The notes beneath the pieces are model-generated. The model saw only the letters and a list, made by a program, of their open reading frames with translations, had not been told where the DNA came from and ran no database searches. Positions 1 through 64,000 of a stretch of 64,000 bases of DNA are shown here, piece after piece. The DNA is from Kovacikia minuta CCNUW1 (GTDB lineage: Bacteria; Cyanobacteriota; Cyanobacteriia; Leptolyngbyales; Leptolyngbyaceae), in contig NZ_CP083582.1 of NCBI RefSeq assembly GCF_020091585.1, positions 2,356,001 through 2,420,000 of the forward strand, read 5' to 3'. The stretch's first letter is position 1. Each line of letters starts with the position of its first letter. The position numbers and the translations under genes were made by a program.

Positions 1-52
1 AATTCCCGTTGCCTGCCGCCTGTTGTCGATCGCCTTCTCTGCCAAGGCGCGT

Positions 53-58
53 TATAAT
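53..58 (+). promoter_or_regulatory. Candidate -10 box
   Basis: A perfect TATAAT lies 26 bases before the ATG of the first gene. No -35 box at the usual 16-18 base spacing is visible, so this is only a candidate promoter element. Confidence 0.35.
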
Positions 59-84
59 TTTAACGAAGTGTGTAGCAATGTTTC

Positions 85-411
85 ATGAGTAATCCTCTAG
101 TTCATGCCTTTTTCATCGGCAGGGCGCTATCTGAGGCACTGTACGAACAGGCAGAAGGTGCCCTGACAAATACTCTGAGTGAGCTTGGCAAGCTCGATGC
201 AGAACTGCGCGAGCAACTGCGTTATTTCACTGAACAGGTTATCGAACGGGCTAATCGGGAAGAAGCGGAAGCCACGAAGTGGCGTAGTGCAAATTCGACT
301 TCGTTTGATTCTCAGCCAGCAGATTTGCAAGCCACTATCGACGAACTGCGAGCCGAAATTGCCCAACTTCGTTCTGAGCTTAAGCGTTATCGGAGCAGCC
401 GTACTTTGTGA
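85..411 (+). CDS. Conserved cyanobacterial small coiled-coil protein (DUF6825-like)
   Basis: The 108-residue protein starts MSNPLVHAFFIGRALSEAL, a pattern I associate with a small cyanobacterial/plastid family (DUF6825, from memory). It has no signal peptide or membrane segment. The middle (about residues 25-60) is charged and helical, and residues 80-105 form a coiled coil rich in Glu, Leu and Arg (ATIDELRAEIAQLRSELKRY). It precedes the ABC1 kinase by 137 bases, which may indicate co-transcription. A candidate TATAAT lies upstream. The biochemical role is unknown; soluble, oligomeric behaviour is inferred only from the helices. Confidence 0.8.
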   Translation: MSNPLVHAFFIGRALSEALYEQAEGALTNTLSELGKLDAELREQLRYFTEQVIERANREEAEATKWRSANSTSFDSQPADLQATIDELRAEIAQLRSELKRYRSSRTL

Positions 412-413
412 TT

Positions 414-437
414 CTTGCAGGGTTCGCCTCCTGCAAG
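414..437 (+). terminator. Hairpin after the first gene
   Basis: CTTGCAGG and CCTGCAAG form a perfect 8-bp stem with an 8-base loop, directly after the stop codon. The T-tract that would make it a convincing Rho-independent terminator is weak (GGTCTT), so it may be a partial terminator or an RNA-stabilising hairpin. Confidence 0.4.
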
Positions 438-548
438 GGTCTTATGGCTAGGAGCTAGCAATGGAATTCTTGAGCGCAGGAATCAATTTCTAAAAGCAAT
501 CTTTACATCGATCTGTTAATTCCCTTTAGCAAACATTCAGGAATTCGA

Positions 549-2570
549 GTGTCTGGTTTTTCACGCGACTTCGACTCCCCTAATCCATCCACAGAGCCTG
601 TTGAAGGAACTGATCTCCCCCCTGAAGGTTCGCAGGCTCCTTCCCATGTTGAACCGTGGGATGTTTACTCCAACAGAAATGGTCAGGGTAGCTTGTCTTT
701 GTCTGAACAGGAGAGCAGCGCTGAGTTATTGTCTCCTCTAGGGCATGGGGAAACCCTGGAGGATGATAGCGCTCAGAATCACATTTTTTCAGAAGAGGCT
801 GTGTCCCAACGTTATGAGCAGTTTTTAGGGAAGAAGGAAAGGGCGTTCTTAAGCCGATCACTTTCTGGGGGCGAGCGCGGTAAAACGAAATCCTATGGAG
901 GCAAAGCGTATCGCTGGAACCGGGAGAACTATTCTCGTAATCGCCGCTTTCTGGATATCTGGGGGTTTGTTTTAGCCCTGTTGTTTGTTCAATGGCTGTA
1001 TAACAAGCCCTGGAGTTATGCCGGAGGTATGACGGAGGCAAACCGGACCATTCGGCGGCGGGCGATTGCGGTCTGGATTCGTGAAACACTGCTCGACCTG
1101 GGACCAACTTTCATTAAGGTTGGACAGTTGTTTTCGACCCGTGCTGATTTATTTCCTACGGAATATGTCGAAGAACTTTCTAAACTCCAGGACAAGGTGC
1201 CTGCTTTCAGTTATGAGCAAGCCCGATCAATTCTGGAGCAGGATTTGGGCAAGCCAATTCAAGAACTCTACCGCAACTTTGACCCCATTCCCATCGCAGC
1301 AGCTAGCTTAGGGCAGGTTCACCGAGCCCAGCTTTATTCGGGTGAAGAAGTGGTGGTAAAGGTTCAGCGCCCGGGTTTGCTGAAACTGTTTGAAATTGAC
1401 CTGAAAATTCTAAAGGGAATCACTCGGTATTTCCAGAATCATCCGGACTGGGGGAGAGGTCGGGACTGGTTGGGGATTTACGACGAATGTTGTCGAATTC
1501 TTTACGAAGAAGTTGATTACCTCAATGAAGGTCGTAATGCTGACACCTTTCGCCGAAATTTCCGGCATGAATCGTGGGTTCATGTTCCCAGGGTTTATTG
1601 GCGCTATACCTCACCCAGAATTTTGACACTGGAATATCTTCCTGGAATCAAAATTAGCCATTACGAGGCATTAGAAGCAGCCGGGTTAAATCGCAAGGAA
1701 CTGGCTCAAATGGGCGCACGGGCTTATCTGCATCAGCTTTTGAATGATGGCTTCTTTCATGCTGATCCCCATCCCGGTAATATTGCGGCCAGCCCGGATG
1801 GAACGCTAATTTTCTACGATTTCGGCATGATGGGGCGGGTTAAGCTGGTGACCCGTGAAAAACTGCTGGAAACATTTTTTGGCATTGCCCAGAAAGATGC
1901 AGACCGGGTGGTCAATTCGCTGGTTGATTTGGGGGCACTTGCTCCGACGGATGATATGGGACCGGTGCGGCGTTCCATACAGTTTATGTTAGACAACTTT
2001 ATGGATAAGCCGTTTGAAAACCAGTCTGTGAGTGAAATCAGCGATGATCTTTATGAGATTGCCTACGGACAACCCTTTCGCTTTCCAGCCACGTTTACAT
2101 TTGTAATGCGAGCATTTTCGACTTTAGAGGGAGTCGGCAAAGGGCTGGACCCTGAGTTTAACTTTATGGAGGTTGCAAAACCTTTTGCAATACAGATTAT
2201 GTCGAATGGAAATCCTTCATCGGAAGCAAGCAGTATCTTGGGTGAACTGAGCCGCCAGGCAGCTCAGGTGGGCAATACGGCGTTAGGGTTGCCACGCCGG
2301 ATTGAGGAAACTCTGGATAAGCTGGAGCGGGGAGATGTTCGCGTCCGCGTGAGAGCGATTGAAACAGACCGAATTTTGCGCCGTTTGAGTGGCGTTAATA
2401 TGGGCACTAACTATACCCTTTTGGTCTGTACGTTCACGCTATCAGCTACCATCATCCTGGCAACAGGGAATGGCTGGTGGGCAATCATTCCAGCCATTGC
2501 TGCGATTTTTGCTGCGATCGCCCTGATTCGCCTGCTGATTCGTTTAGATCGATCGGAACGAACCCCCTGA
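549..2570 (+). CDS. ABC1/UbiB-family atypical kinase
   Basis: This 673-residue protein starts at GTG. Residues 1-130 are a low-complexity, acidic and probably disordered extension. The ABC1 core follows: KVGQ near 190-193, the Ala-rich loop AAASLGQ (250-256) replacing the usual Gly-rich loop, the ATP-binding Lys in VVVKVQRPG (271), catalytic HADPHPGN (404-411) and DFG (424-426). Two hydrophobic segments near residues 620-665 should anchor the C-terminus in a membrane, probably the thylakoid or plasma membrane. The family acts in quinone/prenyl-lipid metabolism and its regulation. The following gene is a PphA-like phosphatase, the same order as sll1770-sll1771 in Synechocystis 6803. The exact substrate is unknown. 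Confidence 0.93.
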   Translation: MSGFSRDFDSPNPSTEPVEGTDLPPEGSQAPSHVEPWDVYSNRNGQGSLSLSEQESSAELLSPLGHGETLEDDSAQNHIFSEEAVSQRYEQFLGKKERAFLSRSLSGGERGKTKSYGGKAYRWNRENYSRNRRFLDIWGFVLALLFVQWLYNKPWSYAGGMTEANRTIRRRAIAVWIRETLLDLGPTFIKVGQLFSTRADLFPTEYVEELSKLQDKVPAFSYEQARSILEQDLGKPIQELYRNFDPIPIAAASLGQVHRAQLYSGEEVVVKVQRPGLLKLFEIDLKILKGITRYFQNHPDWGRGRDWLGIYDECCRILYEEVDYLNEGRNADTFRRNFRHESWVHVPRVYWRYTSPRILTLEYLPGIKISHYEALEAAGLNRKELAQMGARAYLHQLLNDGFFHADPHPGNIAASPDGTLIFYDFGMMGRVKLVTREKLLETFFGIAQKDADRVVNSLVDLGALAPTDDMGPVRRSIQFMLDNFMDKPFENQSVSEISDDLYEIAYGQPFRFPATFTFVMRAFSTLEGVGKGLDPEFNFMEVAKPFAIQIMSNGNPSSEASSILGELSRQAAQVGNTALGLPRRIEETLDKLERGDVRVRVRAIETDRILRRLSGVNMGTNYTLLVCTFTLSATIILATGNGWWAIIPAIAAIFAAIALIRLLIRLDRSERTP

Positions 2571-2641
2571 TTGTGGACTTCTCGCTGTAAACTACTGGTA
2601 ACCTTCCTTACAACAGTTGCCAATCATAGGGCAGCCGACTT

Positions 2642-3385
2642 ATGAAACGTCTCTTCACGGGTCTGACAGATGTAGGACTCTTGCGTTCTGTTAATCAGGA
2701 TGCCTATTACATTGATCCTGATGGACGCTTTTTCATCGTGGCGGATGGGATGGGGGGGCATGCGGGGGGGCAAGAAGCCAGCCGAATCGCAACCCAAACA
2801 ATCCAGGATTATCTGTTAGACCACTGGTTGTCGATCGAACCCTCAGCTTCTTTATTAGAGGGTGCTTTTTTGGCTGCCAATCGGGCAATCTTACAGGATC
2901 AGCGCACCCATCCGGAGCGTTCTGATATGGGTACAACCGCAGTGGTGGTGATTTTTCGAGAGGAGCAACCCTGGTGTGCCCATACGGGAGACTCCCGCCT
3001 GTACCGATTACGGGGTGCCAAACTGGAGCAGATTACGGAAGACCATACTCTGGTCGCTCGGTTGATGAAATTTGGCGAAATCACCCCCGATCAGGCAAGG
3101 GTACACCCGCTTCGCCATGTTTTAGCCCAGTGTCTTGGACGAGAAGACCTCCAACAGATCGATATACAACCACTTCAGGTACAACCTGGAGATCGTCTAT
3201 TGTTATGTAGCGATGGTTTAACGGAAGAACTGTCAGACCAATTAATTGCCTCCCATCTGAAATCGATTCGCGCCTGCGAAAAAGCCGCTGCCGCTCTAAT
3301 CAACGCTGCCAAAGACCGGGGTGGACGGGATAATATTACGGTGGTAATTGTGGCGATCGACGGGTTAAGCCGAAATGATCCCTAG
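2642..3385 (+). CDS. pphA: PP2C-type protein phosphatase, PphA-like
   Basis: A 247-residue single-domain PPM/PP2C phosphatase. Metal-binding and catalytic motifs are in order: the NQDAYYID start, [10 protein letters not shown] (about 38-47), GTTAVVV (about 98-104), [11 protein letters not shown] (about 112-122), [12 protein letters not shown] and [11 protein letters not shown] near the end. There is no regulatory or membrane domain. Length and sequence resemble Synechocystis PphA (Sll1771), which dephosphorylates the nitrogen regulator PII; that role is carried over from the family, not shown here. It lies 71 bases after the ABC1 kinase, probably in one operon. Its stop codon falls inside the end of a dispersed repeat (3382-3487). 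Confidence 0.92.
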
Positions 3386-3487
3386 AGCATCGGTACAGTA
3401 TTTCGAGAAACCGAGTTTCTGGTGAGGATATTCAGCGAAAATTGAGCATCTCACAGCAGAAACCCGGTTTCTGTACCGGCGTTCTAG
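3382..3487 (+). repeat. Dispersed repeat family 1, copy A
   Basis: About 106 bp bounded by inverted ends, CTAGAGCATCGGTAC at the left and GTACCGGCGTTCTAG at the right. It contains GAGAAACCGAGTTTCT and GAAACCCGGTTTCT motifs. A second, clearly homologous copy in reverse orientation is at 38190-38290 and a degenerate copy at 14731-14822. It has no coding capacity. The structure suggests a MITE- or REP-like element sitting at the 3' end of pphA. Confidence 0.75.
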
Positions 3488-3581
3488 CAATGGGATAGCT
3501 GGGTAATGTTAAGGGCTAAGGGCAGGGCAATCCAGTAGGTTGAGATAGGAAAATTGCAACAGTTTTCAACCAACTATCGAT

Positions 3582-4778
3582 TCAGCCGTTTGGTTCGATG
3601 GGGTCATCAGAGGGAGGTGAATTCGTCAATCTCTTCCCTTCCCTGGCTGGGGAAATATCTGCTGGTGATGCTGGAGTAGTCAGATTCGGAACAGGTTCAA
3701 CCCCAACCGGATAGGTCTCAGTTCTGGAAATTCGCAGGGCGACCAGGGCACTTTTGATGATGACCGCGATCGGCACTGCAACAATTACTCCTAACAGCCC
3801 CCCAATCCTGGCTCCCGCTAAAATCGAAAGCAGTACCCAAAACGGGTTCAGTCCCGTCACCTTACCGAGAATGCGAGGAGCAATCAAATTCTCAAAAATC
3901 TGTTGAACGAGAACGCAGGCGAGGAGAACTTTTAGCCCCAATCCAAAATCTCGCAGGACAACCAGCAGTGTGACCAGCGCAATCCCAACTGTACCCCCAA
4001 AGGGGATGAGTGCCATTGTCCCAATCATCAACCCAAACAGCAGTCCAAAGGGCACTCCCAGCAGCAGGAAGACGATCGTCAGCGTTACCCCCAGGCTGCT
4101 TGCCATAATTAGCTGACCCAAAAAGAAATTTTGGAAGCTAAGCCGTAGGGTTTGGGAAAATGGCAGGCGCATCTCTGCTGGAAACCAGACGATGAGGCTG
4201 TCCCAAATTTGATCACCATGTTGGATCAGATAAAACGAGAGCACAATTGTCAGGAGAAAGTCCAACAAACTGGTGAAGGTCAGCCCGGCAATGCTCAACG
4301 CACTTTTACCCAGGCTTTGCAACTCAGTTTTTAGCGGATCGCCAATTTGCTGAGTCACGGTGTCTGGGTTTAAGGGCAACCCAGAGTTTCTAAACTGATC
4401 ACTCAAATTTGTTAGCTGGTGTTTTCCAGAATCGATCCAGTGGGGTAAGGAGTTTACTAACTGTTCTGCCTGGTGGAGAGTAATGGGCAATAATGTAACT
4501 CCTACTGCCAACACGACCGAAACCGCCAGTAAAAAAACAATAATGGCTGCCCGTCCTCGATTCGCGCCCCGCTGCTCCATAAAACGAATGGGATAGTTCA
4601 GCAAAAACGCAAATAGCGATGCCCCAATTAGAACGACAACGAGGGAATGGAAATATTCTGCGATCGCCGCGATTGCCCAGGCATTAATGACCAGTAAGGG
4701 AGCCGCAAAAATAATAAGTAGGATTTTCGCGAAGGGCGGGAGAGTTCCCCAGAGGTGTAGTAGCTTGCCCTTATGCAT
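3582..4778 (-). CDS. AI-2E family transporter (PerM/TqsA type)
   Basis: A 398-residue integral membrane protein of the AI-2E transporter family (UPF0118). It opens with two hydrophobic segments (about residues 15-75), then a helical amphipathic domain (about 90-150), then a hydrophobic C-terminal half with motifs such as LIPFGGTVGIALV and GGLLGVIVAVPIAVIIK, typical of the family. The last 50 residues are Pro/Ser-rich and polar. Substrate is unknown: members have been linked to autoinducer-2 export, sodium/proton antiport or peptide efflux, and none can be assigned from sequence. It stands as an apparent single gene, about 80 bases after yajQ on the same strand. Confidence 0.9.
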   Translation of the reverse strand: MHKGKLLHLWGTLPPFAKILLIIFAAPLLVINAWAIAAIAEYFHSLVVVLIGASLFAFLLNYPIRFMEQRGANRGRAAIIVFLLAVSVVLAVGVTLLPITLHQAEQLVNSLPHWIDSGKHQLTNLSDQFRNSGLPLNPDTVTQQIGDPLKTELQSLGKSALSIAGLTFTSLLDFLLTIVLSFYLIQHGDQIWDSLIVWFPAEMRLPFSQTLRLSFQNFFLGQLIMASSLGVTLTIVFLLLGVPFGLLFGLMIGTMALIPFGGTVGIALVTLLVVLRDFGLGLKVLLACVLVQQIFENLIAPRILGKVTGLNPFWVLLSILAGARIGGLLGVIVAVPIAVIIKSALVALRISRTETYPVGVEPVPNLTTPASPADISPAREGKRLTNSPPSDDPIEPNG

Positions 4779-4864
4779 AGTCAGTATTAGGTAGGGGCGG
4801 GTTTATCAATATCGTTGCATGGTTGAGGATTGGACTGTTAAACCTGCCCCTACAGGTTGCTAAT

Positions 4865-5356
4865 TTAGCGATAGTTCGTGAATTGTAGAGCCACTGGAAG
4901 GTCTTCCTGCTTCAAGCGTTGAATGACCGCTTGCAGTTCGTCCTTAGATTTGGCACTGACCCGTACCGCATCCCCCTGAATCGATGCCTGGATCTTTTTA
5001 AACTCATCCCGAAGGAGTTTGGTGATCTGTTTGGCGATCTCCTGACTGATGCCTTTTCTGAGGGTAATTTCCTGCCGGACACGATTGCCGCTGGCAGATT
5101 CTACTTTGCCATAGTCAAAGATTTTTAGGGACAGATTGCGTTTGGCAGCTTTGGTTTGCAGGAGGGTATGAACTGCATCCAGGGTAAATTCGCTGTCGGT
5201 GTTAACCGTAATCGTCTGTTCGCCCAGTTCCAGGGTCGTTTTTGTGTCTTTGAGGTCATACCGACTTTGAATCTCTCGCGTCGTTTGGTCGAGGGCGTTG
5301 ACCAGTTCTTGACGATCGAAGTCACTCACGATGTCGAAGGAGAAGGTTGCAGCCAT
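4865..5356 (-). CDS. yajQ: YajQ family nucleotide-binding protein
   Basis: A 163-residue protein matching the full YajQ family length. It starts [21 protein letters not shown] and has the conserved [13 protein letters not shown] stretch and a C-terminal [14 protein letters not shown]. YajQ proteins have two ferredoxin-like folds; they bind nucleotides or RNA, and in some bacteria cyclic di-GMP. It is cytoplasmic with no membrane segment. The start at 5356 gives the canonical N-terminus. The AI-2E-type permease follows on the same strand after 86 bases. The role in this organism is unknown. Confidence 0.93.
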
Positions 5357-5571
5357 AGTAAAAGAAAAAAAACGGATTACTCTGCTGTTTTTAGCATAGA
5401 GGCAAACGTTGGTTGTGGAGCCTGAACCCCGATCGCCCTGGGAAGTTTATTGGCATTTAGCTTTTCAAAGGATAGAACTGAGAACAACGCACTTAGATTA
5501 CGGAGTAGTTTTTACACCCATTAAGCTTGGGATAATTGGTTACTAAGCATAACACCCCTCTCAACCATCCT

Positions 5572-6867
5572 ATGAAGTTAAAGTCTTTTTACCCCCTACT
5601 TACCCTGGCACTGGTCAACCTTAGTTTAAGCAACGTTGGGCAGGCTCAAACGACTTCACCGAAATTGTCGGAATTGTCCCAGGAGGTTGCCACCCTCCGA
5701 AAACAGGGTCCGGCAGGGTTACAAATATTTCTCGCATCCCATGCCCGCGAACTGGCCAGTGGGGTGCCTGCGGCAGAAATTCGGACGGCTCTGGATGCAC
5801 TTTGCCAACAGCGGGACTGTTATGCTTCCCAGCTTTACTGGTATACCGATTGGGATCAGGCGAAAGCAGCTGCCCAAGCCAGTGGCAAACCGATTCTTTC
5901 CCTGCGACTACTGGGTCGGTTGGATCAGGATTTGAGTTGTGCCAACAGTCGTTTCTTTCGGGTGGCGTTGTACCCAAATGCAAAAATCTCCAGGGTTTTA
6001 CGAGATCGCTTTATTTTGCACTGGCAATCGGTACGTCCGGTGCCAAAAGTAACCATTGATTTTGGCGATGGACGGAAGTTGGAGCGCACGATTACGGGCA
6101 ACAGCATTCATTATGTTCTAGATCAGAATGGGCGTCCGATCGATGCAATTCCTGGGTTGTACGGTCCGCAGGCATTTCTACGCCAGTTGCAGCAGGCAGA
6201 AGAGGCAGTTAAGGATTACAGCAGGGAGAAGACTGAATCGAACCGGGAATCCTTTTTACGCCAGTACCATCGCGATCGCCTTGCTGCGATTCAAAACCAG
6301 TGGGCAACAGACCTTTCTAAAGTAGGGATTACGGCACTTCCAAAACTTACCGCACTGCCTCAGAATCCGAATCAGCCTGCAACAGCCGCAGAGGCAGGCA
6401 AAGTTGCCTATGCCAAGATGATCGCCGAACGTCCTATTGTCCGCTCCCTCCAATCTGCTGCAACCCAGAATCGTGAGGCGCTGAGCCAAATTACCGACCA
6501 GGCAGCCTGGGAAAAACTGGCTCAACTTCACGCCGCCGATGCCCGTCTGGATCAAAATAGTCTCTCTTTAATGCGATCGAAAAAGTTTTTCTCCCGGCAA
6601 GATACGCACAAGAAGGCTGAAGTTGACCTGCTGTCAGTTGCTCGTCAGTTTGAAGCGGCGATGGCGATCGATGCCGTCAGGAATGAGTACGTGCTTCACA
6701 GCCAGATTCACCAATGGTTTACGCGGGATTTTGCCTTTAGCAATGTGGAACCGCTCAACGAGCGTGTTTATGCCCAACTCTTTCTGACTCCCAGTACTGA
6801 CCCCTGGTTAGGGCTTTCTCCTACGGATACGTATAGCGCGATCGAAAATGATGGCATTCGGCAATAG
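5572..6867 (+). CDS. Secreted protein with thioredoxin-like region
   Basis: I start this at ATG 5572, not the in-frame TTG at 5536, because MKLKSFYPLLTLALVNLS...VGQAQ is then a clean signal peptide cut near residue 26. The mature protein is about 405 residues. The region around residues 85-210 (DWDQAKAAAQASGKPILSL, DLSCANSRFFR, YVLDQNGRPIDAIPGLYGP) resembles thioredoxin-fold proteins that place a work-up of 'AKAxAQASGKPIL' before the active-site region, but no CxxC is present; only a single Cys occurs at that point. The C-terminal half is helical and unfamiliar. Periplasmic or lumenal location is inferred. Function unknown. Confidence 0.75.
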   Translation: MKLKSFYPLLTLALVNLSLSNVGQAQTTSPKLSELSQEVATLRKQGPAGLQIFLASHARELASGVPAAEIRTALDALCQQRDCYASQLYWYTDWDQAKAAAQASGKPILSLRLLGRLDQDLSCANSRFFRVALYPNAKISRVLRDRFILHWQSVRPVPKVTIDFGDGRKLERTITGNSIHYVLDQNGRPIDAIPGLYGPQAFLRQLQQAEEAVKDYSREKTESNRESFLRQYHRDRLAAIQNQWATDLSKVGITALPKLTALPQNPNQPATAAEAGKVAYAKMIAERPIVRSLQSAATQNREALSQITDQAAWEKLAQLHAADARLDQNSLSLMRSKKFFSRQDTHKKAEVDLLSVARQFEAAMAIDAVRNEYVLHSQIHQWFTRDFAFSNVEPLNERVYAQLFLTPSTDPWLGLSPTDTYSAIENDGIRQ

Positions 6868-7024
6868 ATTGCGCTATACCGAAATGGAATTGCACAAATT
6901 TCGAACCCGACTAAACTAAGGCTATGGGTTAATGCAGCTTTACAGTGGATGCGATTGCCTCCCATCGCAATGCTGACGACTGCAAATCCAACGCACTGAT
7001 TCAGGAATTAATCAGGAAATCATC

Positions 7025-7528
7025 ATGAGGAAACATTTTTTGGTAGGCTGCTCACTTTTGGTTTTGACAGCGATGGGCAGCATACCAGCCCAAGCGCAGA
7101 ACCCATCCCCTGCTCCCTCCCCTGCTGCTCCGTCATCTGCTCCAGCTGCGCAGCAAGTTAATCCCGACGAGCTGAAAAAATTTACGAATGCCTTGAAGAA
7201 AATCCTGGTCATTGCTAATGATGCAGAAACTCAGATGGGACAAGTCATTCAGAAAGAGGGGCTGACCCCAGCTCGCTTTAATGAGATCTATCAGTCAAAG
7301 AAAAACCCTTCTGCAAAACCTGCCAGTCAAATTACTCCCAAAGAGGAGCAAAGCTATCAACAGGTCGTTTCTCAGTTAACGAAGATTCAAGAAAATGCTC
7401 AAACTAAGCGAGATCAAGCAATTGTGGCGGAAGGTTTGAAGGTTGACCGATTTGAACAAATTCTAACCATCGCTCAGAAAAGCCCGGAACTACGGCAGGA
7501 GATCCGGAAGATGATTCAGACTAATTAG
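7025..7528 (+). CDS. Secreted DUF4168-family protein
   Basis: A 167-residue protein. The signal peptide MRKHFLVGCSLLVLTAMGS ends at AQAQ (about residue 25), followed by a Pro/Ala/Ser linker (26-45). The rest is charged and helical, with two related halves: KKFTNALKKILVIANDAETQMGQVI...EGLTPARFNEIY and QQVVSQLTKIQENAQTKRDQAIVAEGLKVDRFEQIL. This internal duplication is typical of DUF4168. No Cys or catalytic motif is evident. It is presumably periplasmic. The function of the family is not known. Confidence 0.85.
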   Translation: MRKHFLVGCSLLVLTAMGSIPAQAQNPSPAPSPAAPSSAPAAQQVNPDELKKFTNALKKILVIANDAETQMGQVIQKEGLTPARFNEIYQSKKNPSAKPASQITPKEEQSYQQVVSQLTKIQENAQTKRDQAIVAEGLKVDRFEQILTIAQKSPELRQEIRKMIQTN

Positions 7529-7832
7529 GGGTTAGGAACCAGGGGCTAGGCGCTAGGGGGCCAAGGCAATTCGACAGCCCCCAAGCCTCCCAGTTCCTCG
7601 GTTTCCAGGACTCAGTTTAACCCCTGAATGGCACTAACTTAAGGAATTTCAGATCCCCGGGTTCTTGAAGAATCCGGGGATCTGGACGTTTGACACATCC
7701 GTCTAACCCGTAACCTGCCAGAGCTGAAATATTGTGGACAGTTGCCCGGTTAAGCCAGAATAGTGGCGTTTAATGGGATGGGGCGATCGCATCAGCGTCG
7801 CTTCCTATCTAGAGATGTTAATCGCTTGAATT
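7529..7832. other. Gene-free stretch with a palindrome
   Basis: No coding frame seen. It holds a G-rich low-complexity run just after 7529, the palindrome at 7650-7684, and one GCGATCGC octamer at about 7784. The promoter of the hydrolase gene presumably lies in the last 100 bases, but no convincing boxes were found. Confidence 0.5.
7650..7684. repeat. Short palindrome, TTCTTnAAGAA-core family
   Basis: CAGATCCCCGG and CCGGGGATCTG form a perfect 11-bp stem around the loop GTTCTTGAAGAAT. The loop core is shared with hairpins at 12892, 24914 and 28971, while the stem sequence differs in each. This points to a dispersed hairpin class rather than a gene-specific terminator. Confidence 0.6.
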
Positions 7833-9719
7833 ATGAGTTATCCTTCGCTTCCCCTAAGTTCCAAAATTGATCGGCAAATGAAGCTGTGTCTTAGGGCAAA
7901 GAATCGATCAATTTGGGTAGGGATAATGGTCGGCTGGTTGGGTTGGCTGTTGCCTGGAATGGTACTTTCTAGCTCCGCTGCTGAACGGATCTATGTGTCA
8001 TACAGCGTTTTGGAGCGATCGGTTTCGGTCAAATCGCTAGAAACCTATGCCAAGCAAGGCAAGATTGTGGATGAGGATCTGGCAGTTTATGCCCAGTACG
8101 CAAATCCTAAAGAGTTGGAACAATTGCGGAACGTTCTAACCTCAAAGGCAGATGTAGATGCGGTAGCGGTTTCCCAATTTCTCTATAGTCCTCAAGGTGT
8201 CAACCTGCTGAAGCGATTTGGGCAGGTCATTCAACCAGAGTCCCGCCAATCTGAATCTAACTACAAAGCAATTCGGGCAGCGTTGATTGGAGCAGCCGTC
8301 GATAAGGAAGGCTTAACCTTACTTAACTTCCTTCGTAAATTCCCAACCCGGGGTTTACGGGTTGATGTGGAGCGAGGTTTGGAAATTGCGTCTACGCTGG
8401 AAAAGCTAGTGAACCAGACGAGACGGGCAACGGCAGTAATCATAGAACAATCTACGGTGGAGAGGGGAGGGGAAGGTGCGATCGCTCCCAAATTGACGGA
8501 AGACTTGCGATCACGGGGACCCTTTAGATGGAAGAAACAATCCCTGGAACCGCTCCTAATCGATCCCAATTTGCAGAGTACCCCCAGTTCCCCTAGCCGG
8601 GATAACAACCAATCCTTGCCCACCAAAACCTCAACCCCTGGTCGCCAAATTCAAGTTGATATTTATTTCCCTGAGCTAAACCAGGCTCAATTACCCAAAA
8701 AACTCCCTGTAATTGTGATATCCCACGGGTTGGGCTCCGATCGCACCGCCTTTGCGTATCTGGCTCAGCATCTTGCTTCCTACGGATTCGCTGTGTTAGT
8801 TCCCGAACATCCAGGAAGTAATACAAAGCAGTTTGAGGCATTGCTGCGAGGGGTTGCCAGTGAAGTTGCAGAGCCATCCGAATTTATCGATCGCCCCCTC
8901 GACATTACCGCTGTATTGAATAACATCGAACTTCGGGCTAAATCTGATCCATCGTTTTTGGGCAGGTTGAACCTGCAACAGGTTGGTGTGATTGGTCAAT
9001 CCTTTGGTGGCTACACTGCGCTTGCCCTCGGTGGTGCTCCTATCAATATGCTTGAGCTGGAATCGGGCTGCCAGGATTTGGAAAACACCCTGAACTTGTC
9101 TCTTTTGCTGCAATGCCGCGCTTTTGATTTAAAGAAGATTAAGAATCAAACTGAAATAAATCTGCACGACAGCCGCGTGAAAGCCGTGATTGCCCTGAAC
9201 CCGTTTACCAGTAAGGTATTTGGACAAACCAGTTTGAATCAAATCAAAATACCAACCATGATTGTGTCGGGAAATGGAGATACGGTTGCCCCTGCACTGT
9301 TGGAGCAGATTCAGCCATTTACTGAACTTTCTATCCCCAATAAGTATTTGATCTTGGCAGAAGGGGGAACCCACTTTTCCTTTGTGAGCGGAGGTAGCCA
9401 GGGTGGAGTTACAGTAACATTGCCACCAGAATTGGCTGGTCCTAACCCGGCAACTGCCCGCCGCTATGTAAACGCTCTCAGCGTAGCGTTCTTTAAAACC
9501 TATCTGGAAAATAAATTAGTCTATCAAAACTATCTCAGTGCTACCTATGCCAACGATATTAGCGAAAATGCATTACCCGTTAGTCTCGTTCGTTCCTTAA
9601 CACCAAACCAGTTAACGCAGGTACTGGAAAGTGAGAAAAACGCCCCCGTGGCTTCCTTGTCGCAATCAAGGAAATCAGATGGAGGGAGCCAAAATCCAGG
9701 GGAAGGAATTGAGAATTGA
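7833..9719 (+). CDS. Alpha/beta hydrolase with N-terminal DUF1400-like domain
   Basis: A 628-residue protein. After a signal/anchor segment (about 27-50, ending SSSAA) comes a helical region of about 150 residues (YVSYSVLERSVSVKSLETYA) that matches the cyanobacterial DUF1400 type. The hydrolase domain has VISHGLGSDRTAF (oxyanion region), the nucleophile elbow GQSFGG with Ser390 and a late GGTHFSF His; VPALLEQI-type context suggests the acid. It looks like a dienelactone-hydrolase/platelet-activating-factor-acetylhydrolase relative. Probably exported to periplasm or lumen. The substrate is unknown. An alternative start at Met16 is possible. It is convergent with nadA, leaving only 30 bases between them. 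Confidence 0.87.
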   Translation: MSYPSLPLSSKIDRQMKLCLRAKNRSIWVGIMVGWLGWLLPGMVLSSSAAERIYVSYSVLERSVSVKSLETYAKQGKIVDEDLAVYAQYANPKELEQLRNVLTSKADVDAVAVSQFLYSPQGVNLLKRFGQVIQPESRQSESNYKAIRAALIGAAVDKEGLTLLNFLRKFPTRGLRVDVERGLEIASTLEKLVNQTRRATAVIIEQSTVERGGEGAIAPKLTEDLRSRGPFRWKKQSLEPLLIDPNLQSTPSSPSRDNNQSLPTKTSTPGRQIQVDIYFPELNQAQLPKKLPVIVISHGLGSDRTAFAYLAQHLASYGFAVLVPEHPGSNTKQFEALLRGVASEVAEPSEFIDRPLDITAVLNNIELRAKSDPSFLGRLNLQQVGVIGQSFGGYTALALGGAPINMLELESGCQDLENTLNLSLLLQCRAFDLKKIKNQTEINLHDSRVKAVIALNPFTSKVFGQTSLNQIKIPTMIVSGNGDTVAPALLEQIQPFTELSIPNKYLILAEGGTHFSFVSGGSQGGVTVTLPPELAGPNPATARRYVNALSVAFFKTYLENKLVYQNYLSATYANDISENALPVSLVRSLTPNQLTQVLESEKNAPVASLSQSRKSDGGSQNPGEGIEN

Positions 9720-9749
9720 GAATTCCCAATTTCTCATCCCTTCCCATGC

Positions 9750-10712
9750 TTAAATACTCATTTCCAGCATGCGCTGAATCGGCTTCAGGGCGGCTAGGCG
9801 AGTAGATTCGGGTAATGTGATTTCAGGTTCTTGATTTTTCATGCACCCATAGAGCTTTTCTAAGGTGTTCAGGCGCATGTGGGGGCACTCGTTGCAGGCA
9901 CAGTTGTTGAAGGGAGGCGCTGGGATGAAATGTTTGTGAGGGGCAACTTTCTGCATCTGGTGAATGATCCCCGGTTCTGTTGCCACGATAAAAGCTTGGC
10001 TGGCACTGTACTGGATGTATTTCAGCAACGCTGTAGTGGAGCCGATGTAGCTGGCATGGCGCAGAACCGTCGGTTCGCATTCAGGGTGAGCGATCGCCTC
10101 TGCTTCTGGGTGCTGCATCTTGAGCTGCACGATCTTTTTCTCGGAAAAAGTTTCATGCACAATGCAGCTTCCCTGCCACAGCACCATCTCTCGCCCAGTT
10201 TTTTGCATAACGTACCGACCCAGGTTGCGATCGGGCGCAAAAATAATTGGCTGTTCCACAGGAATCTGTTCCACAATCTGCACCGCATTGGCACTGGTGC
10301 AGATGATATCACTCATTGCCTTGATCTCAGCGGTGCAATTTATGTAAGAAATTACCAAATGATCGGGATATTTTTCTTTAAATTTAGCAAAGGCATCGGG
10401 TGGGCAACTATCCGCCAGGGAACAACCGGCTGCCAGGTCAGGCAGTAGAACGAGCTTGTCTGGGTTCAAAATTTTAGCGGTTTCTGCCATGAAGTGAACC
10501 CCAGCAAACACAATGACATCTGCCTGGGTTCTGGCTGCCTGTTGGGATAAACCTAATGAATCACCAATATAATCGGCGATATCTTGAATATCAGGTTCCT
10601 GATAGTAGTGGGCCAGGATGACTGCATTGAGATCCTGTTTGAGTTGGGCGATCGCGCCAAACAAATCTTCTGGTAGGTTAGTTTTGGAGGAAGGGAGAGT
10701 GTTTACAAACAC
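9750..10712 (-). CDS. nadA: Quinolinate synthase A
   Basis: A 320-residue NadA condenses iminoaspartate with dihydroxyacetone phosphate to quinolinate in de novo NAD synthesis. Family marks: [21 protein letters not shown] at the start, [13 protein letters not shown], and [4Fe-4S] cysteines in [21 protein letters not shown] and NECPHMRLN. Length fits the A-type enzyme. It is a soluble cytoplasmic protein. No nadB or nadC is adjacent; a Nudix protein with an NrtR-like C-terminus is 1.4 kb away. The start gives a short Ser/Pro-rich lead before the conserved core, as in other cyanobacterial versions. Confidence 0.96.
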
Positions 10713-10905
10713 GGTGATAAACCAAAAAGATGCAAACTTAATTCCATAAATTATAGTCTAATCTACCAAAATACGCGAACCCCTTTCATAGCTATTTCAC
10801 CAAAAGCTGATGGTTAGATTACCAGAAAACCTTGACAGGCAGAAAAAATAAAAGCACAAACGTACTATAAAGCTTGTATAAGGAAAAATTCCTGGAGTAA
10901 CGCTT

Positions 10906-11064
10906 ATGCTTGGTGGATTCATTTTCTTTTCGGTACTTGCAGCCTGGACAGTCGTGGAGTTTTTTACGCCCAAACCCTCTAAAACGCCAGAAGAAAAACT
11001 GGGTGAAGCGCTGACCGAATACCTGAAGTCAGGCGTCAAGATTCAGCAGGAAGATAAAAAGTAA
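10906..11064 (+). CDS. Small single-span membrane protein, 52 aa
   Basis: ATG at 10906 opens a 52-codon frame preceded by GGAG nine bases upstream. The product begins MLGGFIFFSVLAAWTVVEFF, one membrane span (about residues 3-20), followed by a charged Lys/Glu tail (KTPEEKLGEALTEYL) and ends DKK. The good ribosome-binding site, membrane span and charged tail make it a plausible real small protein. It is divergent from nadA. Function unknown; membrane-complex subunit or regulator is possible but unsupported. Confidence 0.55.
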   Translation: MLGGFIFFSVLAAWTVVEFFTPKPSKTPEEKLGEALTEYLKSGVKIQQEDKK

Positions 11065-11284
11065 ATCGACAGCAGCTAGTCAGTTTAGGGAAGAAATGCA
11101 GGCAAGCGGGAGACACGAGCTAGAAGGAGAGAGGGATTCTAGATTGTGGTTCCTGCCTGTGGGTTTATTTACAGAACCTGCGCCTGTTACCAAAACCTTG
11201 GAGGCTTAAGCACGGAGCGACTCCTGAGAGGGTGTTGCGGTTGCAACCTCCGAAGTTAAAAGTGCAACCATTCCGTTAAATTGG

Positions 11285-11878
11285 TTAATCTGGATCTTGC
11301 TTATACCGCCTTGGATTTTTTCTGCTGGAGGGTCCGGCTTGTGCTGTATACCAGCGATACCATTCCTTAGAACTGCGTAATGCCAGCCACAAAAGCAGGA
11401 GAGCAATGAGTCCTCCTTGTTTGGGGGCATCCAGGGCAAACAGGACGAGCAAAATACAGAGGGTATCCTCAGCAAACAAAACCCATACAGGGATGCTTTT
11501 TAAACGATAGAACCAGCCAACCTGAACGAGCTTTAGCACTAGAGCCAGCAGCCCCCCGATCGCCCCCATCAAATCGACTAACCAACCAGAAACCCCTGTA
11601 ATTCGAGCAACCGCCACTCCCATAATTGCTCCAACCACTGGACTAAACAAAAGTTGGACAATTTGTAGAATCCGCAAACCGATTCGATCTTTTGAAAAAA
11701 CAAGCTCAATTAAAGACCAAACCACTAAAACTGCTAACCCAACCTGTGGCGAAATGTGGGACAGAAGCGGCACCTGATACCAAAGGTTGCCACCATACAA
11801 CACGACCAGGAGCAGGGGAAGGGCTACTCTCATCCCTGCCGCCGCAGAAGCAGAAAGTACAGCCAAGAGTTCAATCAT
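11285..11878 (-). CDS. DUF4126 family membrane protein
   Basis: A 197-residue protein with about five hydrophobic segments. The N-terminal IELLAVLSASAAAGMRVALPLL, central VVGAIMGVAVARITG and the Gly-rich helices resemble DUF4126, a family of small integral membrane proteins. The end is a basic, polar tail (SSRKNPRRYKQ). It appears monocistronic. No catalytic motif is visible; function unknown. Start at ATG 11878 is supported by the conserved MIELLA opening. Confidence 0.8.
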   Translation of the reverse strand: MIELLAVLSASAAAGMRVALPLLLVVLYGGNLWYQVPLLSHISPQVGLAVLVVWSLIELVFSKDRIGLRILQIVQLLFSPVVGAIMGVAVARITGVSGWLVDLMGAIGGLLALVLKLVQVGWFYRLKSIPVWVLFAEDTLCILLVLFALDAPKQGGLIALLLLWLALRSSKEWYRWYTAQAGPSSRKNPRRYKQDPD

Positions 11879-12086
11879 ACCTATGGTGTAACAGATCCCC
11901 AGCTTCCTACTATAGGATGTTGGACTTAATTTTTCGAGTTTAGACGTTGGACTTTAGAAGGACTTTGGATTTTGGCTGAAGAGGCTGGAGTTTGGCATGT
12001 TCTAACCAATTAATATGGGGCTTGGATGGGTTCTCGTCCAATCTCCATCGTCTAAAGTCTAAAGTCAAACCTCCTGTCCCGTTTCA

Positions 12087-12776
12087 ATGCCATATACCTA
12101 TAAGCATCCCCGCCCCAGCCTGACTGTAGATTGTGTTGTGTTTGGTCTGGATGAGGCAGATTTGAAGGTTCTCCTCATTCAACGGGATATTGCCCCTTTT
12201 AGGGGTGAATGGGCACTTCCAGGTGGGTTTGTTCATCTGGATGAGTCGCTGGAAGCAGCAGCCCTGCGAGAACTGCGAGAGGAAACCGGGGTTGAAAAAA
12301 TCTTTTTAGAACAGCTTTACACCTTCGGCAAGATCGATCGCGACCCACGGGAAAGAGTTGTGACGGTTGCCTACTATGCACTGATCAATTTAGGAGACTA
12401 TCCATTAAAAGCAACCACAGACGCCAGAAACGCCGAATGGTTTCCCGTTGTGGCGGTTCCTCCCCTGGCGTTTGACCATGCTCAAATTTTGGCGACTGCC
12501 CTGGCTAGATTGAAGAGTAAAGTTCGGTACGAACCGATCGGGTTTGAACTTCTGCCTAAGAAATTCACCCTTTCCCAACTACAAAAGCTCTATGAAACAA
12601 TTTTAGAATCTCCCCTAGACAAACGGAATTTTAGAAAGAAGATTCTCAGTATGGAATTGCTGATCGAACTGGATGAAATGGAGAAAGATGTTCCCCATCG
12701 TGCTGCCCGACTCTATCAGTTTGATGAACAGAAATACCAGCAGTTAAAGGCGAAGGGATTTAACTTTGAAATTTAA
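12087..12776 (+). CDS. Nudix hydrolase with NrtR-like C-terminal domain
   Basis: A 229-residue protein. Residues 10-140 form a Nudix fold with an intact Nudix box, [20 protein letters not shown] then ETG, so pyrophosphohydrolase activity is expected (ADP-ribose or related). Residues 150-229 ([30 protein letters not shown]) match the winged-helix tail of NrtR-type NAD regulators. In true NrtR repressors the Nudix box is often degenerate; here it is intact, so it may be an enzyme, a regulator or both. nadA lies 1.4 kb upstream, which suits a link to NAD metabolism, but no operator was identified. Confidence 0.87.
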
Positions 12777-12891
12777 TCCATAGGAGTATAAAGATTAGGG
12801 TATCTTCTAGCCCTGAAACTCTTTGTTGTTGGCTATTTTGCCCTGACACCGGATATCTGACACCTGCTATACCTGCCGCCCACCATAGTTC

Positions 12892-12925
12892 AGACTTCCG
12901 AGGTCTTTAAAAACCTCGGAAGTCT
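12892..12925. repeat. Short palindrome, TTTAAA-loop hairpin family
   Basis: AGACTTCCGAGGT and ACCTCGGAAGTCT pair perfectly around a short A/T loop (CTTTAAAA). It is related in layout to the hairpins at 7650, 24914 and 28971. It lies between the convergent Nudix gene and Thr-Pro repeat protein and could serve both as terminator, though a T-tract is short. Confidence 0.6.
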
Positions 12926-12961
12926 TGAGTGATTGGAACCTTGAATGGGCTGAAGTTGAGC

Positions 12962-14621
12962 TTAGGGAGTAGTGGTAGTTCCAGGAGTGGTCGTGGAATC
13001 AGGAGTAGTCGTAGTTCCAGGAGTGGTCGTGGAATCAGGAGTGGTCGTAGTTCCAGGAGTGGTGGTCGTATCGCCTGAATCAGTGGTCACCTGGTCAGGG
13101 GGAATCTGTTTCAAACCGACCAGACCAGGGAAGACACGGCTGGGCAATCCTACTTCCTGATAGGCAGCAACAACCCGCCGCTTGCGACCCAGTGCTCGTC
13201 CTCGCCCCCGTTCCCGTTCTACAAAAATAATCCGTCCCTGGCTGTCTCGTTCAATCACCACGATGACTGGAATACTGCCTTTGTAGATGGTGTAGGTGAG
13301 GTTCCCATACACAATGTCATCATCCCGATCGTCATCCCCTTGATTGTTATTATTCTGATTGGTATTCACAACCAGCAAGGATGGGTTGAACAGCCGGATA
13401 TAAGTTGTGCTGGAGACGAAATTGGTAAAGGAAATATTGGTGACCTGCGTAGTCGTTACAACAGTTGTTGTACTGGTCGTTGTCCCTCCAGTGGAGGATG
13501 AACTGCTGCTACCACTTGTGAAGTCGGTACCATCGTTGTTGACGCCCACAAAAGGAGTGAAGTCGGTGCGATCGTCGCCACCTGTTGTCAGTCGGAAGGC
13601 AACATTGCCACCACTTTTCCCTTCAAATTTGCGATCGCCCTGCTCAAACTTAAATTGCGTGTCTCTTCTAGAGGTGCCTGTAAAACTGACCGAACTGTTC
13701 CCAAGCGCAACATAGCCCGGCCCCTCACCCTTAATGCTATAGTCCAGCGGGCTGGCCACATTAATCAAATCGTTCTTCTTAATCTCAAATGGTGAAGTCA
13801 GGCGAATATCCAAATTGCCCGCTGTTCCCTCGATTTTAAACTCGCGGGTTCCGGGAGTGCCGACGCTCTGAACCTTGAATTTTGTGGTCTGACCGCTGAA
13901 ATCCAATGTATCGTCATCAAAAGTAGCGCTGTCAGGCGTGACATCCTTCCCTTCAAAATCAAACTTGATCCGCCGCCCTAACACCACTGGCAAGACCGTT
14001 TCGCTAGAAGCGCGAAATTGCAGATTAGAAGGTAAGCCAATAAAATTTCCGGTTAGTTTGGCATCAAATGGCCCCGCTTCCAGAACGCCCTCCTGGGTAG
14101 AGTAGGTTGAACTGGACTGGCTGGATAGGCTGACATTTGTCACGGGCAAGAAGACTAGAGGCGCTGTACCAGCCTGTTGTGGGCTGATCAGGGTGCCGCC
14201 TTGCAGGAAACTGGGTGAGAAGGAGTTGAGGGTGAAATTGAGGGTGGTGGGAATTCCCTGGAAGAAAACAGGACCCCCATTGGGAGAGAAAGCAACCCCT
14301 GAAAGAACCCCAGCTAGTTTGCCCGTATCCCCACTGTCGGGAAGTTTGTTGCCGTTGGTATCGGTGAAACTGGCGGCATTGGGAATGAAGCGAGAGGTGG
14401 TGGTGGTGCCGTTGGGGGTGACGATTCTAAGGGTTCGAATGGCGGTATCAAACAAAATTGGAGAACCCGTTGGGGCATTCGTTCCTGGCAAGAAGAAAGC
14501 GGCATCTCCGGTTGCCCGCCCACCTGTAACGGGAATGTCAGCACGGGCACGCGGGGGCAATCGCCAGACTCCCCGCCAACAGCCCCAGACAAACAGCAAA
14601 TCGTGTAGATTGGTTGATCAC
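12962..14621 (-). CDS. Secreted protein with Thr-Pro tail, frameshifted in the signal peptide
   Basis: The long frame (12962-14599) begins only at TTG and has a poor N-terminus. A different frame, from GTG 14621 with GAGG eight bases upstream, reads MINQSTRFAVCLGLLAGSLA then IAPA, an excellent signal peptide. Removing one base from the G5 run at 14553-14557 joins it to ...RADIPVTGGRATGD, giving 552 residues. The mature part is beta-rich, Gly/Thr/Ser-rich, with a Ser-rich linker, a NTNQNNNNQGDDDRDDD segment and a basic RERGRGRALGRKRR patch. The C-terminus is tandem TTTPGTTTTPDS repeats. No enzyme motif seen; a surface or exopolysaccharide-associated role is possible but unproven. Confidence 0.7.
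12968..13062 (-). repeat. Tandem repeat coding the Thr-Pro tail
   Basis: Repeats of a 36-base unit coding TTTPGTTTTPDS, about two and a half copies, with shorter internal periodicity. They encode the C-terminal end of the secreted protein. Copy number is likely to vary between strains. Confidence 0.8.
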
Positions 14622-15067
14622 AGCAGAAATCCTCTAAATGATTGGGTGAATGGAGATGAGAAGGACATTCAATCAACAAGGGGCTTCAACTCGACAGATC
14701 TCAAAACTTTTGTATGGGGGCACCTGGGTTCAGACAGAAACCGGATTTCTTCTAACGAACGGCTCAAATTGTGTCAGCATTCACGAGCAATCTGGTTTCT
14801 AGCAATACGGCACCGATGCTCCAGGTGTGGCACGGCAACGAGGAAATGGGTGGCAAATATTACCCGTAATCCCCTCAGAAGGCTGGCTCACAAAAAAAGT
14901 TCCCGCAGAAGTAGAAAAGTTTTGAAGGTCTTTCCTTTCAGGATTAGGGGAATTATTCCCCTTTAGCCGAATTGTGTTAACAGTGGCATTCAAAAGAAAA
15001 GTTGCTCAAATTCCCCTACCCTCCCGGTGCTATTTTTTACCGAAAGGGTTCACTGAAATGGTTTTCC
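14622..15067. other. Gene-free stretch between secreted protein and porin
   Basis: No supported coding frame. It contains the degenerate family 1 repeat copy at 14731-14822. The remainder shows no recognised structure; it should hold the promoter of the secreted protein and the terminator of the porin gene (both on the minus strand). Confidence 0.5.
14731..14822. repeat. Dispersed repeat family 1, degenerate copy C
   Basis: Contains CAGAAACCGGATTTCTTCT near the left end and TCTGGTTTCTAGCAATACGG then CACCGATGC near the right, matching the order of motifs in the copies at 3382-3487 and 38190-38290. The centre has diverged. Confidence 0.55.
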
Positions 15068-16834
15068 TCAAAACGTAAAAGTTGTTCTGAGCACCCCGAT
15101 CGTGATGGTATCGTTGTCGCTGTTGTGCCTGGGGTTGAAGATGACAATCACACCGGGAGTAAGGCTGATATTGTCACTTAAGCGATAGCGGTAGAATGCC
15201 TCAACGTGAGTAGTTCTACTCGGTTCGCCCCCTGGACCCGCAGTCGGATCGCCACCACTTACAAAACTGGGGATATTTCTGCCAGCAGGTAGGTCGCTGC
15301 TGATAATGCGGGGAGGTTGACCGACATAAATTGCCCCCAAATTGCCCCGTCCTCCCAGATCAGGGAAGTTGAGAAATGCCATCCAGTTAATTGTTTCGAC
15401 ACTGCCCGAAAAGCCCTTTAAATCAGACGTTGTGTAGCCAGCCCAGCCTCCCAGGGTGATCCAGGGTGCAGCCCTCCAGGCGATCGTTCCACCGAAAGCA
15501 TTGGTTTGAATCGGAGCACGGAAACTAAACGGATTTGGCAGTGCTAATTGGTCATCACCCACACTGGTTCCCAGAAATCCTGAAGGAGAGTAGGCATTAA
15601 CGTAATTGAGGGCAATATCTACAGTGTTGAAGGCATTAACCGTCAGTTGGGTGCCGATCGTGGTTGCCCCATTCGGTCCTCCAAACAACCCACCATTGGC
15701 GGGGTCTTCCGCCCGATTGGAGGTGTAAACTGCCTGGAAGGAAACAGCGGGGGAGATTTGCCAGTCAAAACCCGCTCCAGCGCCATCACCACCGATATTC
15801 AGGATTGGGTTGCGTTGGGCAAAGCGAGACAGGGGACCCTGCCCGGCACTTTCGATACGGTTTGCCCCCCGTAAAACGTTGACCATGTTGACGCCTACGG
15901 GGCCAGCAACGATCGCAAAATTGTTGCCAATCAATTGCCGGAAGCTCAGGTCGCTGATTTTGACTGCGCCGCCTGTATCCCCGGCATATCCCAGAAGAAC
16001 GTCATTGGTCAGTAGTTGGGAACCGATGTTGTCTCCGATTCCCGCTTGAAGTCCAGTTAACAGAATGCTACGTTCGCTGAGTTGGGTATACAGGCTTAAC
16101 TGGACGTTGCTGATGACATTGACCTGATTGGCATCGTCTCTGAATCGAAACCCTGCCAGGTTAATATCCGCATCATTGCGTCCCTGAACGCCAAAAATGA
16201 CCTGTCCAAATAGTTTGGTGGTGGTGGAGAACTGCTGTTTCTCCAGGGTGGCAGCGCGGGCTTCCAGGGCATCTACCCGACCCCGCAGGGCTGCAAGTTC
16301 GGCAGCGAACTCCTCCTGGAGCTTTTGAATGGCAATCAGATCTTCTTTCCTGGCAAAATCAGCCGTGCTGGAGGCAATCAATTCATTCATTCGATCCAGG
16401 CAGGCATTCACACCAGCAGCAAACTCATAACGACTGAGGGCGCGGTTGCCACGAAAGGTTTTGTCGGGATAGCCAACGATACAGCCATAGCGTTCAACCA
16501 GAGATTGGAGTGCCTGAAATGCCCAATCTGTGGGTTTAACGTCTGTCAGTTGGGAAACCGAAGTAACCTGATCCATGCCGTTAGCATCGGTTGGGTCGGA
16601 TGCCGTGCCTAAATTTGCAACGGAATTGATCGGTTCAGACTGACTGGCATCAGCAAGCATTACAGATGGGGAAAGGGGGGATTCCCTGGCAGCGGCTGGT
16701 GAAGGTGCGCTCACCGCTCTTTCCAGTGGCGTTGTTTGAGCCGCAACGGCTGAACCCGCCATAAAAATCCCCAGCATGGCTGATGCCAACACTGGGGGAA
16801 CTATTTTTTCTCTTACAGGTGATTGCTTGGACAT
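15068..16834 (-). CDS. Iron-uptake porin with SLH domain (OprB type)
   Basis: I choose ATG 16834 over the upstream ATG 16924 because a strong AAGGAG lies just before it and MSKQSPVREKI...MLGIFMAGSAVAAQ then forms the signal peptide. The 588-residue protein has an SLH motif (about residues 98-160: DVKPTDWAFQALQSL, GCIVGYPDKTFRGNRALSRYEFA-type), a coiled coil (about 175-205: AELAALRGRVDALEARAATLE), then a beta-barrel of about 380 residues ending in Phe (TTFTF). This is the standard cyanobacterial outer-membrane porin layout, with SLH contacting peptidoglycan. The family name refers to iron uptake; solute range is not proven. It is divergent from the ExbB-type gene. Confidence 0.92.
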   Translation of the reverse strand: MSKQSPVREKIVPPVLASAMLGIFMAGSAVAAQTTPLERAVSAPSPAAARESPLSPSVMLADASQSEPINSVANLGTASDPTDANGMDQVTSVSQLTDVKPTDWAFQALQSLVERYGCIVGYPDKTFRGNRALSRYEFAAGVNACLDRMNELIASSTADFARKEDLIAIQKLQEEFAAELAALRGRVDALEARAATLEKQQFSTTTKLFGQVIFGVQGRNDADINLAGFRFRDDANQVNVISNVQLSLYTQLSERSILLTGLQAGIGDNIGSQLLTNDVLLGYAGDTGGAVKISDLSFRQLIGNNFAIVAGPVGVNMVNVLRGANRIESAGQGPLSRFAQRNPILNIGGDGAGAGFDWQISPAVSFQAVYTSNRAEDPANGGLFGGPNGATTIGTQLTVNAFNTVDIALNYVNAYSPSGFLGTSVGDDQLALPNPFSFRAPIQTNAFGGTIAWRAAPWITLGGWAGYTTSDLKGFSGSVETINWMAFLNFPDLGGRGNLGAIYVGQPPRIISSDLPAGRNIPSFVSGGDPTAGPGGEPSRTTHVEAFYRYRLSDNISLTPGVIVIFNPRHNSDNDTITIGVLRTTFTF

Positions 16835-17063
16835 GCTGAACTCCTTCTCCTCACTATTTGGGGCACGATACCTGGATGTCTTTGTGACATCCACCACACC
16901 CTGCATTGCGGGTTTAGTATTCACCGCTACTTCAAAAATCTAACTTTTCTGAATGAATTTTCAATTTCTTTGTCAGGGAACTTCACTAAAAGGTAAAGGT
17001 TGTGTGATGGAGGGCGGAGCGCGGAACACCGAAAAAAGCTACGATCCAAATCGACCTGATAAG

Positions 17064-17094
17064 CTACAAAAGGACAATACAAGTCCTTTTGTAG
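17064..17094 (+). promoter_or_regulatory. Perfect 12-bp inverted repeat before the ExbB-type gene
   Basis: CTACAAAAGGAC, a 7-base loop, then GTCCTTTTGTAG, ending 14 bases before the start codon. It could be an operator or an RNA hairpin in the leader. The space to the ATG contains no clear ribosome-binding site, so the AAGGA inside the left arm is the closest purine-rich element. Confidence 0.6.
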
Positions 17095-17108
17095 AGTGTT
17101 GAATCCCC

Positions 17109-17750
17109 ATGCCATTAAAGAATTTTTTTGCAGCGGGTGGAGTGGTTATGGTGCCGCTGTTGGGATTTTCCATTCTGGCGCTGGCGCTGATCTTTGAACG
17201 GATTGGGTTTTGGATACGAATCGCTCGGAGACAAAATTGGGTGGTGCGCGAAGTGCTGCATTTGTATAAGCACAATCCTCAAGCTGCCGCCTTAAAGCTG
17301 AAACAGAATGTTGAGTTGCCGATCGCCCGTATTTTTCTAGCGGCTCTAGAGTTAGAACAGGCAACCCCAGAAGATTTTCGACTAGCCCTGGAAAGTGCAG
17401 CTCAGGCGGAATTACCTTTGTTGAAGCGGTTTAACACAATCTTCGAAACCATCATTAGCCTTTCTCCACTACTGGGCTTGTTGGGCACTATTCTGGGGCT
17501 GATCAATTCCTTCGCTTCTTTAAAGGTGGGTGATGTGGCAGGTAGCAATGCGATCGGCGTGAGTGCTGGGATCAGCGAGGCATTGATTTCTACCGCTTCG
17601 GGTCTAGTAGTCGCCATTTTTACGCTGCTATTTGCCAATACTTTTCGGGGGTTGTATTTGCGTCAAATTGCCTTGATTCAGGAGTATGGCGGTCAAATGG
17701 AACTGCTTTACCGTCGTCGTTATGAGCGGGGAGAGATTCCCTATGCGTGA
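17109..17750 (+). CDS. MotA/TolQ/ExbB-type proton channel protein
   Basis: A 213-residue protein with three membrane spans (about residues 8-32, 112-138 and 155-180). The family signature is seen in SLSPLLGLLGTILGLINSF and GISEALISTASGLVVAIFTLL, which match the pore helices of ExbB/TolQ. These proteins use proton flow with an ExbD/TolR partner to energise outer-membrane transport through TonB. No exbD or tonB follows here, so the partner is elsewhere. It is divergent from the iron-uptake porin, which suits a role in outer-membrane uptake. A perfect hairpin sits in its leader. Confidence 0.9.
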   Translation: MPLKNFFAAGGVVMVPLLGFSILALALIFERIGFWIRIARRQNWVVREVLHLYKHNPQAAALKLKQNVELPIARIFLAALELEQATPEDFRLALESAAQAELPLLKRFNTIFETIISLSPLLGLLGTILGLINSFASLKVGDVAGSNAIGVSAGISEALISTASGLVVAIFTLLFANTFRGLYLRQIALIQEYGGQMELLYRRRYERGEIPYA

Positions 17751-17998
17751 ATAGTAAAAATGTCCTGCTTTATATATTATCTTTCTTAGATGTAAATCCT
17801 AAATGAACTGAACGATTGATACAGAATGTTGTCACCTGGGAAATGTAGATTAGGGCTTAGCAGGTGATGGGTAGGGGATAGGGGGCTAAAGCTGTAAGTA
17901 CAGGCGTATTCATTGCCCGGTCACTTTTTAGCACTTTTGCCTGAGTTCTGATCCATCATCAAAGGATAATGTGCGGTTTTTGGAGCTTTTGATAGCTT

Positions 17999-20900
17999 AT
18001 GCGAGTGGGCATTCTGCATTCCCTTAGTGGAGTAATGGCAACCAATGAGATTCCGCTCAAAGATGCTGAATTGCTCGCGATCGACGAAATTAACCAAACT
18101 GGCGGAGTTCTGGGAGAACTGCTCGAACCTGAAATTGAAGATGGCGCTTCCGACCCTGTTGAGTTTGAGCGCAAAGCCAGGAAACTGATTCAGAAGGACC
18201 AGGTGGCAACCATTTTTGGTTGTTGGACTTCGGATAGCCGCAAAGCTGTTTTGCCTGTGTTTGAGGAATGTAATTCCTTACTCTGGTATCCCGTTCGCTA
18301 TGAAGGTTTAGAGTCTTCTAGAAATATTTTCTATACAGGCTCCTGTCCTAATCAGCAGGTGGAACCTGCGATTACCTGGTTGTTGCAAAACCAGCGCCCG
18401 CGAATTTTCCTGGTAGGGTCAAACCACGCCTTTGCTCGCACGGTAAATAAAATCGTTAAAGCACAACTCAAACAACAGGGAGGCGTTGTTGTTGGTGAAA
18501 CCTATGTTCCCTTGGGGCATCAGGACTTTGCAGCGGCGATCGCTGAAATCCAACAATTCAAACCCGATGCAATTTTTAGCACAATCAAAGGCAGCAGCAA
18601 TCGTCATTTCTATTCCCAGTATCAGGAAGCAGGTTGTCGAGCCGATGAAATACCCGTATTGGCAGTCAGTTTGACTGAACTAGAACTCTCCGAAATCGGT
18701 GTTGCGGCTGTTGGGCACTACTTGAGTTGGAGTTACTTTCAAAACTTAAATACCTGCCGAAATCAAACCTTTGTGCAAAATTTTCACCGTCGCTACGGGT
18801 CCCATCGGGTGATTAGCGATCCGGTTGAGGCTGCCTATACTCAGGTTTACCTGTGGAAACAATCCGTCGAAACTGCCCAGTCTCTGGAGAGCGATCGGGT
18901 TCGGGTGGCTGCCTACGGTCAAACCTTTGAGGCACCCAATGGGTGGATCAGTATTGAACCCAATCATCATGTTTGCAAACCGTGCCGGATTGGGCAGGTC
19001 TTGCCAACCGGAAAAATTGAAATTGTCTTTGCCAGCAATGCTCCGATTAAACCGCTGCCCTGGCTGGGAGTTGAAGCAGCCAGTTCGCAGGCAACTGCGA
19101 TCGCCATTGAGATGCTGTCTGAAGTAGCTCAAGACATTCAATACAGTTGCCAGCTTGAACAAAAATCGCGGGAACTGGAAGCAGCCCTGGCACAAATACA
19201 ACGAGACGTTATCGAACGCAAACGAGCAGAGGAAGCCCTGCGGCAGAGTGAAGCGACCAACCGCGCCCTGATTAGTGCCATTCCTGATCTATTGATCCGG
19301 GTGAGTGGGAATGGCACTTACCTGGGATTTGTAAGTGGTGGCAAAGTCAAACTATTTAACCCGGCCAAGTTCAGTATTGGCAGCAGCGTCTTCGATTCGC
19401 TTGCCCCAGAAGCAGCCCATCAACGTATGCACTACATCCGTCGGGCATTGCAGACGGGTGAAATGCAAATTTATGAACACAGTTTAGTGATAGACGGCGT
19501 TCAGCAGGATGAGGAAATTCGAATTGCCGTGCTTGGGGATGATGAAGTAATGCTGATGGTGCGCGATATTACCGATCGCAAACGCACGGAAGCAGCCCTG
19601 CGGCAGAGTGAAGCCACCAATCGGGCTTTGATTGCAGCAATCCCCGATTTGCTGATTCGGGCACATGGAGATGGTACCTATCTAGATATCACAGGTCGCG
19701 ATCGCCTCAATATCCAAAATGACGCCGTATTCTCGGTGGGCAGCCATGTTTACGATTCATTGCCACCGGATCTGGCTGCTTTACGGATGCACCATATTCG
19801 CAAAGCACTTGAAACGGGTGAAATGCAACTGTATGAACAACAATTCGTCATGGCGGGACGAACACTGTTTGAAGAGGTGCGAGTGGTTGTCTCTGGGGAT
19901 AATGAAGTGTTGGCGATCGTGCGTGATATTACCGATCGCAAACAGGCAGAAGAGGCTCTACGCCAAAGCGAAGCCCGGTTTCGCGCGGTGTTTGAAAATG
20001 CAGCAATTTCTATCTGCATAACCCATTTAGATGGAACCTATCTTGAATCCAATCCCGCAACCCGAGCCATGTTTGGCTATAGCGAAGCAGAGTTATCTCA
20101 AAAGACTTTTGCCGAATTGACCTACCCCGATGATTTGAAAGCAGATCTTGCTCTGTATTCCGATCTTCTGGACGGTAGAAGGGACTTTTATCAGATCGAG
20201 AAACGGTACATTCGCAAGGATGGGCAAATCGTTTGGGGCAAACTGGCAGTCTGTGCTGTTCGAGATGAGACGGGAGTGTTTCAGTTTACCTTTGGCATGG
20301 TAGAAGACATTACCGATCGCAAACGGGCGGAAACCGCTCTACGCCAGAGCGAAGTCAAAAACCGGGCACTTCTGAGCGCCATTCCCGACATGATGTTTTA
20401 CTACAGCCGGGAAGGCGTTCATTTGGATTTCCTGCCTGCAAAGCAGTTTCAACCGGTTGTCCCACCGCATGAATTTCTGGGAAAACCTGTAACTGATGTG
20501 TTGCCCGTGCCTATAGCAGAACAGATTGTACAAACGATCGGGCAAGCACTAGAAACGGGGCAAACCCAGTTTATTGAGTATCAGCTCCCTGTAGATGGGG
20601 AAATTCACGATTATGAAGCGCGTATCGTTGCCTGTGAAGAAAATAGGGCACTCGCAATTGTGCGCGAGATTAGCGATCGCAAACGGGCAGAAGCCGCCTT
20701 ACAGAATCAGTTTCAGCGGGCACTGCTGCTGAAGCAAATCATTGAGGAATTGCGTCAAAGTCTAGATAGTCAGCAAATTTTCCAAACGACTGCCCATTTA
20801 GTTGGTCAGACCTTCCAGACGAATCGCTGTCTGATTCATAGCTATGTCACCCAACCGTTTCCCCACGTTCCGCTGACAGCCGAATATTGGGAACCGGGTT

Positions 20901-21238
20901 ACGAATCCCTGGTAACCCTGGAAGTTCCTGTAATTGGCAACCCTCATATGCAGCAAGTGCTGGTTCAAGATGCTGCTCTGGTTTCGGATAATGTCTACAC
21001 CGATCCCCTATTGCATCATGCCCTAGACCTTTGTCAGCAGATTAATCTCAAATCGATGATGGCAATTCGGACATCCTATCAGGGTGAAACCAATGGGGTG
21101 ATCGGACTCCATCAGTGCGATCGCTATCGCCAATGGACAGAGGACGAAATTGAACTGTTTGAATCTGTCGCAGCACAGGTTGGAATTGCTCTGGCCCAGG
21201 CACAACTCGCTGCAGCAAGAAAAACAACAACGGGCTGA
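17999..21238 (+). CDS. Hybrid sensor kinase, 5' part: UrtA-like domain, four PAS, GAF
   Basis: This 1079-residue frame is the front of a sensor kinase cut by a one-base shift at about 21209. Residues 1-390 match the urea/amide ABC-transporter binding protein fold ([55 protein letters not shown]). There is no signal peptide and no membrane span, so it should be cytoplasmic. A coiled linker (ERKRAEEAL) leads to four PAS domains at about 420-530, 540-650, 655-780 and 785-900, each followed by the ITDRKRAE-type link, and a GAF domain (about 905-1065). Ligand, possibly urea or short amides, is inferred from the fold only. The kinase half follows in another frame. Confidence 0.88.
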
Positions 21239-23630
21239 ACTCGTCATTAAAAATACTGCTCTGGAACAGGCACACCGGGAAGCGGAAACTGCCAATTTGG
21301 CGAAAAGTGAATTTTTGGCGATGATGAGTCACGAAATTCGGACACCTATGAATGCCGTCATCGGCATGACCGAATTGCTACTGGGTGAATCCCTCTCTCC
21401 GCACCAGCAAGACTATGTTACAGCCATTCGCAGCAGTGGCGATACTCTCCTCACCATCATCAACGACATTCTTGATTTCTCCAAAATTGACTCGGGCAAA
21501 CTCTCCCTAGAACAACAACCCTTTTCTCTGCGGCAATGCATTGAAGATGCCCTCGACTTGCTTGCACCTCAGATAGCCGCAAAAGAATTAGAACTTGCCT
21601 GCTGGATTCAACCCCAGGTTCCCGCCACGATCGTCGGAGATAGTACGCGCCTGCGTCAAATTCTGATCAATTTGCTCAGCAATGCTACTAAGTTTACAGA
21701 GAAGGGGGAGATTGTTTTTACGGTTACAGTCAGAAAAGGCAGAGGGCAGAGAGCAGAGGGCAGAAGGACAGAAGGACAGGAGGGTACGGGGACAGGGGGA
21801 CACGGAGACACGGGGAACTCAATTCAAAATTCAAACCCCATAATTCAAAATTCTCAGTCCTCAGAACCAATTCAAAATTCAAAATTCAAAATTCAAAATT
21901 CTCCCACACCCCACCCCCCTCTTCACGAAATTCTATTCACCATCTCTGACACAGGCACCGGGATTCCGGGCGATCGCATGCATCGTCTGTTCAAGCCCTT
22001 CAGCCAGGTTGATACTTCCACCACACGCCGTTACGGTGGCACAGGCTTAGGTCTGGTAATCAGCAAGAAACTATGTGAAATGATGCAGGGCACCCTCTGG
22101 GTCGAGAGTGGCAATAGTATGGCAGGTACACCACCCTCAGATTGGAGAAAGGATGAGGGCGGAGGGATGAGGGATGAAGAAGCAAGCAGTAGGGATGAGG
22201 GCGGAAGGATGAGGGATGAACTGAGGAATGAATCTATTTCTCATCCTTCATCCTTCATCCCCCATCCCCCATTTCATCCTTCATCCTTCATCCTTTATCC
22301 TTCCATCGGCTCTACCTTCTACTTCACCATCCTTGCAGCCAGCGCTACAGACAGCGAGGCTGAACACCCCTCTCCTACAACCGCCCTCGCAGGAAAACGG
22401 GTGCTTATTGTCGATGACAATGCAACTGTCCGAAACATCTTAACGATGCAAGTTCAAGCCTGGGGCATAAAAGTGTGGGCAACCGCGTCTGGGAAGCAGG
22501 CGTTAGAGTGGTTGGTTCACTATCCCCCCTTTGATCTGGCAATTTTGGATATGCACATGCCAGCTATGAACGGGTTAGAATTGGCAACTCAAATGGGGCT
22601 GGCTGCCAGTTCCAGAGCATTACCTATCGTGTTAATGAACAATTTTGGCAAATCCCTTCCCAGGGAAATTCAAACACTGGCAGTTACTACCCTGACAAAA
22701 CCAGTGAAGCAATCACAACTATGGGATGTGCTACTTCGGGTATTACTTGGGCATTCTAGGGAGGCGCATTCCCCCATTGCGACAACCAGACTCAATTCCA
22801 CCCTGGCTCAAAATCTCTCCCTGCGTATTTTGTTGGTCGAAGATATCGTTGTGAATCAAAAGGTTGCCCTTCGCATGTTGAACCGGTTGGGCTACCAGGC
22901 AGAAGTGGCCAGTACAGGGCAAGAAGCCTTAGAAGTTTTGCGGCAGCAGTCTTACGATGTTGTCTTTATGGATGTTCAGATGCCGGAAATGGATGGGTTA
23001 GAAACCACACGCCGGATTCGTCAGTCGGGTTCAACTGTGCGGCCCTGGATCATTGCGATGACGGCTTACGCCATGCAGGGCGATCGCGAGAAATGTCTGG
23101 CGTCTGGCATGAATGACTACATCAGTAAGCCTGTTTCAATCGAAATTTTGGCAGCCGCACTCAACAAGTTTTGCGAAGTTCAAAGCCAGTGGCTTTCGTC
23201 TGAACAGGCCGTCGATTCAAATGCGATTAACTCATCTGAAAATGGACTTACCCAGGCAGAACTTCAGGTAAAAGTCTCACCTACCCTTGATGTTCAAGTG
23301 ATTGACTGCCTGAAGTCATTGGTAGAGGAGGACGACAATCTTTTAGTAGAGATTATCTCCAGCTATTTGGAAGATGCTCCAAAACGAATTCTGGCGATTA
23401 CCCAGGCACTTGACCATAATGATCTGGTTGCTGTCCACAAATCTTCCCATGCTTTGAGATCGCTCAGTGCCTCGATCGGGGCTGTTCAACTCGCTCAACT
23501 CAGTGGAGTGTTAGAAGATCTGGGACGGAGCGGCACCGTGGACAGTACGTTATCCCTGTTTGCAGAGATCCAGGCAGAGTATGCATCTGTCGCCACTGCT
23601 TTGCACGCTTACCTGGAGAAACATCGATGA
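21210..23630 (+). CDS. Hybrid sensor kinase, 3' part: HisKA, HATPase, two REC, HPt
   Basis: In this frame the coiled coil [20 protein letters not shown] continues the GAF end of the previous frame. Deleting G21209 gives one 1876-residue protein (17999-23630). Domains: HisKA with phospho-acceptor His in [15 protein letters not shown], HATPase with N box [16 protein letters not shown] and G boxes DTGTGIP and [13 protein letters not shown], a first REC ([22 protein letters not shown]), a second REC ([26 protein letters not shown]) and an HPt domain ([16 protein letters not shown]). Two low-complexity inserts made of intergenic-type repeats (about 21735-21915 and 22140-22310) interrupt the ATPase domain in frame. 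Any start here is likely artefactual. The stop overlaps the next gene by four bases. Confidence 0.88.
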
Positions 23631-24643
23631 CGGGCGTTGATCTGCCAGCCCAATCAGCCCAAATTCTCGTTGTGGATGACGAAAGACTCCTCCGCTTGAT
23701 GCTGAACCACGCAATGCAAAAGGACGGCTATCAGCTTTTAGAAGTGAGTAGCGGAGAGGAATGTCTGTTTGTTTGCCAACAAAAGCTGCCGGCTATGGTT
23801 TTGCTGGATGCGATGCTGCCTGGGATGGATGGTTTCACCTGTTGTGCCAAGTTGAAACAGATTTTTGGTGAGCAGTGTCCTCCTGTACTGATGATTACCT
23901 CACTGGATGATCAAAGTTCAGTTGATCGGGCATTTGAAGTGGGTGCGATCGATTACGTAACCAAGCCGATCCACTGGGCAGTGCTGCGCCAGCGGGTACG
24001 CCGAATTCTTCAAGCAACCTGGACTCTGGCAGAGCTGCGCCAGAAAATGGAGCGGGAACGGCTCCTGATGCAGCAATTGGAAGCAGCCAATCAGGAATTG
24101 TGCCGTCTTGTTTCGATCGACAGCATGACCCAACTTGCCAATCGTCGCTGTTTTGATGAATTTCTTCAGCAGGAGTGGCACCGTATGCTCAGAGAACAGG
24201 CTCCCCTATCTCTAATCTTGCTGGATATTGACTTTTTTAAAGCCTACAATGACACCTATGGTCATCAATCGGGCGATGAGTGTCTCAAAAAGGTTGCCAG
24301 TGTCATCAGTCAGGCAATTAAACGTCCGGCTGATCTGGCAGCCCGTTATGGAGGCGAGGAATTTGCGATTGTTCTACCGAACACACCCACGGAAGGGGCG
24401 ATTCATATCGCGAGAGCAATTCAAACTGAGGTTAAAGCTTTGGCCATTGACCATTCCGGCTCGACGGTCAGTAATCGAGTTACGATCAGTTGTGGTACTG
24501 CCAGCATTACCCCCCGTATTGAATTATTCCTGGATCAGTTGATTGCCAAAGCGGATCAGGCACTTTATCGCGCAAAGTTGGCGGGGCGTGATCGGATTGC
24601 TGTTTACAACGAGACCTTAATGACCCCGATCCCTGACACCTAG
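23627..24643 (+). CDS. Response regulator with GGDEF domain (diguanylate cyclase)
   Basis: A 338-residue protein. REC domain at residues 10-130 with [11 protein letters not shown], phospho-acceptor Asp in [13 protein letters not shown] and Lys in [12 protein letters not shown] short coiled linker (about 135-165) leads to a GGDEF domain with [21 protein letters not shown] and active-site GGEEF. An RxxD inhibition site (RPAD) sits five residues before GGEEF, so feedback by cyclic di-GMP is expected. It should make cyclic di-GMP on phosphorylation. Its ATG overlaps the stop of the hybrid kinase (ATGA), which implies translational coupling and makes that kinase its likely phospho-donor. Confidence 0.95.
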
Positions 24644-24661
24644 CACCGGTCACCTAAGTCT

Positions 24662-24913
24662 ATGTTCAAAGTGGTTACTCCCCGATTTTCGCAAACCTTC
24701 GATCGCTGGACGGATGCCCTGAATGCGGCAAAATCCTTGATTCCCCAATGCAAAAGCTGGACTGAGGATATCCGCATTTTCCTCTGCGATGAATTGGTGT
24801 GGGTCTATAGCAAGGAATACAAATATCCCCAGTACATTGGCGCAGGCAATTACAACCGACTGGCAAAGCTCTTTATCCAGGAAGCGCTAGAGGAGGAAGG
24901 TAACCAAAGCTGA
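24662..24913 (+). CDS. Small conserved hypothetical protein
   Basis: An 83-residue soluble protein (MFKVVTPRFSQTFDRWTDAL...) with several aromatic residues and no membrane segment or known motif. It begins 18 bases after the diguanylate cyclase stop, so it is probably co-transcribed with the signalling genes. A hairpin of the dispersed palindrome family follows directly after its stop codon. I do not recognise the family. Its size, coding-like composition and tight spacing support a real gene. Confidence 0.65.
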   Translation: MFKVVTPRFSQTFDRWTDALNAAKSLIPQCKSWTEDIRIFLCDELVWVYSKEYKYPQYIGAGNYNRLAKLFIQEALEEEGNQS

Positions 24914-24946
24914 GATTCCCGGATTTTTTAAAAGAAGTCGGGGATT
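24914..24946. repeat. Imperfect palindrome, TTTTAAAAGAAG-loop hairpin
   Basis: GATTCCCGG and CGGGGATT flank an A/T-rich loop (ATTTTTTAAAAGAAGT). It is positioned right after the preceding stop codon and is followed by TTTTGG, so it may terminate the signalling operon. It belongs to the same layout class as 7650, 12892 and 28971. Confidence 0.5.
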
Positions 24947-25019
24947 TTGGCAATCACTACTTCTTGAAAAGCAAATTTTGATAAGGTCAAATTCAGCACT
25001 CAACCCGTTGCTACCGCGC

Positions 25020-25466
25020 TTATTTTGCCAGTTCGTTTGCTCGTTTGGCGAGGTCCACATCCTTCTGGGTAATGCCACCTGCATCGTGCGTCGTCAGGTC
25101 GATCGTCACCCGATTGTAGACATTAAACCACTCCGGATGGTGCCCTGCCGCTTCAGCTACCAGGGCGACACTCGACATAAATCCAAATGCTTCCACAACG
25201 GAGCCAAACTGAAACTGACGGTGAAGTTTTCCGTCTTTAAGACTCCAACCTTGAAGTTGGCTCAGGGCAGTTTTCAATTCTTCATCGGTCAGGCGGGGGG
25301 CACTCATCGTAGAACTCTCTGAAACCAGATAAGCGGGTGGGCGGGCAGAAACCAGACTGGGTTGGTTGACCAGCAAAACGATCGCAACCAATAGAGCGAT
25401 CGCCAGACTGTTAGCGAGCCGGTAAAACCAGGTACGCCAAAACCAATTCAGGACGCGTCTAAACAT
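25020..25466 (-). CDS. 4a-hydroxytetrahydrobiopterin dehydratase with N-terminal membrane segment
   Basis: The C-terminal 95 residues are a pterin-4a-carbinolamine dehydratase (PCD/DCoH): [38 protein letters not shown] and [12 protein letters not shown] with the conserved His pair. The 50 residues before it contain a hydrophobic span ([20 protein letters not shown]) ending SLVSARPP, which looks like a signal peptide or anchor. So this enzyme may be exported or membrane-bound, unlike usual cytosolic PCDs. An internal ATG at 25307 would give a plain cytosolic form of 95 residues. The enzyme dehydrates the pterin 4a-carbinolamine. folE is 5 kb away. Confidence 0.88.
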
Positions 25467-25516
25467 AGGCGTTCCACAGACGGATGCGATCGCAGACTCA
25501 AACAGACTTCATGGGA

Positions 25517-25879
25517 TCACTTCACATTATCGATCGCGGTCTCAACCGAACTTTGCAAAGCGAGAAACTGCTCTAAGCGAACCAGTTTCACAGTTTGCGT
25601 GACACGGGGATTCGTTACGATTTGAAGTGTACCCTCCGCCGTTTGAGCTTTTTTGGCAATTTGAACCAGCGCGCCCAAACCAGAGCTGTCTACAAAATCA
25701 ATTTTGGACAGATCCAAAATAATATGCCTGGGACCTTCCTCGACACATTTAGTCATTACCTTGCGAAAGGTAGGTTCGGAGAAGGCGTCCAAAAGACCTG
25801 TGAGGCGAAATAGCTGATAATTATCCTTGACTTCGCGCGTGCCTCTTAAGCTGACAGTCAGGGTCAGTTGCTCAGGAAT
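25517..25879 (-). CDS. STAS-domain anti-sigma factor antagonist, probable ATT start
   Basis: The conserved core runs LDAFSEPTFRKVMTKC to the end, with a phospho-acceptor Ser in FVDSSGLGALV, so it is an anti-anti-sigma/STAS protein that would bind a partner kinase. The only ATG/GTG/TTG start in frame is TTG 25792, which would lose the first strand. The frame stays open upstream through LTLTVSLRGTREVKDNYQLF, and a perfect AGGAGG (25885-25890) lies five bases before an ATT codon (25879). That gives 120 residues, the normal STAS length. ATT initiation is rare but known, for instance in infC. Partners are not in the window. Confidence 0.8.
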   Translation of the reverse strand: MPEQLTLTVSLRGTREVKDNYQLFRLTGLLDAFSEPTFRKVMTKCVEEGPRHIILDLSKIDFVDSSGLGALVQIAKKAQTAEGTLQIVTNPRVTQTVKLVRLEQFLALQSSVETAIDNVK

Positions 25880-26233
25880 AGATCCCTCCTAGCTTTTCAG
25901 TCCAATTCGAGGCTTCAGTATACACCCTGTGTGGTGAATTTTCTACCCCAGGAAGGGTCTGAAGTTCCAAATATCTTAGCGAAGAATGGGGAAGAAAGGA
26001 TAAAGGATTGGGAAATAGGTGTCAGGCGTCAGGTGTCGGGTGTTAGGGCAAAGAGTAAAAGATAAAGGATAAAAAGCTCAGAGAAGGAGTAGGGGTAGAG
26101 TTTTGGATTGAATTCAAGCGCTGAGTACCCGAAGGATTTTGAATTCTGAATTAAATTCTCCGTTTCACCGCGTCTCCGTGTCTTCCCCATCTTCCCTACC
26201 TCCCCCATCTTCTGCCCTCTGCCCTCTGCCTTC
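25880..26233. other. Gene-free stretch, low-complexity DNA
   Basis: No coding frame supported. It has GTCAGG-type runs (about 26020-26045) and pyrimidine-rich CCTCCCCCATCTTC runs (about 26185-26230) that reach the end of carA. This is the same low-complexity class seen elsewhere between genes. Confidence 0.5.
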
Positions 26234-27397
26234 TCATCCCTTCTGCCGCGCTTCACGCATGGTTTGAACGAACTGATCAAATAAATAATCGGCATCATGG
26301 GGCCCGGGGCTGGCTTCCGGGTGGTACTGCACTGAAAACAGGGGGAGAGATTTATGGCGGAGTCCAGCAACGGTGCGATCGTTCAGGTTCAGGTGGGTCA
26401 CTTCTACGCTGGCATCGGGCAGGGAGTCGGCGTCGATCGCAAACCCGTGATTTTGGCTGGTAATTTCCACCTCTGGATGCAACCCACAGGGTTGATTTAA
26501 CCCACGATGCCCAAACTTGAGCTTGAACGTTTCCGCCCCCAGGGATAGCCCCAAAATTTGGTGCCCCATACAAATGCCAAACATGGGCTTCTGGCTGGTT
26601 AGCAGGGCTTTGGTGGTCGCAATTCCCTCCACGTTAGCAGCCGGATCTCCAGGGCCGTTGGAAAGGAAAATGCCATCTGGGTTGTGCTTCAAAATTTCTT
26701 CAGGGGGGGTGTCTGCTGGAACCACAATCACCCGACAACCGTAACTGGCAAGACGGCGCAAAATATTCCGCTTAATGCCAAAGTCGAGCGCCACTACGGT
26801 TAGGGGTTCTTCCTCCGCTGTTTGGGCAGCTAACCCATATTGCCAGCTTGGATCGGTTGTATCAGACCATTCGTAAACCTTGTCTGTCGTAACTTCCCGG
26901 ACCAAATTTAACCCTGCCATGCTAGGAGCATCCTGCACCTGATCGAGCAATTCGACCGGATCGAGAATTTCCGTTGAGATCGCCCCATTCATTGCCCCGA
27001 CCGAGCGGATCTTGCGGGTCAAAGCGCGGGTATCAATCCCATAAATTGCCAGAATATTATGTTGTTTCAAATAGTCAGGCAGGGATTGGGTTGAGCGCCA
27101 ATTGCTCGGTTTGTAGCAAACGTTGCGAGCAATTGCCCCGCGCACCTGGGGACGGCTTGACTCCTCATCCTCTGGATTGACCCCAGTATTGCCCAACTCT
27201 GGATAGGTAAATGTAACAATCTGTCCCAGGTAACTGGGGTCAGTCAAAACTTCCTGATAGCCAGTCATCCCTGTGTTAAACACGACCTCACCGATCGTGG
27301 TTCCCGTTGCCCCAAACGACCAACCCGGATAAGCGGTTCCATCTGCCAAAACAAGGAGTGCAGGTTGAGAGGGAGAAAGCGCCATAAAATTCGCCAA
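26234..27397 (-). CDS. carA: Carbamoyl-phosphate synthase small subunit
   Basis: A 387-residue glutamine amidotransferase subunit that supplies ammonia to CarB for arginine and pyrimidine synthesis. The N-terminal CPSase domain has [20 protein letters not shown] and [12 protein letters not shown]. The class I amidotransferase domain has [12 protein letters not shown] with the nucleophile Cys, SNGPGDPA, and the His/Glu pair in [13 protein letters not shown]. Length is normal. It stands alone; carB is not adjacent, as is common in cyanobacteria. Low-complexity DNA starts right at its 3' end. Confidence 0.97.
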
Positions 27398-27470
27398 TCA
27401 ATACAAACAAACGATCTGCATTATGCCATGCTTACCAAAATGAAAAGGGTGAATAGTGAACAGTCAGGGG

Positions 27471-27512
27471 TGTGGGGTGTGGGGTGTGGGGTGTGGGGTG
27501 TGGGGTGTGGGG
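27471..27512. repeat. Heptanucleotide tandem repeat, (TGTGGGG)x6
   Basis: Six perfect, uninterrupted units of TGTGGGG between carA and trpD. Such short tandemly repeated heptamers are known in filamentous cyanobacteria. Confidence 0.9.
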
Positions 27513-27580
27513 TAGTGACTGCCCTCTGATACCTGACACCTGACACCTTTTATCCTTTATCCCCTATCTTCTCCCCACCC

Positions 27581-28675
27581 TCACGCTAAAAAACGGACTA
27601 ACTGTTCCACCTTGTCCCAGGCTGCGCCACTGTTAAGAATCTCTTTTGCCAGGAAAATACCTGTGGTAGGGGAGTCAGCCTCAGAAACAATTCCTCCAAC
27701 CTGGAGTGCAAGGGCCGCATTGATGGCAACCACATCCTGTTGAGCCTGGGTGCCTTTACCTTGCAGTACGGACTTTAAGACGGCTGCATTGTAGGAGATG
27801 TCGCCGCCTGCGATCGCGCTTAATGGCGCAGGCTCAAGCCCCAACTCAACCGGATTCAGCGTGGTCAGATGGACGTGCTGATTTGACAATACGGCCAGGT
27901 CTGTGACATCACCCAACCCAACCTCATCCAGCCGTTCTCGTCCATGAAGGACGATCGCCCGTTCCGTTCCAAGCTGCTGAAGGGCGTGGGCAAGGGTCTC
28001 CAGCAGGGTGGCATCAAATACCCCGATTACCTGCCCCGTTGGGCGCATCGGATTGACCAATGGACCCAGTAGATTGAATACCGTTCGTACTTTCAGAGTT
28101 CGGCGCAGGGGAGCCACAACCTTTAGGGCTGGATGCCAGCCCGGAGCAAACAAAAACGTAATCCCAACTTCCTGAATGGCTGCCTGAATTTTTTCAGGTG
28201 GGGCTGCCAGATTCACGCCCAGAGCCTCCAGAACATCGGCTGAACCAACTCGACTGGAGGCAGAACGGTTACCGTGCTTGGCGACAGAAATTCCAGCGGC
28301 AGCAGCGACAAAGGCAACGGCAGTGGAAATGTTGAAGGTTCCAGCTCCGTCTCCGCCTGTGCCGCAGGTATCGATGAGGGGGGTAGGGAGTGGGGAGTGG
28401 GGAGTGGGGAGGGGAGAGCAATGGTTCTGTAGAACCTGAGCCATGCTTGACAGTTCTGTTGCGGAAATTCCCTTCATCTGGAGTGCCGACAGCATGGCCC
28501 CCGATAGTACAGGGGGGATTGATTCACTCAACCAACCTTGCATCAGATGGGCTGCCTGGGTGGGAGAGAGGGATTGGCGATCGAGGAGTTGTTGTAAGAA
28601 ACTAGACCAAATTGCCGGGTCATCCAGGGGCAGAGTAGAAGTCTCTCCAGCGGAACTAATATCAATTGAAACCAC
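27581..28675 (-). CDS. trpD: Anthranilate phosphoribosyltransferase
   Basis: A 364-residue enzyme of tryptophan synthesis that transfers phosphoribosyl to anthranilate. Motifs: [17 protein letters not shown] for PRPP binding, [18 protein letters not shown] for anthranilate/metal binding, and [18 protein letters not shown]. Just before DTCGTGGDG lies [13 protein letters not shown], a 7-residue repeat coded by the AGTGGGG heptamer repeat (28385-28415), slightly lengthening the loop relative to the family. It appears monocistronic. The start at 28675 gives a polar lead before the helical N-terminal domain. Confidence 0.96.
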
Positions 28676-28970
28676 AGGTAAGATATATAAAAAACGTCAG
28701 GTTTTCAATCAGCATCCTACTAAGAAATCTGGAACCAGAGCAATCGACATTATTCTGAGCGTGCTAAAGAAGGATGTAAAGGAATAAGGATAAAGTAAAA
28801 CCAGTAACCCGTAAGGGCATGGCATTCGATCGAAACAATTGGCAGCCGACAAGCATCTCGACCAAATGCTAAACGCGGATGATTGAAATTGTGATATCCA
28901 TTTAATTGGCGTCTCAGCGATTGAGAATTCTCAAAACCCTGAGTCAGCCCTGGCATACATCGCGATCAAT

Positions 28971-29003
28971 AAACCTCCAATTTCTTAAAGAAGTTGGAGG
29001 TTT
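28971..29003. repeat. Palindrome, TTTCTTAAAGAAG-loop hairpin
   Basis: AAACCTCCAA and TTGGAGGTTT are perfect 10-bp arms around TTTCTTAAAGAAG. The loop core matches the hairpin at 7650; stems differ. Part of the dispersed class. Confidence 0.6.
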
Positions 29004-29122
29004 ATAGTAGGAGAATTTTTATTGGCTTTTTGTTGACCGCGCTTACTTAAAGCCGTAGGAGAATGATAAAAGCACCCTTCAATATTTTTTTTGTTTTATC
29101 AAGCGATCGAGTTTTGAATTAA

Positions 29123-29176
29123 TAAAGCATCCAGCTAAAGCCCATTCAAATGAATAACAAATCGCTGGATGCTTTA
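29123..29176 (-). terminator. Hairpin downstream of csbD
   Basis: The arms TAAAGCATCCAGC and GCTGGATGCTTTA pair perfectly with a 28-base loop. On the minus strand the stem is followed by a T/A-rich run, so it may end csbD transcription. The long loop makes this uncertain. Confidence 0.45.
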
Positions 29177-29239
29177 CATTTACTTAGAAATCATGCATGT
29201 CTGAATCCTTTCCCAAGGGAAACGAATGCGTAGGGGAAT

Positions 29240-29428
29240 CTAAGCTTTGTCAACACCATCCTTGATGTTATCTTTGACATCTTCTTTTGCATGGCGAGCA
29301 GATGCTTCTGCCTGTTTCATCTTGCCTTCGGCTTGATCTTCAGGATCACCCGTTGCTTTACCGACGGCATCTTGAACCTTGCCTTCCACATTTTTTGCAG
29401 TTGCCTTAGCTCTTTCTTCTAAACTCAT
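29240..29428 (-). CDS. CsbD family stress protein
   Basis: A 62-residue, very hydrophilic protein with the CsbD pattern: ATAKNVEGKVQDAVGKATGD then DQAEGKMKQAEASARHAKED. GGAG stands seven bases before the ATG. CsbD-like proteins are small, highly charged and often induced by general stress (SigB regulon in Bacillus); their molecular action is unknown. Monocistronic, with a hairpin about 65 bases downstream. Confidence 0.9.
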   Translation of the reverse strand: MSLEERAKATAKNVEGKVQDAVGKATGDPEDQAEGKMKQAEASARHAKEDVKDNIKDGVDKA

Positions 29429-29673
29429 TGTTTTGCTCCGTTTCTACAGAACGATTTAATTAGGTTGAAATAATTAATTTTCAACTCTTACCTAAGCATA
29501 AAAAGTTATTTCAATTCAGCCATCCTTCAGAAGTGATACATGATACAGTTTTCCTCAGTCTTTTCTCTACTAAAAGGTGGAGGAAATTCAAGCACATTTC
29601 CCTCTAAATAAAAATGCTAATTCAATCTGGAATCGCAGTTGATGGCGAATCGACAATAGAAAAGAATCGGTAA

Positions 29674-29906
29674 TATAGCGATCCTAAATGGTTGGTGAGC
29701 CAGGATTCCATTGGAATCCTGGCTCACAAAGCCTCTCAATCTCACACCAAATTAAATTGAGAATCGGGCAGATGCCTGGAGGGGTGGGTTAGTCCGTACC
29801 GATTCATCTCAACCAACCATCTCAACAAAACCCGCCCCTACGATTGTTCGCATTTGCCCAGAAGTTCATTTAAATCGGTATCACAACTGATTTAGGACTG
29901 CTATAG
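29674..29906 (+). repeat. MITE-like family 2, copy 1, interrupted
   Basis: Left end TATAGCGATCC, right end GGACTGCTATA. A perfect 16-bp inverted repeat (GTGAGCCAGGATTCCA / TGGAATCCTGGCTCAC) sits at 29695-29727. The normal junction CTCTCC..TCTCACAACTGATTTAGG seen in other copies is broken between 29752 and 29880 by a family 3 element. Other copies: 29914-30004, 37738-37832 and 39611-39705. Confidence 0.7.
29752..29880 (+). repeat. MITE-like family 3, nested copy
   Basis: Runs from about ACCAAATTAAATTG to TTTAAATCGGTAT, with near-inverted ends (ATACC-ATTTAAAT type) and an internal GGGGTGGGTT ... AACCCGCCCCTAC inverted pair. It lies within the family 2 copy, flanked by CAC on both sides, which could be a short target duplication. 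Other copies: 51723-51856 and, split by IS110, 45098-46500. Confidence 0.6.
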
Positions 29907-29913
29907 AAAAGTG

Positions 29914-30004
29914 AATATAGCGCTCCTACCTGAATTGTGAAGAAGGTTTTCTATGAAAACCTTCTTCAAGCCCCCCAGTTCACAAATGAGTCAGGACTGC
30001 TACA
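29914..30004 (+). repeat. MITE-like family 2, copy 2
   Basis: Begins AATATAGCGCTCC and ends AGGACTGCTACAG. Central perfect inverted repeat GAAGAAGGTTTTC / GAAAACCTTCTTC (29939-29967). The ends match other copies while the stem sequence has diverged, with both arms changed together. Confidence 0.6.
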
Positions 30005-30093
30005 GATTCATTGCAATGCGTGTTTGGAGGGCTTGGTTAACAGAAGGGGTAAAAGCAGGCTGATTCCCTCCCTTGCCATTTGTCCTCTATACC

Positions 30094-30120
30094 AAAAGAG
30101 CCGTCCCACTGGAACGGCTC
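30094..30120 (-). terminator. folE: Rho-independent terminator of folE
   Basis: On the minus strand, GAGCCGTTCC, a short loop, GGACGGCTC and then TTTT. The 10-bp stem has one mismatch. It lies about 30 bases past the folE stop codon. Confidence 0.7.
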
Positions 30121-30151
30121 TACAAACGGGGCTAGCAGAATTAGAAAACGG

Positions 30152-30856
30152 TTACCAGAATGCAGGTTGGTGGCGAATCAGATTAAGAAATTCCTCGCGG
30201 GTCTTTTGCTCTTCCTGAAACACGCCCACCATCGCGCTGGTAACTGTCCAGGAACCAGGTTTCTGAACGCCCCGCATGACCATGCACATGTGGGTCGCTT
30301 CCATTACAACGGCAACGCCCTGGGGTTCTAGAATTTCCTGAATCGCTTCGGCAATTTGACGGGTAAGGCGTTCTTGCACCTGAAGCCGTCGAGAGTACAT
30401 TTCCACAATTCTTGCCAGCTTACTTAACCCGACCACTTTCTGGTTGGGAATGTAGCCCACATGAACTTTACCCATAAACGGAAGCATGTGATGTTCACAC
30501 AGACTGAAAGAGTTGATGTCGCGTACCAACACCATTTCATTGTGACCTTCATCAAAAATGGCACCGTTAACTAACTCTTCCAGGGATTGATGGTAACCAC
30601 TTGTCAGGAATCGCATTGCTTCTGCAACTCGCTTGGGGGTTTTGAGTAAGCCTTCACGCTCTGGATCTTCTCCAACTCCTACTAGAAGCGTCCTCACCGC
30701 ATCCATCATTTCGTCTTCAATCTCTTCGGGAGGGCTTTGTAGTTTTGGTTCTTGTTGCCCATTAAGGGTATTGCGATCGGGACGGGTGCTGAGAGTCGTA
30801 GAGGATTTAATGGAGGAGAAGGAGGAACCGTTAGAACCGTTAGAAGCAATAGTCAT
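30152..30856 (-). CDS. folE: GTP cyclohydrolase I
   Basis: A 234-residue enzyme converting GTP to 7,8-dihydroneopterin triphosphate, the first step to folate and pterins. The first 45 residues are a Ser/Asn-rich extension. The core has [20 protein letters not shown], zinc ligands in [10 protein letters not shown] and THMCMVMRG, and [20 protein letters not shown]. Length and motifs are those of the type IA enzyme. It ends the ado-aar-accA-SDR-folE series on the minus strand, 83 bases after the SDR gene. A terminator follows. Confidence 0.96.
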
Positions 30857-30938
30857 GGTAAGTCTGAGGTAGATAGGTGTGCGTGTAGATTGAACTCAAT
30901 GAAACTGAAGGTTGAGCTGGTAGAAACACGAGAAAAAC

Positions 30939-31661
30939 TTAGAAAGTGCCTGCATTTGGCATCAAAATGAGTTCTTCGATCACGGCTTGGTCTGGTAAAA
31001 GAGCCGTGTGTAGAATCGTCTGGGCGACGATTTCAGGAGTCAGCATACGAGAGCGATCAAAATCGGCGTGGACGGTTTTGGTATCCCAAAGGGAGGTATT
31101 CACAGAACCAGGAGAAACTATTACAACCCGGATTCCGTGACTCCGTTCTTCGATCGCCAGGGTTTTAGAAAGGGCAATTAGACCAAACTTGCTGACAGAA
31201 TAAGCGCCCCACTCAGGGAAAACCTGATGTCCGGCAATGGACGCCACGTTTATAATGGTTCCCTGCTGGCGCTGGCGCATCACGGGTAGAACTCCCTGAA
31301 TACATTGGAAGATGCTGGTCAGGTTAAGGTCTATCACCTGTTGCCAATCCTGAAGGGGCATATCTGCCAGCAAACCTGTGTACCCCATTCCAGCGCAATT
31401 AACCAGAATACTGATTCCAAAATTGGTGGCGATCGCCTCAATTTTTTCTCGTACCTGATCCACCTGGAACAAATCCAAAGGAAAGATTTCTGCCTTGACC
31501 CCAAATCGAGCTGCTTCGTCTGCAACCGCTTTTAGCTTTGGTTGAGTTCGACCCACCAACGCGAGATGGATTCCCGCCTGGGCAAAAGCAACCGCGGTTG
31601 CTCTGCCAATTCCACTCCCTGCTCCTGTAACGAGAGCATATCGTTCTACATCAAAAGTCAT
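30939..31661 (-). CDS. Short-chain dehydrogenase/reductase (SDR)
   Basis: A classical SDR of 240 residues from ATG 31661; an upstream GTG (31691) would add ten residues that do not match the family start. Motifs: cofactor loop TGAGSGIGRA, NCAGMGY, NVASIAG and catalytic YSVSKFG. The substrate is unknown. Cyanobacterial genomes commonly keep this SDR between accA and folE in the alkane cluster. Roles in fatty-acid/aldehyde chemistry or in pterin reduction (with folE) are both possible; neither is proven. Confidence 0.92.
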   Translation of the reverse strand: MTFDVERYALVTGAGSGIGRATAVAFAQAGIHLALVGRTQPKLKAVADEAARFGVKAEIFPLDLFQVDQVREKIEAIATNFGISILVNCAGMGYTGLLADMPLQDWQQVIDLNLTSIFQCIQGVLPVMRQRQQGTIINVASIAGHQVFPEWGAYSVSKFGLIALSKTLAIEERSHGIRVVIVSPGSVNTSLWDTKTVHADFDRSRMLTPEIVAQTILHTALLPDQAVIEELILMPNAGTF

Positions 31662-31966
31662 GAAACAGCCTGGTGTCCTAGCGACTTGCACAAAATTACG
31701 ATCGCTATTGCTTAAGCAAGCCTAGCGAATGAATCTGAGATAGAAATAAGTATGAGCGGAATGAGGGTAGAAACAGTATCTTAAAAAAACTCAATTTTCG
31801 GAGTATTGCCGGTATCAATTGCCTTGAATTGAACAGTTTCAGCAGAATGCAACATCACTCACGAATGAACATCGGTGGAAAGGTAATACCTGGAACCGGC
31901 GGTTCTGTTACAAACCGAACGAATATGAACATTTGTTACATTTTGATTATATCATTCAGGATCGGT
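31662..31966. other. Spacer between accA and SDR
   Basis: About 305 bases on the alkane-cluster strand with no coding frame supported. It is A/T-rich with no repeat match. It presumably separates the transcripts of accA and SDR-folE. Confidence 0.45.
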
Positions 31967-32947
31967 CTATGCAGAAATTTCGCTGAAAATGCCGATCGCT
32001 CGAAACTTCTGGTATCTCAATTCCCGTCGTTGTTGACCGGTCATCTGACTCAATTCATCTAAATGTTTGAGCAAAGCTTCCTTCAAAATTTCAGTCGTCT
32101 TCAGCGGGTCTGCGTGTGCCCCTCCAACGGGTTCGGGCAAAATATCGTCCACAATGCCCAACTGTTGTAAATCTGAAGCCGTAATTTTGAGCGCTTCCGC
32201 CGCCTGACTTGCCTTTGCCGCATCTCGCCACAAAATTGCAGCGCAGGCTTCTGGCGAGGCGACATAATAAACCGAGTGCTCAAACATTAGCAGGCGATCG
32301 CCAACACCAATCCCCAATGCACCACCAGACCCGCCTTCTCCAATCACAACACAAATAATGGGCACATTAAGGCGAAACATTTCGCGCAGATTAAAAGCAA
32401 TGGCTTCTCCCTGCCCTAACCGTTCGGCGTCTAGCCCTGCCCAGGCACCAGGGGTATTAATCAGGGTGATGATCGGCATTCCAAAGCGATCGGCATGATC
32501 CATCAAGCGCATCGCTTTGCGATACCCTCCCGGACTCGCCTGCCCAAAATTGCGAGCGACATTATCTTTCGTATCCCGCCCTTTCTGGTGCCCTAGCATG
32601 ACAATAGGTCGCCCATTTAAGCGAGCAACTCCACCGACTAAAGCTGGATCATCGAAACCCCCGCGATCGCCATGCAACTCCATCCACTCATCGCTGATAG
32701 CTTGAATAAAGTCCAACGTGCTGGGACGGCGAGGATGACGGGCAACCTGTAGTCGTTGGGAGGGGGACAATCCACTGAAAATTTCCTGACGCAGTTGCAA
32801 CGCCCGCGATTCAAGTTGGCGAATTTCATCCGTCACATCAACATCATTTTCTTCTGCCAGCTCACGAATTTGGATAATCCGTTCCTCCAACTCTGCCAAG
32901 GGTTTTTCAAATTCGAGAAGAAGGGGTTTGCGTTCAGCCGATGCCAT
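31967..32947 (-). CDS. accA: Acetyl-CoA carboxylase carboxyltransferase alpha subunit
   Basis: A 326-residue subunit of acetyl-CoA carboxylase, which makes malonyl-CoA for fatty-acid synthesis together with AccB, AccC and AccD. Family marks: [14 protein letters not shown] at the start, [50 protein letters not shown] and [15 protein letters not shown]. Full length. It is followed on the same strand by SDR and preceded by aar after 274 bases, the usual cyanobacterial order, which couples precursor supply to alkane synthesis. Confidence 0.97.
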
Positions 32948-32951
32948 AGGA

Positions 32952-32983
32952 GTGGGGAGTGGGGAGTGGGGAATGGGGAGTGG
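32952..32983. repeat. AGTGGGG heptamer repeat
   Basis: Four units of AGTGGGG with one variant (AATGGGG) immediately upstream of the accA start codon. The same heptamer occurs inside trpD at 28385-28415. Confidence 0.75.
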
Positions 32984-33221
32984 GAAAAAGATCCCTAATG
33001 TCCCAATGTCATTCTAAGCACTTATGTGAACACCTGTTGAAGGATCTTCTTAGAACCCAACAAAACACTTAGGTCATTTCCAGAAATGAACCTACCCAAA
33101 GGTTTGCAATCCTCAGTAGCCGCGAAAGGTATTCGCCCCTTGTATCTTGCAGTGGTAGGTAATTTTTTCTTAAAAATCTCCTAATTCTCCTCTTACCGAT
33201 GTCCCCACGCCCCACTCTCTT

Positions 33222-34241
33222 CTATATCAACAGTGGTCGGAATCCATGTTTCACAGACACGGCACCGATTTGTTCCATTTTCTCCACGGTGATTCGGTTC
33301 CGTCCCCAGGAAAAATTGGTATGCCACTTTTCAAACTCCAGCAACATTGACTCTGCAAAACAAGCAAAAAGTTGCCGAGCCGGAACATCCATGTTCACGA
33401 TCTGCATAATTTTCCAGTCGATATCCAGGGAATGTTCCACAATTCCTCCATTCAGAACGTGAACACCACGACGCTGAATCCTGCTTGATAGGTTTTTAGG
33501 GTAGCCGCCATCAATCAACAAGCAGCAAGGTTTGAGAACCGTAGGGTCGATCTCCACCCCCTTGGGCATACTGGCTACCCAAACAATGATGTCTGCCAGG
33601 GGCAAAGCATCGGTTAGATCCATGATTTTGCCACGTCCGAGTTCATCTTGCAGGGCTTGTAGCCGCTCTTGATTGCGGGCAATCAGCAGTAGATCAGCAA
33701 CATCGGTGTGGGTATTGAGCCAGCGGCAGATGGCGCTGCCAATATCTCCTGTTGCCCCACAGACTGCAACCGTGGCGCTGGAAAGATCAATTCCTAGCTT
33801 GGGAGCGGCCAGTTCTATTTGGCGACAGATGATATAAGCCGTGTGAGTGTTTCCGGTTGTAAAGCGTTTGAAATCCAGGAGAACGTTACGAACCTGTTTA
33901 ATCTGTTCCAGGTTGAAATTCTCAAAGATGATGGAGGAAAACCCTCCCAGCGCAGTGATATCGATGCCATGCTTTTGAGCATGAGCCATCGCATTAATCA
34001 CTTTTCGGGTAGCTGCTTTAATCCGGCGGGCAGCTAACATTTCTGGCAGAAAGCAGGATTCAACATACTTGCCTTCAATGGTCTGACCCGTAATACTGGT
34101 AACTCTAATCGTGTCAACAATTTGGGGTGGGGCACTGCACCAAAAATCTATTCCTTGGTCGGCGTATTCTGGGTAGCCCAACTCTTTAGCGACTGCCTGG
34201 GCATGTTCCAGGCTGGTAAGATGACCAATTAAACCGAACAT
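33222..34241 (-). CDS. aar: Long-chain acyl-[acyl-carrier-protein] reductase (AAR)
   Basis: A 339-residue NADPH-dependent enzyme that reduces fatty acyl-ACP to the aldehyde, the first alkane-pathway step. It begins [20 protein letters not shown] and has the Rossmann motif [17 protein letters not shown] near residues 158-174, [24 protein letters not shown] and [16 protein letters not shown], all typical. Length fits the family. It is associated with membranes in other species but has no clear membrane span. ado lies 179 bases upstream on the same strand. Confidence 0.97.
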
Positions 34242-34420
34242 GGACGACTCTGCGAAACTTTAGAAATTCTATTTTGATAAGAAGCTGTAAGGATAAGCGA
34301 ACCTGAAATGGTTCTACAAGATAGTACCTGAGTTTCCCTAATCTACACCGACTCAAGCGATCGATTGGTAGCCTAGAACGCCGATATAGCAAGTGGTAGG
34401 TGATAGGTGTCAGGTTTGGT

Positions 34421-35116
34421 TTAAGCGGCTGCTAGCCCCATCGCCGATAGGCGCATGACATCGCGACTGCTAAACCCAATATTGCTGAGAGCTTCTCCGT
34501 ACTGAATCATGAAATCTTCGACCAGGGCTTCTTTCTCCATGCCTAAAACACGAGCATCAGCCTCGACCTGGTTAAGCATTTTCCAGACGATGGGAAGGTT
34601 CTGGCGATTTGCAGCTTCTAGCTCCTGTTTGGATGCTTCAAAGTTTGCCTTCAGCCATTCCTCACCAAAATTGAGGTGGGAGTATTCGTCTTTGACCACC
34701 CCTTCCGTAATTTTGCGAGCAAAATCGTCGGCAACAGGAATATAGATGTTATAAGCAGCGATCGCAAAACATTCGATAATCAGTGATTGAATCAGCAGGC
34801 AGGTAACCACTCGATTTTCAGCCGCTGCCACCTGGAAATTTTCGTGTAGTTGAGAGAAAAAAAGGCGGGCAAATTCCATATCAGGAGTGACTTTGAGATT
34901 ACGCCCACAGGCTTCAAAGCCTTTTTTGTGGCGGTGCTCCATCTTTGCCAACCCCAACAATTGGTCTTTGTTATCAGGGAGCAGTTCTCCCAGCTTGATA
35001 TAATTTTCGTTTGCTTCTTGTTCGCCCTCAATCACGATCGCGTTGATCCGACTATAAGCCTCTTTGTAAACTTCGCTGTAGAAATCAATTTCTAGACTAG
35101 CCTCAAGTTGCGGCAT
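34421..35116 (-). CDS. ado: Aldehyde-deformylating oxygenase
   Basis: A 231-residue ferritin-like di-iron enzyme that turns fatty aldehydes into alkanes (n-1) and formate. Iron ligands are visible in [28 protein letters not shown] and [13 protein letters not shown] (ExxH pattern). The length is that of characterised cyanobacterial ADOs. The start is preceded by GAGGAG. It sits directly upstream of aar. A 12-bp tandem repeat at 35202-35225 in the divergent region upstream could be part of its control. Confidence 0.97.
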
Positions 35117-35201
35117 AAATTATTATCTCCTCACGGGTAGAGCCGATTCAAAGTCGGCATTTAGGACAAGCGGGTCAAAAACCAAAAGTTAACGTAACAG
35201 G

Positions 35202-35225
35202 CGTCAGACTCATCGTCAGACTCAC
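35202..35225. repeat. 12-bp tandem direct repeat upstream of ado
   Basis: CGTCAGACTCAT followed at once by CGTCAGACTCAC, 11 of 12 identical, in the region between divergent ado and the ABC permease. Could be a binding site for a dimeric regulator; no protein can be named. Confidence 0.5.
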
Positions 35226-35366
35226 ACTTGTATCACTTTAGCTCTTTAAACGATGGAAATCGACCAGTAATCGACCAATAATCATAAGATCAAACCCCAG
35301 GCTGAAGCTATAGCGATCCCCAAAAGAGTCTGATCCAGTCTCCGATTAAATTCCTATCATCTTTAG

Positions 35367-36221
35367 ATGTCTGAAACACAGCCCCCTCCACCTTTGCCAA
35401 ATCAACAGTCGAGGCTAGCGCGATCGCTAAATCTGCTTACCCTACTGCTGCTTATGCTTGGTGCGGGACTGGTTTTATTACCGCTGGGTGTGGTTTTAGC
35501 TACTTCTTTTTTGCCAGCCAGCATGGCTCCAGGTGTTAACGCCAGCGGCTGGACGTGGCAGAACTATCGCCAGGCTTGGTTGCAGGGCAATTTCCTGCTG
35601 GCTTTCGCCAATTCTACCCTGGTGGCTTTGAGTGTTACGGGCTTACAAATAATCTTGTCGGCGCTGGCAGGGTACGCTTTAGCACGGCTAAGGTTTCGCG
35701 GTAGACAGACTGTTTTGCTCATTATCCTGGCTACCCTGGTGATTCCGTTTCAGATGCTGGTCATCCCAATTTTTCTGGTTTTGAAGTGGGGGCACCTGAT
35801 CAATACCTACGGGGCGCTGATTTTGCCAACTGCGGTAAATGGCTTCGGAATTTACCTCATGACCCAGTATTTTCAAACCATTCCCGTAGAACTGGAGGAA
35901 GCCGCCGCCCTGGATGGAGCCGATCGACTCCAAATCCTTTGGAGAGTAATGCTGCCTCTGGCACGTCCAGCACTGGTAACCCTTTTTCTCTTCACCTTTA
36001 TCGGCGAGTGGAATGACCTGTTTAAACCCCTCGTATTTACAACCCGGCCGGAACTGAGGACTGTGCAATTGGCTCTGGCAGAATTTCAGGAGCAATTTAC
36101 AAACAGTTGGTCTCTATTGATGGCAGCCGTAGTAATTGCAACCATCCCAGTAGTGGTGTTGTTCTTGCTTGGTCAACGCCAATTTATTCGGGGAATTGCA
36201 GCAACGGGGATTAAGAGTTAG
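35367..36221 (+). CDS. Carbohydrate ABC transporter permease (MalG type)
   Basis: A 284-residue inner-membrane permease with six predicted spans. The EAA loop is clear (PVELEEAAALDGADRLQILWRVMLPLARPAL), and the rest fits the MalG/UgpE branch (LPLGVVLATSFLPA, GEWNDLFKPLVF). It would move a sugar or polyol with a second permease, a binding protein and an ATPase. None of those is next to it, so the system is split across the genome. The substrate cannot be inferred from the permease alone. Confidence 0.93.
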   Translation: MSETQPPPPLPNQQSRLARSLNLLTLLLLMLGAGLVLLPLGVVLATSFLPASMAPGVNASGWTWQNYRQAWLQGNFLLAFANSTLVALSVTGLQIILSALAGYALARLRFRGRQTVLLIILATLVIPFQMLVIPIFLVLKWGHLINTYGALILPTAVNGFGIYLMTQYFQTIPVELEEAAALDGADRLQILWRVMLPLARPALVTLFLFTFIGEWNDLFKPLVFTTRPELRTVQLALAEFQEQFTNSWSLLMAAVVIATIPVVVLFLLGQRQFIRGIAATGIKS

Positions 36222-36469
36222 GGGAGAGGGTTGGGAGAAGAGTTTTGGCTCGCCCTGCGAAGGAATGGATTGGCTCCTGACCTATTCCTTCTTACTGATA
36301 GTGGAACCAATTTTTTGATACCTCAGTCAAACAGAGCAGGAGTCAATAAACTGGATCAAATTTTTACCTCATGTCCAGAAGCAAATTGATAACAGGTCAG
36401 GGCTGAAGTTACCCTGTTGAACCTTGTGGCTAACGTGAGTCCAATCTTTATCAACCATTGAGGATCTTG

Positions 36470-36691
36470 ATGGTTTTACCTATGGATACAACTGCTCATC
36501 AAGTTGCAAGTTCAACGGAAAGTTCCACAATAAAAGTGGAAATTCCAATGGAATCATCTCCTTCTGTTAATCCTTTCGATCCTACGTGGGTCAAGACGTG
36601 GGAGCAAACAGGTCCGATCGCCTACCTTGTGCTACTTTGCCTATTTGTTTGGCTGCTAACTCGATTGGTGCAAACAGTCAAAGGCAAATAA
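36470..36691 (+). CDS. Small membrane protein, 73 aa
   Basis: ATG 36470 has GAGG seven bases upstream and is preferred to an in-frame TTG at 36458. The product has a polar Ser/Thr-rich first half and one span near the end (TGPIAYLVLLCLFVWLLTRL) followed by QTVKGK. No family recognised. A real small gene is likely from ribosome-binding site and membrane topology; its role is unknown. Confidence 0.55.
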   Translation: MVLPMDTTAHQVASSTESSTIKVEIPMESSPSVNPFDPTWVKTWEQTGPIAYLVLLCLFVWLLTRLVQTVKGK

Positions 36692-36747
36692 TTTAACCTG
36701 AGTGTCCAGAGATCGTCACGCTGCATCCTGAAAATCGTCGCTTATAA

Positions 36748-37248
36748 CTATTCGCCACCTTCTACCCCTGTTTGCGCGCTCTGCACGGGTGAACCAAAAA
36801 CGTGCTCGACGGCTTGAGGTTGGCTTGCGAATGCGAGATACCCAGCAATAATTTCAGGGGTCAAAAACTCTAGCATGAGCCAATTTTCTACCCAGAACTT
36901 GATCACCTTAAATGGACCTGGGTTGCACAGCTCTACGCGCCAACCTTCACGGGCACCAATCCGCTCAATTCTTTCTTGATTCATTGGTACTGAAATTGCG
37001 GCATGAGTCGCCACAAATTTTGAGAATTCTGTTTTCTGTTTTGAGTTTGGTGATTCAGTTGCCCAATCGGGAATCAACTCAGTTCCTATTGGATACACTT
37101 CGATCGCAGAACCATACTCATCGAAGGGAATCACAATATAACTACCAGGAATTGGAAAAAAATCAAACACTTTGCCTTTCCAAATTTCTGCCAAAACGCT
37201 GGCAACTCGAAGCGGATAATTAACTGCAATTGAAAGATGATGGATCAT
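36748..37248 (-). CDS. VOC/glyoxalase-like hypothetical protein
   Basis: A 166-residue soluble protein. It opens MIHHLSIAVNYPLRVASVLAE, close to the beta-alpha start of VOC-fold proteins, and has a metal-like His at the start and a possible Glu in LMLEFLTPE. The rest of the VOC pattern is incomplete, so the fold is suggested, not established. The neighbour 37279-37545 is a small secreted protein on the same strand, 30 bases upstream. Function unknown. Confidence 0.7.
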   Translation of the reverse strand: MIHHLSIAVNYPLRVASVLAEIWKGKVFDFFPIPGSYIVIPFDEYGSAIEVYPIGTELIPDWATESPNSKQKTEFSKFVATHAAISVPMNQERIERIGAREGWRVELCNPGPFKVIKFWVENWLMLEFLTPEIIAGYLAFASQPQAVEHVFGSPVQSAQTGVEGGE

Positions 37249-37278
37249 GGTGGAAGAGGGGAGTTGAGAACAAATTAC

Positions 37279-37545
37279 TTACTGCGCTGGGATAATTGTT
37301 TGGGTTTGGTATTCCCGAATGATGCGATCGCGTTCTGATAATTTGACGGGTTTAGCTTGAGTTGTGGATTCAGCTTTTGCTCGCTCCACGCTATTCGTTG
37401 AATACTCGACGGAAGGTTGAGGACTAACTTGAACAGGCTGAGGTTGTTGCGGTTGCGATTCACTTTTTGTCTCTGCTTTGGTGTTGGGAGCTGTCAGAGA
37501 AACAAGTAAAAGGGTCAATCCAACAGTAATCATGCGTTCCATCAT
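37279..37545 (-). CDS. Small secreted Gln/Pro/Ser-rich protein
   Basis: From ATG 37545, preceded by AGGAG five bases upstream, MMERMITVGLTLLLVSLTAP ending TKA is a signal peptide. The mature 65 residues are polar (QPQQPQPVQVSPQPSVEY) and end RDRIIREYQTQTIIPAQ. An in-frame TTG at 37575 was rejected as start. No known family. It probably shares a transcript with the VOC-like gene. Confidence 0.6.
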   Translation of the reverse strand: MMERMITVGLTLLLVSLTAPNTKAETKSESQPQQPQPVQVSPQPSVEYSTNSVERAKAESTTQAKPVKLSERDRIIREYQTQTIIPAQ

Positions 37546-37737
37546 TCTTTCTCCTAGAGTCTGTCTATTAATCAAGTGAATGAATTCTTTGCAAGCGCAA
37601 CCTTATCAGCGTTGGAGCAATTGATTCAGAAGAGTGCGCTTGGATTCATGTTTTTTAGATTAAGGAGCAATCGGGAAGAAATGGAGAAGTTCGAGTCATC
37701 CGATCGGGTGAACAGCCTGAAGAGAAAGCGCCTTTGC

Positions 37738-37832
37738 GATAGCGATCCTACATGGATTATGAGAAAGGATTTCATTGGCATCCTTTCTGACAAAGGCTCT
37801 CCATCTCACAACTGATTTAAGACTGCTGTATA
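37738..37832 (+). repeat. MITE-like family 2, copy 3
   Basis: From GATAGCGATCC to AGACTGCTGTATA, with a central near-palindrome GAAAGGATTTCATTGGCATCCTTTC (imperfect) and the shared right block CTCTCCATCTCACAACTGATTTAAG. It lies between two short genes. Confidence 0.65.
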
Positions 37833-37937
37833 TGAAGGCAGCTTTATTTTCCTTCTCGTGAGAATACTGCTGACGACCGATTCTGCTTCTGGTTAGGATT
37901 ACGGTTGGAATACCGAATGATCTGTATCAATTGACCT

Positions 37938-38180
37938 ATGCAATTGCTAGTGGCGATCGTCTTGCTGGCGGTAACAGGATATATTTTGTGGCTAATATGG
38001 CGTGATTCAAAAAGCACTACGGATGGCATCGACCGGGGCTTATTAGCAGCAGCAGGAGGCGACAAGACCCTGGCAAAGCGGTTGTTGAACTATACGAGAG
38101 ACAAATATCCTGGTAAGTCTGAAAGGTGGTACGTGGAGAAGACGATTTACGATCTGGAGCGAGATCGACGCAGACGATAA
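37938..38180 (+). CDS. Small conserved membrane-anchored protein, 80 aa
   Basis: The N-terminus [20 protein letters not shown] is one membrane span. The soluble part (AAAGGDKTLAKRLLNYTRDKYPGKSERWYVEKTIYDLERDRRRR in short pieces) is strongly basic and looks conserved in cyanobacteria, with a KRLL..Y..KYP.K...WY.EK pattern. Function is unknown. A family 1 repeat starts ten bases after its stop. Confidence 0.7.
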   Translation: MQLLVAIVLLAVTGYILWLIWRDSKSTTDGIDRGLLAAAGGDKTLAKRLLNYTRDKYPGKSERWYVEKTIYDLERDRRRR

Positions 38181-38189
38181 ATCCCCAAC

Positions 38190-38290
38190 ACGCCGCTACA
38201 GAAACCGGGTTTCTTCTGCGAGATGCTTAAGTTTCGTTGACTATCCTCTCCAGAAACCCGGTTTCTCGAAATACTGTACCGACGCCCTAG
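38190..38290 (-). repeat. Dispersed repeat family 1, copy B
   Basis: Inverted relative to the copy at 3382-3487. Read on the minus strand it runs CTAGGGCGTCGGTACAGTAT ... AAACCCGGTTTCTGTAGCGGCG, with conserved motif order and only scattered differences. It lies between a small gene and hemH (convergent). Confidence 0.75.
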
Positions 38291-38343
38291 CATGATGTAT
38301 TCTCTGCCAGGGATCTTCTGCCGTGATGTAATTGTGCCTTCGC

Positions 38344-39507
38344 TTACAGTAACCCGATCGCGTGTAGGGGGCCGCGTCCCATCAACAATTCCATCAACAC
38401 AGCCAAGATACCCAACATTGCCAGACGACCGTTCCAAACTTCCGCGGATACGGTCATTCCCCACTGCCATTGCTCCGGTGGATACATCTTCACCTGTTTC
38501 TCCGGATGCATGACCTCAGGCAGAGTCATATTTGGAGCGTTCATCGCCTCCAGCACCATGTTGGCCAAATCCTCAATAAAAACAGGATGGGTATTGAGGG
38601 CAGGAACTCGGTGAAAGTGCTCAATTCCTGCTTCCTCTGCCACTTCGCGATATTCCATATCAATTTCTTGCAGAGTTTCGATATGCTCGGAAACAAAGCT
38701 AATTGGTACAACAACAAGATCTTTGACGCCCCGATCAGCAAGTTCGTGAAGCGCATCCTCCGTATAAGGTTGGAGCCACTCTACGGGACCGACCCGGCTC
38801 TGGTAGGCAAGCACGTGAGGATTGGGGCGGTTCAGTTGCTTCACAATTAGTTCAACGCAGCCTTCAATCTCTTTCTGGTAAGGATCGCCGGCCTCTTCCA
38901 CATAACTAACGGGGACACCGTGGGCACTAAAGAAAATGTATACCTGATCTGGATCAGGAAACTGGTCAAGTTCCTGGGCAATGAGCTGTGTCATTGCCTC
39001 GATGTAACCCTGACGGTTATACCAGGAGGGAATGACGGTATAGTCGATTTGCTGTAGCCCTGGGTCTTCATTCCAGATTTTTTCTAGAAGTCGGAAGCTG
39101 GAACCACTGGTGCTGATGGAGAAATGGGGGTACAACGGTAAAATTACCAGACGTTCAATATGGTCACGCTTGATGCGGGCGATCGCTTCTTCAGTAAAAG
39201 GATGCCAGTAGCGCATGCCCACATATACTGTGACCTCCTGCCCTTTGTGCTGAAGGCTTGCTTGAAGTGCCTGGGCCTGTTCTTCAGTAATCCGCCTTAG
39301 GGGAGAACCACCACCAATTTGACGATAATTTTCCTGCGATTTCTTGGCGCGTAGGGTCGAAATTAGCCATGCCAATGGCTTTTGTAGCCAGGGATATGGC
39401 AGTCGAATGATCTCAGGATCAGCAAATAAGTTGAATAAAAAGGGACGGACATCTTCCAGTTGGTCTGGTCCGCCTAAATTTAATAGTAAAACTCCAACTC
39501 GACCCAT
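38344..39507 (-). CDS. hemH: Ferrochelatase with C-terminal CAB-like domain
   Basis: A 387-residue enzyme that inserts Fe(II) into protoporphyrin IX, the last step of heme synthesis. Core motifs: [37 protein letters not shown] (active-site His) and [14 protein letters not shown] (Glu). After a short linker the last 32 residues form a membrane helix, [16 protein letters not shown], with the chlorophyll-binding ExxxxR pattern of high-light-inducible proteins. This CAB tail is a cyanobacterial and plastid feature that links heme and chlorophyll supply. Location: thylakoid or plasma membrane. Family 1 repeat B follows. Confidence 0.97.
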
Positions 39508-39876
39508 AACGGCTAAGGCTATCCCATCTTCTCAGGTTTGTTACTGATTTTAACAATAGATCTTCAACTGAATTTAAGATAGTGAATAAATACCTATCAT
39601 TTATTTTCTTCTATAGCCGTCCCAAATCAGTTGTGAGATGGAGAGGCGTTGTGAGCAAGGATTCCATCGGAATCCTTGCTCACAACCCAAATAGGATTGC
39701 TATATGTTCTTGAAAAATTACCAGGAGACTGGGGAACCTGAAAACTGGGATCAGGAGATAGAAAAGAGCCGTTGGGTTTAGACGTAGGTGTAAGTCATAG
39801 ACAATTGCCCTGATATAACTTTTAGGGGGTAGTGAATTGGAATTTCGGCTAAGGTCTTCCTTGGGGTTTTTGGGTT
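39508..39876. other. Gene-free stretch with family 2 repeat
   Basis: Holds the family 2 copy at 39611-39705 and upstream regions of divergent hemH and the integrase. Nothing else recognised. Confidence 0.5.
39611..39705 (-). repeat. MITE-like family 2, copy 4
   Basis: Minus orientation. Ends CTATAGCCGTCC and GGATTGCTATAT; perfect hairpin TTGTGAGCAAGGATTCC / GGAATCCTTGCTCACAA in the middle (39639-39686), and block CAAATCAGTTGTGAGATGGA matching the other copies. Confidence 0.7.
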
Positions 39877-41067
39877 ATGGCAGAGGCAAATTCTCCTATT
39901 GACGATCGTATTGTCCAGATCAATCAACGTTTGAAAGCTGCCCGGATGGGTTTCCAGATTGAGCGGCGGGGAGAAAAGCTGAACCTGAGAGGAACCTTGC
40001 CTCCCCGTCCTGGAAGTTTACGGTTGAAGCCTTACCAGCAACGTTTGAGCCTGGGCTTGCCAGCAACCCCTGGCGGACTGAAGCAGGCAGAGCAAGAAGT
40101 GAAGATCATTGCGGCTCAGTTAATCCAAAAGAACTTTGATTGGCGGAACTACAGGTATGGCGCTGGTTGGGGGCGGTTGGATCAAATGGCGCTGTCCCAG
40201 CAAATCCAGGCGTTTGAAGTTCATTTTATGATGGCACCGGAGCGCATCAGTAATCCAGCATCAGCTAAAACAACCTGGGAGTGTGCTTATGTCCCTTATT
40301 TACGAAAGCTAACGGCGATCGCTGAGACAAATCCCAGCCTCAGCCTTCCAGAAGCAATTTATGCAACGGTTCGCTCGACTGAGTCAAACTCTCGCAGCCG
40401 TCAGGTTTGCTGTACAGCCCTCAGTGCCCTGGTGGAGTTTCTGAATCTGGAGATGCCGATCGACCTGAAAACATTTTGGGGGAATTACGGAAGTAGCTTT
40501 GTTCAGTCGCGTGAATTGCCTTCGGATGAATTAATTGTAGCGAGTTGGGAAAAAATTCCGAATCCAGCCTGGCGATTTGTCTATGGCATTATGGCAACCT
40601 ATGGGTTGAGGAATCACGAAGTGTTTTTCTGTGATTATTCTGCATTGGGCAGGGGCGATCGGGAAGCCACAATTCGTGTCTTGCCTACCACCAAAACGGG
40701 AGAACATACGGTTTGGCCCTTTTTCCCAGAGTGGGTTGAGCAATTTAATCTGCCTGAAATCAATTTGCCTTTAGTAGAACGAGATTTGGCTAAAACGACC
40801 CTGCAACGCATCGGGCAGCGGGTTACCTCTCAGTTTCGCCGCTACAATCTTCCCTTCTCTCCCTATGACCTGCGCCATGCCTGGGCAGTCCGCACCATCC
40901 ACTTTGGTTTGGCTGATACCGTTGCTGCCCGCATGATGGGGCATTCTGTCGCAGTTCACACCCGCACCTATCACCAGTGGATTAGCCATCGAGATCAGCA
41001 ACAGGCTGTAGAGGCAGCACTGAGCCGCAGCCAGTTGAAGGCTCCGGAGGTGCCAGGTCGGGAGTAA
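39877..41067 (+). CDS. Tyrosine-type site-specific integrase
   Basis: A 396-residue phage-integrase-family recombinase. The catalytic domain (about 220-390) has Arg I in YGLRNHEV, the HxxR box in DLRHAWAVRTI and the HxxW/Tyr region in MMGHSVAVHTRTYHQW with the nucleophile Tyr near the end. The N-terminal third (RRGEKLNLRGTLPPRPGS) is a cyanobacterial arm-binding type. No att sites, excisionase or phage genes are adjacent, so it may be an orphan or serve a nearby element. Whether it still moves DNA is unknown. Confidence 0.9.
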   Translation: MAEANSPIDDRIVQINQRLKAARMGFQIERRGEKLNLRGTLPPRPGSLRLKPYQQRLSLGLPATPGGLKQAEQEVKIIAAQLIQKNFDWRNYRYGAGWGRLDQMALSQQIQAFEVHFMMAPERISNPASAKTTWECAYVPYLRKLTAIAETNPSLSLPEAIYATVRSTESNSRSRQVCCTALSALVEFLNLEMPIDLKTFWGNYGSSFVQSRELPSDELIVASWEKIPNPAWRFVYGIMATYGLRNHEVFFCDYSALGRGDREATIRVLPTTKTGEHTVWPFFPEWVEQFNLPEINLPLVERDLAKTTLQRIGQRVTSQFRRYNLPFSPYDLRHAWAVRTIHFGLADTVAARMMGHSVAVHTRTYHQWISHRDQQQAVEAALSRSQLKAPEVPGRE

Positions 41068-41298
41068 AAGCTTGAGATTGAAGAATTTAGGTTGGAGCTA
41101 CCTGATACTTAAACAACTGTAAAAAAACAGACCTTTGCCCGGTTTTATCCGGAATTTCTCCAGGCGTGCGGATAAATAGAACGAGGGTTGCTGATCAGGA
41201 TAGTGGTTGAGCGACAGACCCAGTTTCTTTCCAGGTCTGAATCACATTTCAATCAGTAACGCTCACATCCTGTATGAACGCGGAGATTGAAAGCGAGT

Positions 41299-42045
41299 AT
41301 GAAATTGCACACGAGCCTGAAGCTGGTCGCCGCAGGAGCAATTGCTCTGGGCGTTACCGTGTCCTTAAGCGAATCTAGCCAAGCTTGTCCTCAGGGCAAC
41401 ACAGATTCCAATTGTTCTCACCGAAGATATCCAGTTGTAACCACCACTCCATCTCCGGTTGTTTACCCCCGACCTGGTGAGGGTAATTGTTCACCGAATG
41501 TTGGAGTGCCCTGTAGTCAGCGTCCGGTTCCCCTGCCTCAAAGACCTGTTGGTAATTGTCAACCAGGCGGAATTCCCTGCGGGCAAGCCCAACCTCCAAC
41601 TGTAAGCCATCCGAATCCTTCTAATAGCTTCTTCTGTAACAGCGATCGCCAGGGTAGACCGACAACCTTTGCTTCTACGCAAAGTGGAGCGGTACCCATT
41701 ATCCGTTGGGTTTCGTATCACTTTGCCGAATCTGGCTACGATCCTGCAACTCGTTGCCAGGAAGTGACGGGCAGATTTAATCTGTTTTCCCAACAGGGAC
41801 GGCTCAATTTCATCACAACGGGGATTGTGAATCGGTTGCCCGTGGTCTGTGTTGCCAGCGATATCGGTGGCCCCTGCACGGGCGTGCTATTCACACTAAA
41901 ACCCAATCAAAGTGCCAGCCGTGTGATTCAGCAGTTGTTTGATGTGCGGGTGGGAGCTTCTGGCTCTCTGTATGAAAGTGACTCTCGCGAATATATCGAC
42001 ATCAATCGGTATATCAACGAAGCCAAGGCACAGTCGGGTTTGTAG
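41299..42045 (+). CDS. Secreted COP23-domain protein
   Basis: ATG 41299 gives the signal peptide MKLHTSLKLVAAGAIALGVT ending SSQA; a TTG at 41287 was rejected. After a Pro/Cys-rich segment (residues 35-105) with repeated NC.P...PC pairs, the C-terminal region (SFFCNSDRQGRPTTFASTQS, CQEVTGRFN, VVCVASDIGGPCTGVLFTL) matches COP23, a domain first described in a circadian-oscillating Synechococcus membrane protein. Cys residues suggest disulfides in periplasm. Two trypsin-like protease genes follow on the same strand; a shared secreted function is suspected. Confidence 0.82.
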   Translation: MKLHTSLKLVAAGAIALGVTVSLSESSQACPQGNTDSNCSHRRYPVVTTTPSPVVYPRPGEGNCSPNVGVPCSQRPVPLPQRPVGNCQPGGIPCGQAQPPTVSHPNPSNSFFCNSDRQGRPTTFASTQSGAVPIIRWVSYHFAESGYDPATRCQEVTGRFNLFSQQGRLNFITTGIVNRLPVVCVASDIGGPCTGVLFTLKPNQSASRVIQQLFDVRVGASGSLYESDSREYIDINRYINEAKAQSGL

Positions 42046-42348
42046 AAACGCTAGTGATCTACAAAGTGGACTTGCTTGAAGTGTTATACCCAATCCTTCT
42101 GTTGAGTAGTGGTAACAACAGGGGCTTAGCACTGGGACACAAATGCCAAATTTAGTCCCAGTCTCCTGACCAAAGGCTATGTCCGTACCTAAAATAGTGC
42201 TTCTTCACACAACGGATTCTGTATCAGGTGTTAGTACCAGTACTTTGATTGATGAGAGGTTGGCTTTAAAGCACTGATAGAACTTTCTTCGCGAGATTTT
42301 CTGTCAGTGCTTTCTTAATCAAAGAAGATTACGAGGGAGCTTTTCATT
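42046..42348. other. Gene-free stretch before the first protease
   Basis: Holds the hairpin at 42268-42318; no gene seen. Confidence 0.4.
42268..42318 (+). terminator. Hairpin between COP23 and protease genes
   Basis: AAAGCACTGATAGAA and TTTCTGTCAGTGCTTT arms pair with one bulge around a CTTCGCGAG loop, followed by TTCTTAAT. It may terminate COP23 transcription or form part of the protease leader; the protease start (ATG 42349) is 30 bases later, with GAGGGAG between. Confidence 0.5.
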
Positions 42349-43221
42349 ATGGATTGGTTTGCCCTTGCGTTAATTGCTTTGAGCGGGAAGCAATTCACTG
42401 GTCTGTTTGTGCAACCACTCTCGGTCGGGGGAATGGTACGAGCCATTGGGGGCGATCGCCCAACGGCTGTGACAGCTTCCGAACCGCTGTCGGCTCCCCC
42501 AAAAATGACCCATCGCCAACTTTATGAACGATCGCGGTTAATTACCGTTAAGGTGATGGCGGGAAATAGTTGGGGATCGGGAATTCTGGTTCAACAACAG
42601 GGACAACACTACAGCGTCTTGACCAACCACCATGTTTTGAATCCCGGACAACCCTATTTCGTTCAAACACCCGATCATCGCATTTACTCTGCTGAACTAT
42701 TGCAGGGATCTAAATTTCAGCATCGAGATCATTTTTTGGGCAATGATTTGGAGATCCTTCAATTTTCCACTTCTGCCCACTATGAAGTTGCTTTACTGAA
42801 TCCCACGGAGAACCTGACCGTTGGAGAAGAGGTCTTTGCAGCAGGCTTTCCAACTGAGATTGCCGCACCGTCAGCCAAAGGATTTGCGTTTACAACTGGA
42901 AGGATTTCTCTTTTGCAAGCCCAGGCATTTGTAGGGGGGTATCGCATTGGCTCCACCGATCTAATTCATAAGGGCATGAGTGGTGGTCCTTTACTGAATC
43001 GTCGGGGTGAAGTCGTAGGCATTAATGGTCTCCATGCCTACCCAATTTGGGGCAATCCTTATGTGTTTCCCGATGGTTCCCTACTGCCTCCCCAGACGCA
43101 GGCGGAGGTCGCTCGTTCTAGCTGGGCAATTCCGATCGCGACCTTTATTTGTCTTGCTCCACTCACAGGAATGTCCCTATCAGTCCCGATTCAACGCCAG
43201 GAAGTGTGTAGTGAGCAGTAG
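42349..43221 (+). CDS. Trypsin-like serine protease
   Basis: A 290-residue trypsin-fold protein. Triad: His in VLTNHHVLN, Asp in GNDLEILQF and Ser in KGMSGGPLLN; GSGILVQQQGQHY forms the N-terminal strand. A hydrophobic N-terminus (MDWFALALIALSG) could direct export, though a clear cleavage site is not seen. GAGGGAG lies before the ATG. The second protease (43365-44870) shares the layout, so the two probably arose by duplication. Substrate unknown. Confidence 0.85.
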   Translation: MDWFALALIALSGKQFTGLFVQPLSVGGMVRAIGGDRPTAVTASEPLSAPPKMTHRQLYERSRLITVKVMAGNSWGSGILVQQQGQHYSVLTNHHVLNPGQPYFVQTPDHRIYSAELLQGSKFQHRDHFLGNDLEILQFSTSAHYEVALLNPTENLTVGEEVFAAGFPTEIAAPSAKGFAFTTGRISLLQAQAFVGGYRIGSTDLIHKGMSGGPLLNRRGEVVGINGLHAYPIWGNPYVFPDGSLLPPQTQAEVARSSWAIPIATFICLAPLTGMSLSVPIQRQEVCSEQ

Positions 43222-43240
43222 GGAATAGGGGATAGAGTTA

Positions 43241-43362
43241 TGAGTTTTAAGTTTTAAGTTCTAAGTTATGTTGTTCACTTAAAACTCAAAATCCTGTTTC
43301 TCCTTACGGATTTCCCATTACCCATCCCCAACTTAAAACTCAAAACTTAAAACTTAAAACTT
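43241..43362. repeat. Inverted AGTTTTA heptamer repeats
   Basis: AGTTTTA-type units at 43241-43268 and the reverse complement TAAAACT units at 43331-43362 can pair as a long imperfect hairpin ending just before the ATG of the next gene. No Shine-Dalgarno is visible between the repeat and that ATG. Confidence 0.6.
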
Positions 43363-43364
43363 TT

Positions 43365-44870
43365 ATGCTAGAAACTTTGGGCTTGAATCAATTTCCGGTA
43401 GTGGTGGTGGGAGCGGTGGCGATGGCGCTGATGCAGCCGCAGGTTGCCGGTGCGCTGACTGCTTACCAGGTGAGTCAGATCGCTAGGGATACAACCGTTT
43501 TAATTGATGGGTTGAATCCAGGGTCGGGGTTCATCCTTTCTCGAACTGGAAATACTTATACCGTTTTAACGGCACGGCATGTGGTTGCAACAGAGGATGA
43601 GTACACCATCGTTACACCTGATGGTGCTAATTACCCTGTAGACTATCGCACGGTCAGAAAGCTACCCGGTGTGGATCTGGCGCTCGTGTCATTTACGAGT
43701 GACCGCAGCTATGCGATCGCATCCCTGGCAGACTACGAGTATGATGCCAGGTTCCGCAATGTGTTCACCTCTGGTTGGCTTAAAGATCGGCAAACAGGAG
43801 CACGCACCCATCGCTTTACGGCTGGAATCCTGGCAAATCAAGATTTTGAGATTCCCCTCACCCAGGAAGTGAGCCGCGATGGATATACCCTCTTTTACAG
43901 CAATATTACGGGCGTCGGCATGAGTGGTGGACCTGTCCTGGATACCGATGGGCGGGTGATTGGCGTTCATGGTCGATCTAAGGCGGAAGAAGTTCCAGAT
44001 GACAGACGGGGTGGTGTTTCCAGGGTCAACCGAGGGTTTAGTTCGGGGATTCCGATCGCTACTTTTCTCAAGTTAGTGCCCCAAACCGGATTGAATTTGG
44101 CGTTGGCAGTTCAAAATACGCCACCCACCAGAACTACCCCCCAACAGGTCGAGTCGATTCGCCCGTTTCTCGATCCCACACCGTTACCCGCCAATGCGAA
44201 TGCGATCGACTGGACGAACCAGGGTAACCAACTCTATCGAGTCGGGCGCTTACAGGACGCATTGTTAGCTCTTAACCAGGCAGTGCAGCTCAAGCCAGAT
44301 TTTTACCCTGCCTGGTATGAGCGGGGGAACGTGCTGTTTGCCATGAAACAACCCTATGAAGCACTCGCCTCCTACGATCGAGTGGTTCAGTTGAAACCAG
44401 ACTTTTATGATGTCTGGCGCGATCGGGGTGTACTGCTGGTGACCCTAAACGACTATATGGCAGCCCTGTGGTCCTTTGACCGAGCAACGCAGATCAAGCC
44501 AGATGATTACGTGTTGTGGTACATGCGGGGGAATCTGCTGAATCGCAATTTGCAGAATTATTCAGAAGCGATCGCCTCCTATAACCGTTCACTGCGAATT
44601 AATCCCAACTTCGCTGATGCCCTGACTGGACGTGGCAAAGCTCTCTACGAACAACGACGCTACGGGGAAGCGCTGACAGACTTAAATCGCGCCCTTCAAA
44701 TTGCTCCAAATCTCACCGTCGCCTGGATTCTTAAAGCCAGAACCCTGAATACAATGCAACGCTATCCAGAGGCGATCGCTACGGTTCAGCAAGCCCTCAA
44801 ACTCCAGCCCAACAATCCAGAACTGCGGCGAATGTTAACCGGGATGCAGCAGCAAGGTGATGGTTGGTAG
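43365..44870 (+). CDS. Trypsin-like protease fused to TPR repeats
   Basis: A 501-residue protein. A hydrophobic lead (residues 8-30) ends VAGAL, then a trypsin-fold domain: GSGFILSRTGNTYTVLTARH with catalytic His, GVDLALVSF with Asp, GVGMSGGPVLDTDG with Ser. After a Pro-rich linker (about 250-275), at least six TPR units fill residues 280-495 (LDALLALNQAVQLKPDFYPA, YEALASYDRVVQLKPDFYDV types). TPRs would bind a partner or substrate. Likely periplasmic. Follows the shorter protease at 42349-43221 and may act in the same complex with the COP23 protein. A terminator follows. Confidence 0.87.
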   Translation: MLETLGLNQFPVVVVGAVAMALMQPQVAGALTAYQVSQIARDTTVLIDGLNPGSGFILSRTGNTYTVLTARHVVATEDEYTIVTPDGANYPVDYRTVRKLPGVDLALVSFTSDRSYAIASLADYEYDARFRNVFTSGWLKDRQTGARTHRFTAGILANQDFEIPLTQEVSRDGYTLFYSNITGVGMSGGPVLDTDGRVIGVHGRSKAEEVPDDRRGGVSRVNRGFSSGIPIATFLKLVPQTGLNLALAVQNTPPTRTTPQQVESIRPFLDPTPLPANANAIDWTNQGNQLYRVGRLQDALLALNQAVQLKPDFYPAWYERGNVLFAMKQPYEALASYDRVVQLKPDFYDVWRDRGVLLVTLNDYMAALWSFDRATQIKPDDYVLWYMRGNLLNRNLQNYSEAIASYNRSLRINPNFADALTGRGKALYEQRRYGEALTDLNRALQIAPNLTVAWILKARTLNTMQRYPEAIATVQQALKLQPNNPELRRMLTGMQQQGDGW

Positions 44871-44963
44871 GTGCTTCACCAAAATACCGACTTTGAGTGA
44901 AAGTTCCTTTCTACAAATCTGCTTTGATGGATACAAAGCCTAGTTTCAACATTCCTCTACGCT

Positions 44964-44988
44964 TGGCAGTCCTGGGACTGCCTTTTTA
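44964..44988 (+). terminator. Rho-independent terminator
   Basis: GGCAGTCC, loop TGG, GACTGCC and TTTTTAT. A strong stem and T-tract, about 95 bases after the protease-TPR stop codon. Confidence 0.75.
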
Positions 44989-45133
44989 TATGGCGATCTT
45001 CAGTTGCTTGTGTTGTAGCAGGTGACAGGTGTTAGGTGGCAGGTGTTAGGGAAAAAATAGCCAGCGACCGGGGGTTTCGACAATATTTAATGTCCTAATA
45101 CCAATTTGAACTGTAAACGTTGCAGATCTGGGT

Positions 45134-46622
<1,489 letters not shown>

Positions 46623-47006
46623 CTAGAAATTTCCCTGCACCTGCTCAGAAATCCAATCCAAATAGGGTTTTGAGCCAGCAAGAATTGGCAGAGCAATAAT
46701 CTCCGGTACTTCGTAGGAGTGAACTTGCCGTACTTTTGCTTCGATCGCCTCAAATTTTGTCAGGTCGCATTTGATTAATAACTGCCATTCATCCTCCTGG
46801 TGAACCTCTCCCTGCCAGGTATAGATTGAGTGAATCGGCAACAAACTGACGCAGGCAGCTAGATGGGCTTGAACGAGGGTTCGGGCGATCGTCTCCGCCT
46901 CCTGCCGCGAGACCGCCGTAACCATCACCACTCCATAACGCCTTGCTTCCATTGCTGTAATGAGCGCTAAATTTCGATCGCTGACTACCAGCCACCTGTC
47001 TTCCAT
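46623..47006 (-). CDS. cutA: Divalent-cation tolerance protein CutA
   Basis: CutA family: GVVMVTAVSRQEAETIARTL, LAACVSLLPIHSIYTWQGEV, EDEWQLLIKCDLTKFEAIEA and HSYEVPEIIALPI. These small trimeric proteins resemble PII and were linked to copper tolerance, but their role is unclear. The family core is about 105 residues; the 127-residue frame carries an extra 18 before Met19 (46952), which is a likelier start. Opposite strand to the following membrane protein. Confidence 0.93.
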   Translation of the reverse strand: MEDRWLVVSDRNLALITAMEARRYGVVMVTAVSRQEAETIARTLVQAHLAACVSLLPIHSIYTWQGEVHQEDEWQLLIKCDLTKFEAIEAKVRQVHSYEVPEIIALPILAGSKPYLDWISEQVQGNF

Positions 47007-47062
47007 TCTTCTACACTAAAGGTGAACCAGGCAATCTTTTCAAGTATTGAGCTTCAGCCATC

Positions 47063-47764
47063 ATGGGTAGAAAAGTTTCATTTGGGTTGCTCTGGCTTGG
47101 GTTTGTGACCTATGCCTTCTTCCTTGCTCCACCCACCCAGCCAGATACCTTTGATTTGATCAAAAACCTCTCAACCGGTCAAATTGCAGGCATCAATCCC
47201 CTGATTGTTGCCCTGTTTAACATCATGGGAATTTTACCGTTGATTTACAGCGCTGTGCTGTTTATGGATGGTAGAGGGCAAAAAATCCGGGCATGGATCT
47301 TTGCCACCGCATCTTTTGCCGTTGGTGCGTTTGCCTTACTCCCCTACCTGGCTTTACGAGAACCCAATCCTTCCTTCTCCGGGCGAAAAAATTGGTTTAT
47401 CAAGTTACTCGATTCGCGTTGGTTTGGGATTGCTTTGGCATTTGGGGCGATCGGCTTAGTTGTTTACGGCTTTAGCCAGGGAAATTGGGCAGATTTCGTA
47501 CAACAGTGGCGCACCAGTCGTTTTATCCATGTCATGAGTCTCGATTTTTGCCTGCTTTGCCTGCTCTTTCCTTCCCTCTTAGGCGACGATATGGCGCGAC
47601 GAGGGCTGAAAGATGACAGGATCTTTTGGGCAGTTTCGCTGGTTCCCTTGCTGGGCGCTGTCACCTATCTGTCTTTACGTCCACCCCTACCGGAAGATAT
47701 TGAAAATGTTCATAAAGCCTCTGGGCAGGGAAGTGCCGAAAAAGCTAGTGTGAGTGGTGTTTAG
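47063..47764 (+). CDS. Conserved membrane protein, DUF2834-like
   Basis: A 233-residue integral membrane protein with about six spans (LLWLGFVTYAFFLAPPTQP, IAGINPLIVALFNIMGI, AWIFATASFAVGAFALLPYL and others). It resembles cyanobacterial and plastid proteins with DUF2834-type helices; I give this with caution. The C-terminus is polar. It is 20 bases before galE, so likely an operon. Function unknown. Confidence 0.78.
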   Translation: MGRKVSFGLLWLGFVTYAFFLAPPTQPDTFDLIKNLSTGQIAGINPLIVALFNIMGILPLIYSAVLFMDGRGQKIRAWIFATASFAVGAFALLPYLALREPNPSFSGRKNWFIKLLDSRWFGIALAFGAIGLVVYGFSQGNWADFVQQWRTSRFIHVMSLDFCLLCLLFPSLLGDDMARRGLKDDRIFWAVSLVPLLGAVTYLSLRPPLPEDIENVHKASGQGSAEKASVSGV

Positions 47765-47784
47765 CCAAGTTGAGAGGAGAAATT

Positions 47785-48783
47785 GTGGCGCAAACCAAAT
47801 CGACGATTCTAGTAACCGGAGGTGCAGGCTATATTGGCTCTCATGCCGTGCTGGCGTTGCAGCAGGCAGGGTATGAAGTAATCGTGCTGGATAACCTGGT
47901 TTATGGGCACCGGGAAATAGCAGAAGAAGTACTAAAAGTGGAGTTAATTGTTGGAGATACCACCGATCGCTCCTTGCTAGACAGTTTGTTTGCCAGTCGA
48001 AACATTACCGCTGTTATGCACTTTGCGGCCTATGCCTACGTTGGTGAATCGGTAACCGACCCAGCCAAGTACTACCACAACAATTTTGTGGGCACCTTGA
48101 CCTTATTGGAAGCAATGCTGGCAGCATCCATTAAGACATTTGTCTTTTCCTCAACCTGTGCCACCTATGGAGTTCCTACAACAGTCCCAATTCCTGAGGA
48201 TCACCCCCAAAACCCGATTAATCCCTATGGTGCCAGCAAACTCATGATCGAGCGGGTGCTGCAAGACTTCAGTACTGCCTATGACTTCAAGTCCGTCTGT
48301 TTTCGCTACTTCAACGCAGCAGGTGCTGACCCAGAAGGGCGTTTGGGAGAAGACCACAACCCCGAAACCCATATTCTTCCTTTAGTTCTGCTGACTGCCC
48401 TGGGTAAGCGAGAATCAGTCTCTATTTTTGGAACCGATTATCCTACTCCCGATGGTACCTGTGTCCGAGATTACATTCATGTTGCTGATCTGGCGCAGGC
48501 TCATGTTTTAGGTCTGGAATACTTGCTGAAGGGGGGAGAATCGACCGTCTTTAATCTGGGAAATGGCAATGGTTTTTCGGTTCAACAGGTGATTGACACT
48601 GCCCGTCAGTTAACCGGACGGGAGATCAAAGCGATCGAGTGCGATCGGCGTGCCGGTGACCCACCTGCGCTAGTGGGTGGTAGCGATCGGGCAAAAAACG
48701 TTCTGGGTTGGAATCCTCAATATGCTGATCTGAGTACCATCATTGCCCACGCCTGGAGTTGGCATCAGAAACGGCATCGGTAG
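47785..48783 (+). CDS. galE: UDP-glucose 4-epimerase
   Basis: GTG 47785, with GAGAGGAGA just before, gives 332 residues; an in-frame TTG at 47770 is less likely. It interconverts UDP-glucose and UDP-galactose for polysaccharide and glycolipid synthesis. Motifs: TGGAGYIGSHAVLALQQAG for NAD, FSSTCATYG with catalytic Ser, NPYGASKLMIER with Tyr-Lys, and CRFRYFNAAGA-type region (SVCFRYFNAAGADPEGRLGE). Full length. It belongs to the UDP-Glc epimerase branch by its VRDYIHVADLAQAHV motif. Confidence 0.95.
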   Translation: MAQTKSTILVTGGAGYIGSHAVLALQQAGYEVIVLDNLVYGHREIAEEVLKVELIVGDTTDRSLLDSLFASRNITAVMHFAAYAYVGESVTDPAKYYHNNFVGTLTLLEAMLAASIKTFVFSSTCATYGVPTTVPIPEDHPQNPINPYGASKLMIERVLQDFSTAYDFKSVCFRYFNAAGADPEGRLGEDHNPETHILPLVLLTALGKRESVSIFGTDYPTPDGTCVRDYIHVADLAQAHVLGLEYLLKGGESTVFNLGNGNGFSVQQVIDTARQLTGREIKAIECDRRAGDPPALVGGSDRAKNVLGWNPQYADLSTIIAHAWSWHQKRHR

Positions 48784-49022
48784 GTGGTAGGTGTCAGGTG
48801 TCAGGTGTCAGAATGACTAAATGCTCCTGGCTTCTGGCTTCTGACTCCTGGCTTCTTTCCAATCAACGTCTCACGCTAGTTGCGAGATCCTTTTAGACTT
48901 CTGGTATCAAAACTTACCGATTCCTTACGTGTTCTTTACAGGTGCTTCACCTAATATCCCGTGGCAAAGGTTAGTTTAGAAACAAGTTGGGCTATGTGAT
49001 GCCAACTCCATGAGAAGAACAA

Positions 49023-49056
49023 GGCGGATAGCAACGGGGGGCTTGTTGCTATCCGC
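49023..49056. terminator. Hairpin between galE and gshB
   Basis: GCGGATAGCAAC and GTTGCTATCCGC form a perfect 12-bp stem around GGGGGGCTT. On the plus side it is followed by TTTCTGTTTTT, on the minus side by TTGTTCTT. It probably terminates gshB (ends 49066) and may also act on the plus strand. Confidence 0.75.
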
Positions 49057-49065
49057 TTTCTGTTT

Positions 49066-50058
49066 TTAGTGCTGTTTGGCAACTTCAACCAGATGATCTC
49101 GACTATGGACAATCCACTCAATAACCTGGTGTCCGAGGCGAGTGCCCTCCAGGCGATCGATTTCGCGCACTCCAGTTGGGCTGGTAACATTCACCTCAGT
49201 TAAGAAACCGCCAATTACATCAATTCCAACGAAGACCAAACCATCCCGTTGTAAGGTAGGAGCAAGTTGGAGACAGATTTCGCGCTCTCGATGTGTAATT
49301 TCAGTTTGGGCGACCCGACCCCCAACAGCCATGTTGCCTCGAAAATCAGTTCCCGTTGGAATCCGATTTAAGGCTCCGATCGGCTCACCGTTGAGCAGAA
49401 TGATGCGTTTGTCTCCCTCTTTCGCCGCAGGCAAATAGGTTTGTACCATTACGGGTACCTGCCCCTGCTGGGTGCTAATTTCAATCAGGGAGTTGATGTT
49501 GCGATCGCCCTTTTGTAAAAACAAAATTCCTTCTCCCGCCTTACCTCCTAGCGGTTTCAGAACGGCTGTTCCCTTCTCCTCTAGAAACTCCTGAATGACC
49601 GGCTTGTTTTGGCTCACGATGGTATCTGGGATGGCATCTACAAACTGGAGAGCATACATCTTTTCATTCGCTGCTCGGATTCCCTGGGGAGAGTTAAGTA
49701 CCAGGGTTTTTGCCGGGTTAATGTAGTCCAGAATGTAGGTTGCGTATAGGTAGGGAACTGTGACCGGTGGGTCTGTTCGCATAAAAACCGCATCCATCTC
49801 TTCCAGAAGGAGTCGCCTGCTATCCCCTAGCATGAACCAGGGACTTGCTGCCACCCAGCGCCCCTCCATTAGTTGAACTGGAATTAACTGAACCTGTTGC
49901 AGTAGGGCAAATGCTTTGCCATTGGCGACTCCCAATTGGCTTGTCTGAGTGATCCAGATTTCGTGGCCCAGTTCTTGAGCCGCTTCCATTAACGCCACGC
50001 TGGTATCGTGACCAGGATCTAGCTTTTGAATCGGGTCAATGATAAATGCAAATTTCAC
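49066..50058 (-). CDS. gshB: Glutathione synthetase
   Basis: A 330-residue ATP-grasp ligase joining gamma-glutamylcysteine and glycine. It opens MKFAFIIDPIQKLDPGHDTS, with GKAFALL, MRTDPPVTVPYLYATYILDY, KPLGGKAGEGILFL for ATP, and GFLTEVNVTSPTGVREID near the end. Full length and close to prokaryotic GshB. grxC lies upstream on the same strand after 241 bases of low-complexity DNA; the pairing fits a glutathione-redox function. Confidence 0.96.
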   Translation of the reverse strand: MKFAFIIDPIQKLDPGHDTSVALMEAAQELGHEIWITQTSQLGVANGKAFALLQQVQLIPVQLMEGRWVAASPWFMLGDSRRLLLEEMDAVFMRTDPPVTVPYLYATYILDYINPAKTLVLNSPQGIRAANEKMYALQFVDAIPDTIVSQNKPVIQEFLEEKGTAVLKPLGGKAGEGILFLQKGDRNINSLIEISTQQGQVPVMVQTYLPAAKEGDKRIILLNGEPIGALNRIPTGTDFRGNMAVGGRVAQTEITHREREICLQLAPTLQRDGLVFVGIDVIGGFLTEVNVTSPTGVREIDRLEGTRLGHQVIEWIVHSRDHLVEVAKQH

Positions 50059-50119
50059 AGTAAGAATCCTTAGTTAGGTGGTAGGTGGTAGGGAGTAGGT
50101 GGTAGGGAAAGGATAAAGG

Positions 50120-50295
50120 CTGAAGGAAAAAGGATAAAAGTTACCTCCTGCCATCTCCCACCTTCCTCACCTTCCCCACCTCACCCATCTTCCCCACCTC
50201 CCCTGTCTTCCCTATCTCCTTCGTCCTTTCTCATCCCCCATCCCCCATCCCTCCTACTCTTCTGTCCTTTCTCATCCCCCATCCCCCATCCCTGC
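50120..50295. repeat. Pyrimidine-rich low-complexity run
   Basis: Repeated CCCCATCCCCCATCC, TCTCCT and CCACCTTCC motifs between grxC and gshB. The TCTCATCCCCCATCCCCCAT block occurs twice (50229 and 50270 region). No gene. Confidence 0.6.
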
Positions 50296-50299
50296 TAAC

Positions 50300-50563
50300 C
50301 TAACTGGCTTTCAGCAAGCTATCCAATTTCCCCTGAGAATTAAGGGCATAGATGTCATCGCAGCCCCCAATGTGCTGATCGTTAATAAAAATTTGTGGCA
50401 CAGAGCGGCGTCCTTTTGCTCGTTGAGCCATCTTCGCCCGTCCCGGTTCATCGCCATCCAGACAGTACTCGGTGTAATCGACCCCTTTTTTGTCTAACAA
50501 AGCTTTTGCCCGAACACAAAATGGGCAGGAACTCCAGGTATAGATTTCTACTTTAGGAGCCAT
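50300..50563 (-). CDS. grxC: Glutaredoxin 3
   Basis: An 87-residue dithiol glutaredoxin with the active site SCPFCVRAKALL, glutathione-binding SVPQIFINDQHIGGCDD (TVP and GG motifs). It reduces mixed disulfides with glutathione. Length is standard. It sits upstream of gshB on the minus strand. The start ATG 50563 gives the canonical MAPKVEIYTWSSCPFC. Confidence 0.96.
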   Translation of the reverse strand: MAPKVEIYTWSSCPFCVRAKALLDKKGVDYTEYCLDGDEPGRAKMAQRAKGRRSVPQIFINDQHIGGCDDIYALNSQGKLDSLLKAS

Positions 50564-50841
50564 AGTTCTTTACACTTCTTGGTTTGCTTTTATTCTATAG
50601 CAGTGTCAGGCGTTCAGGGGGCAGGTTTCAAAAGGCAGAGGGTAGAGGGAAGGGGGAAGAAGGGGAGCCAGGAGTCAGAAGCCAGAATTACCCGATTGGG
50701 TACTTCTCGAAAGTGGGTTGGAGCTTTCAGAATGAAAAGATGAATTCAGGGTCAAATGTCTACCTAGAGGCAGTTCCGCAATCTGATGAGCTAAACGCCT
50801 CAAAGTTGTCAGTTTGTCAGCCAACTTACAAGGAGACACCC

Positions 50842-51027
50842 ATGCAAACGATCGAAACAAACGAACTCTTCAACGAAATCTCAACGGAAGAATCTGCTCA
50901 AATTAACGGTGGCTATCGGCATCATTGCTGGCGTTGGCGGCACCATTGGCGGCATCACTACCGCCCTTGCTACGGCTATGGCTACGGGCGCAGATATGCC
51001 TATGGCTATGGCTACGGCTATCGTTAG
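50842..51027 (+). CDS. Double-glycine-leader precursor peptide 1 (His/Arg/Tyr/Gly-rich core)
   Basis: ATG 50842 is preceded by AAGGAGA. The 61-residue peptide has a 24-residue leader with motif LFNEISTEESAQINGG, the double-Gly type cut by C39 peptidases. The 37-residue core has three blocks: YRHHCWRWRHHWRHHYRP, CYGYGYGRRYAYG and YGYGYR. It is strongly cationic and aromatic, with two Cys and six His. It is not a known bacteriocin class that I can name; the leader resembles cyanobacterial GG-type precursors. Frame starts further upstream (50584) are not real. Exporter: 52599-54743. Confidence 0.88.
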   Translation: MQTIETNELFNEISTEESAQINGGYRHHCWRWRHHWRHHYRPCYGYGYGRRYAYGYGYGYR

Positions 51028-51303
51028 GCATTAACTGATCCTAAAGAACCGAGACGAAAGGAATAGGCGGTAGGATTGCCCATCGCCTGTTTCTGGTGAC
51101 ATTTTTTACCAAAGGTCGATCGCAGCTTCCTGAGAATGATGAAACTCTTGCAACATTACAAGATTGTTATATCCATTTGTTTTATCCGGATAATAACCAT
51201 CTCTTCAGGAAACTGGATCAGATTTCTAAAGATAGTCAGGAAAGTAAATTCCTACCCCTATCTTTGCTATCAACGTTGAGTCAACTTAAACAAGGAGATA
51301 CCC

Positions 51304-51549
51304 ATGCAAACGCTAGAAAAGAATGCACTCTTCACCGAACTTACTACTGAAGAGTCGGCTGAAGTTAACGGTGGCTGCTACTACTACTACCAACGCCCCG
51401 TTTCCTACAATCCCTGCTGGAGACCCTGCTACAATCCTTGCTGGAATAGCAGCTACGGTGATAGTGGCAGCTACGGTGGCAGCTACGGTAGGAGCTATGG
51501 TGGTGGTGTCAACCAAACCACCAATGTCAATGTTCTGGTCGAAGATTAG
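51304..51549 (+). CDS. Double-glycine-leader precursor peptide 2 (Tyr/Cys/Ser-rich core)
   Basis: ATG 51304 follows AAGGAGA eight bases upstream. Of 81 residues, the first 24 form the leader (LFTELTTEESAEVNGG). The 57-residue core contains CYYYYQRPVSYNPCWRPCYN and then PCWNSSYGDSG, a Ser/Gly/Tyr run (SYGGSYGRSYGGG) and a non-repetitive tail VNQTTNVNVLVED. Leader and pre-start DNA are almost the same as in peptide 1, showing tandem duplication with rapid change of the core. Four Cys could form disulfides. Function unknown. Confidence 0.87.
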   Translation: MQTLEKNALFTELTTEESAEVNGGCYYYYQRPVSYNPCWRPCYNPCWNSSYGDSGSYGGSYGRSYGGGVNQTTNVNVLVED

Positions 51550-51661
51550 TTATTGAGTGCAATTTCGTTAGGTATCCCTCTTGCAGCAAGTCTAAATTAG
51601 CGTTTGTGAATTCAGTACTTGCCAGGGGGTTACGCTCTAACCGGGTACGTTATTTCGTGCT

Positions 51662-51690
51662 AAGCATCCATACCCTTGGATGCTTTTTTT
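51662..51690 (+). terminator. Rho-independent terminator after peptide 2
   Basis: AAGCATCCA, a short loop (TACCC), TGGATGCTT and a run of seven T. A clear terminator which would end a transcript of peptides 1 and 2. Confidence 0.85.
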
Positions 51691-51722
51691 GGGTCATTTA
51701 AGCGATTCAGGAAACAGAATTT

Positions 51723-51856
51723 ATACCAATTAAGTTGCGATCGTTGCAGATGACAGCAGGGGCAGGTTTAGCAAAGAGTTTGCTGCTTTCACTCACTGAA
51801 CGGCAAAACTTGCCCCTACGCCTCCATTTGCCCTGGAACCCATTTAAATTCGGTAT
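51723..51856 (+). repeat. MITE-like family 3 copy
   Basis: Ends ATACCAATTAAGTTG and CATTTAAATTCGGTAT, internal GGGGCAGGTTT ... AACTTGCCCCTAC inverted pair. Intact copy, between two precursor peptide genes. Confidence 0.65.
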
Positions 51857-52142
51857 CAGAAGCCAGAATGCACAATACAGAAGAGTTGCAAAGCAGGTTG
51901 GGATTTTCTTTAAACGAAATGGGCTAAAAGTTGTCAGACTATCCGGATGGGTACAGCCGAGGTGGAAATCAAGAATATATAGGGCTTACTACTTCGACTA
52001 ATAGACAAAGGTTAGTAAGCTTTGTGAACGCTTCCATCTCTTAAGAATCGTTCCATTGTGTAAGTCCTATGAAATTCGGTGAGTTGGGTTAATTCGCTGA
52101 ATTTTATCTCTGAATCGATTCACTATTTCAAGGAGTCAACCC

Positions 52143-52367
52143 ATGCAAGCAGAAGTAAAGAACACCCAAGACAATTTGCTCTTCACAGAACTGTCAGAAG
52201 AAGAGTCTTCTGAAGTTAACGGTGGTCACTGGCGTCACCGGGGCTACTACAGACGCCACTATGGTTATGGTTACGGTTATGGCTACCGCCCCGTCTCCTA
52301 CTATCGCCCCTACTACCGCTCCTACTACCGTCCAGTTGCCTACTACTACGGCGGCTGCGGTTATTAA
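52143..52367 (+). CDS. Double-glycine-leader precursor peptide 3 (Tyr/Arg/Gly-rich core)
   Basis: ATG 52143 follows CAAGGAGT nine bases upstream. Of 74 residues, the leader is 28 (LLFTELSEEESSEVNGG). The core of 46 residues starts HWRHRGYYRRHYGYGYGYG, then RPVSYYRPYYRSYYRPVAYY and ends GGCGY. It has a single Cys and about 20 Tyr. It shares RPVSY with peptide 2 and GYGYGYG with peptide 1. It is 231 bases before the exporter gene, with a long hairpin and terminator between. Role unknown: metal binding, adhesion or antimicrobial action are open options. Confidence 0.88.
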   Translation: MQAEVKNTQDNLLFTELSEEESSEVNGGHWRHRGYYRRHYGYGYGYGYRPVSYYRPYYRSYYRPVAYYYGGCGY

Positions 52368-52409
52368 TCCGATGCGATACGCTGATTAACCGTTTAAGCG
52401 TATCTGAAA

Positions 52410-52479
52410 TGGGTTAAGAAATTTGGATTGGCTATTCCGGCGATCGCGCTTAAAATAGCTCAATCCATTTCTTGACCCA
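52410..52479 (+). promoter_or_regulatory. Long interrupted inverted repeat before the exporter gene
   Basis: TGGGTTAAGAAATTTGGATTG then GCTATT pairs with AATAGCTCAATCCATTTC then TTGACCCA, about 26-bp arms with small bulges, around CCGGCGATCGCGCTTA which contains a HIP1 octamer. A terminator follows at 52511. It could be an RNA-processing or stability hairpin separating peptide and exporter expression. Confidence 0.6.
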
Positions 52480-52510
52480 TTTTCATTTGAACCATCAAGC
52501 CATTAAGTTT

Positions 52511-52540
52511 CAACACCCGCTCTTTCGTGGGTGTTTTTTT
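52511..52540 (+). terminator. Rho-independent terminator before the exporter gene
   Basis: CAACACCC, loop GCTCTTTC, GTGGGTGTT with a run of seven T. A strong terminator, so peptide 3 and exporter are probably separate transcripts or joined by limited readthrough. Confidence 0.85.
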
Positions 52541-52598
52541 CGGATTAGCCTGATCTGAAGCGGAATACTACCTTTATCGGGTTTGCAAATTTAAACGT

Positions 52599-54743
52599 AT
52601 GAAATATGCCGTATTCCTTCAGCAGAATGAAGAGGATTGTGGAGCTGCCTGTTTAGGTGCGATCGCCAAACACTATGGGCTAAACCTCAGCCTGACGCGA
52701 CTGCGTGAAGCCGTTGGAACTGGACAACAAGGTACCACGCTTTTGGGATTAAAGCGAGGTGCAGAAACATTGGGGTTCAATGCCCGTTCGGTAAGGGCTT
52801 CTGCCCAAATTCTCGATCGCCTCAGCGAAGCTCCTTTACCTGCGGTCATTCACTGGATGGGATACCACTGGGTGGTGCTCTATGGGCAACAAAAGCAAAA
52901 GTATGTGATTGCCGATCCAGGGGTAGGGTTACGTTATCTGACCAAAGAAGAATTAGTCGAGGGCTGGACGGATTGGGTCATGCTGCTGGTAGAACCAGAC
53001 CCAGCCCGCTTCTACGCTCAAGAAGGCGACCCCGTGCGGGGAATTGGCAGTTTCTTCCGGCGGATCTGGGCATACCGTGCATTGCTGACACAGGTATTGC
53101 TGATCAACCTGATCCTGGGTCTGCTGGCGATCTCCACTCCTTTTCTGATTCAGGTTCTCACCGATGACGTGCTGGTGCGGGGGGATTTGAGGTTGTTAAA
53201 TGGGTTGGCGATCGCGGTGATTATCCTCAACCTGTTTAGCAGCGGTTTGGGGCTGGTGCAATCGAATTTGATTGCCTACTTTGCCCAGCGGTTAGAGCTA
53301 GGCTTTGTGATGGAATTTGGGCGAGCCATTTTGCGACTGCCCCTGACCTACTACGAAACCCACCGCAGCGGTGAAGTGGTCAGCCGTTTGCGTGATATTC
53401 AAGAAATCAATCAGTTGGTTGCCCAGGTCGTTGTCAGCCTGCCCAGCCAGCTTTTTATTGCGCTGGTTTCCTTCGCTTTCATGCTGTTTTTTAGCTGGAA
53501 GTTAACCGCGTTGGCGATCGTCCTTGGCATCTTGATGACCATTTCGACGCTGGCGTTTCTACCTACCTTGCAGCAAAAAACACGCAGTTTGCTGATTCTT
53601 GAAACCGAAAATCAGGGGGTTTTAGTCGAAACCTTCAAGGGTGCCCTTACCCTCAAGACCACAACTGCTACAGGTCAGTTTTGGGAAGAATTCCAGAGCC
53701 GTTTTGGGCGGTTGGCGAACCTGAGCTACCGCACCACCCAGATTGGCATTATCAACAACGTCTTCTCCAGCCTGGTGTCAGGGATTGGGGCAATTGTTCT
53801 GCTCTGGTTTGGCAGTTCGCTGGTGATCAGCCGCGAGTTAACGATTGGGCAACTGTTAGCCTTTGCCAGCCTGAATGGCAACGTTGCTGGATTAATCAGT
53901 ACCGTGGTGAAATTTGTGGAAGAATTTACCCGTGCTCAAACGGCTACCCAGCGGCTCTCAGAAGTGATCAACCACACATCCGAAACCCAGGGAGATTCGG
54001 CCAAACCTTTCGTCAGAATCCCGGACAACGCCGACATTCAGTGTCATCAGTTGACCTTCCACTACCCAGGCCGGGTCGATTTGCTGGATAATTTCTCGCT
54101 AACTCTACCAGGAGGCAAAGTAATTGCGCTAATCGGGAAGTCAGGTTGTGGCAAAAGTACACTGGCAAAGCTGATTGCGGGACTTTATACCTTACAGTCG
54201 GGCAACATTCGGATTGGTGCCTTCAATTTGCCAGATCTGGCGATCGACGGTTTACGCCGTCAGGTTGTACTGGTGCCTCAAGAACCCCATTTCTGGAGCC
54301 GCTCAATCATTGAAAATTTCCGCTTAGGCACACCGGACATCAGTTTTGAACAGATCGTTCAGGTTTGTCAGATTACGGGAGCTGATGAGTTCATCAGTCG
54401 CCTACCGGAAAAGTACCAGACTGTATTGGGAGAATTTGGTGCAGATCTATCAGGGGGACAACGACAACGGCTTGCGATCGCCCGTGCCCTGATCAACGAT
54501 CCGCCCATTCTGATCTTGGATGAATCCACCGCTGGACTTGATCCGGTCAGCGAGTCACAAGTCCTAGACGAACTGCTGTCCTACCGTGAAGGCAAAACCA
54601 CCATTTTGATCAGCCATCGTCCCAGAGTAATTAGTCGTGCCGACTGGATCGTACTTCTGGATCAGGGCAAACTGATCACCCACGGTCCTATCTCGGATCT
54701 GCGCTCTAAGGTGGGGGAACACCTGGAGTTTTTGACTCCCTAA
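52599..54743 (+). CDS. C39-peptidase ABC exporter for double-glycine peptides (PCAT type)
   Basis: A 714-residue half-transporter. The N-terminal C39 peptidase domain (residues 1-130) has Gln8 and Cys14 in QQNEEDCGAAC, His90 in WMGYHWVVLYG and Asp106 in VIADPGVG. Six membrane helices lie at about 155-430. The ATPase has Walker A GKSGCGKST (about 513-521), LSGGQRQRLAIARAL and ILILDESTAG. It would cut leaders after Gly-Gly and push the cores across the inner membrane, using the three upstream peptides as substrates. No HlyD-type adaptor or outer-membrane partner is nearby. Confidence 0.95.
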   Translation: MKYAVFLQQNEEDCGAACLGAIAKHYGLNLSLTRLREAVGTGQQGTTLLGLKRGAETLGFNARSVRASAQILDRLSEAPLPAVIHWMGYHWVVLYGQQKQKYVIADPGVGLRYLTKEELVEGWTDWVMLLVEPDPARFYAQEGDPVRGIGSFFRRIWAYRALLTQVLLINLILGLLAISTPFLIQVLTDDVLVRGDLRLLNGLAIAVIILNLFSSGLGLVQSNLIAYFAQRLELGFVMEFGRAILRLPLTYYETHRSGEVVSRLRDIQEINQLVAQVVVSLPSQLFIALVSFAFMLFFSWKLTALAIVLGILMTISTLAFLPTLQQKTRSLLILETENQGVLVETFKGALTLKTTTATGQFWEEFQSRFGRLANLSYRTTQIGIINNVFSSLVSGIGAIVLLWFGSSLVISRELTIGQLLAFASLNGNVAGLISTVVKFVEEFTRAQTATQRLSEVINHTSETQGDSAKPFVRIPDNADIQCHQLTFHYPGRVDLLDNFSLTLPGGKVIALIGKSGCGKSTLAKLIAGLYTLQSGNIRIGAFNLPDLAIDGLRRQVVLVPQEPHFWSRSIIENFRLGTPDISFEQIVQVCQITGADEFISRLPEKYQTVLGEFGADLSGGQRQRLAIARALINDPPILILDESTAGLDPVSESQVLDELLSYREGKTTILISHRPRVISRADWIVLLDQGKLITHGPISDLRSKVGEHLEFLTP

Positions 54744-55184
54744 TGTGGGCAGGCAGAGGGCAGAAGGTAGAAGCCAGCAGGTAAAACCCTGATTGCTTCT
54801 GCTTCTAACGCCCTTTTGCCTAAATCTGATTTTATTGCACCTGAAGATAGTAAGCTGATTGAGCGATCGTTATTTCCCTAGATAGATTGACCTGAAGCTA
54901 GGGGAATAGCATCACTCTCCCAGGCCGTCGGGCTTTTTCTGGCCGTTGGGAGCGTTCAGCTGGATGCAGACCATTTGTTCGTAATTTATCTCTAGCAATT
55001 CGTCAAAGTATTTCCTGGAACAGACATCGGTGCTTTCCTTGAAATCGGTTGGTGGCTTGACCCAAAATGTCCTCTACGTTATGCTGAGGCACGAGGCTTT
55101 CATTCGGCATTAGGTTTTGTTTGTACAAGGTTGACAGACAACGCTCCGAAATTGAGTTCTCTACATTTTTATCTGGAGTAGTCT
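54744..55184. other. Gene-free stretch before rbp
   Basis: Begins with low-complexity GGCAGAGGGCAGAAGG and holds an imperfect hairpin at about 54917-54952 (CTCCCAGGCC / GGCC-TTGGGAG). It ends in the rbp leader with CTGGAG before ATG. The long untranslated stretch may matter for cold control of rbp, which is inference. Confidence 0.45.
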
Positions 55185-55469
55185 ATGTCGATCTATGTTG
55201 GTAACCTGTCCTACGAGGTTACGCAAGAAGATATTACCAGCGTCTTCTCTGAATATGGCACGGTGAAGCGAGTTCAGCTTCCGACTGATCGTGAAACAGG
55301 AAGACCAAGAGGGTTTGGGTTCGTGGAAATGTCCTCCGATGCAGAGGAAACCGCTGCCATTGATGCGCTCGATGGTGCTGAGTGGATGGGGCGGGATTTG
55401 AAGGTAAACAAGGCAAAGCCTCGTGAAGAAAGACCTTCAGGTAATTTCCGGCGTGAACGGCGCTACTAA
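55185..55469 (+). CDS. RNA-binding protein (RRM)
   Basis: A 94-residue single RRM protein of the cyanobacterial Rbp type. RNP2 is IYVGNLSYEVT and RNP1 is RGFGFVEMSS, with an Arg-rich tail (EERPSGNFRRERRY). Such proteins are cold-inducible and bind mRNA, and rbp-rpsU is a known pair. The next gene here is rpsU, 135 bases downstream, so a shared transcript is likely. The tail is short, without the long Gly-rich stretch of some family members. Confidence 0.95.
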   Translation: MSIYVGNLSYEVTQEDITSVFSEYGTVKRVQLPTDRETGRPRGFGFVEMSSDAEETAAIDALDGAEWMGRDLKVNKAKPREERPSGNFRRERRY

Positions 55470-55604
55470 TCTTGTAGTCAGCACGTAATCCAGCAATTCA
55501 AATGCTTGAGCCTTCAGCAGAACGGGAGATTGGCTTTCTCCGGGTGGAGGCTCTCCCCCACTAATTCCTGACGCGGGAATCTTTACAGAGAAAGGAGTAC
55601 TTGC

Positions 55605-55790
55605 ATGACTCAAGTCATCTTGGGTGAGAACGAAGGAATCGATTCTGCACTTCGTCGTTTTAAGCGCCAAGTTTCCAGGGCGGAAATTTTTGCTGACATG
55701 AAGAAAAAACGCCACTTTGAAACACCTCTGGAAAAGGAAAGACGGAAAGCAGTTGCCAGACGGAAAAAGCGTTTTCGCTCCAGAGGGTAA
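55605..55790 (+). CDS. rpsU: 30S ribosomal protein S21
   Basis: A 61-residue basic protein: [39 protein letters not shown] and [10 protein letters not shown]. Length and sequence fit S21, which helps initiation on the small subunit near the anti-Shine-Dalgarno. AAAGGAG precedes the ATG. It follows rbp and ends at a terminator. Confidence 0.96.
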
Positions 55791-55815
55791 TTTCTAATTT
55801 CCTGATTCTCTTGGT

Positions 55816-55842
55816 CGCCCATCAGCTTGATTGGCGGTTTTT
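55816..55842 (+). terminator. rpsU: Terminator of rbp-rpsU
   Basis: CGCCCATCA, loop GCT, TGATTGGCG (one mismatch in 9 bp) and TTTTT, about 25 bases past the rpsU stop. Confidence 0.7.
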
Positions 55843-56255
55843 CAATATATTTCAGGGCATTATTTTCAACGCATAGGGGATAAAGAGGATTTCTGAGCGA
55901 TCGCGGGGGAGTCCTCTTTTGTGTGTGTCTGAGGTTTGTCCGAAAACTTCGATTTCCTTCGGTTGCCCATAGAGACGCTCCGCCCCAGCATCCTGGAATT
56001 TTGAAACAGCCCCTAAGATAGATGGTTTTTGGATAAGAGCCAATCGCTGCGAAGTTTCCCCTGATCTGTCGGTTTCGCAGCGGCTAAGATAGAATTGTTA
56101 AGGCTTCTTTACTAGAATTTACAACCAATTTTGGGGAAATCTTTATTAAGAAGCTGTTTTGATGACTAAGGAAGATGAGCGTTATCGTTCAAAATCTCTA
56201 GTTCTCCGTCTTTTGTTTCCCTCCCGATTCCCTAACCTTCTCAACGGAACTTGTT
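55843..56255. other. Gene-free stretch before typA
   Basis: No coding frame supported. No repeat recognised. The typA promoter must lie here; no clear boxes seen. Confidence 0.4.
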
Positions 56256-57728
56256 ATGACTCTCCCGATTCGCAATGTTGCCATCATTGCCCACGTTGAC
56301 CACGGCAAAACCACACTCGTCGATGCACTGCTTAAGCAAGCGGGTACATTTCGTGAAGGGGAGGACGTGCCAGATTGTGTGATGGACTCCAACGATCTGG
56401 AACGGGAACGGGGAATTACAATCCTGGCAAAAAATACAGCAGTTCACTATAAAGACACGCTGATCAACATTGTTGATACCCCCGGTCACGCCGACTTTGG
56501 CGGTGAGGTAGAGCGGGTGTTGGGAATGGTTGATGGCTGCCTGCTGATTGTGGATGCGAACGAAGGTCCCATGCCCCAGACGCGCTTTGTGCTGAAAAAA
56601 GCTCTGGAAAAAGGACTGCGCCCGATTGTCCTGGTTAACAAAATTGACCGTCCCCAGGCAGATCCCCACGGTGCGATCGACAAAGTGCTGGATTTGTTTT
56701 TGGAATTGGGGGCAGATGACGACCAGTGCGAGTTTCCCTATCTGTTTGCCTCTGGCTTGGCAGGCTATGCAATCTCGCACCTGGAAGAGGAACCGGTTGA
56801 CATGAAGCCTCTGTTCGATGCATTTCTACACCATGTTCCGCCCCCAGTCGGCAACCCAGACAAACCTCTTCAACTGCAAGTTACCACGCTCGACTACTCC
56901 GATTACCTGGGGCGGATTGTGATTGGCAAAATTCACAACGGTATAATTCGGGTCGGGCAACAGGCAGCGTTGATTACTGAAAGTGGGGCAATCACTAAAG
57001 CCAAAATCAGTAAGCTGATGGGCTTTGATGGACTAAAACGGATTGATATTGAGCAGGCTTCGGCGGGCAATATTGTTGCGGTTGCTGGGTTTGCCGATGC
57101 TAACATTGGCGAAACCATCACCGATCCCGAAAATCCCCAGGCGTTGCCGTTGATTAAAGTCGATGAGCCAACCTTGCAAATGACCTTTTCGGTAAATGAT
57201 TCACCCTTTGCAGGGCAGGAAGGGAAGCTGGTAACCTCGCGGCAGGTCCGCGATCGCCTTTTCCGCGAATTAGAAACCAATGTTGCCCTGCGGGTTGAAG
57301 AAACTGACTCCCCCGACAAATTCCTGGTATCGGGTCGGGGAGAACTCCACCTGGGGATTTTGATCGAAACGATGCGTCGGGAAGGCTATGAATTTCAGGT
57401 TTCCCAACCCCAGGTGATTTACCGCGAGGTGAATGGACAACCCTGCGAACCCTATGAAACGTTAGTGCTAGATGTTCCTGAAGAGGGCGTTGGCAGTTGT
57501 ATTGAACGCCTGGGGCAGCGTAAGGGTGAAATGCAGGATATGCAGGTGGGAGCCAACGGACGCACCCAACTTGAATTTGTGATTCCAGCACGGGGGTTAA
57601 TTGGCTTCCGGGGCGAGTTCATGCGCCTGACGCGAGGCAATGGCATTATGAACCATAGCTTCCTCGATTACCGTGCGATTTCTGGCGAAATTGAAGCCCG
57701 TCGGAATGGAGTTCTAATTTCCTTGTGA
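56256..57728 (+). CDS. typA: TypA/BipA ribosome-binding GTPase, N-terminal part (frameshifted)
   Basis: A 490-residue open part of TypA. GTPase motifs: [15 protein letters not shown] (G1), RGITI (G2), [16 protein letters not shown] (G3) and NKIDRPQ (G4). Domains II and III and the start of the C-terminal domain follow. The frame ends [10 protein letters not shown] then stop. Removing G57725 gives ...[21 protein letters not shown], continuing to 58053 as one 598-residue TypA, the usual length. TypA is a translation factor for stress and cold growth that binds the 70S ribosome through that missing C-terminus. The broken form would lack about 108 residues. Confidence 0.93.
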
Positions 57729-58053
57729 AGAAGGAAACGCTACTTTCTACGCGCTGAAAAATGCCGAAGATCGAGGTGTATTCTTTATTACTCCGGGCGT
57801 TAAGGTCTACAAAGGCATGATTGTTGGCGAACACAACCGACCTCAGGATCTTGAACTGAACGTTTGCAAAACCAAGCAATTGACTAACCACCGGGCTTCC
57901 GGTGGGGATGAGTTGGTACAACTCCAGGCACCCGTTGAAATGAGCCTGGAACGGGCACTAGAATACATCGGTTCTGACGAACTGGTGGAGGTTACTCCGA
58001 AATCGATTCGTTTGCGTAAGGTAGCAAAAGAGAAGAAGCTAGCAAAGCGATAA
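57727..58053 (+). pseudogene. typA: TypA C-terminal part, in another frame
   Basis: From 57727 this frame reads [20 protein letters not shown] and continues to KEKKLAKR, the usual TypA C-terminal domain (ribosome-binding). An ATG at 57817 (MIVGEHNRPQDLELN) could be used, but it lies in the middle of a conserved domain. It is best seen as the rest of typA displaced by one base, not a separate gene. Confidence 0.88.
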
Positions 58054-58115
58054 TTATCCAAGCCTGGGTCGTAGGTGGTGGGGATAAAACCTGCCACCTA
58101 CGACCTATTTTCCAT

Positions 58116-59315
58116 TTACGCATGGGAAAAATCCCGTCCCGCATTCCTTGCTGGATCGAATCCTTCATTACGAACACGACGGCGGAGATCGCCTGCATCC
58201 GTTGAGGCACGAACCGCATCATCCGGACTGATTTTACCCAGCAGAACCAGATCGCAAAGTGCCTGATTCATAACCTGCATCCCTTCGTTGGTATCGGTTT
58301 CCATCAGTTGGAACGCCTCGCCTTCTTCACCCTTAAGCAGATAATCCTGCATTGCGGGGGTATTAATCAGCACTTCGTGGGCAGCTGTGCGGCGACCATC
58401 TGTAGTGGGGATCAAAACCTGAGCAATGATAGCAATCAGCGATTCCGTAATTTGCACCCGCATTGCGGGTTGTTCATCCGGGTTGTAGATGTTGAGCAGA
58501 CGATTAACGGCATTGATTGCATTACGTGTGTGCAGAGTTCCCAAAACCAGGTGTCCGGTTTGGGAGGCTTTGAGGGCGGTTTCGACGGTGATGCGATCGC
58601 GCATTTCCCCAATCAGAATCACATCCGGATCTTCCCGCAAGACTGCCCGCAATGCATTACGGAATTCGTGGGTATGCAGACCCACCTCCCGCTGGCTGAC
58701 CAGACACTTGATTGAAGAGTGGACGTACTCAATTGGGTCTTCAATCGTTACCACATGTCTGGCAGTCACCTCGTTCATATGTCGAATCATGGCAGCCAGG
58801 GTGGTGGACTTACCAGACCCCGTTGGCCCTGTGACTAGAATTAAGCCCTGGGGTTGGGTGGCGAGATGTTTCAACACAGGTGGTAAGCCTAACCCGTCAA
58901 TGGTAGGCACTTCCAGGGAGATCAGCCGCAGCACGATCGCCCCACCCCGGAGCGTATCAAAGCAGTTTACCCGGCAGCGCAGAAAGCCCGGATAGAAAAT
59001 TGCGGTATCCAGTTCCCGATCGTTTGCAAATGCAGCCCGCTGTTGGGGGGTAAGGATCTCAGCCAGGTACTGCTCAAAAAGTTCAGGCGTGACAACTACC
59101 TGATCTCTCGGCTGCATCATTTGGCCCCGGATGCGGAATCTGGGTGCCTCTCCTACCCGGATATGAATATCAGATGCCTGACGGGAATGGGCATCTCTGA
59201 CCATCTGTTCAATAGTGCTAGCCGGTTTCGTCTGTACCTGCATGGGAGTTGGAGCAGGGGGCGGTGGTGGCGTCACAGGTGAATGATCCTGGGGTCGAGG
59301 TGCTGAACCGTTCAT
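58116..59315 (-). CDS. pilT: Twitching-motility ATPase PilT
   Basis: A 399-residue retraction ATPase of type IV pili. After a Pro-rich lead (residues 1-40) comes ASDIHIRVGEAPRFRIRGQM, Walker A GPTGSGKSTTLAAMI, Asp box EDPIEYVHSSI, Walker B DPDVILIGEMRD and His box GHLVLGTLHTRNAINAVNRL. The family powers pilus retraction for motility, phototaxis and DNA uptake. pilB and pilC are not adjacent here, although they often flank pilT in other cyanobacteria. The long Pro-rich N-terminus is slightly unusual. Confidence 0.95.
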   Translation of the reverse strand: MNGSAPRPQDHSPVTPPPPPAPTPMQVQTKPASTIEQMVRDAHSRQASDIHIRVGEAPRFRIRGQMMQPRDQVVVTPELFEQYLAEILTPQQRAAFANDRELDTAIFYPGFLRCRVNCFDTLRGGAIVLRLISLEVPTIDGLGLPPVLKHLATQPQGLILVTGPTGSGKSTTLAAMIRHMNEVTARHVVTIEDPIEYVHSSIKCLVSQREVGLHTHEFRNALRAVLREDPDVILIGEMRDRITVETALKASQTGHLVLGTLHTRNAINAVNRLLNIYNPDEQPAMRVQITESLIAIIAQVLIPTTDGRRTAAHEVLINTPAMQDYLLKGEEGEAFQLMETDTNEGMQVMNQALCDLVLLGKISPDDAVRASTDAGDLRRRVRNEGFDPARNAGRDFSHA

Positions 59316-59694
59316 AGGTATCTCTCGTGTATTTTTCTGTCGGACAAGTTCATCAAACTGAAGCCGAGTCGTTCAACGGGTGGGGCTGTGGGTAGACTAA
59401 TCAGAGGGAAGCGGTCAACCTTTTGAATAGAATGAACAGGGCATAATCCCCATAAATCTAGCGATACTTCTCAACAAATATCCACTCATTGTATAAGGTA
59501 AGCCTGGAGTAAACAGGTTTTTTAGAATTCTTGTCACTGAAATTCAGCCATTTTCAAAAAGCTGGAATGACAATCGGTATCAAAGCATTTGTTCAAGGGT
59601 TTGCTAGTAACACCAGGATTACGGTCAGTGGAAAAGATAGCTTAATTGTCAGCGTTGCTCAATCGAATTAGATGCACCAAAAGACCAATTTCTT
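59316..59694. other. Gene-free stretch between pilT and DUF58 gene
   Basis: Divergent promoters of pilT and the DUF58 gene should lie here. Nothing recognised. No coding frame supported. Confidence 0.4.
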
Positions 59695-60891
59695 ATGATT
59701 AAAGCTCAAAAAATTGCCGATTGGCTAGAGTCTCACTGGATTGCCCCGGCTTATATTGGATGCTTATTAAGCGGTTTATTCCTATTTTTCTTTGTTGCAG
59801 CCAGCAATACAATGGCTGGTTGGCTCTATGTTATTAGCGGAATTGGACTGGCGCTGTTGGCGATCGCAGCCATCCTTCCTGAGCGTATACTACGCAACAT
59901 TGATATTCGCCGCAACCCCATCACTCCCGTCAGTGCGGGTGATCTGTTAACGATTGAGCTGGTGTTGAAGAACACCAGTAATCAGTCTAAAACATTGATT
60001 CAGGTTCAGGATCTCCTGCCCTACGTCCTGAGTCAACCCGTTACTGAGGCAATTGAAACGATCGCTCCCCACGGCACTTATGTGTGGAACTATTCCTTAC
60101 CGACCCAGCGACGGGGGATTTATCGCTGGCAAAGCGTCCAGTTAAGAACCGCTGCCCCTTTAGGTTTGTTTTGGTGCCAGCGTTCCCGATTGGTGAAGGC
60201 GATCGCGGTCGTCTACCCCACGGTTCTGCCGCTGACCCAATGCCCTTTAATCGATGAAATGGGTCGAGATAGGAGCTTGCAGTTTAACAGCGATCGTAGT
60301 GCCCAGTCTGCAACCGAAGGCATCACCCGCTCTCTCCGTCCTTACCGTTGGGGCGACCCAACCCGTCTTGTCCACTGGCGCACGAGTGCCCGCTATAGCG
60401 AACTGCGCGTTCGAGAGTTGGAAGTCCTGACCGGGGGGCAGGAACTTGTTATCTGTCTGGATAGTGCCCTCGCCTGGGAGGTATCCGATCCTTCCCGTTC
60501 CTTTTCAGAAGTCTTTGAACAGGCTGTAACGACTGCCAGCTCCCTCTACTTCTATGCGCGTCACCGCAACCTGAACGTTAAACTATGGACTGCGGGGACA
60601 GGGCTAGTTCAGGGTAACCGGAATGTGCTGGAAGCTCTGGCGGGTGTCGAACCCAAAGAAGACCACCATTCCGGATCGCTGCCATCTCTTCCCCTCATTT
60701 GGCTGACCCAAACACCTGTTGGCTTAAGCACCCTTCCCCCTGGCAGCCGATGGGTGCTCTGGAAATCCTCCGAATTCTCTGGGCGTCAGGCGGAAACAGA
60801 AATCGTCTCGGAAGTTCATAGCAACCCCGGCATCGTTATTCAACCCGATCGACCTTTGCAATTGCAATTACAGGGAATGCTGAAGCGGTAA
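59695..60891 (+). CDS. DUF58 domain membrane protein
   Basis: A 398-residue protein. Two membrane spans come first (about residues 16-37 and 42-62: IGCLLSGLFLFFFVAAS, LYVISGIGLALLAIAAIL), then a beta-rich region (75-150) and the DUF58 core with YRWGDPTRLVHWRTSARYSE, an RP-region and ALAGVEPKED. DUF58 proteins have a von Willebrand-like C-terminal fold and often sit beside MoxR ATPases; no MoxR gene is present here. Function unknown. Confidence 0.88.
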   Translation: MIKAQKIADWLESHWIAPAYIGCLLSGLFLFFFVAASNTMAGWLYVISGIGLALLAIAAILPERILRNIDIRRNPITPVSAGDLLTIELVLKNTSNQSKTLIQVQDLLPYVLSQPVTEAIETIAPHGTYVWNYSLPTQRRGIYRWQSVQLRTAAPLGLFWCQRSRLVKAIAVVYPTVLPLTQCPLIDEMGRDRSLQFNSDRSAQSATEGITRSLRPYRWGDPTRLVHWRTSARYSELRVRELEVLTGGQELVICLDSALAWEVSDPSRSFSEVFEQAVTTASSLYFYARHRNLNVKLWTAGTGLVQGNRNVLEALAGVEPKEDHHSGSLPSLPLIWLTQTPVGLSTLPPGSRWVLWKSSEFSGRQAETEIVSEVHSNPGIVIQPDRPLQLQLQGMLKR

Positions 60892-61003
60892 TAGATAAGA
60901 GAGTTTTAAGTTTTAAGTTTTGAATGTTAAGTAAGGAGTGAGGGGTGAGAGGTGAGAGAGATGGGGGAGATGGGGAGGGAGAGGAATATTCTTTATTCTT
61001 TCC

Positions 61004-61060
61004 CTGGAACCTGGAACCTGGAACCTGGAACCTGACACCTTTTATCCTTTATCCTTTCCC
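61004..61060. repeat. Heptamer repeat (CTGGAAC)x4 and CCTTTATC run
   Basis: Four units CTGGAAC at 61004-61031 followed by TTTTATCCTTTATCC. A clear heptamer tandem repeat in the spacer before the DUF309 gene. Confidence 0.8.
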
Positions 61061-61084
61061 TACCCCCTACCCCCTATCCTCTCT

Positions 61085-61525
61085 ATGGAATCCCTTCCTC
61101 CAGAGTTTTGGCAAGCTGTAAACCAGTTTAATCAGCGGCAGTTTTATGCCTGCCATGATACGTTGGAGGCACTTTGGATGGAAGCAGGGGAGCCAGATAA
61201 AAAGTTTTACCAGGGCATTTTACAGGTTGCTGTAGCGCTCCATCATTTGGGCAACCAGAATTGGCGGGGAGCGGTAATTTTACTGGGTGAGGGGATGAAT
61301 CGTTTGCGAGATTATCAGCCTACTTATGGGAATATCGATGTCGAAGCGTTTCTTAGCCAGACTGCCAGACTGCTCAAAATTCTTCAACAGGGTGGGCCGG
61401 AGCAGGTCTCCACGGTGGTGGAGCAACTTGATGGTGAGGCAAATGAGCCACAGTCACAGCCAATTATTGATGGGGCGATCGCTTTTCCAACCCTGCAACA
61501 GATCTCTCTTCCCTGTGATTCCTAA
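61085..61525 (+). CDS. DUF309 domain protein
   Basis: A 146-residue helical protein. The signature HDTLEALWMEAGEPDKKFYQ then GILQVAVALHHLGNQNWRGA matches DUF309 (HxxxExxW and following FYQG motif). The family is small and of unknown function, common in cyanobacteria and plastids. No signal peptide. An in-frame earlier start is not available. Downstream is the lpt cluster after 188 bases. Confidence 0.88.
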   Translation: MESLPPEFWQAVNQFNQRQFYACHDTLEALWMEAGEPDKKFYQGILQVAVALHHLGNQNWRGAVILLGEGMNRLRDYQPTYGNIDVEAFLSQTARLLKILQQGGPEQVSTVVEQLDGEANEPQSQPIIDGAIAFPTLQQISLPCDS

Positions 61526-61713
61526 TCCTCTTCCCTTTTCCTTGCCTTGAAACTTCCTGAAAGGAGCATTAGTCATTACTTATGATGAAATGATTGATAC
61601 CTAATTTATTCTTGTTAAGGCATGAAAATTCATTACTCCCAGAAATTGGTAGGTTACTCCCAAAAATTTCTGGCTTAGGCATATTTAATCTCTAGATCCC
61701 AAGTCTTCGCTCA

Positions 61714-62292
61714 ATGATGTCTCCTTACCGACGGTTTCGCCTTTCCTTAAGTGACCCAAAATTTGCCGGGATTGCTTCTATAACCCCAGCACGGGTTTTT
61801 GGCATACTGGCACTGTCAATTCTCTTACTTGACAGTGTGAATAGCCTCTTTCCAGTTGAACAGTCCGCTAGGGCGCAGACAACCACTCAGCCGCTGCAAA
61901 ATCGGGCAATGACTTTGTATTCCGATGTTCAGGAAGCCAATGCGAAGACAGGGGTTGTTACTGCTCGTGGTAATGTTCAGATTAACTATCCGGCACGCCA
62001 AATTCAGGCAACGGCTGCCCAGGCTCAGTACTACAGCCGCGAACGTCGTATCGTTTTAAGTGGAAATGTTTACGTTCTGCAACAGGGGAATAGCATGCGG
62101 GGTGAGACAATCACCTATCTAATTGATGAAGGACGCTTTGTTGCGCTTCCTGCCCCTACCAAACAGGTTGAATCTACTTACCTTGTTCCAGAATCATCAC
62201 CCTCCCCAACGCCAACGGCTACCCAATCCCCTCTCATCATCGAACCAGAATTTACACCTTCTGATTCTGAAGCACCGTCTAATTCACCTTGA
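61714..62292 (+). CDS. lptA: LptA/OstA-like LPS-transport protein
   Basis: A 192-residue protein. A hydrophobic segment (ARVFGILALSILLLDSVNS, about 28-46) acts as signal or anchor; ARAQ follows. The beta-jellyroll part has LYSDVQEANAKTGVVTARGN, VQINYPARQIQATAAQAQYY and GNVYVLQQGNSMRGETITYL, typical of LptA/OstA. It would bridge the periplasm to carry LPS outward. C-terminus is a Pro/Ser/Thr-rich tail. lptB and an LptF/G gene follow, so this is an Lpt module. Confidence 0.88.
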   Translation: MMSPYRRFRLSLSDPKFAGIASITPARVFGILALSILLLDSVNSLFPVEQSARAQTTTQPLQNRAMTLYSDVQEANAKTGVVTARGNVQINYPARQIQATAAQAQYYSRERRIVLSGNVYVLQQGNSMRGETITYLIDEGRFVALPAPTKQVESTYLVPESSPSPTPTATQSPLIIEPEFTPSDSEAPSNSP

Positions 62293-62402
62293 TAAGTTCC
62301 TTCCAAGCCAACACTAACTGCACCGGGTCAACGCTGACATATCTGTCTTTGATAAGATGATTCAGTTCTGTTTGTTAAAGTAGCGCAACCAGGAGCGGAC
62401 TT

Positions 62403-63131
62403 TTGAAGATTGTGCTGGAAAACGTTCATAAGTCCTATGGTCAGCGGGCAGTGGTGAGTCGGGTTAGCCTGTCTGTCTCTCAGGGAGAAGTGGTTGGCTT
62501 ACTGGGGCCAAATGGGGCTGGCAAAACAACCACCTTTTATATGGCCACAGGCTTAGAGAAGCCCAACCAGGGAAAAGTTTGTCTCAATGATGTGGAAATC
62601 ACTTCAATGCCGATTCATAAACGGGCACGGTTAGGAATCGGCTACCTCGCACAGGAAGCCAGTGTTTTCCGCCATTTGACTGTGCGAGAAAATATTCTTC
62701 TGGTTATGGAGCAAACAAATATTCCCCGACGAGAGTGGAACGATCGCATCGCTGACCTATTGAATGAATTCCATCTAGAGAAGGTCGCCCACACCTTGGG
62801 CATCCGTATTTCTGGAGGCGAACGACGGCGGACTGAGTTAGCTCGATCGCTGGCAGCAGGACGGGATGGTCCCAAATTTTTGTTGCTGGATGAACCGTTT
62901 GCTGGAGTAGACCCGATCGCCGTCGCCGAAATTCAACAGATTATTGCTCGTCTGCGCGCGCGTCAAATTGGCATTCTGATTACGGATCATAATGTTCGTG
63001 AAACCCTGGCAATCACCGATCGGGCTTACATCATGCGAGATGGTCAAATCCTTGCATCGGGCACCGCTGAGGAACTTTACAGCAACCCCCTGGTCCGACA
63101 GTATTACCTGGGCGATAATTTTCAGCCTTAA
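62403..63131 (+). CDS. lptB: LPS export ABC transporter ATP-binding protein LptB
   Basis: TTG 62403 with AGGAG upstream starts a 242-residue ATPase. Walker A GPNGAGKTTTFYM, signature ISGGERRRTELARSLA, Walker B FLLLDEPFAGVDP and the His-loop TDHNVRETL. It provides energy for LptF/G to extract LPS. The neighbours on the same strand are lptA and LptF/G, so the assignment is firm. No ATG is available near the conserved MKIVLENVHKSYG start. Confidence 0.95.
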   Translation: MKIVLENVHKSYGQRAVVSRVSLSVSQGEVVGLLGPNGAGKTTTFYMATGLEKPNQGKVCLNDVEITSMPIHKRARLGIGYLAQEASVFRHLTVRENILLVMEQTNIPRREWNDRIADLLNEFHLEKVAHTLGIRISGGERRRTELARSLAAGRDGPKFLLLDEPFAGVDPIAVAEIQQIIARLRARQIGILITDHNVRETLAITDRAYIMRDGQILASGTAEELYSNPLVRQYYLGDNFQP

Positions 63132-63159
63132 GGTCGGTGGTCGGTGGTCGGTGGTCGGT
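63132..63159. repeat. Heptamer repeat (GGTCGGT)x4
   Basis: Four exact units of GGTCGGT right after the lptB stop codon. Confidence 0.85.
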
Positions 63160-63319
63160 GTCAGGGAAAAGATAAGGGATAAGGAATAAAGGATCAAGAA
63201 TAAAAAGTATTTCTTTAGCCTTTCATCCCCCATCCCCCATCCTTCATCCCTACTCCCCACTCCCCATTTCAGAACTCAAAATTCTTGATTCTCAATTCTT
63301 AATTCTCCCCCTCCTCCCT

Positions 63320-64000
63320 ATGTCCTCAAGCTTCCCCACGGCCAATAAGCCTCCGTTCAACCCCTTTGGCTGGTTAATAGCGGGTATTCCAGTGATGGAT
63401 CGGTACATTATTGGGGAACTCATTCCGCCTTTTATCTTTGGGGTCGGGGCTTTTTCGTCGATCGGCGTGGCGATCGGGGTTTTATTTGATTTGGTGCGCA
63501 AAATCACGGAGGCAGGATTACCGCTAACGCTGGCGCTGGAAGTCTTTTTTCTGAAACTGCCCTATTTCATCAGTTTGGCGTTTCCCATGTCCATGCTGCT
63601 GGCATGTCTGATCGTGTACAGCCGCCTTTCGAGTGACAGCGAATTGATCGCCCTGCGGAGTTGTGGGGTCAGTATCTATCGGTTGGTTCTGCCTGCGGTT
63701 CTGCTGGGCCTGATTATGACTGGAATTACCTTCGTCTTTAATGAAGCGGTTGTTCCGGCAGCAAATCGGCGGGCAACAATAACCCTGAATCGTGCCCTTA
63801 AGGGTAATGAACCCAGTTTTCGGGAGAAAAATATTCTTTATCAAGAATTTCGCAAGGAAACGACACCTTCGGGAGAGCGGGAAAATGTCCTTTCCAGAAT
63901 CTTCTATGCCAGGGAGTTTAATGGCAAGGAAATGAAGGGACTGAACATCCTGGACTTTTCCCAAAATGGGCTGAACCAGATCGTGGTTGCCGAAACTGCA
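63320..64000 (+). CDS. LptF/LptG family LPS permease (partial)
   Basis: ATG 63320 opens a frame that runs off the window (227 codons seen). The N-terminus carries MDRYIIGELIPPFIFGVGAF and a further span (IALV-type helices: LPYFISLAFPMSMLLACLIV, YRLVLPAVLLGLIMTGITF), then a periplasmic region with FREKNILYQEFRKETTPSG, the usual layout of LptF/LptG (YjgP/YjgQ). It would form the membrane channel for LptB. Cyanobacteria often have a single LptF/G-type gene. The C-terminal half is outside the window; an alternative start at Met28 (63401) is possible. Confidence 0.93.
   Translation, partial: MSSSFPTANKPPFNPFGWLIAGIPVMDRYIIGELIPPFIFGVGAFSSIGVAIGVLFDLVRKITEAGLPLTLALEVFFLKLPYFISLAFPMSMLLACLIVYSRLSSDSELIALRSCGVSIYRLVLPAVLLGLIMTGITFVFNEAVVPAANRRATITLNRALKGNEPSFREKNILYQEFRKETTPSGERENVLSRIFYAREFNGKEMKGLNILDFSQNGLNQIVVAETA

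Follow-up and report, generated by a model that had tools for sequence, protein, structure and literature searches.

Comparison with described double-glycine peptide systems

In the EbfG1-4/PteB system of Synechococcus elongatus PCC 7942, several double-glycine (GG) precursors are encoded 5′ of a C39-peptidase ABC exporter. EbfG1-3 form amyloid in a heterologous assay, EbfG4 is located at the cell surface as well as in the matrix, and the EbfG proteins need the C39 transporter for their secretion (PMC4997328, PMC9981879). The locus described here lies in a 64,000-nucleotide stretch of Kovacikia minuta CCNUW1 DNA (the window) and has the same layout, with several GG precursors 5′ of an exporter of the same family. 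The two systems also have in common low-complexity cores that are unrelated to one another, with Tyr/Pro-rich starts and, for the most part, an SVxQ(S/T)V stretch. The EbfG cores, however, contain Lys, are not rich in Arg and Tyr, and carry an A(F/I)NI(G/S) amyloid hotspot that is absent from the window cores.

Two loci from 2.7-Mb genomes (L072 and L073) have four GG precursors 5′ of an exporter with 56-57% identity to the window exporter. At L072, the second, third and fourth precursors contain LAFNIG, AINIS and AQNIG, respectively, which are published EbfG motifs (PMC9981879), and this match points to an operon of the EbfG1-4 type, linking it to that of S. elongatus. Unlike the window, both loci have an HlyD-type gene beside the exporter, and the EbfG-like and window exporters fall in different subclades (57% identity) of a family that holds paralogues. 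Because the EbfG exporter belongs to this family, it nonetheless provides a functional precedent, in the biofilm matrix.

Other described systems resemble parts of the locus. Known cyanobacterial clusters, probably those named 'group III' by Wang et al. (2011; PMC3140520), combine a short-type C39-ABC exporter, HlyD and several GG precursors with unrelated cores. They differ from the window, where HlyD is unlinked, and their cores are reported to be rich in Gly, Cys, Ser and Thr; the text consulted mentions no lysine-free Tyr/Arg class. The NCBIfam family NF038167 (CTB family bacteriocin) matches the window peptides weakly and in the leader only (E 0.05-0.1), with at most 13.7 bits against a curated cut-off of 32 bits, leaving the cores unmatched. 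PCAT1 and ComA (PDB 4RY2, 8HF4) are homologous to the exporter over its full length and share its C39 catalytic residues, but they belong to Gram-positive systems, with no outer membrane to cross.

Three precursor genes precede a C39 exporter

An earlier note on this DNA had proposed that three GG-leader precursors are served by one C39 exporter, which near-identical leaders, a genome-wide profile search and Pfam domains bear out. All four genes are on the plus strand. Precursor 1 (50842-51027, 61 aa) consists of the leader MQTIETNELFNEISTEESAQINGG followed by the core YRHHCWRWRHHWRHHYRPCYGYGYGRRYAYGYGYGYR, whose 37 residues carry a net charge of +8 and include 16% His and no Lys, Asp or Glu. 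Precursor 2 (51304-51549, 81 aa) has a neutral core, CYYYYQRPVSYNPCWRPCYNPCWNSSYGDSGSYGGSYGRSYGGGVNQTTNVNVLVED, with a conserved, strand-like tail, VNQTTNVNVLVED, encoded at 51508-51546 (plus strand) in a form common to 13 other cores. The core of precursor 3 (52143-52367, 74 aa), HWRHRGYYRRHYGYGYGYGYRPVSYYRPYYRSYYRPVAYYYGGCGY, has a net charge of +8 and 37% Tyr, with orthologues in L049 and L050. The short-type exporter of 714 aa (52599-54743) has the catalytic residues Q8/C14/H90/D106. An AAGGAG ribosome-binding sequence lies about 6 bases 5′ of the ATG in all three peptide genes. Hairpins resembling intrinsic terminators, each with a T run, occur on the plus strand 3′ of precursor 2 (51662-51685) and in the gap between precursor 3 and the exporter (52512-52535); since these strong hairpins follow peptides 2 and 3, the cluster genes probably form separate transcription units.

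Comparison between genomes gave pN/pS values of 0.18-0.50 for peptide 3 (L049, L050), peptide 2 (L050) and the tail-bearing relatives, all of which are thus under purifying selection. The earlier note had allowed for frames that are not conserved between strains; since peptides 2 and 3 are conserved between genera, this doubt falls away for these two, whereas no clear orthologue of peptide 1 was recognised outside its own genome, where its closest relative is a His-rich orphan encoded elsewhere. Ribosome-binding sequences, purifying selection and, for two of the three, orthologues in related genera mark the peptide genes as genuine. Aliphatic residues make up 3-11% of the window cores. Over 37 residues, the combined fraction of Tyr, Arg, Trp, His and Gly is 0.81-0.89 in peptides 1 and 3; the maxima among neighbouring proteins are Gly-rich.

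Carriers of the shared leader

The three leaders are nearly identical and end in TEESAQINGG, TEESAEVNGG and EEESSEVNGG. A 24-position leader profile, of which the window leaders were part, was searched against the whole 8.56-Mb genome and returned five members only (E 5e-13 to 1e-3; next E 6), namely the three cluster genes and two unlinked genes. Because three of the five genome-wide members are cluster genes, the clustering of this leader is not due to chance. The leaders show the hydrophobic/acidic pattern ending in GG or GA and are linked to an exporter, as expected of double-glycine precursors.

Both unlinked genes carry the same leader as the cluster. One (profile match at G000:C1:4363543, minus strand) spans G000:C1:4363429-4363617 on the minus strand (L084:5430-5618) and encodes the core YHGHGHHHGHHGHWRRPWHHRRHCYWRHHRRHCYYPY, with 38% His and no exporter nearby. 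The other (profile match at G000:C1:5093842) spans G000:C1:5093749-5094126 (L120:5750-6127), encodes the tail-like core SINQVTTVNVIV and adjoins a DUF305-like gene and a Cu-type P-ATPase, as read by eye from their sequences. The two unlinked peptides probably use the cluster exporter.

The exporter and its probable, unlinked HlyD partner

Pfam identifies Peptidase_C39 (E 2e-36), ABC_membrane and ABC_tran in the exporter, which aligns over its length with PCAT1 and ComA. The residues C14, H90 and D106, read as intact in the earlier note, are indeed so; together with Q8 they occur in all but one of the 69 exporters aligned (68), the sole exception being an alignment gap. With a C39 domain that has its catalytic Cys, His and Asp, and with ABC membrane and ATPase domains, the protein is a PCAT. 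Of 97 relatives, 29 have an orthologue or close paralogue, and a stricter cut-off applied to 390 genomes of the class retrieves 61; named examples are Microseira wollei, Cyanomargarita, Scytonematopsis and Calothrix. The linkage of leader and exporter is conserved.

Exporters related to that of the window (within the 63-67% identity range) adjoin microviridin genes on a plasmid of Nostoc UHCC 0870, and LanM and a Nif11-type precursor on a plasmid of Nostoc ATCC 53789. The family is therefore a general carrier of GG peptides, and since it also serves lanthipeptide and microviridin clusters, exporter kinship alone does not fix function. The window exporter is an unexceptional representative of this cyanobacterial C39 family, to which the EbfG exporter also belongs.

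In 43 of 48 orthologous loci, the exporter has an HlyD-family protein (Pfam HlyD_3, E 5e-15) next to it; none lies beside the exporter in the window or in its closest relative (G025). The claim that the cluster has no HlyD gene thus holds locally, but an HlyD orthologue exists at C1:5157648-5158616, 2.75 Mb away, which rules out an HlyD-free exporter. It is followed 3′ by a small outer-membrane barrel and then a kinase-like protein, and the same HlyD/barrel/kinase-like block lies upstream of the L050 peptides, where the barrel was matched by Pfam and the other two by likeness of sequence and size. HlyD is also unlinked in G025, and in G322 it lies beside the peptides with the exporter elsewhere; the components of the system can thus be scattered over the genome. 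Among the neighbouring ORFs examined in the window and at the Tyr/Arg-clade loci, part of which were scanned with Pfam, no LanM, ATP-grasp, YcaO or radical-SAM enzyme was apparent; no RiPP maturation enzyme was seen in the window, and none recurs near the Tyr/Arg-clade loci.

Core chemistry and the exporter tree

Of the exporters placed on the tree, 14 group in a single subclade (SH-aLRT support of 97, and of 93 once the tree was enlarged), and Tyr/Arg/Gly-rich cores accompany all 14, one of them (L141/G322) having exporter and peptides on separate contigs that were paired by genome. With core types labelled by eye from composition in 36 rows, a single change of state accounts for their distribution on the tree. 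Among 20 further exporters (63-70% identity) added later, none falls inside the subclade and none has Tyr/Arg cores; four have short Arg-rich cores and form a subclade of their own. The 29 cores of the subclade and of the window's genome contain 1 Lys and 158 Arg per 1,344 residues, counted without the two non-Tyr/Arg cores of L117/L118, against 41 Lys and 25 Arg per 997 residues in the cores of other subclades.

The cores of the subclade are rich in Tyr, Arg, Gly, His and Trp and absent from every curated family searched, so that the view of them as an unusual class stands, with its single Lys in 1,344 residues. That the three window cores make up one class does not hold, as they are of two sorts: those of peptides 1 and 3 are cationic and rich in Tyr, Arg and His, and the neutral core of peptide 2 has a conserved tail at its C terminus. 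Two types likewise recur across the subclade, one cationic and Tyr/Arg-rich with few or no acidic residues, the other ending in (S)(V/I)xQ(T/S)xNVN(V/I)x(I/V/Y)(D/E/N)D (14 in total, peptide 2 and 13 relatives); tail-bearing peptides are known also from another family (G322). AlphaFold yielded no structure for peptide 2 and the tail family (mean pLDDT 45). We found no description of Tyr-rich GG peptides of cyanobacteria in the openly licensed literature. Leader, exporter and arrangement are thus already known, and the core class is new to the curated families searched and the literature found.

Homology of the tail to EbfG was considered and rejected, the tail profile giving no significant match (best domain E about 0.06). 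A short motif is common to the tail and five of eight EbfG-like sequences (shuffle mean 0.045), a post hoc and non-independent comparison that amounts to a hint only.

Cores of other chemistries accompany exporters elsewhere in the family. Those of L080, L082, L126 and L128, in another exporter subclade, have 29 residues (for example YRCFYVWASRRVCYWYGCFFRYVRVVRCY) with four Cys and a net charge of +5/+6 (two cores counted), and resemble β-hairpin antimicrobial peptides. GG cores at L179, L181 and L121 have a β-repeat (TQTAVNVNTGD...LTQTAANQIG) or N/Q-rich sequence and are possibly amyloid-like cargo.

Probable export and possible functions of the peptides

In our preferred reading, to which we assign a probability of about 0.5, the cluster yields a few Tyr/Arg/Gly-rich peptides that are exported unmodified and act, like EbfG, as sticky or self-assembling parts of the sheath or biofilm matrix. 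Export is by itself highly likely; the structural role is finely balanced. The common leader would dock on the C39 domain and be cut after Gly-Gly, as the sequence strongly implies, and the ABC exporter, together with HlyD encoded elsewhere and probably a TolC-type channel, would move the cores across the envelope, as the conserved linkage suggests. Outside the cell, the cores would be structural material. Tyr/Arg composition suits multivalent contacts, and peptides 1 and 3 could be multivalent stickers that use Tyr-Arg and aromatic contacts to hold to one another and to the anionic polysaccharide of the sheath; in peptide 2, the VNQTxNVNV tail may be a short self-assembling β strand. Conserved linkage of leader and exporter, invariant catalytic residues and a chemotype that tracks one subclade suggest that such a role is plausible, as does, by analogy, the presence of other β-repeat or N/Q-rich cores with exporters of the same family (L179, L181, L121). 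Against it, exporters of this family also serve lanthipeptide and microviridin clusters, the tail has neither a significant EbfG match nor a predicted structure, Lys-free cationic aromatic cores suit an antimicrobial too, and peptide 1 lacks cross-genome conservation.

Bacteriocin activity is a serious, if unlikely, rival, in which class II-type cationic aromatic peptides would inhibit competitor bacteria. A GG leader with a C39 exporter is the classical bacteriocin layout, cores 1 and 3 have the charge (+8) and the Arg, Trp, Tyr and His richness for it, and another subclade carries the four-Cys aromatic/Arg cores that look like β-hairpin antimicrobials (L080, L126). No immunity-type neighbour recurs, however, among ORFs of at least 90 aa clustered across 48 loci, selection on the peptides is purifying rather than diversifying, an aliphatic content of 3-11% ill suits a membrane-active helix, no curated bacteriocin family reaches its cut-off, and neutral tail-bearing peptides occur beside the cationic ones.

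The peptides might instead be RiPPs on which an enzyme from another part of the genome acts in trans, for example to introduce Tyr/Arg cross-links or heterocycles. The same exporter family carries several RiPPs, genes for LanM and ATP-grasp enzymes are linked to near relatives of the exporter, and genes of the system do split across the genome; we nevertheless hold this to be decidedly unlikely, given that no maturase recurs beside Tyr/Arg-clade exporters and that low-complexity cores of variable length and register are unlike a fixed enzyme substrate. Extracellular binding of Cu, Zn or Ni by histatin-like peptides would fit the 16% His of peptide 1, the 38% of its unlinked paralogue, the Cys in both, and the DUF305-type gene and Cu-type P-ATPase read from the sequence beside the other orphan. 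Peptide 1 and the His-rich orphan are the main plausible candidates, but for the system as a whole metal binding is improbable, as most orthologous cores have only 0-8% His, no metal gene was seen in the vicinity of the window cluster, and the conserved traits are Tyr, Arg and the tail rather than His.

We prefer the matrix role because the exporter is kin to that of EbfG, the cores are low in aliphatic residues and of Tyr/Arg composition, the strand-like tail is conserved, and no immunity or maturation gene recurs. In a bolder, distinctly tentative extension, the lysine-free, low-complexity Tyr/Arg/Gly peptides would be a secreted class not yet described in bacteria and inherited together with an exporter subclade of its own; stickers of the cationic Tyr/Arg type and peptides bearing a VxQTxNVNV β-strand tail would assemble as two partners outside the cell into a condensate- or amyloid-like sheath adhesive. 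Cyanobacterial GG peptides have been filed as bacteriocins by the hundreds; the tested members found in this exporter family (EbfG) act in biofilm. As core chemistry tracks one exporter subclade, it defines a testable set of short, unmodified-looking, synthesizable peptides. They may represent a type of cell-surface glue or matrix substance that has yet to be described. Should they indeed belong to the matrix or sheath, a single exporter family would have been put to repeated use for structural peptides of wholly different chemistries, and the cores would be a source of new tyrosine/arginine adhesives.

Further exporter copies and neighbours

A decayed C-terminal fragment of a second exporter copy (71% identity) lies at G000:C1:4738961-4739344 (L083). 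Contigs L012 and G007:C430 are apparently one, from Leptolyngbyaceae cyanobacterium CSU_1_3, of the same family as the window organism. The exporters of L185, L187, L189 and L190 belong to a subclade with short Arg-rich cores such as RRPRRRPRRRPRRRPARSVSRS. At six clade loci (L051-L055, L060), a lipoprotein-like gene with a Pilin_GH domain lies downstream, about 2.3 kb past the exporter start.
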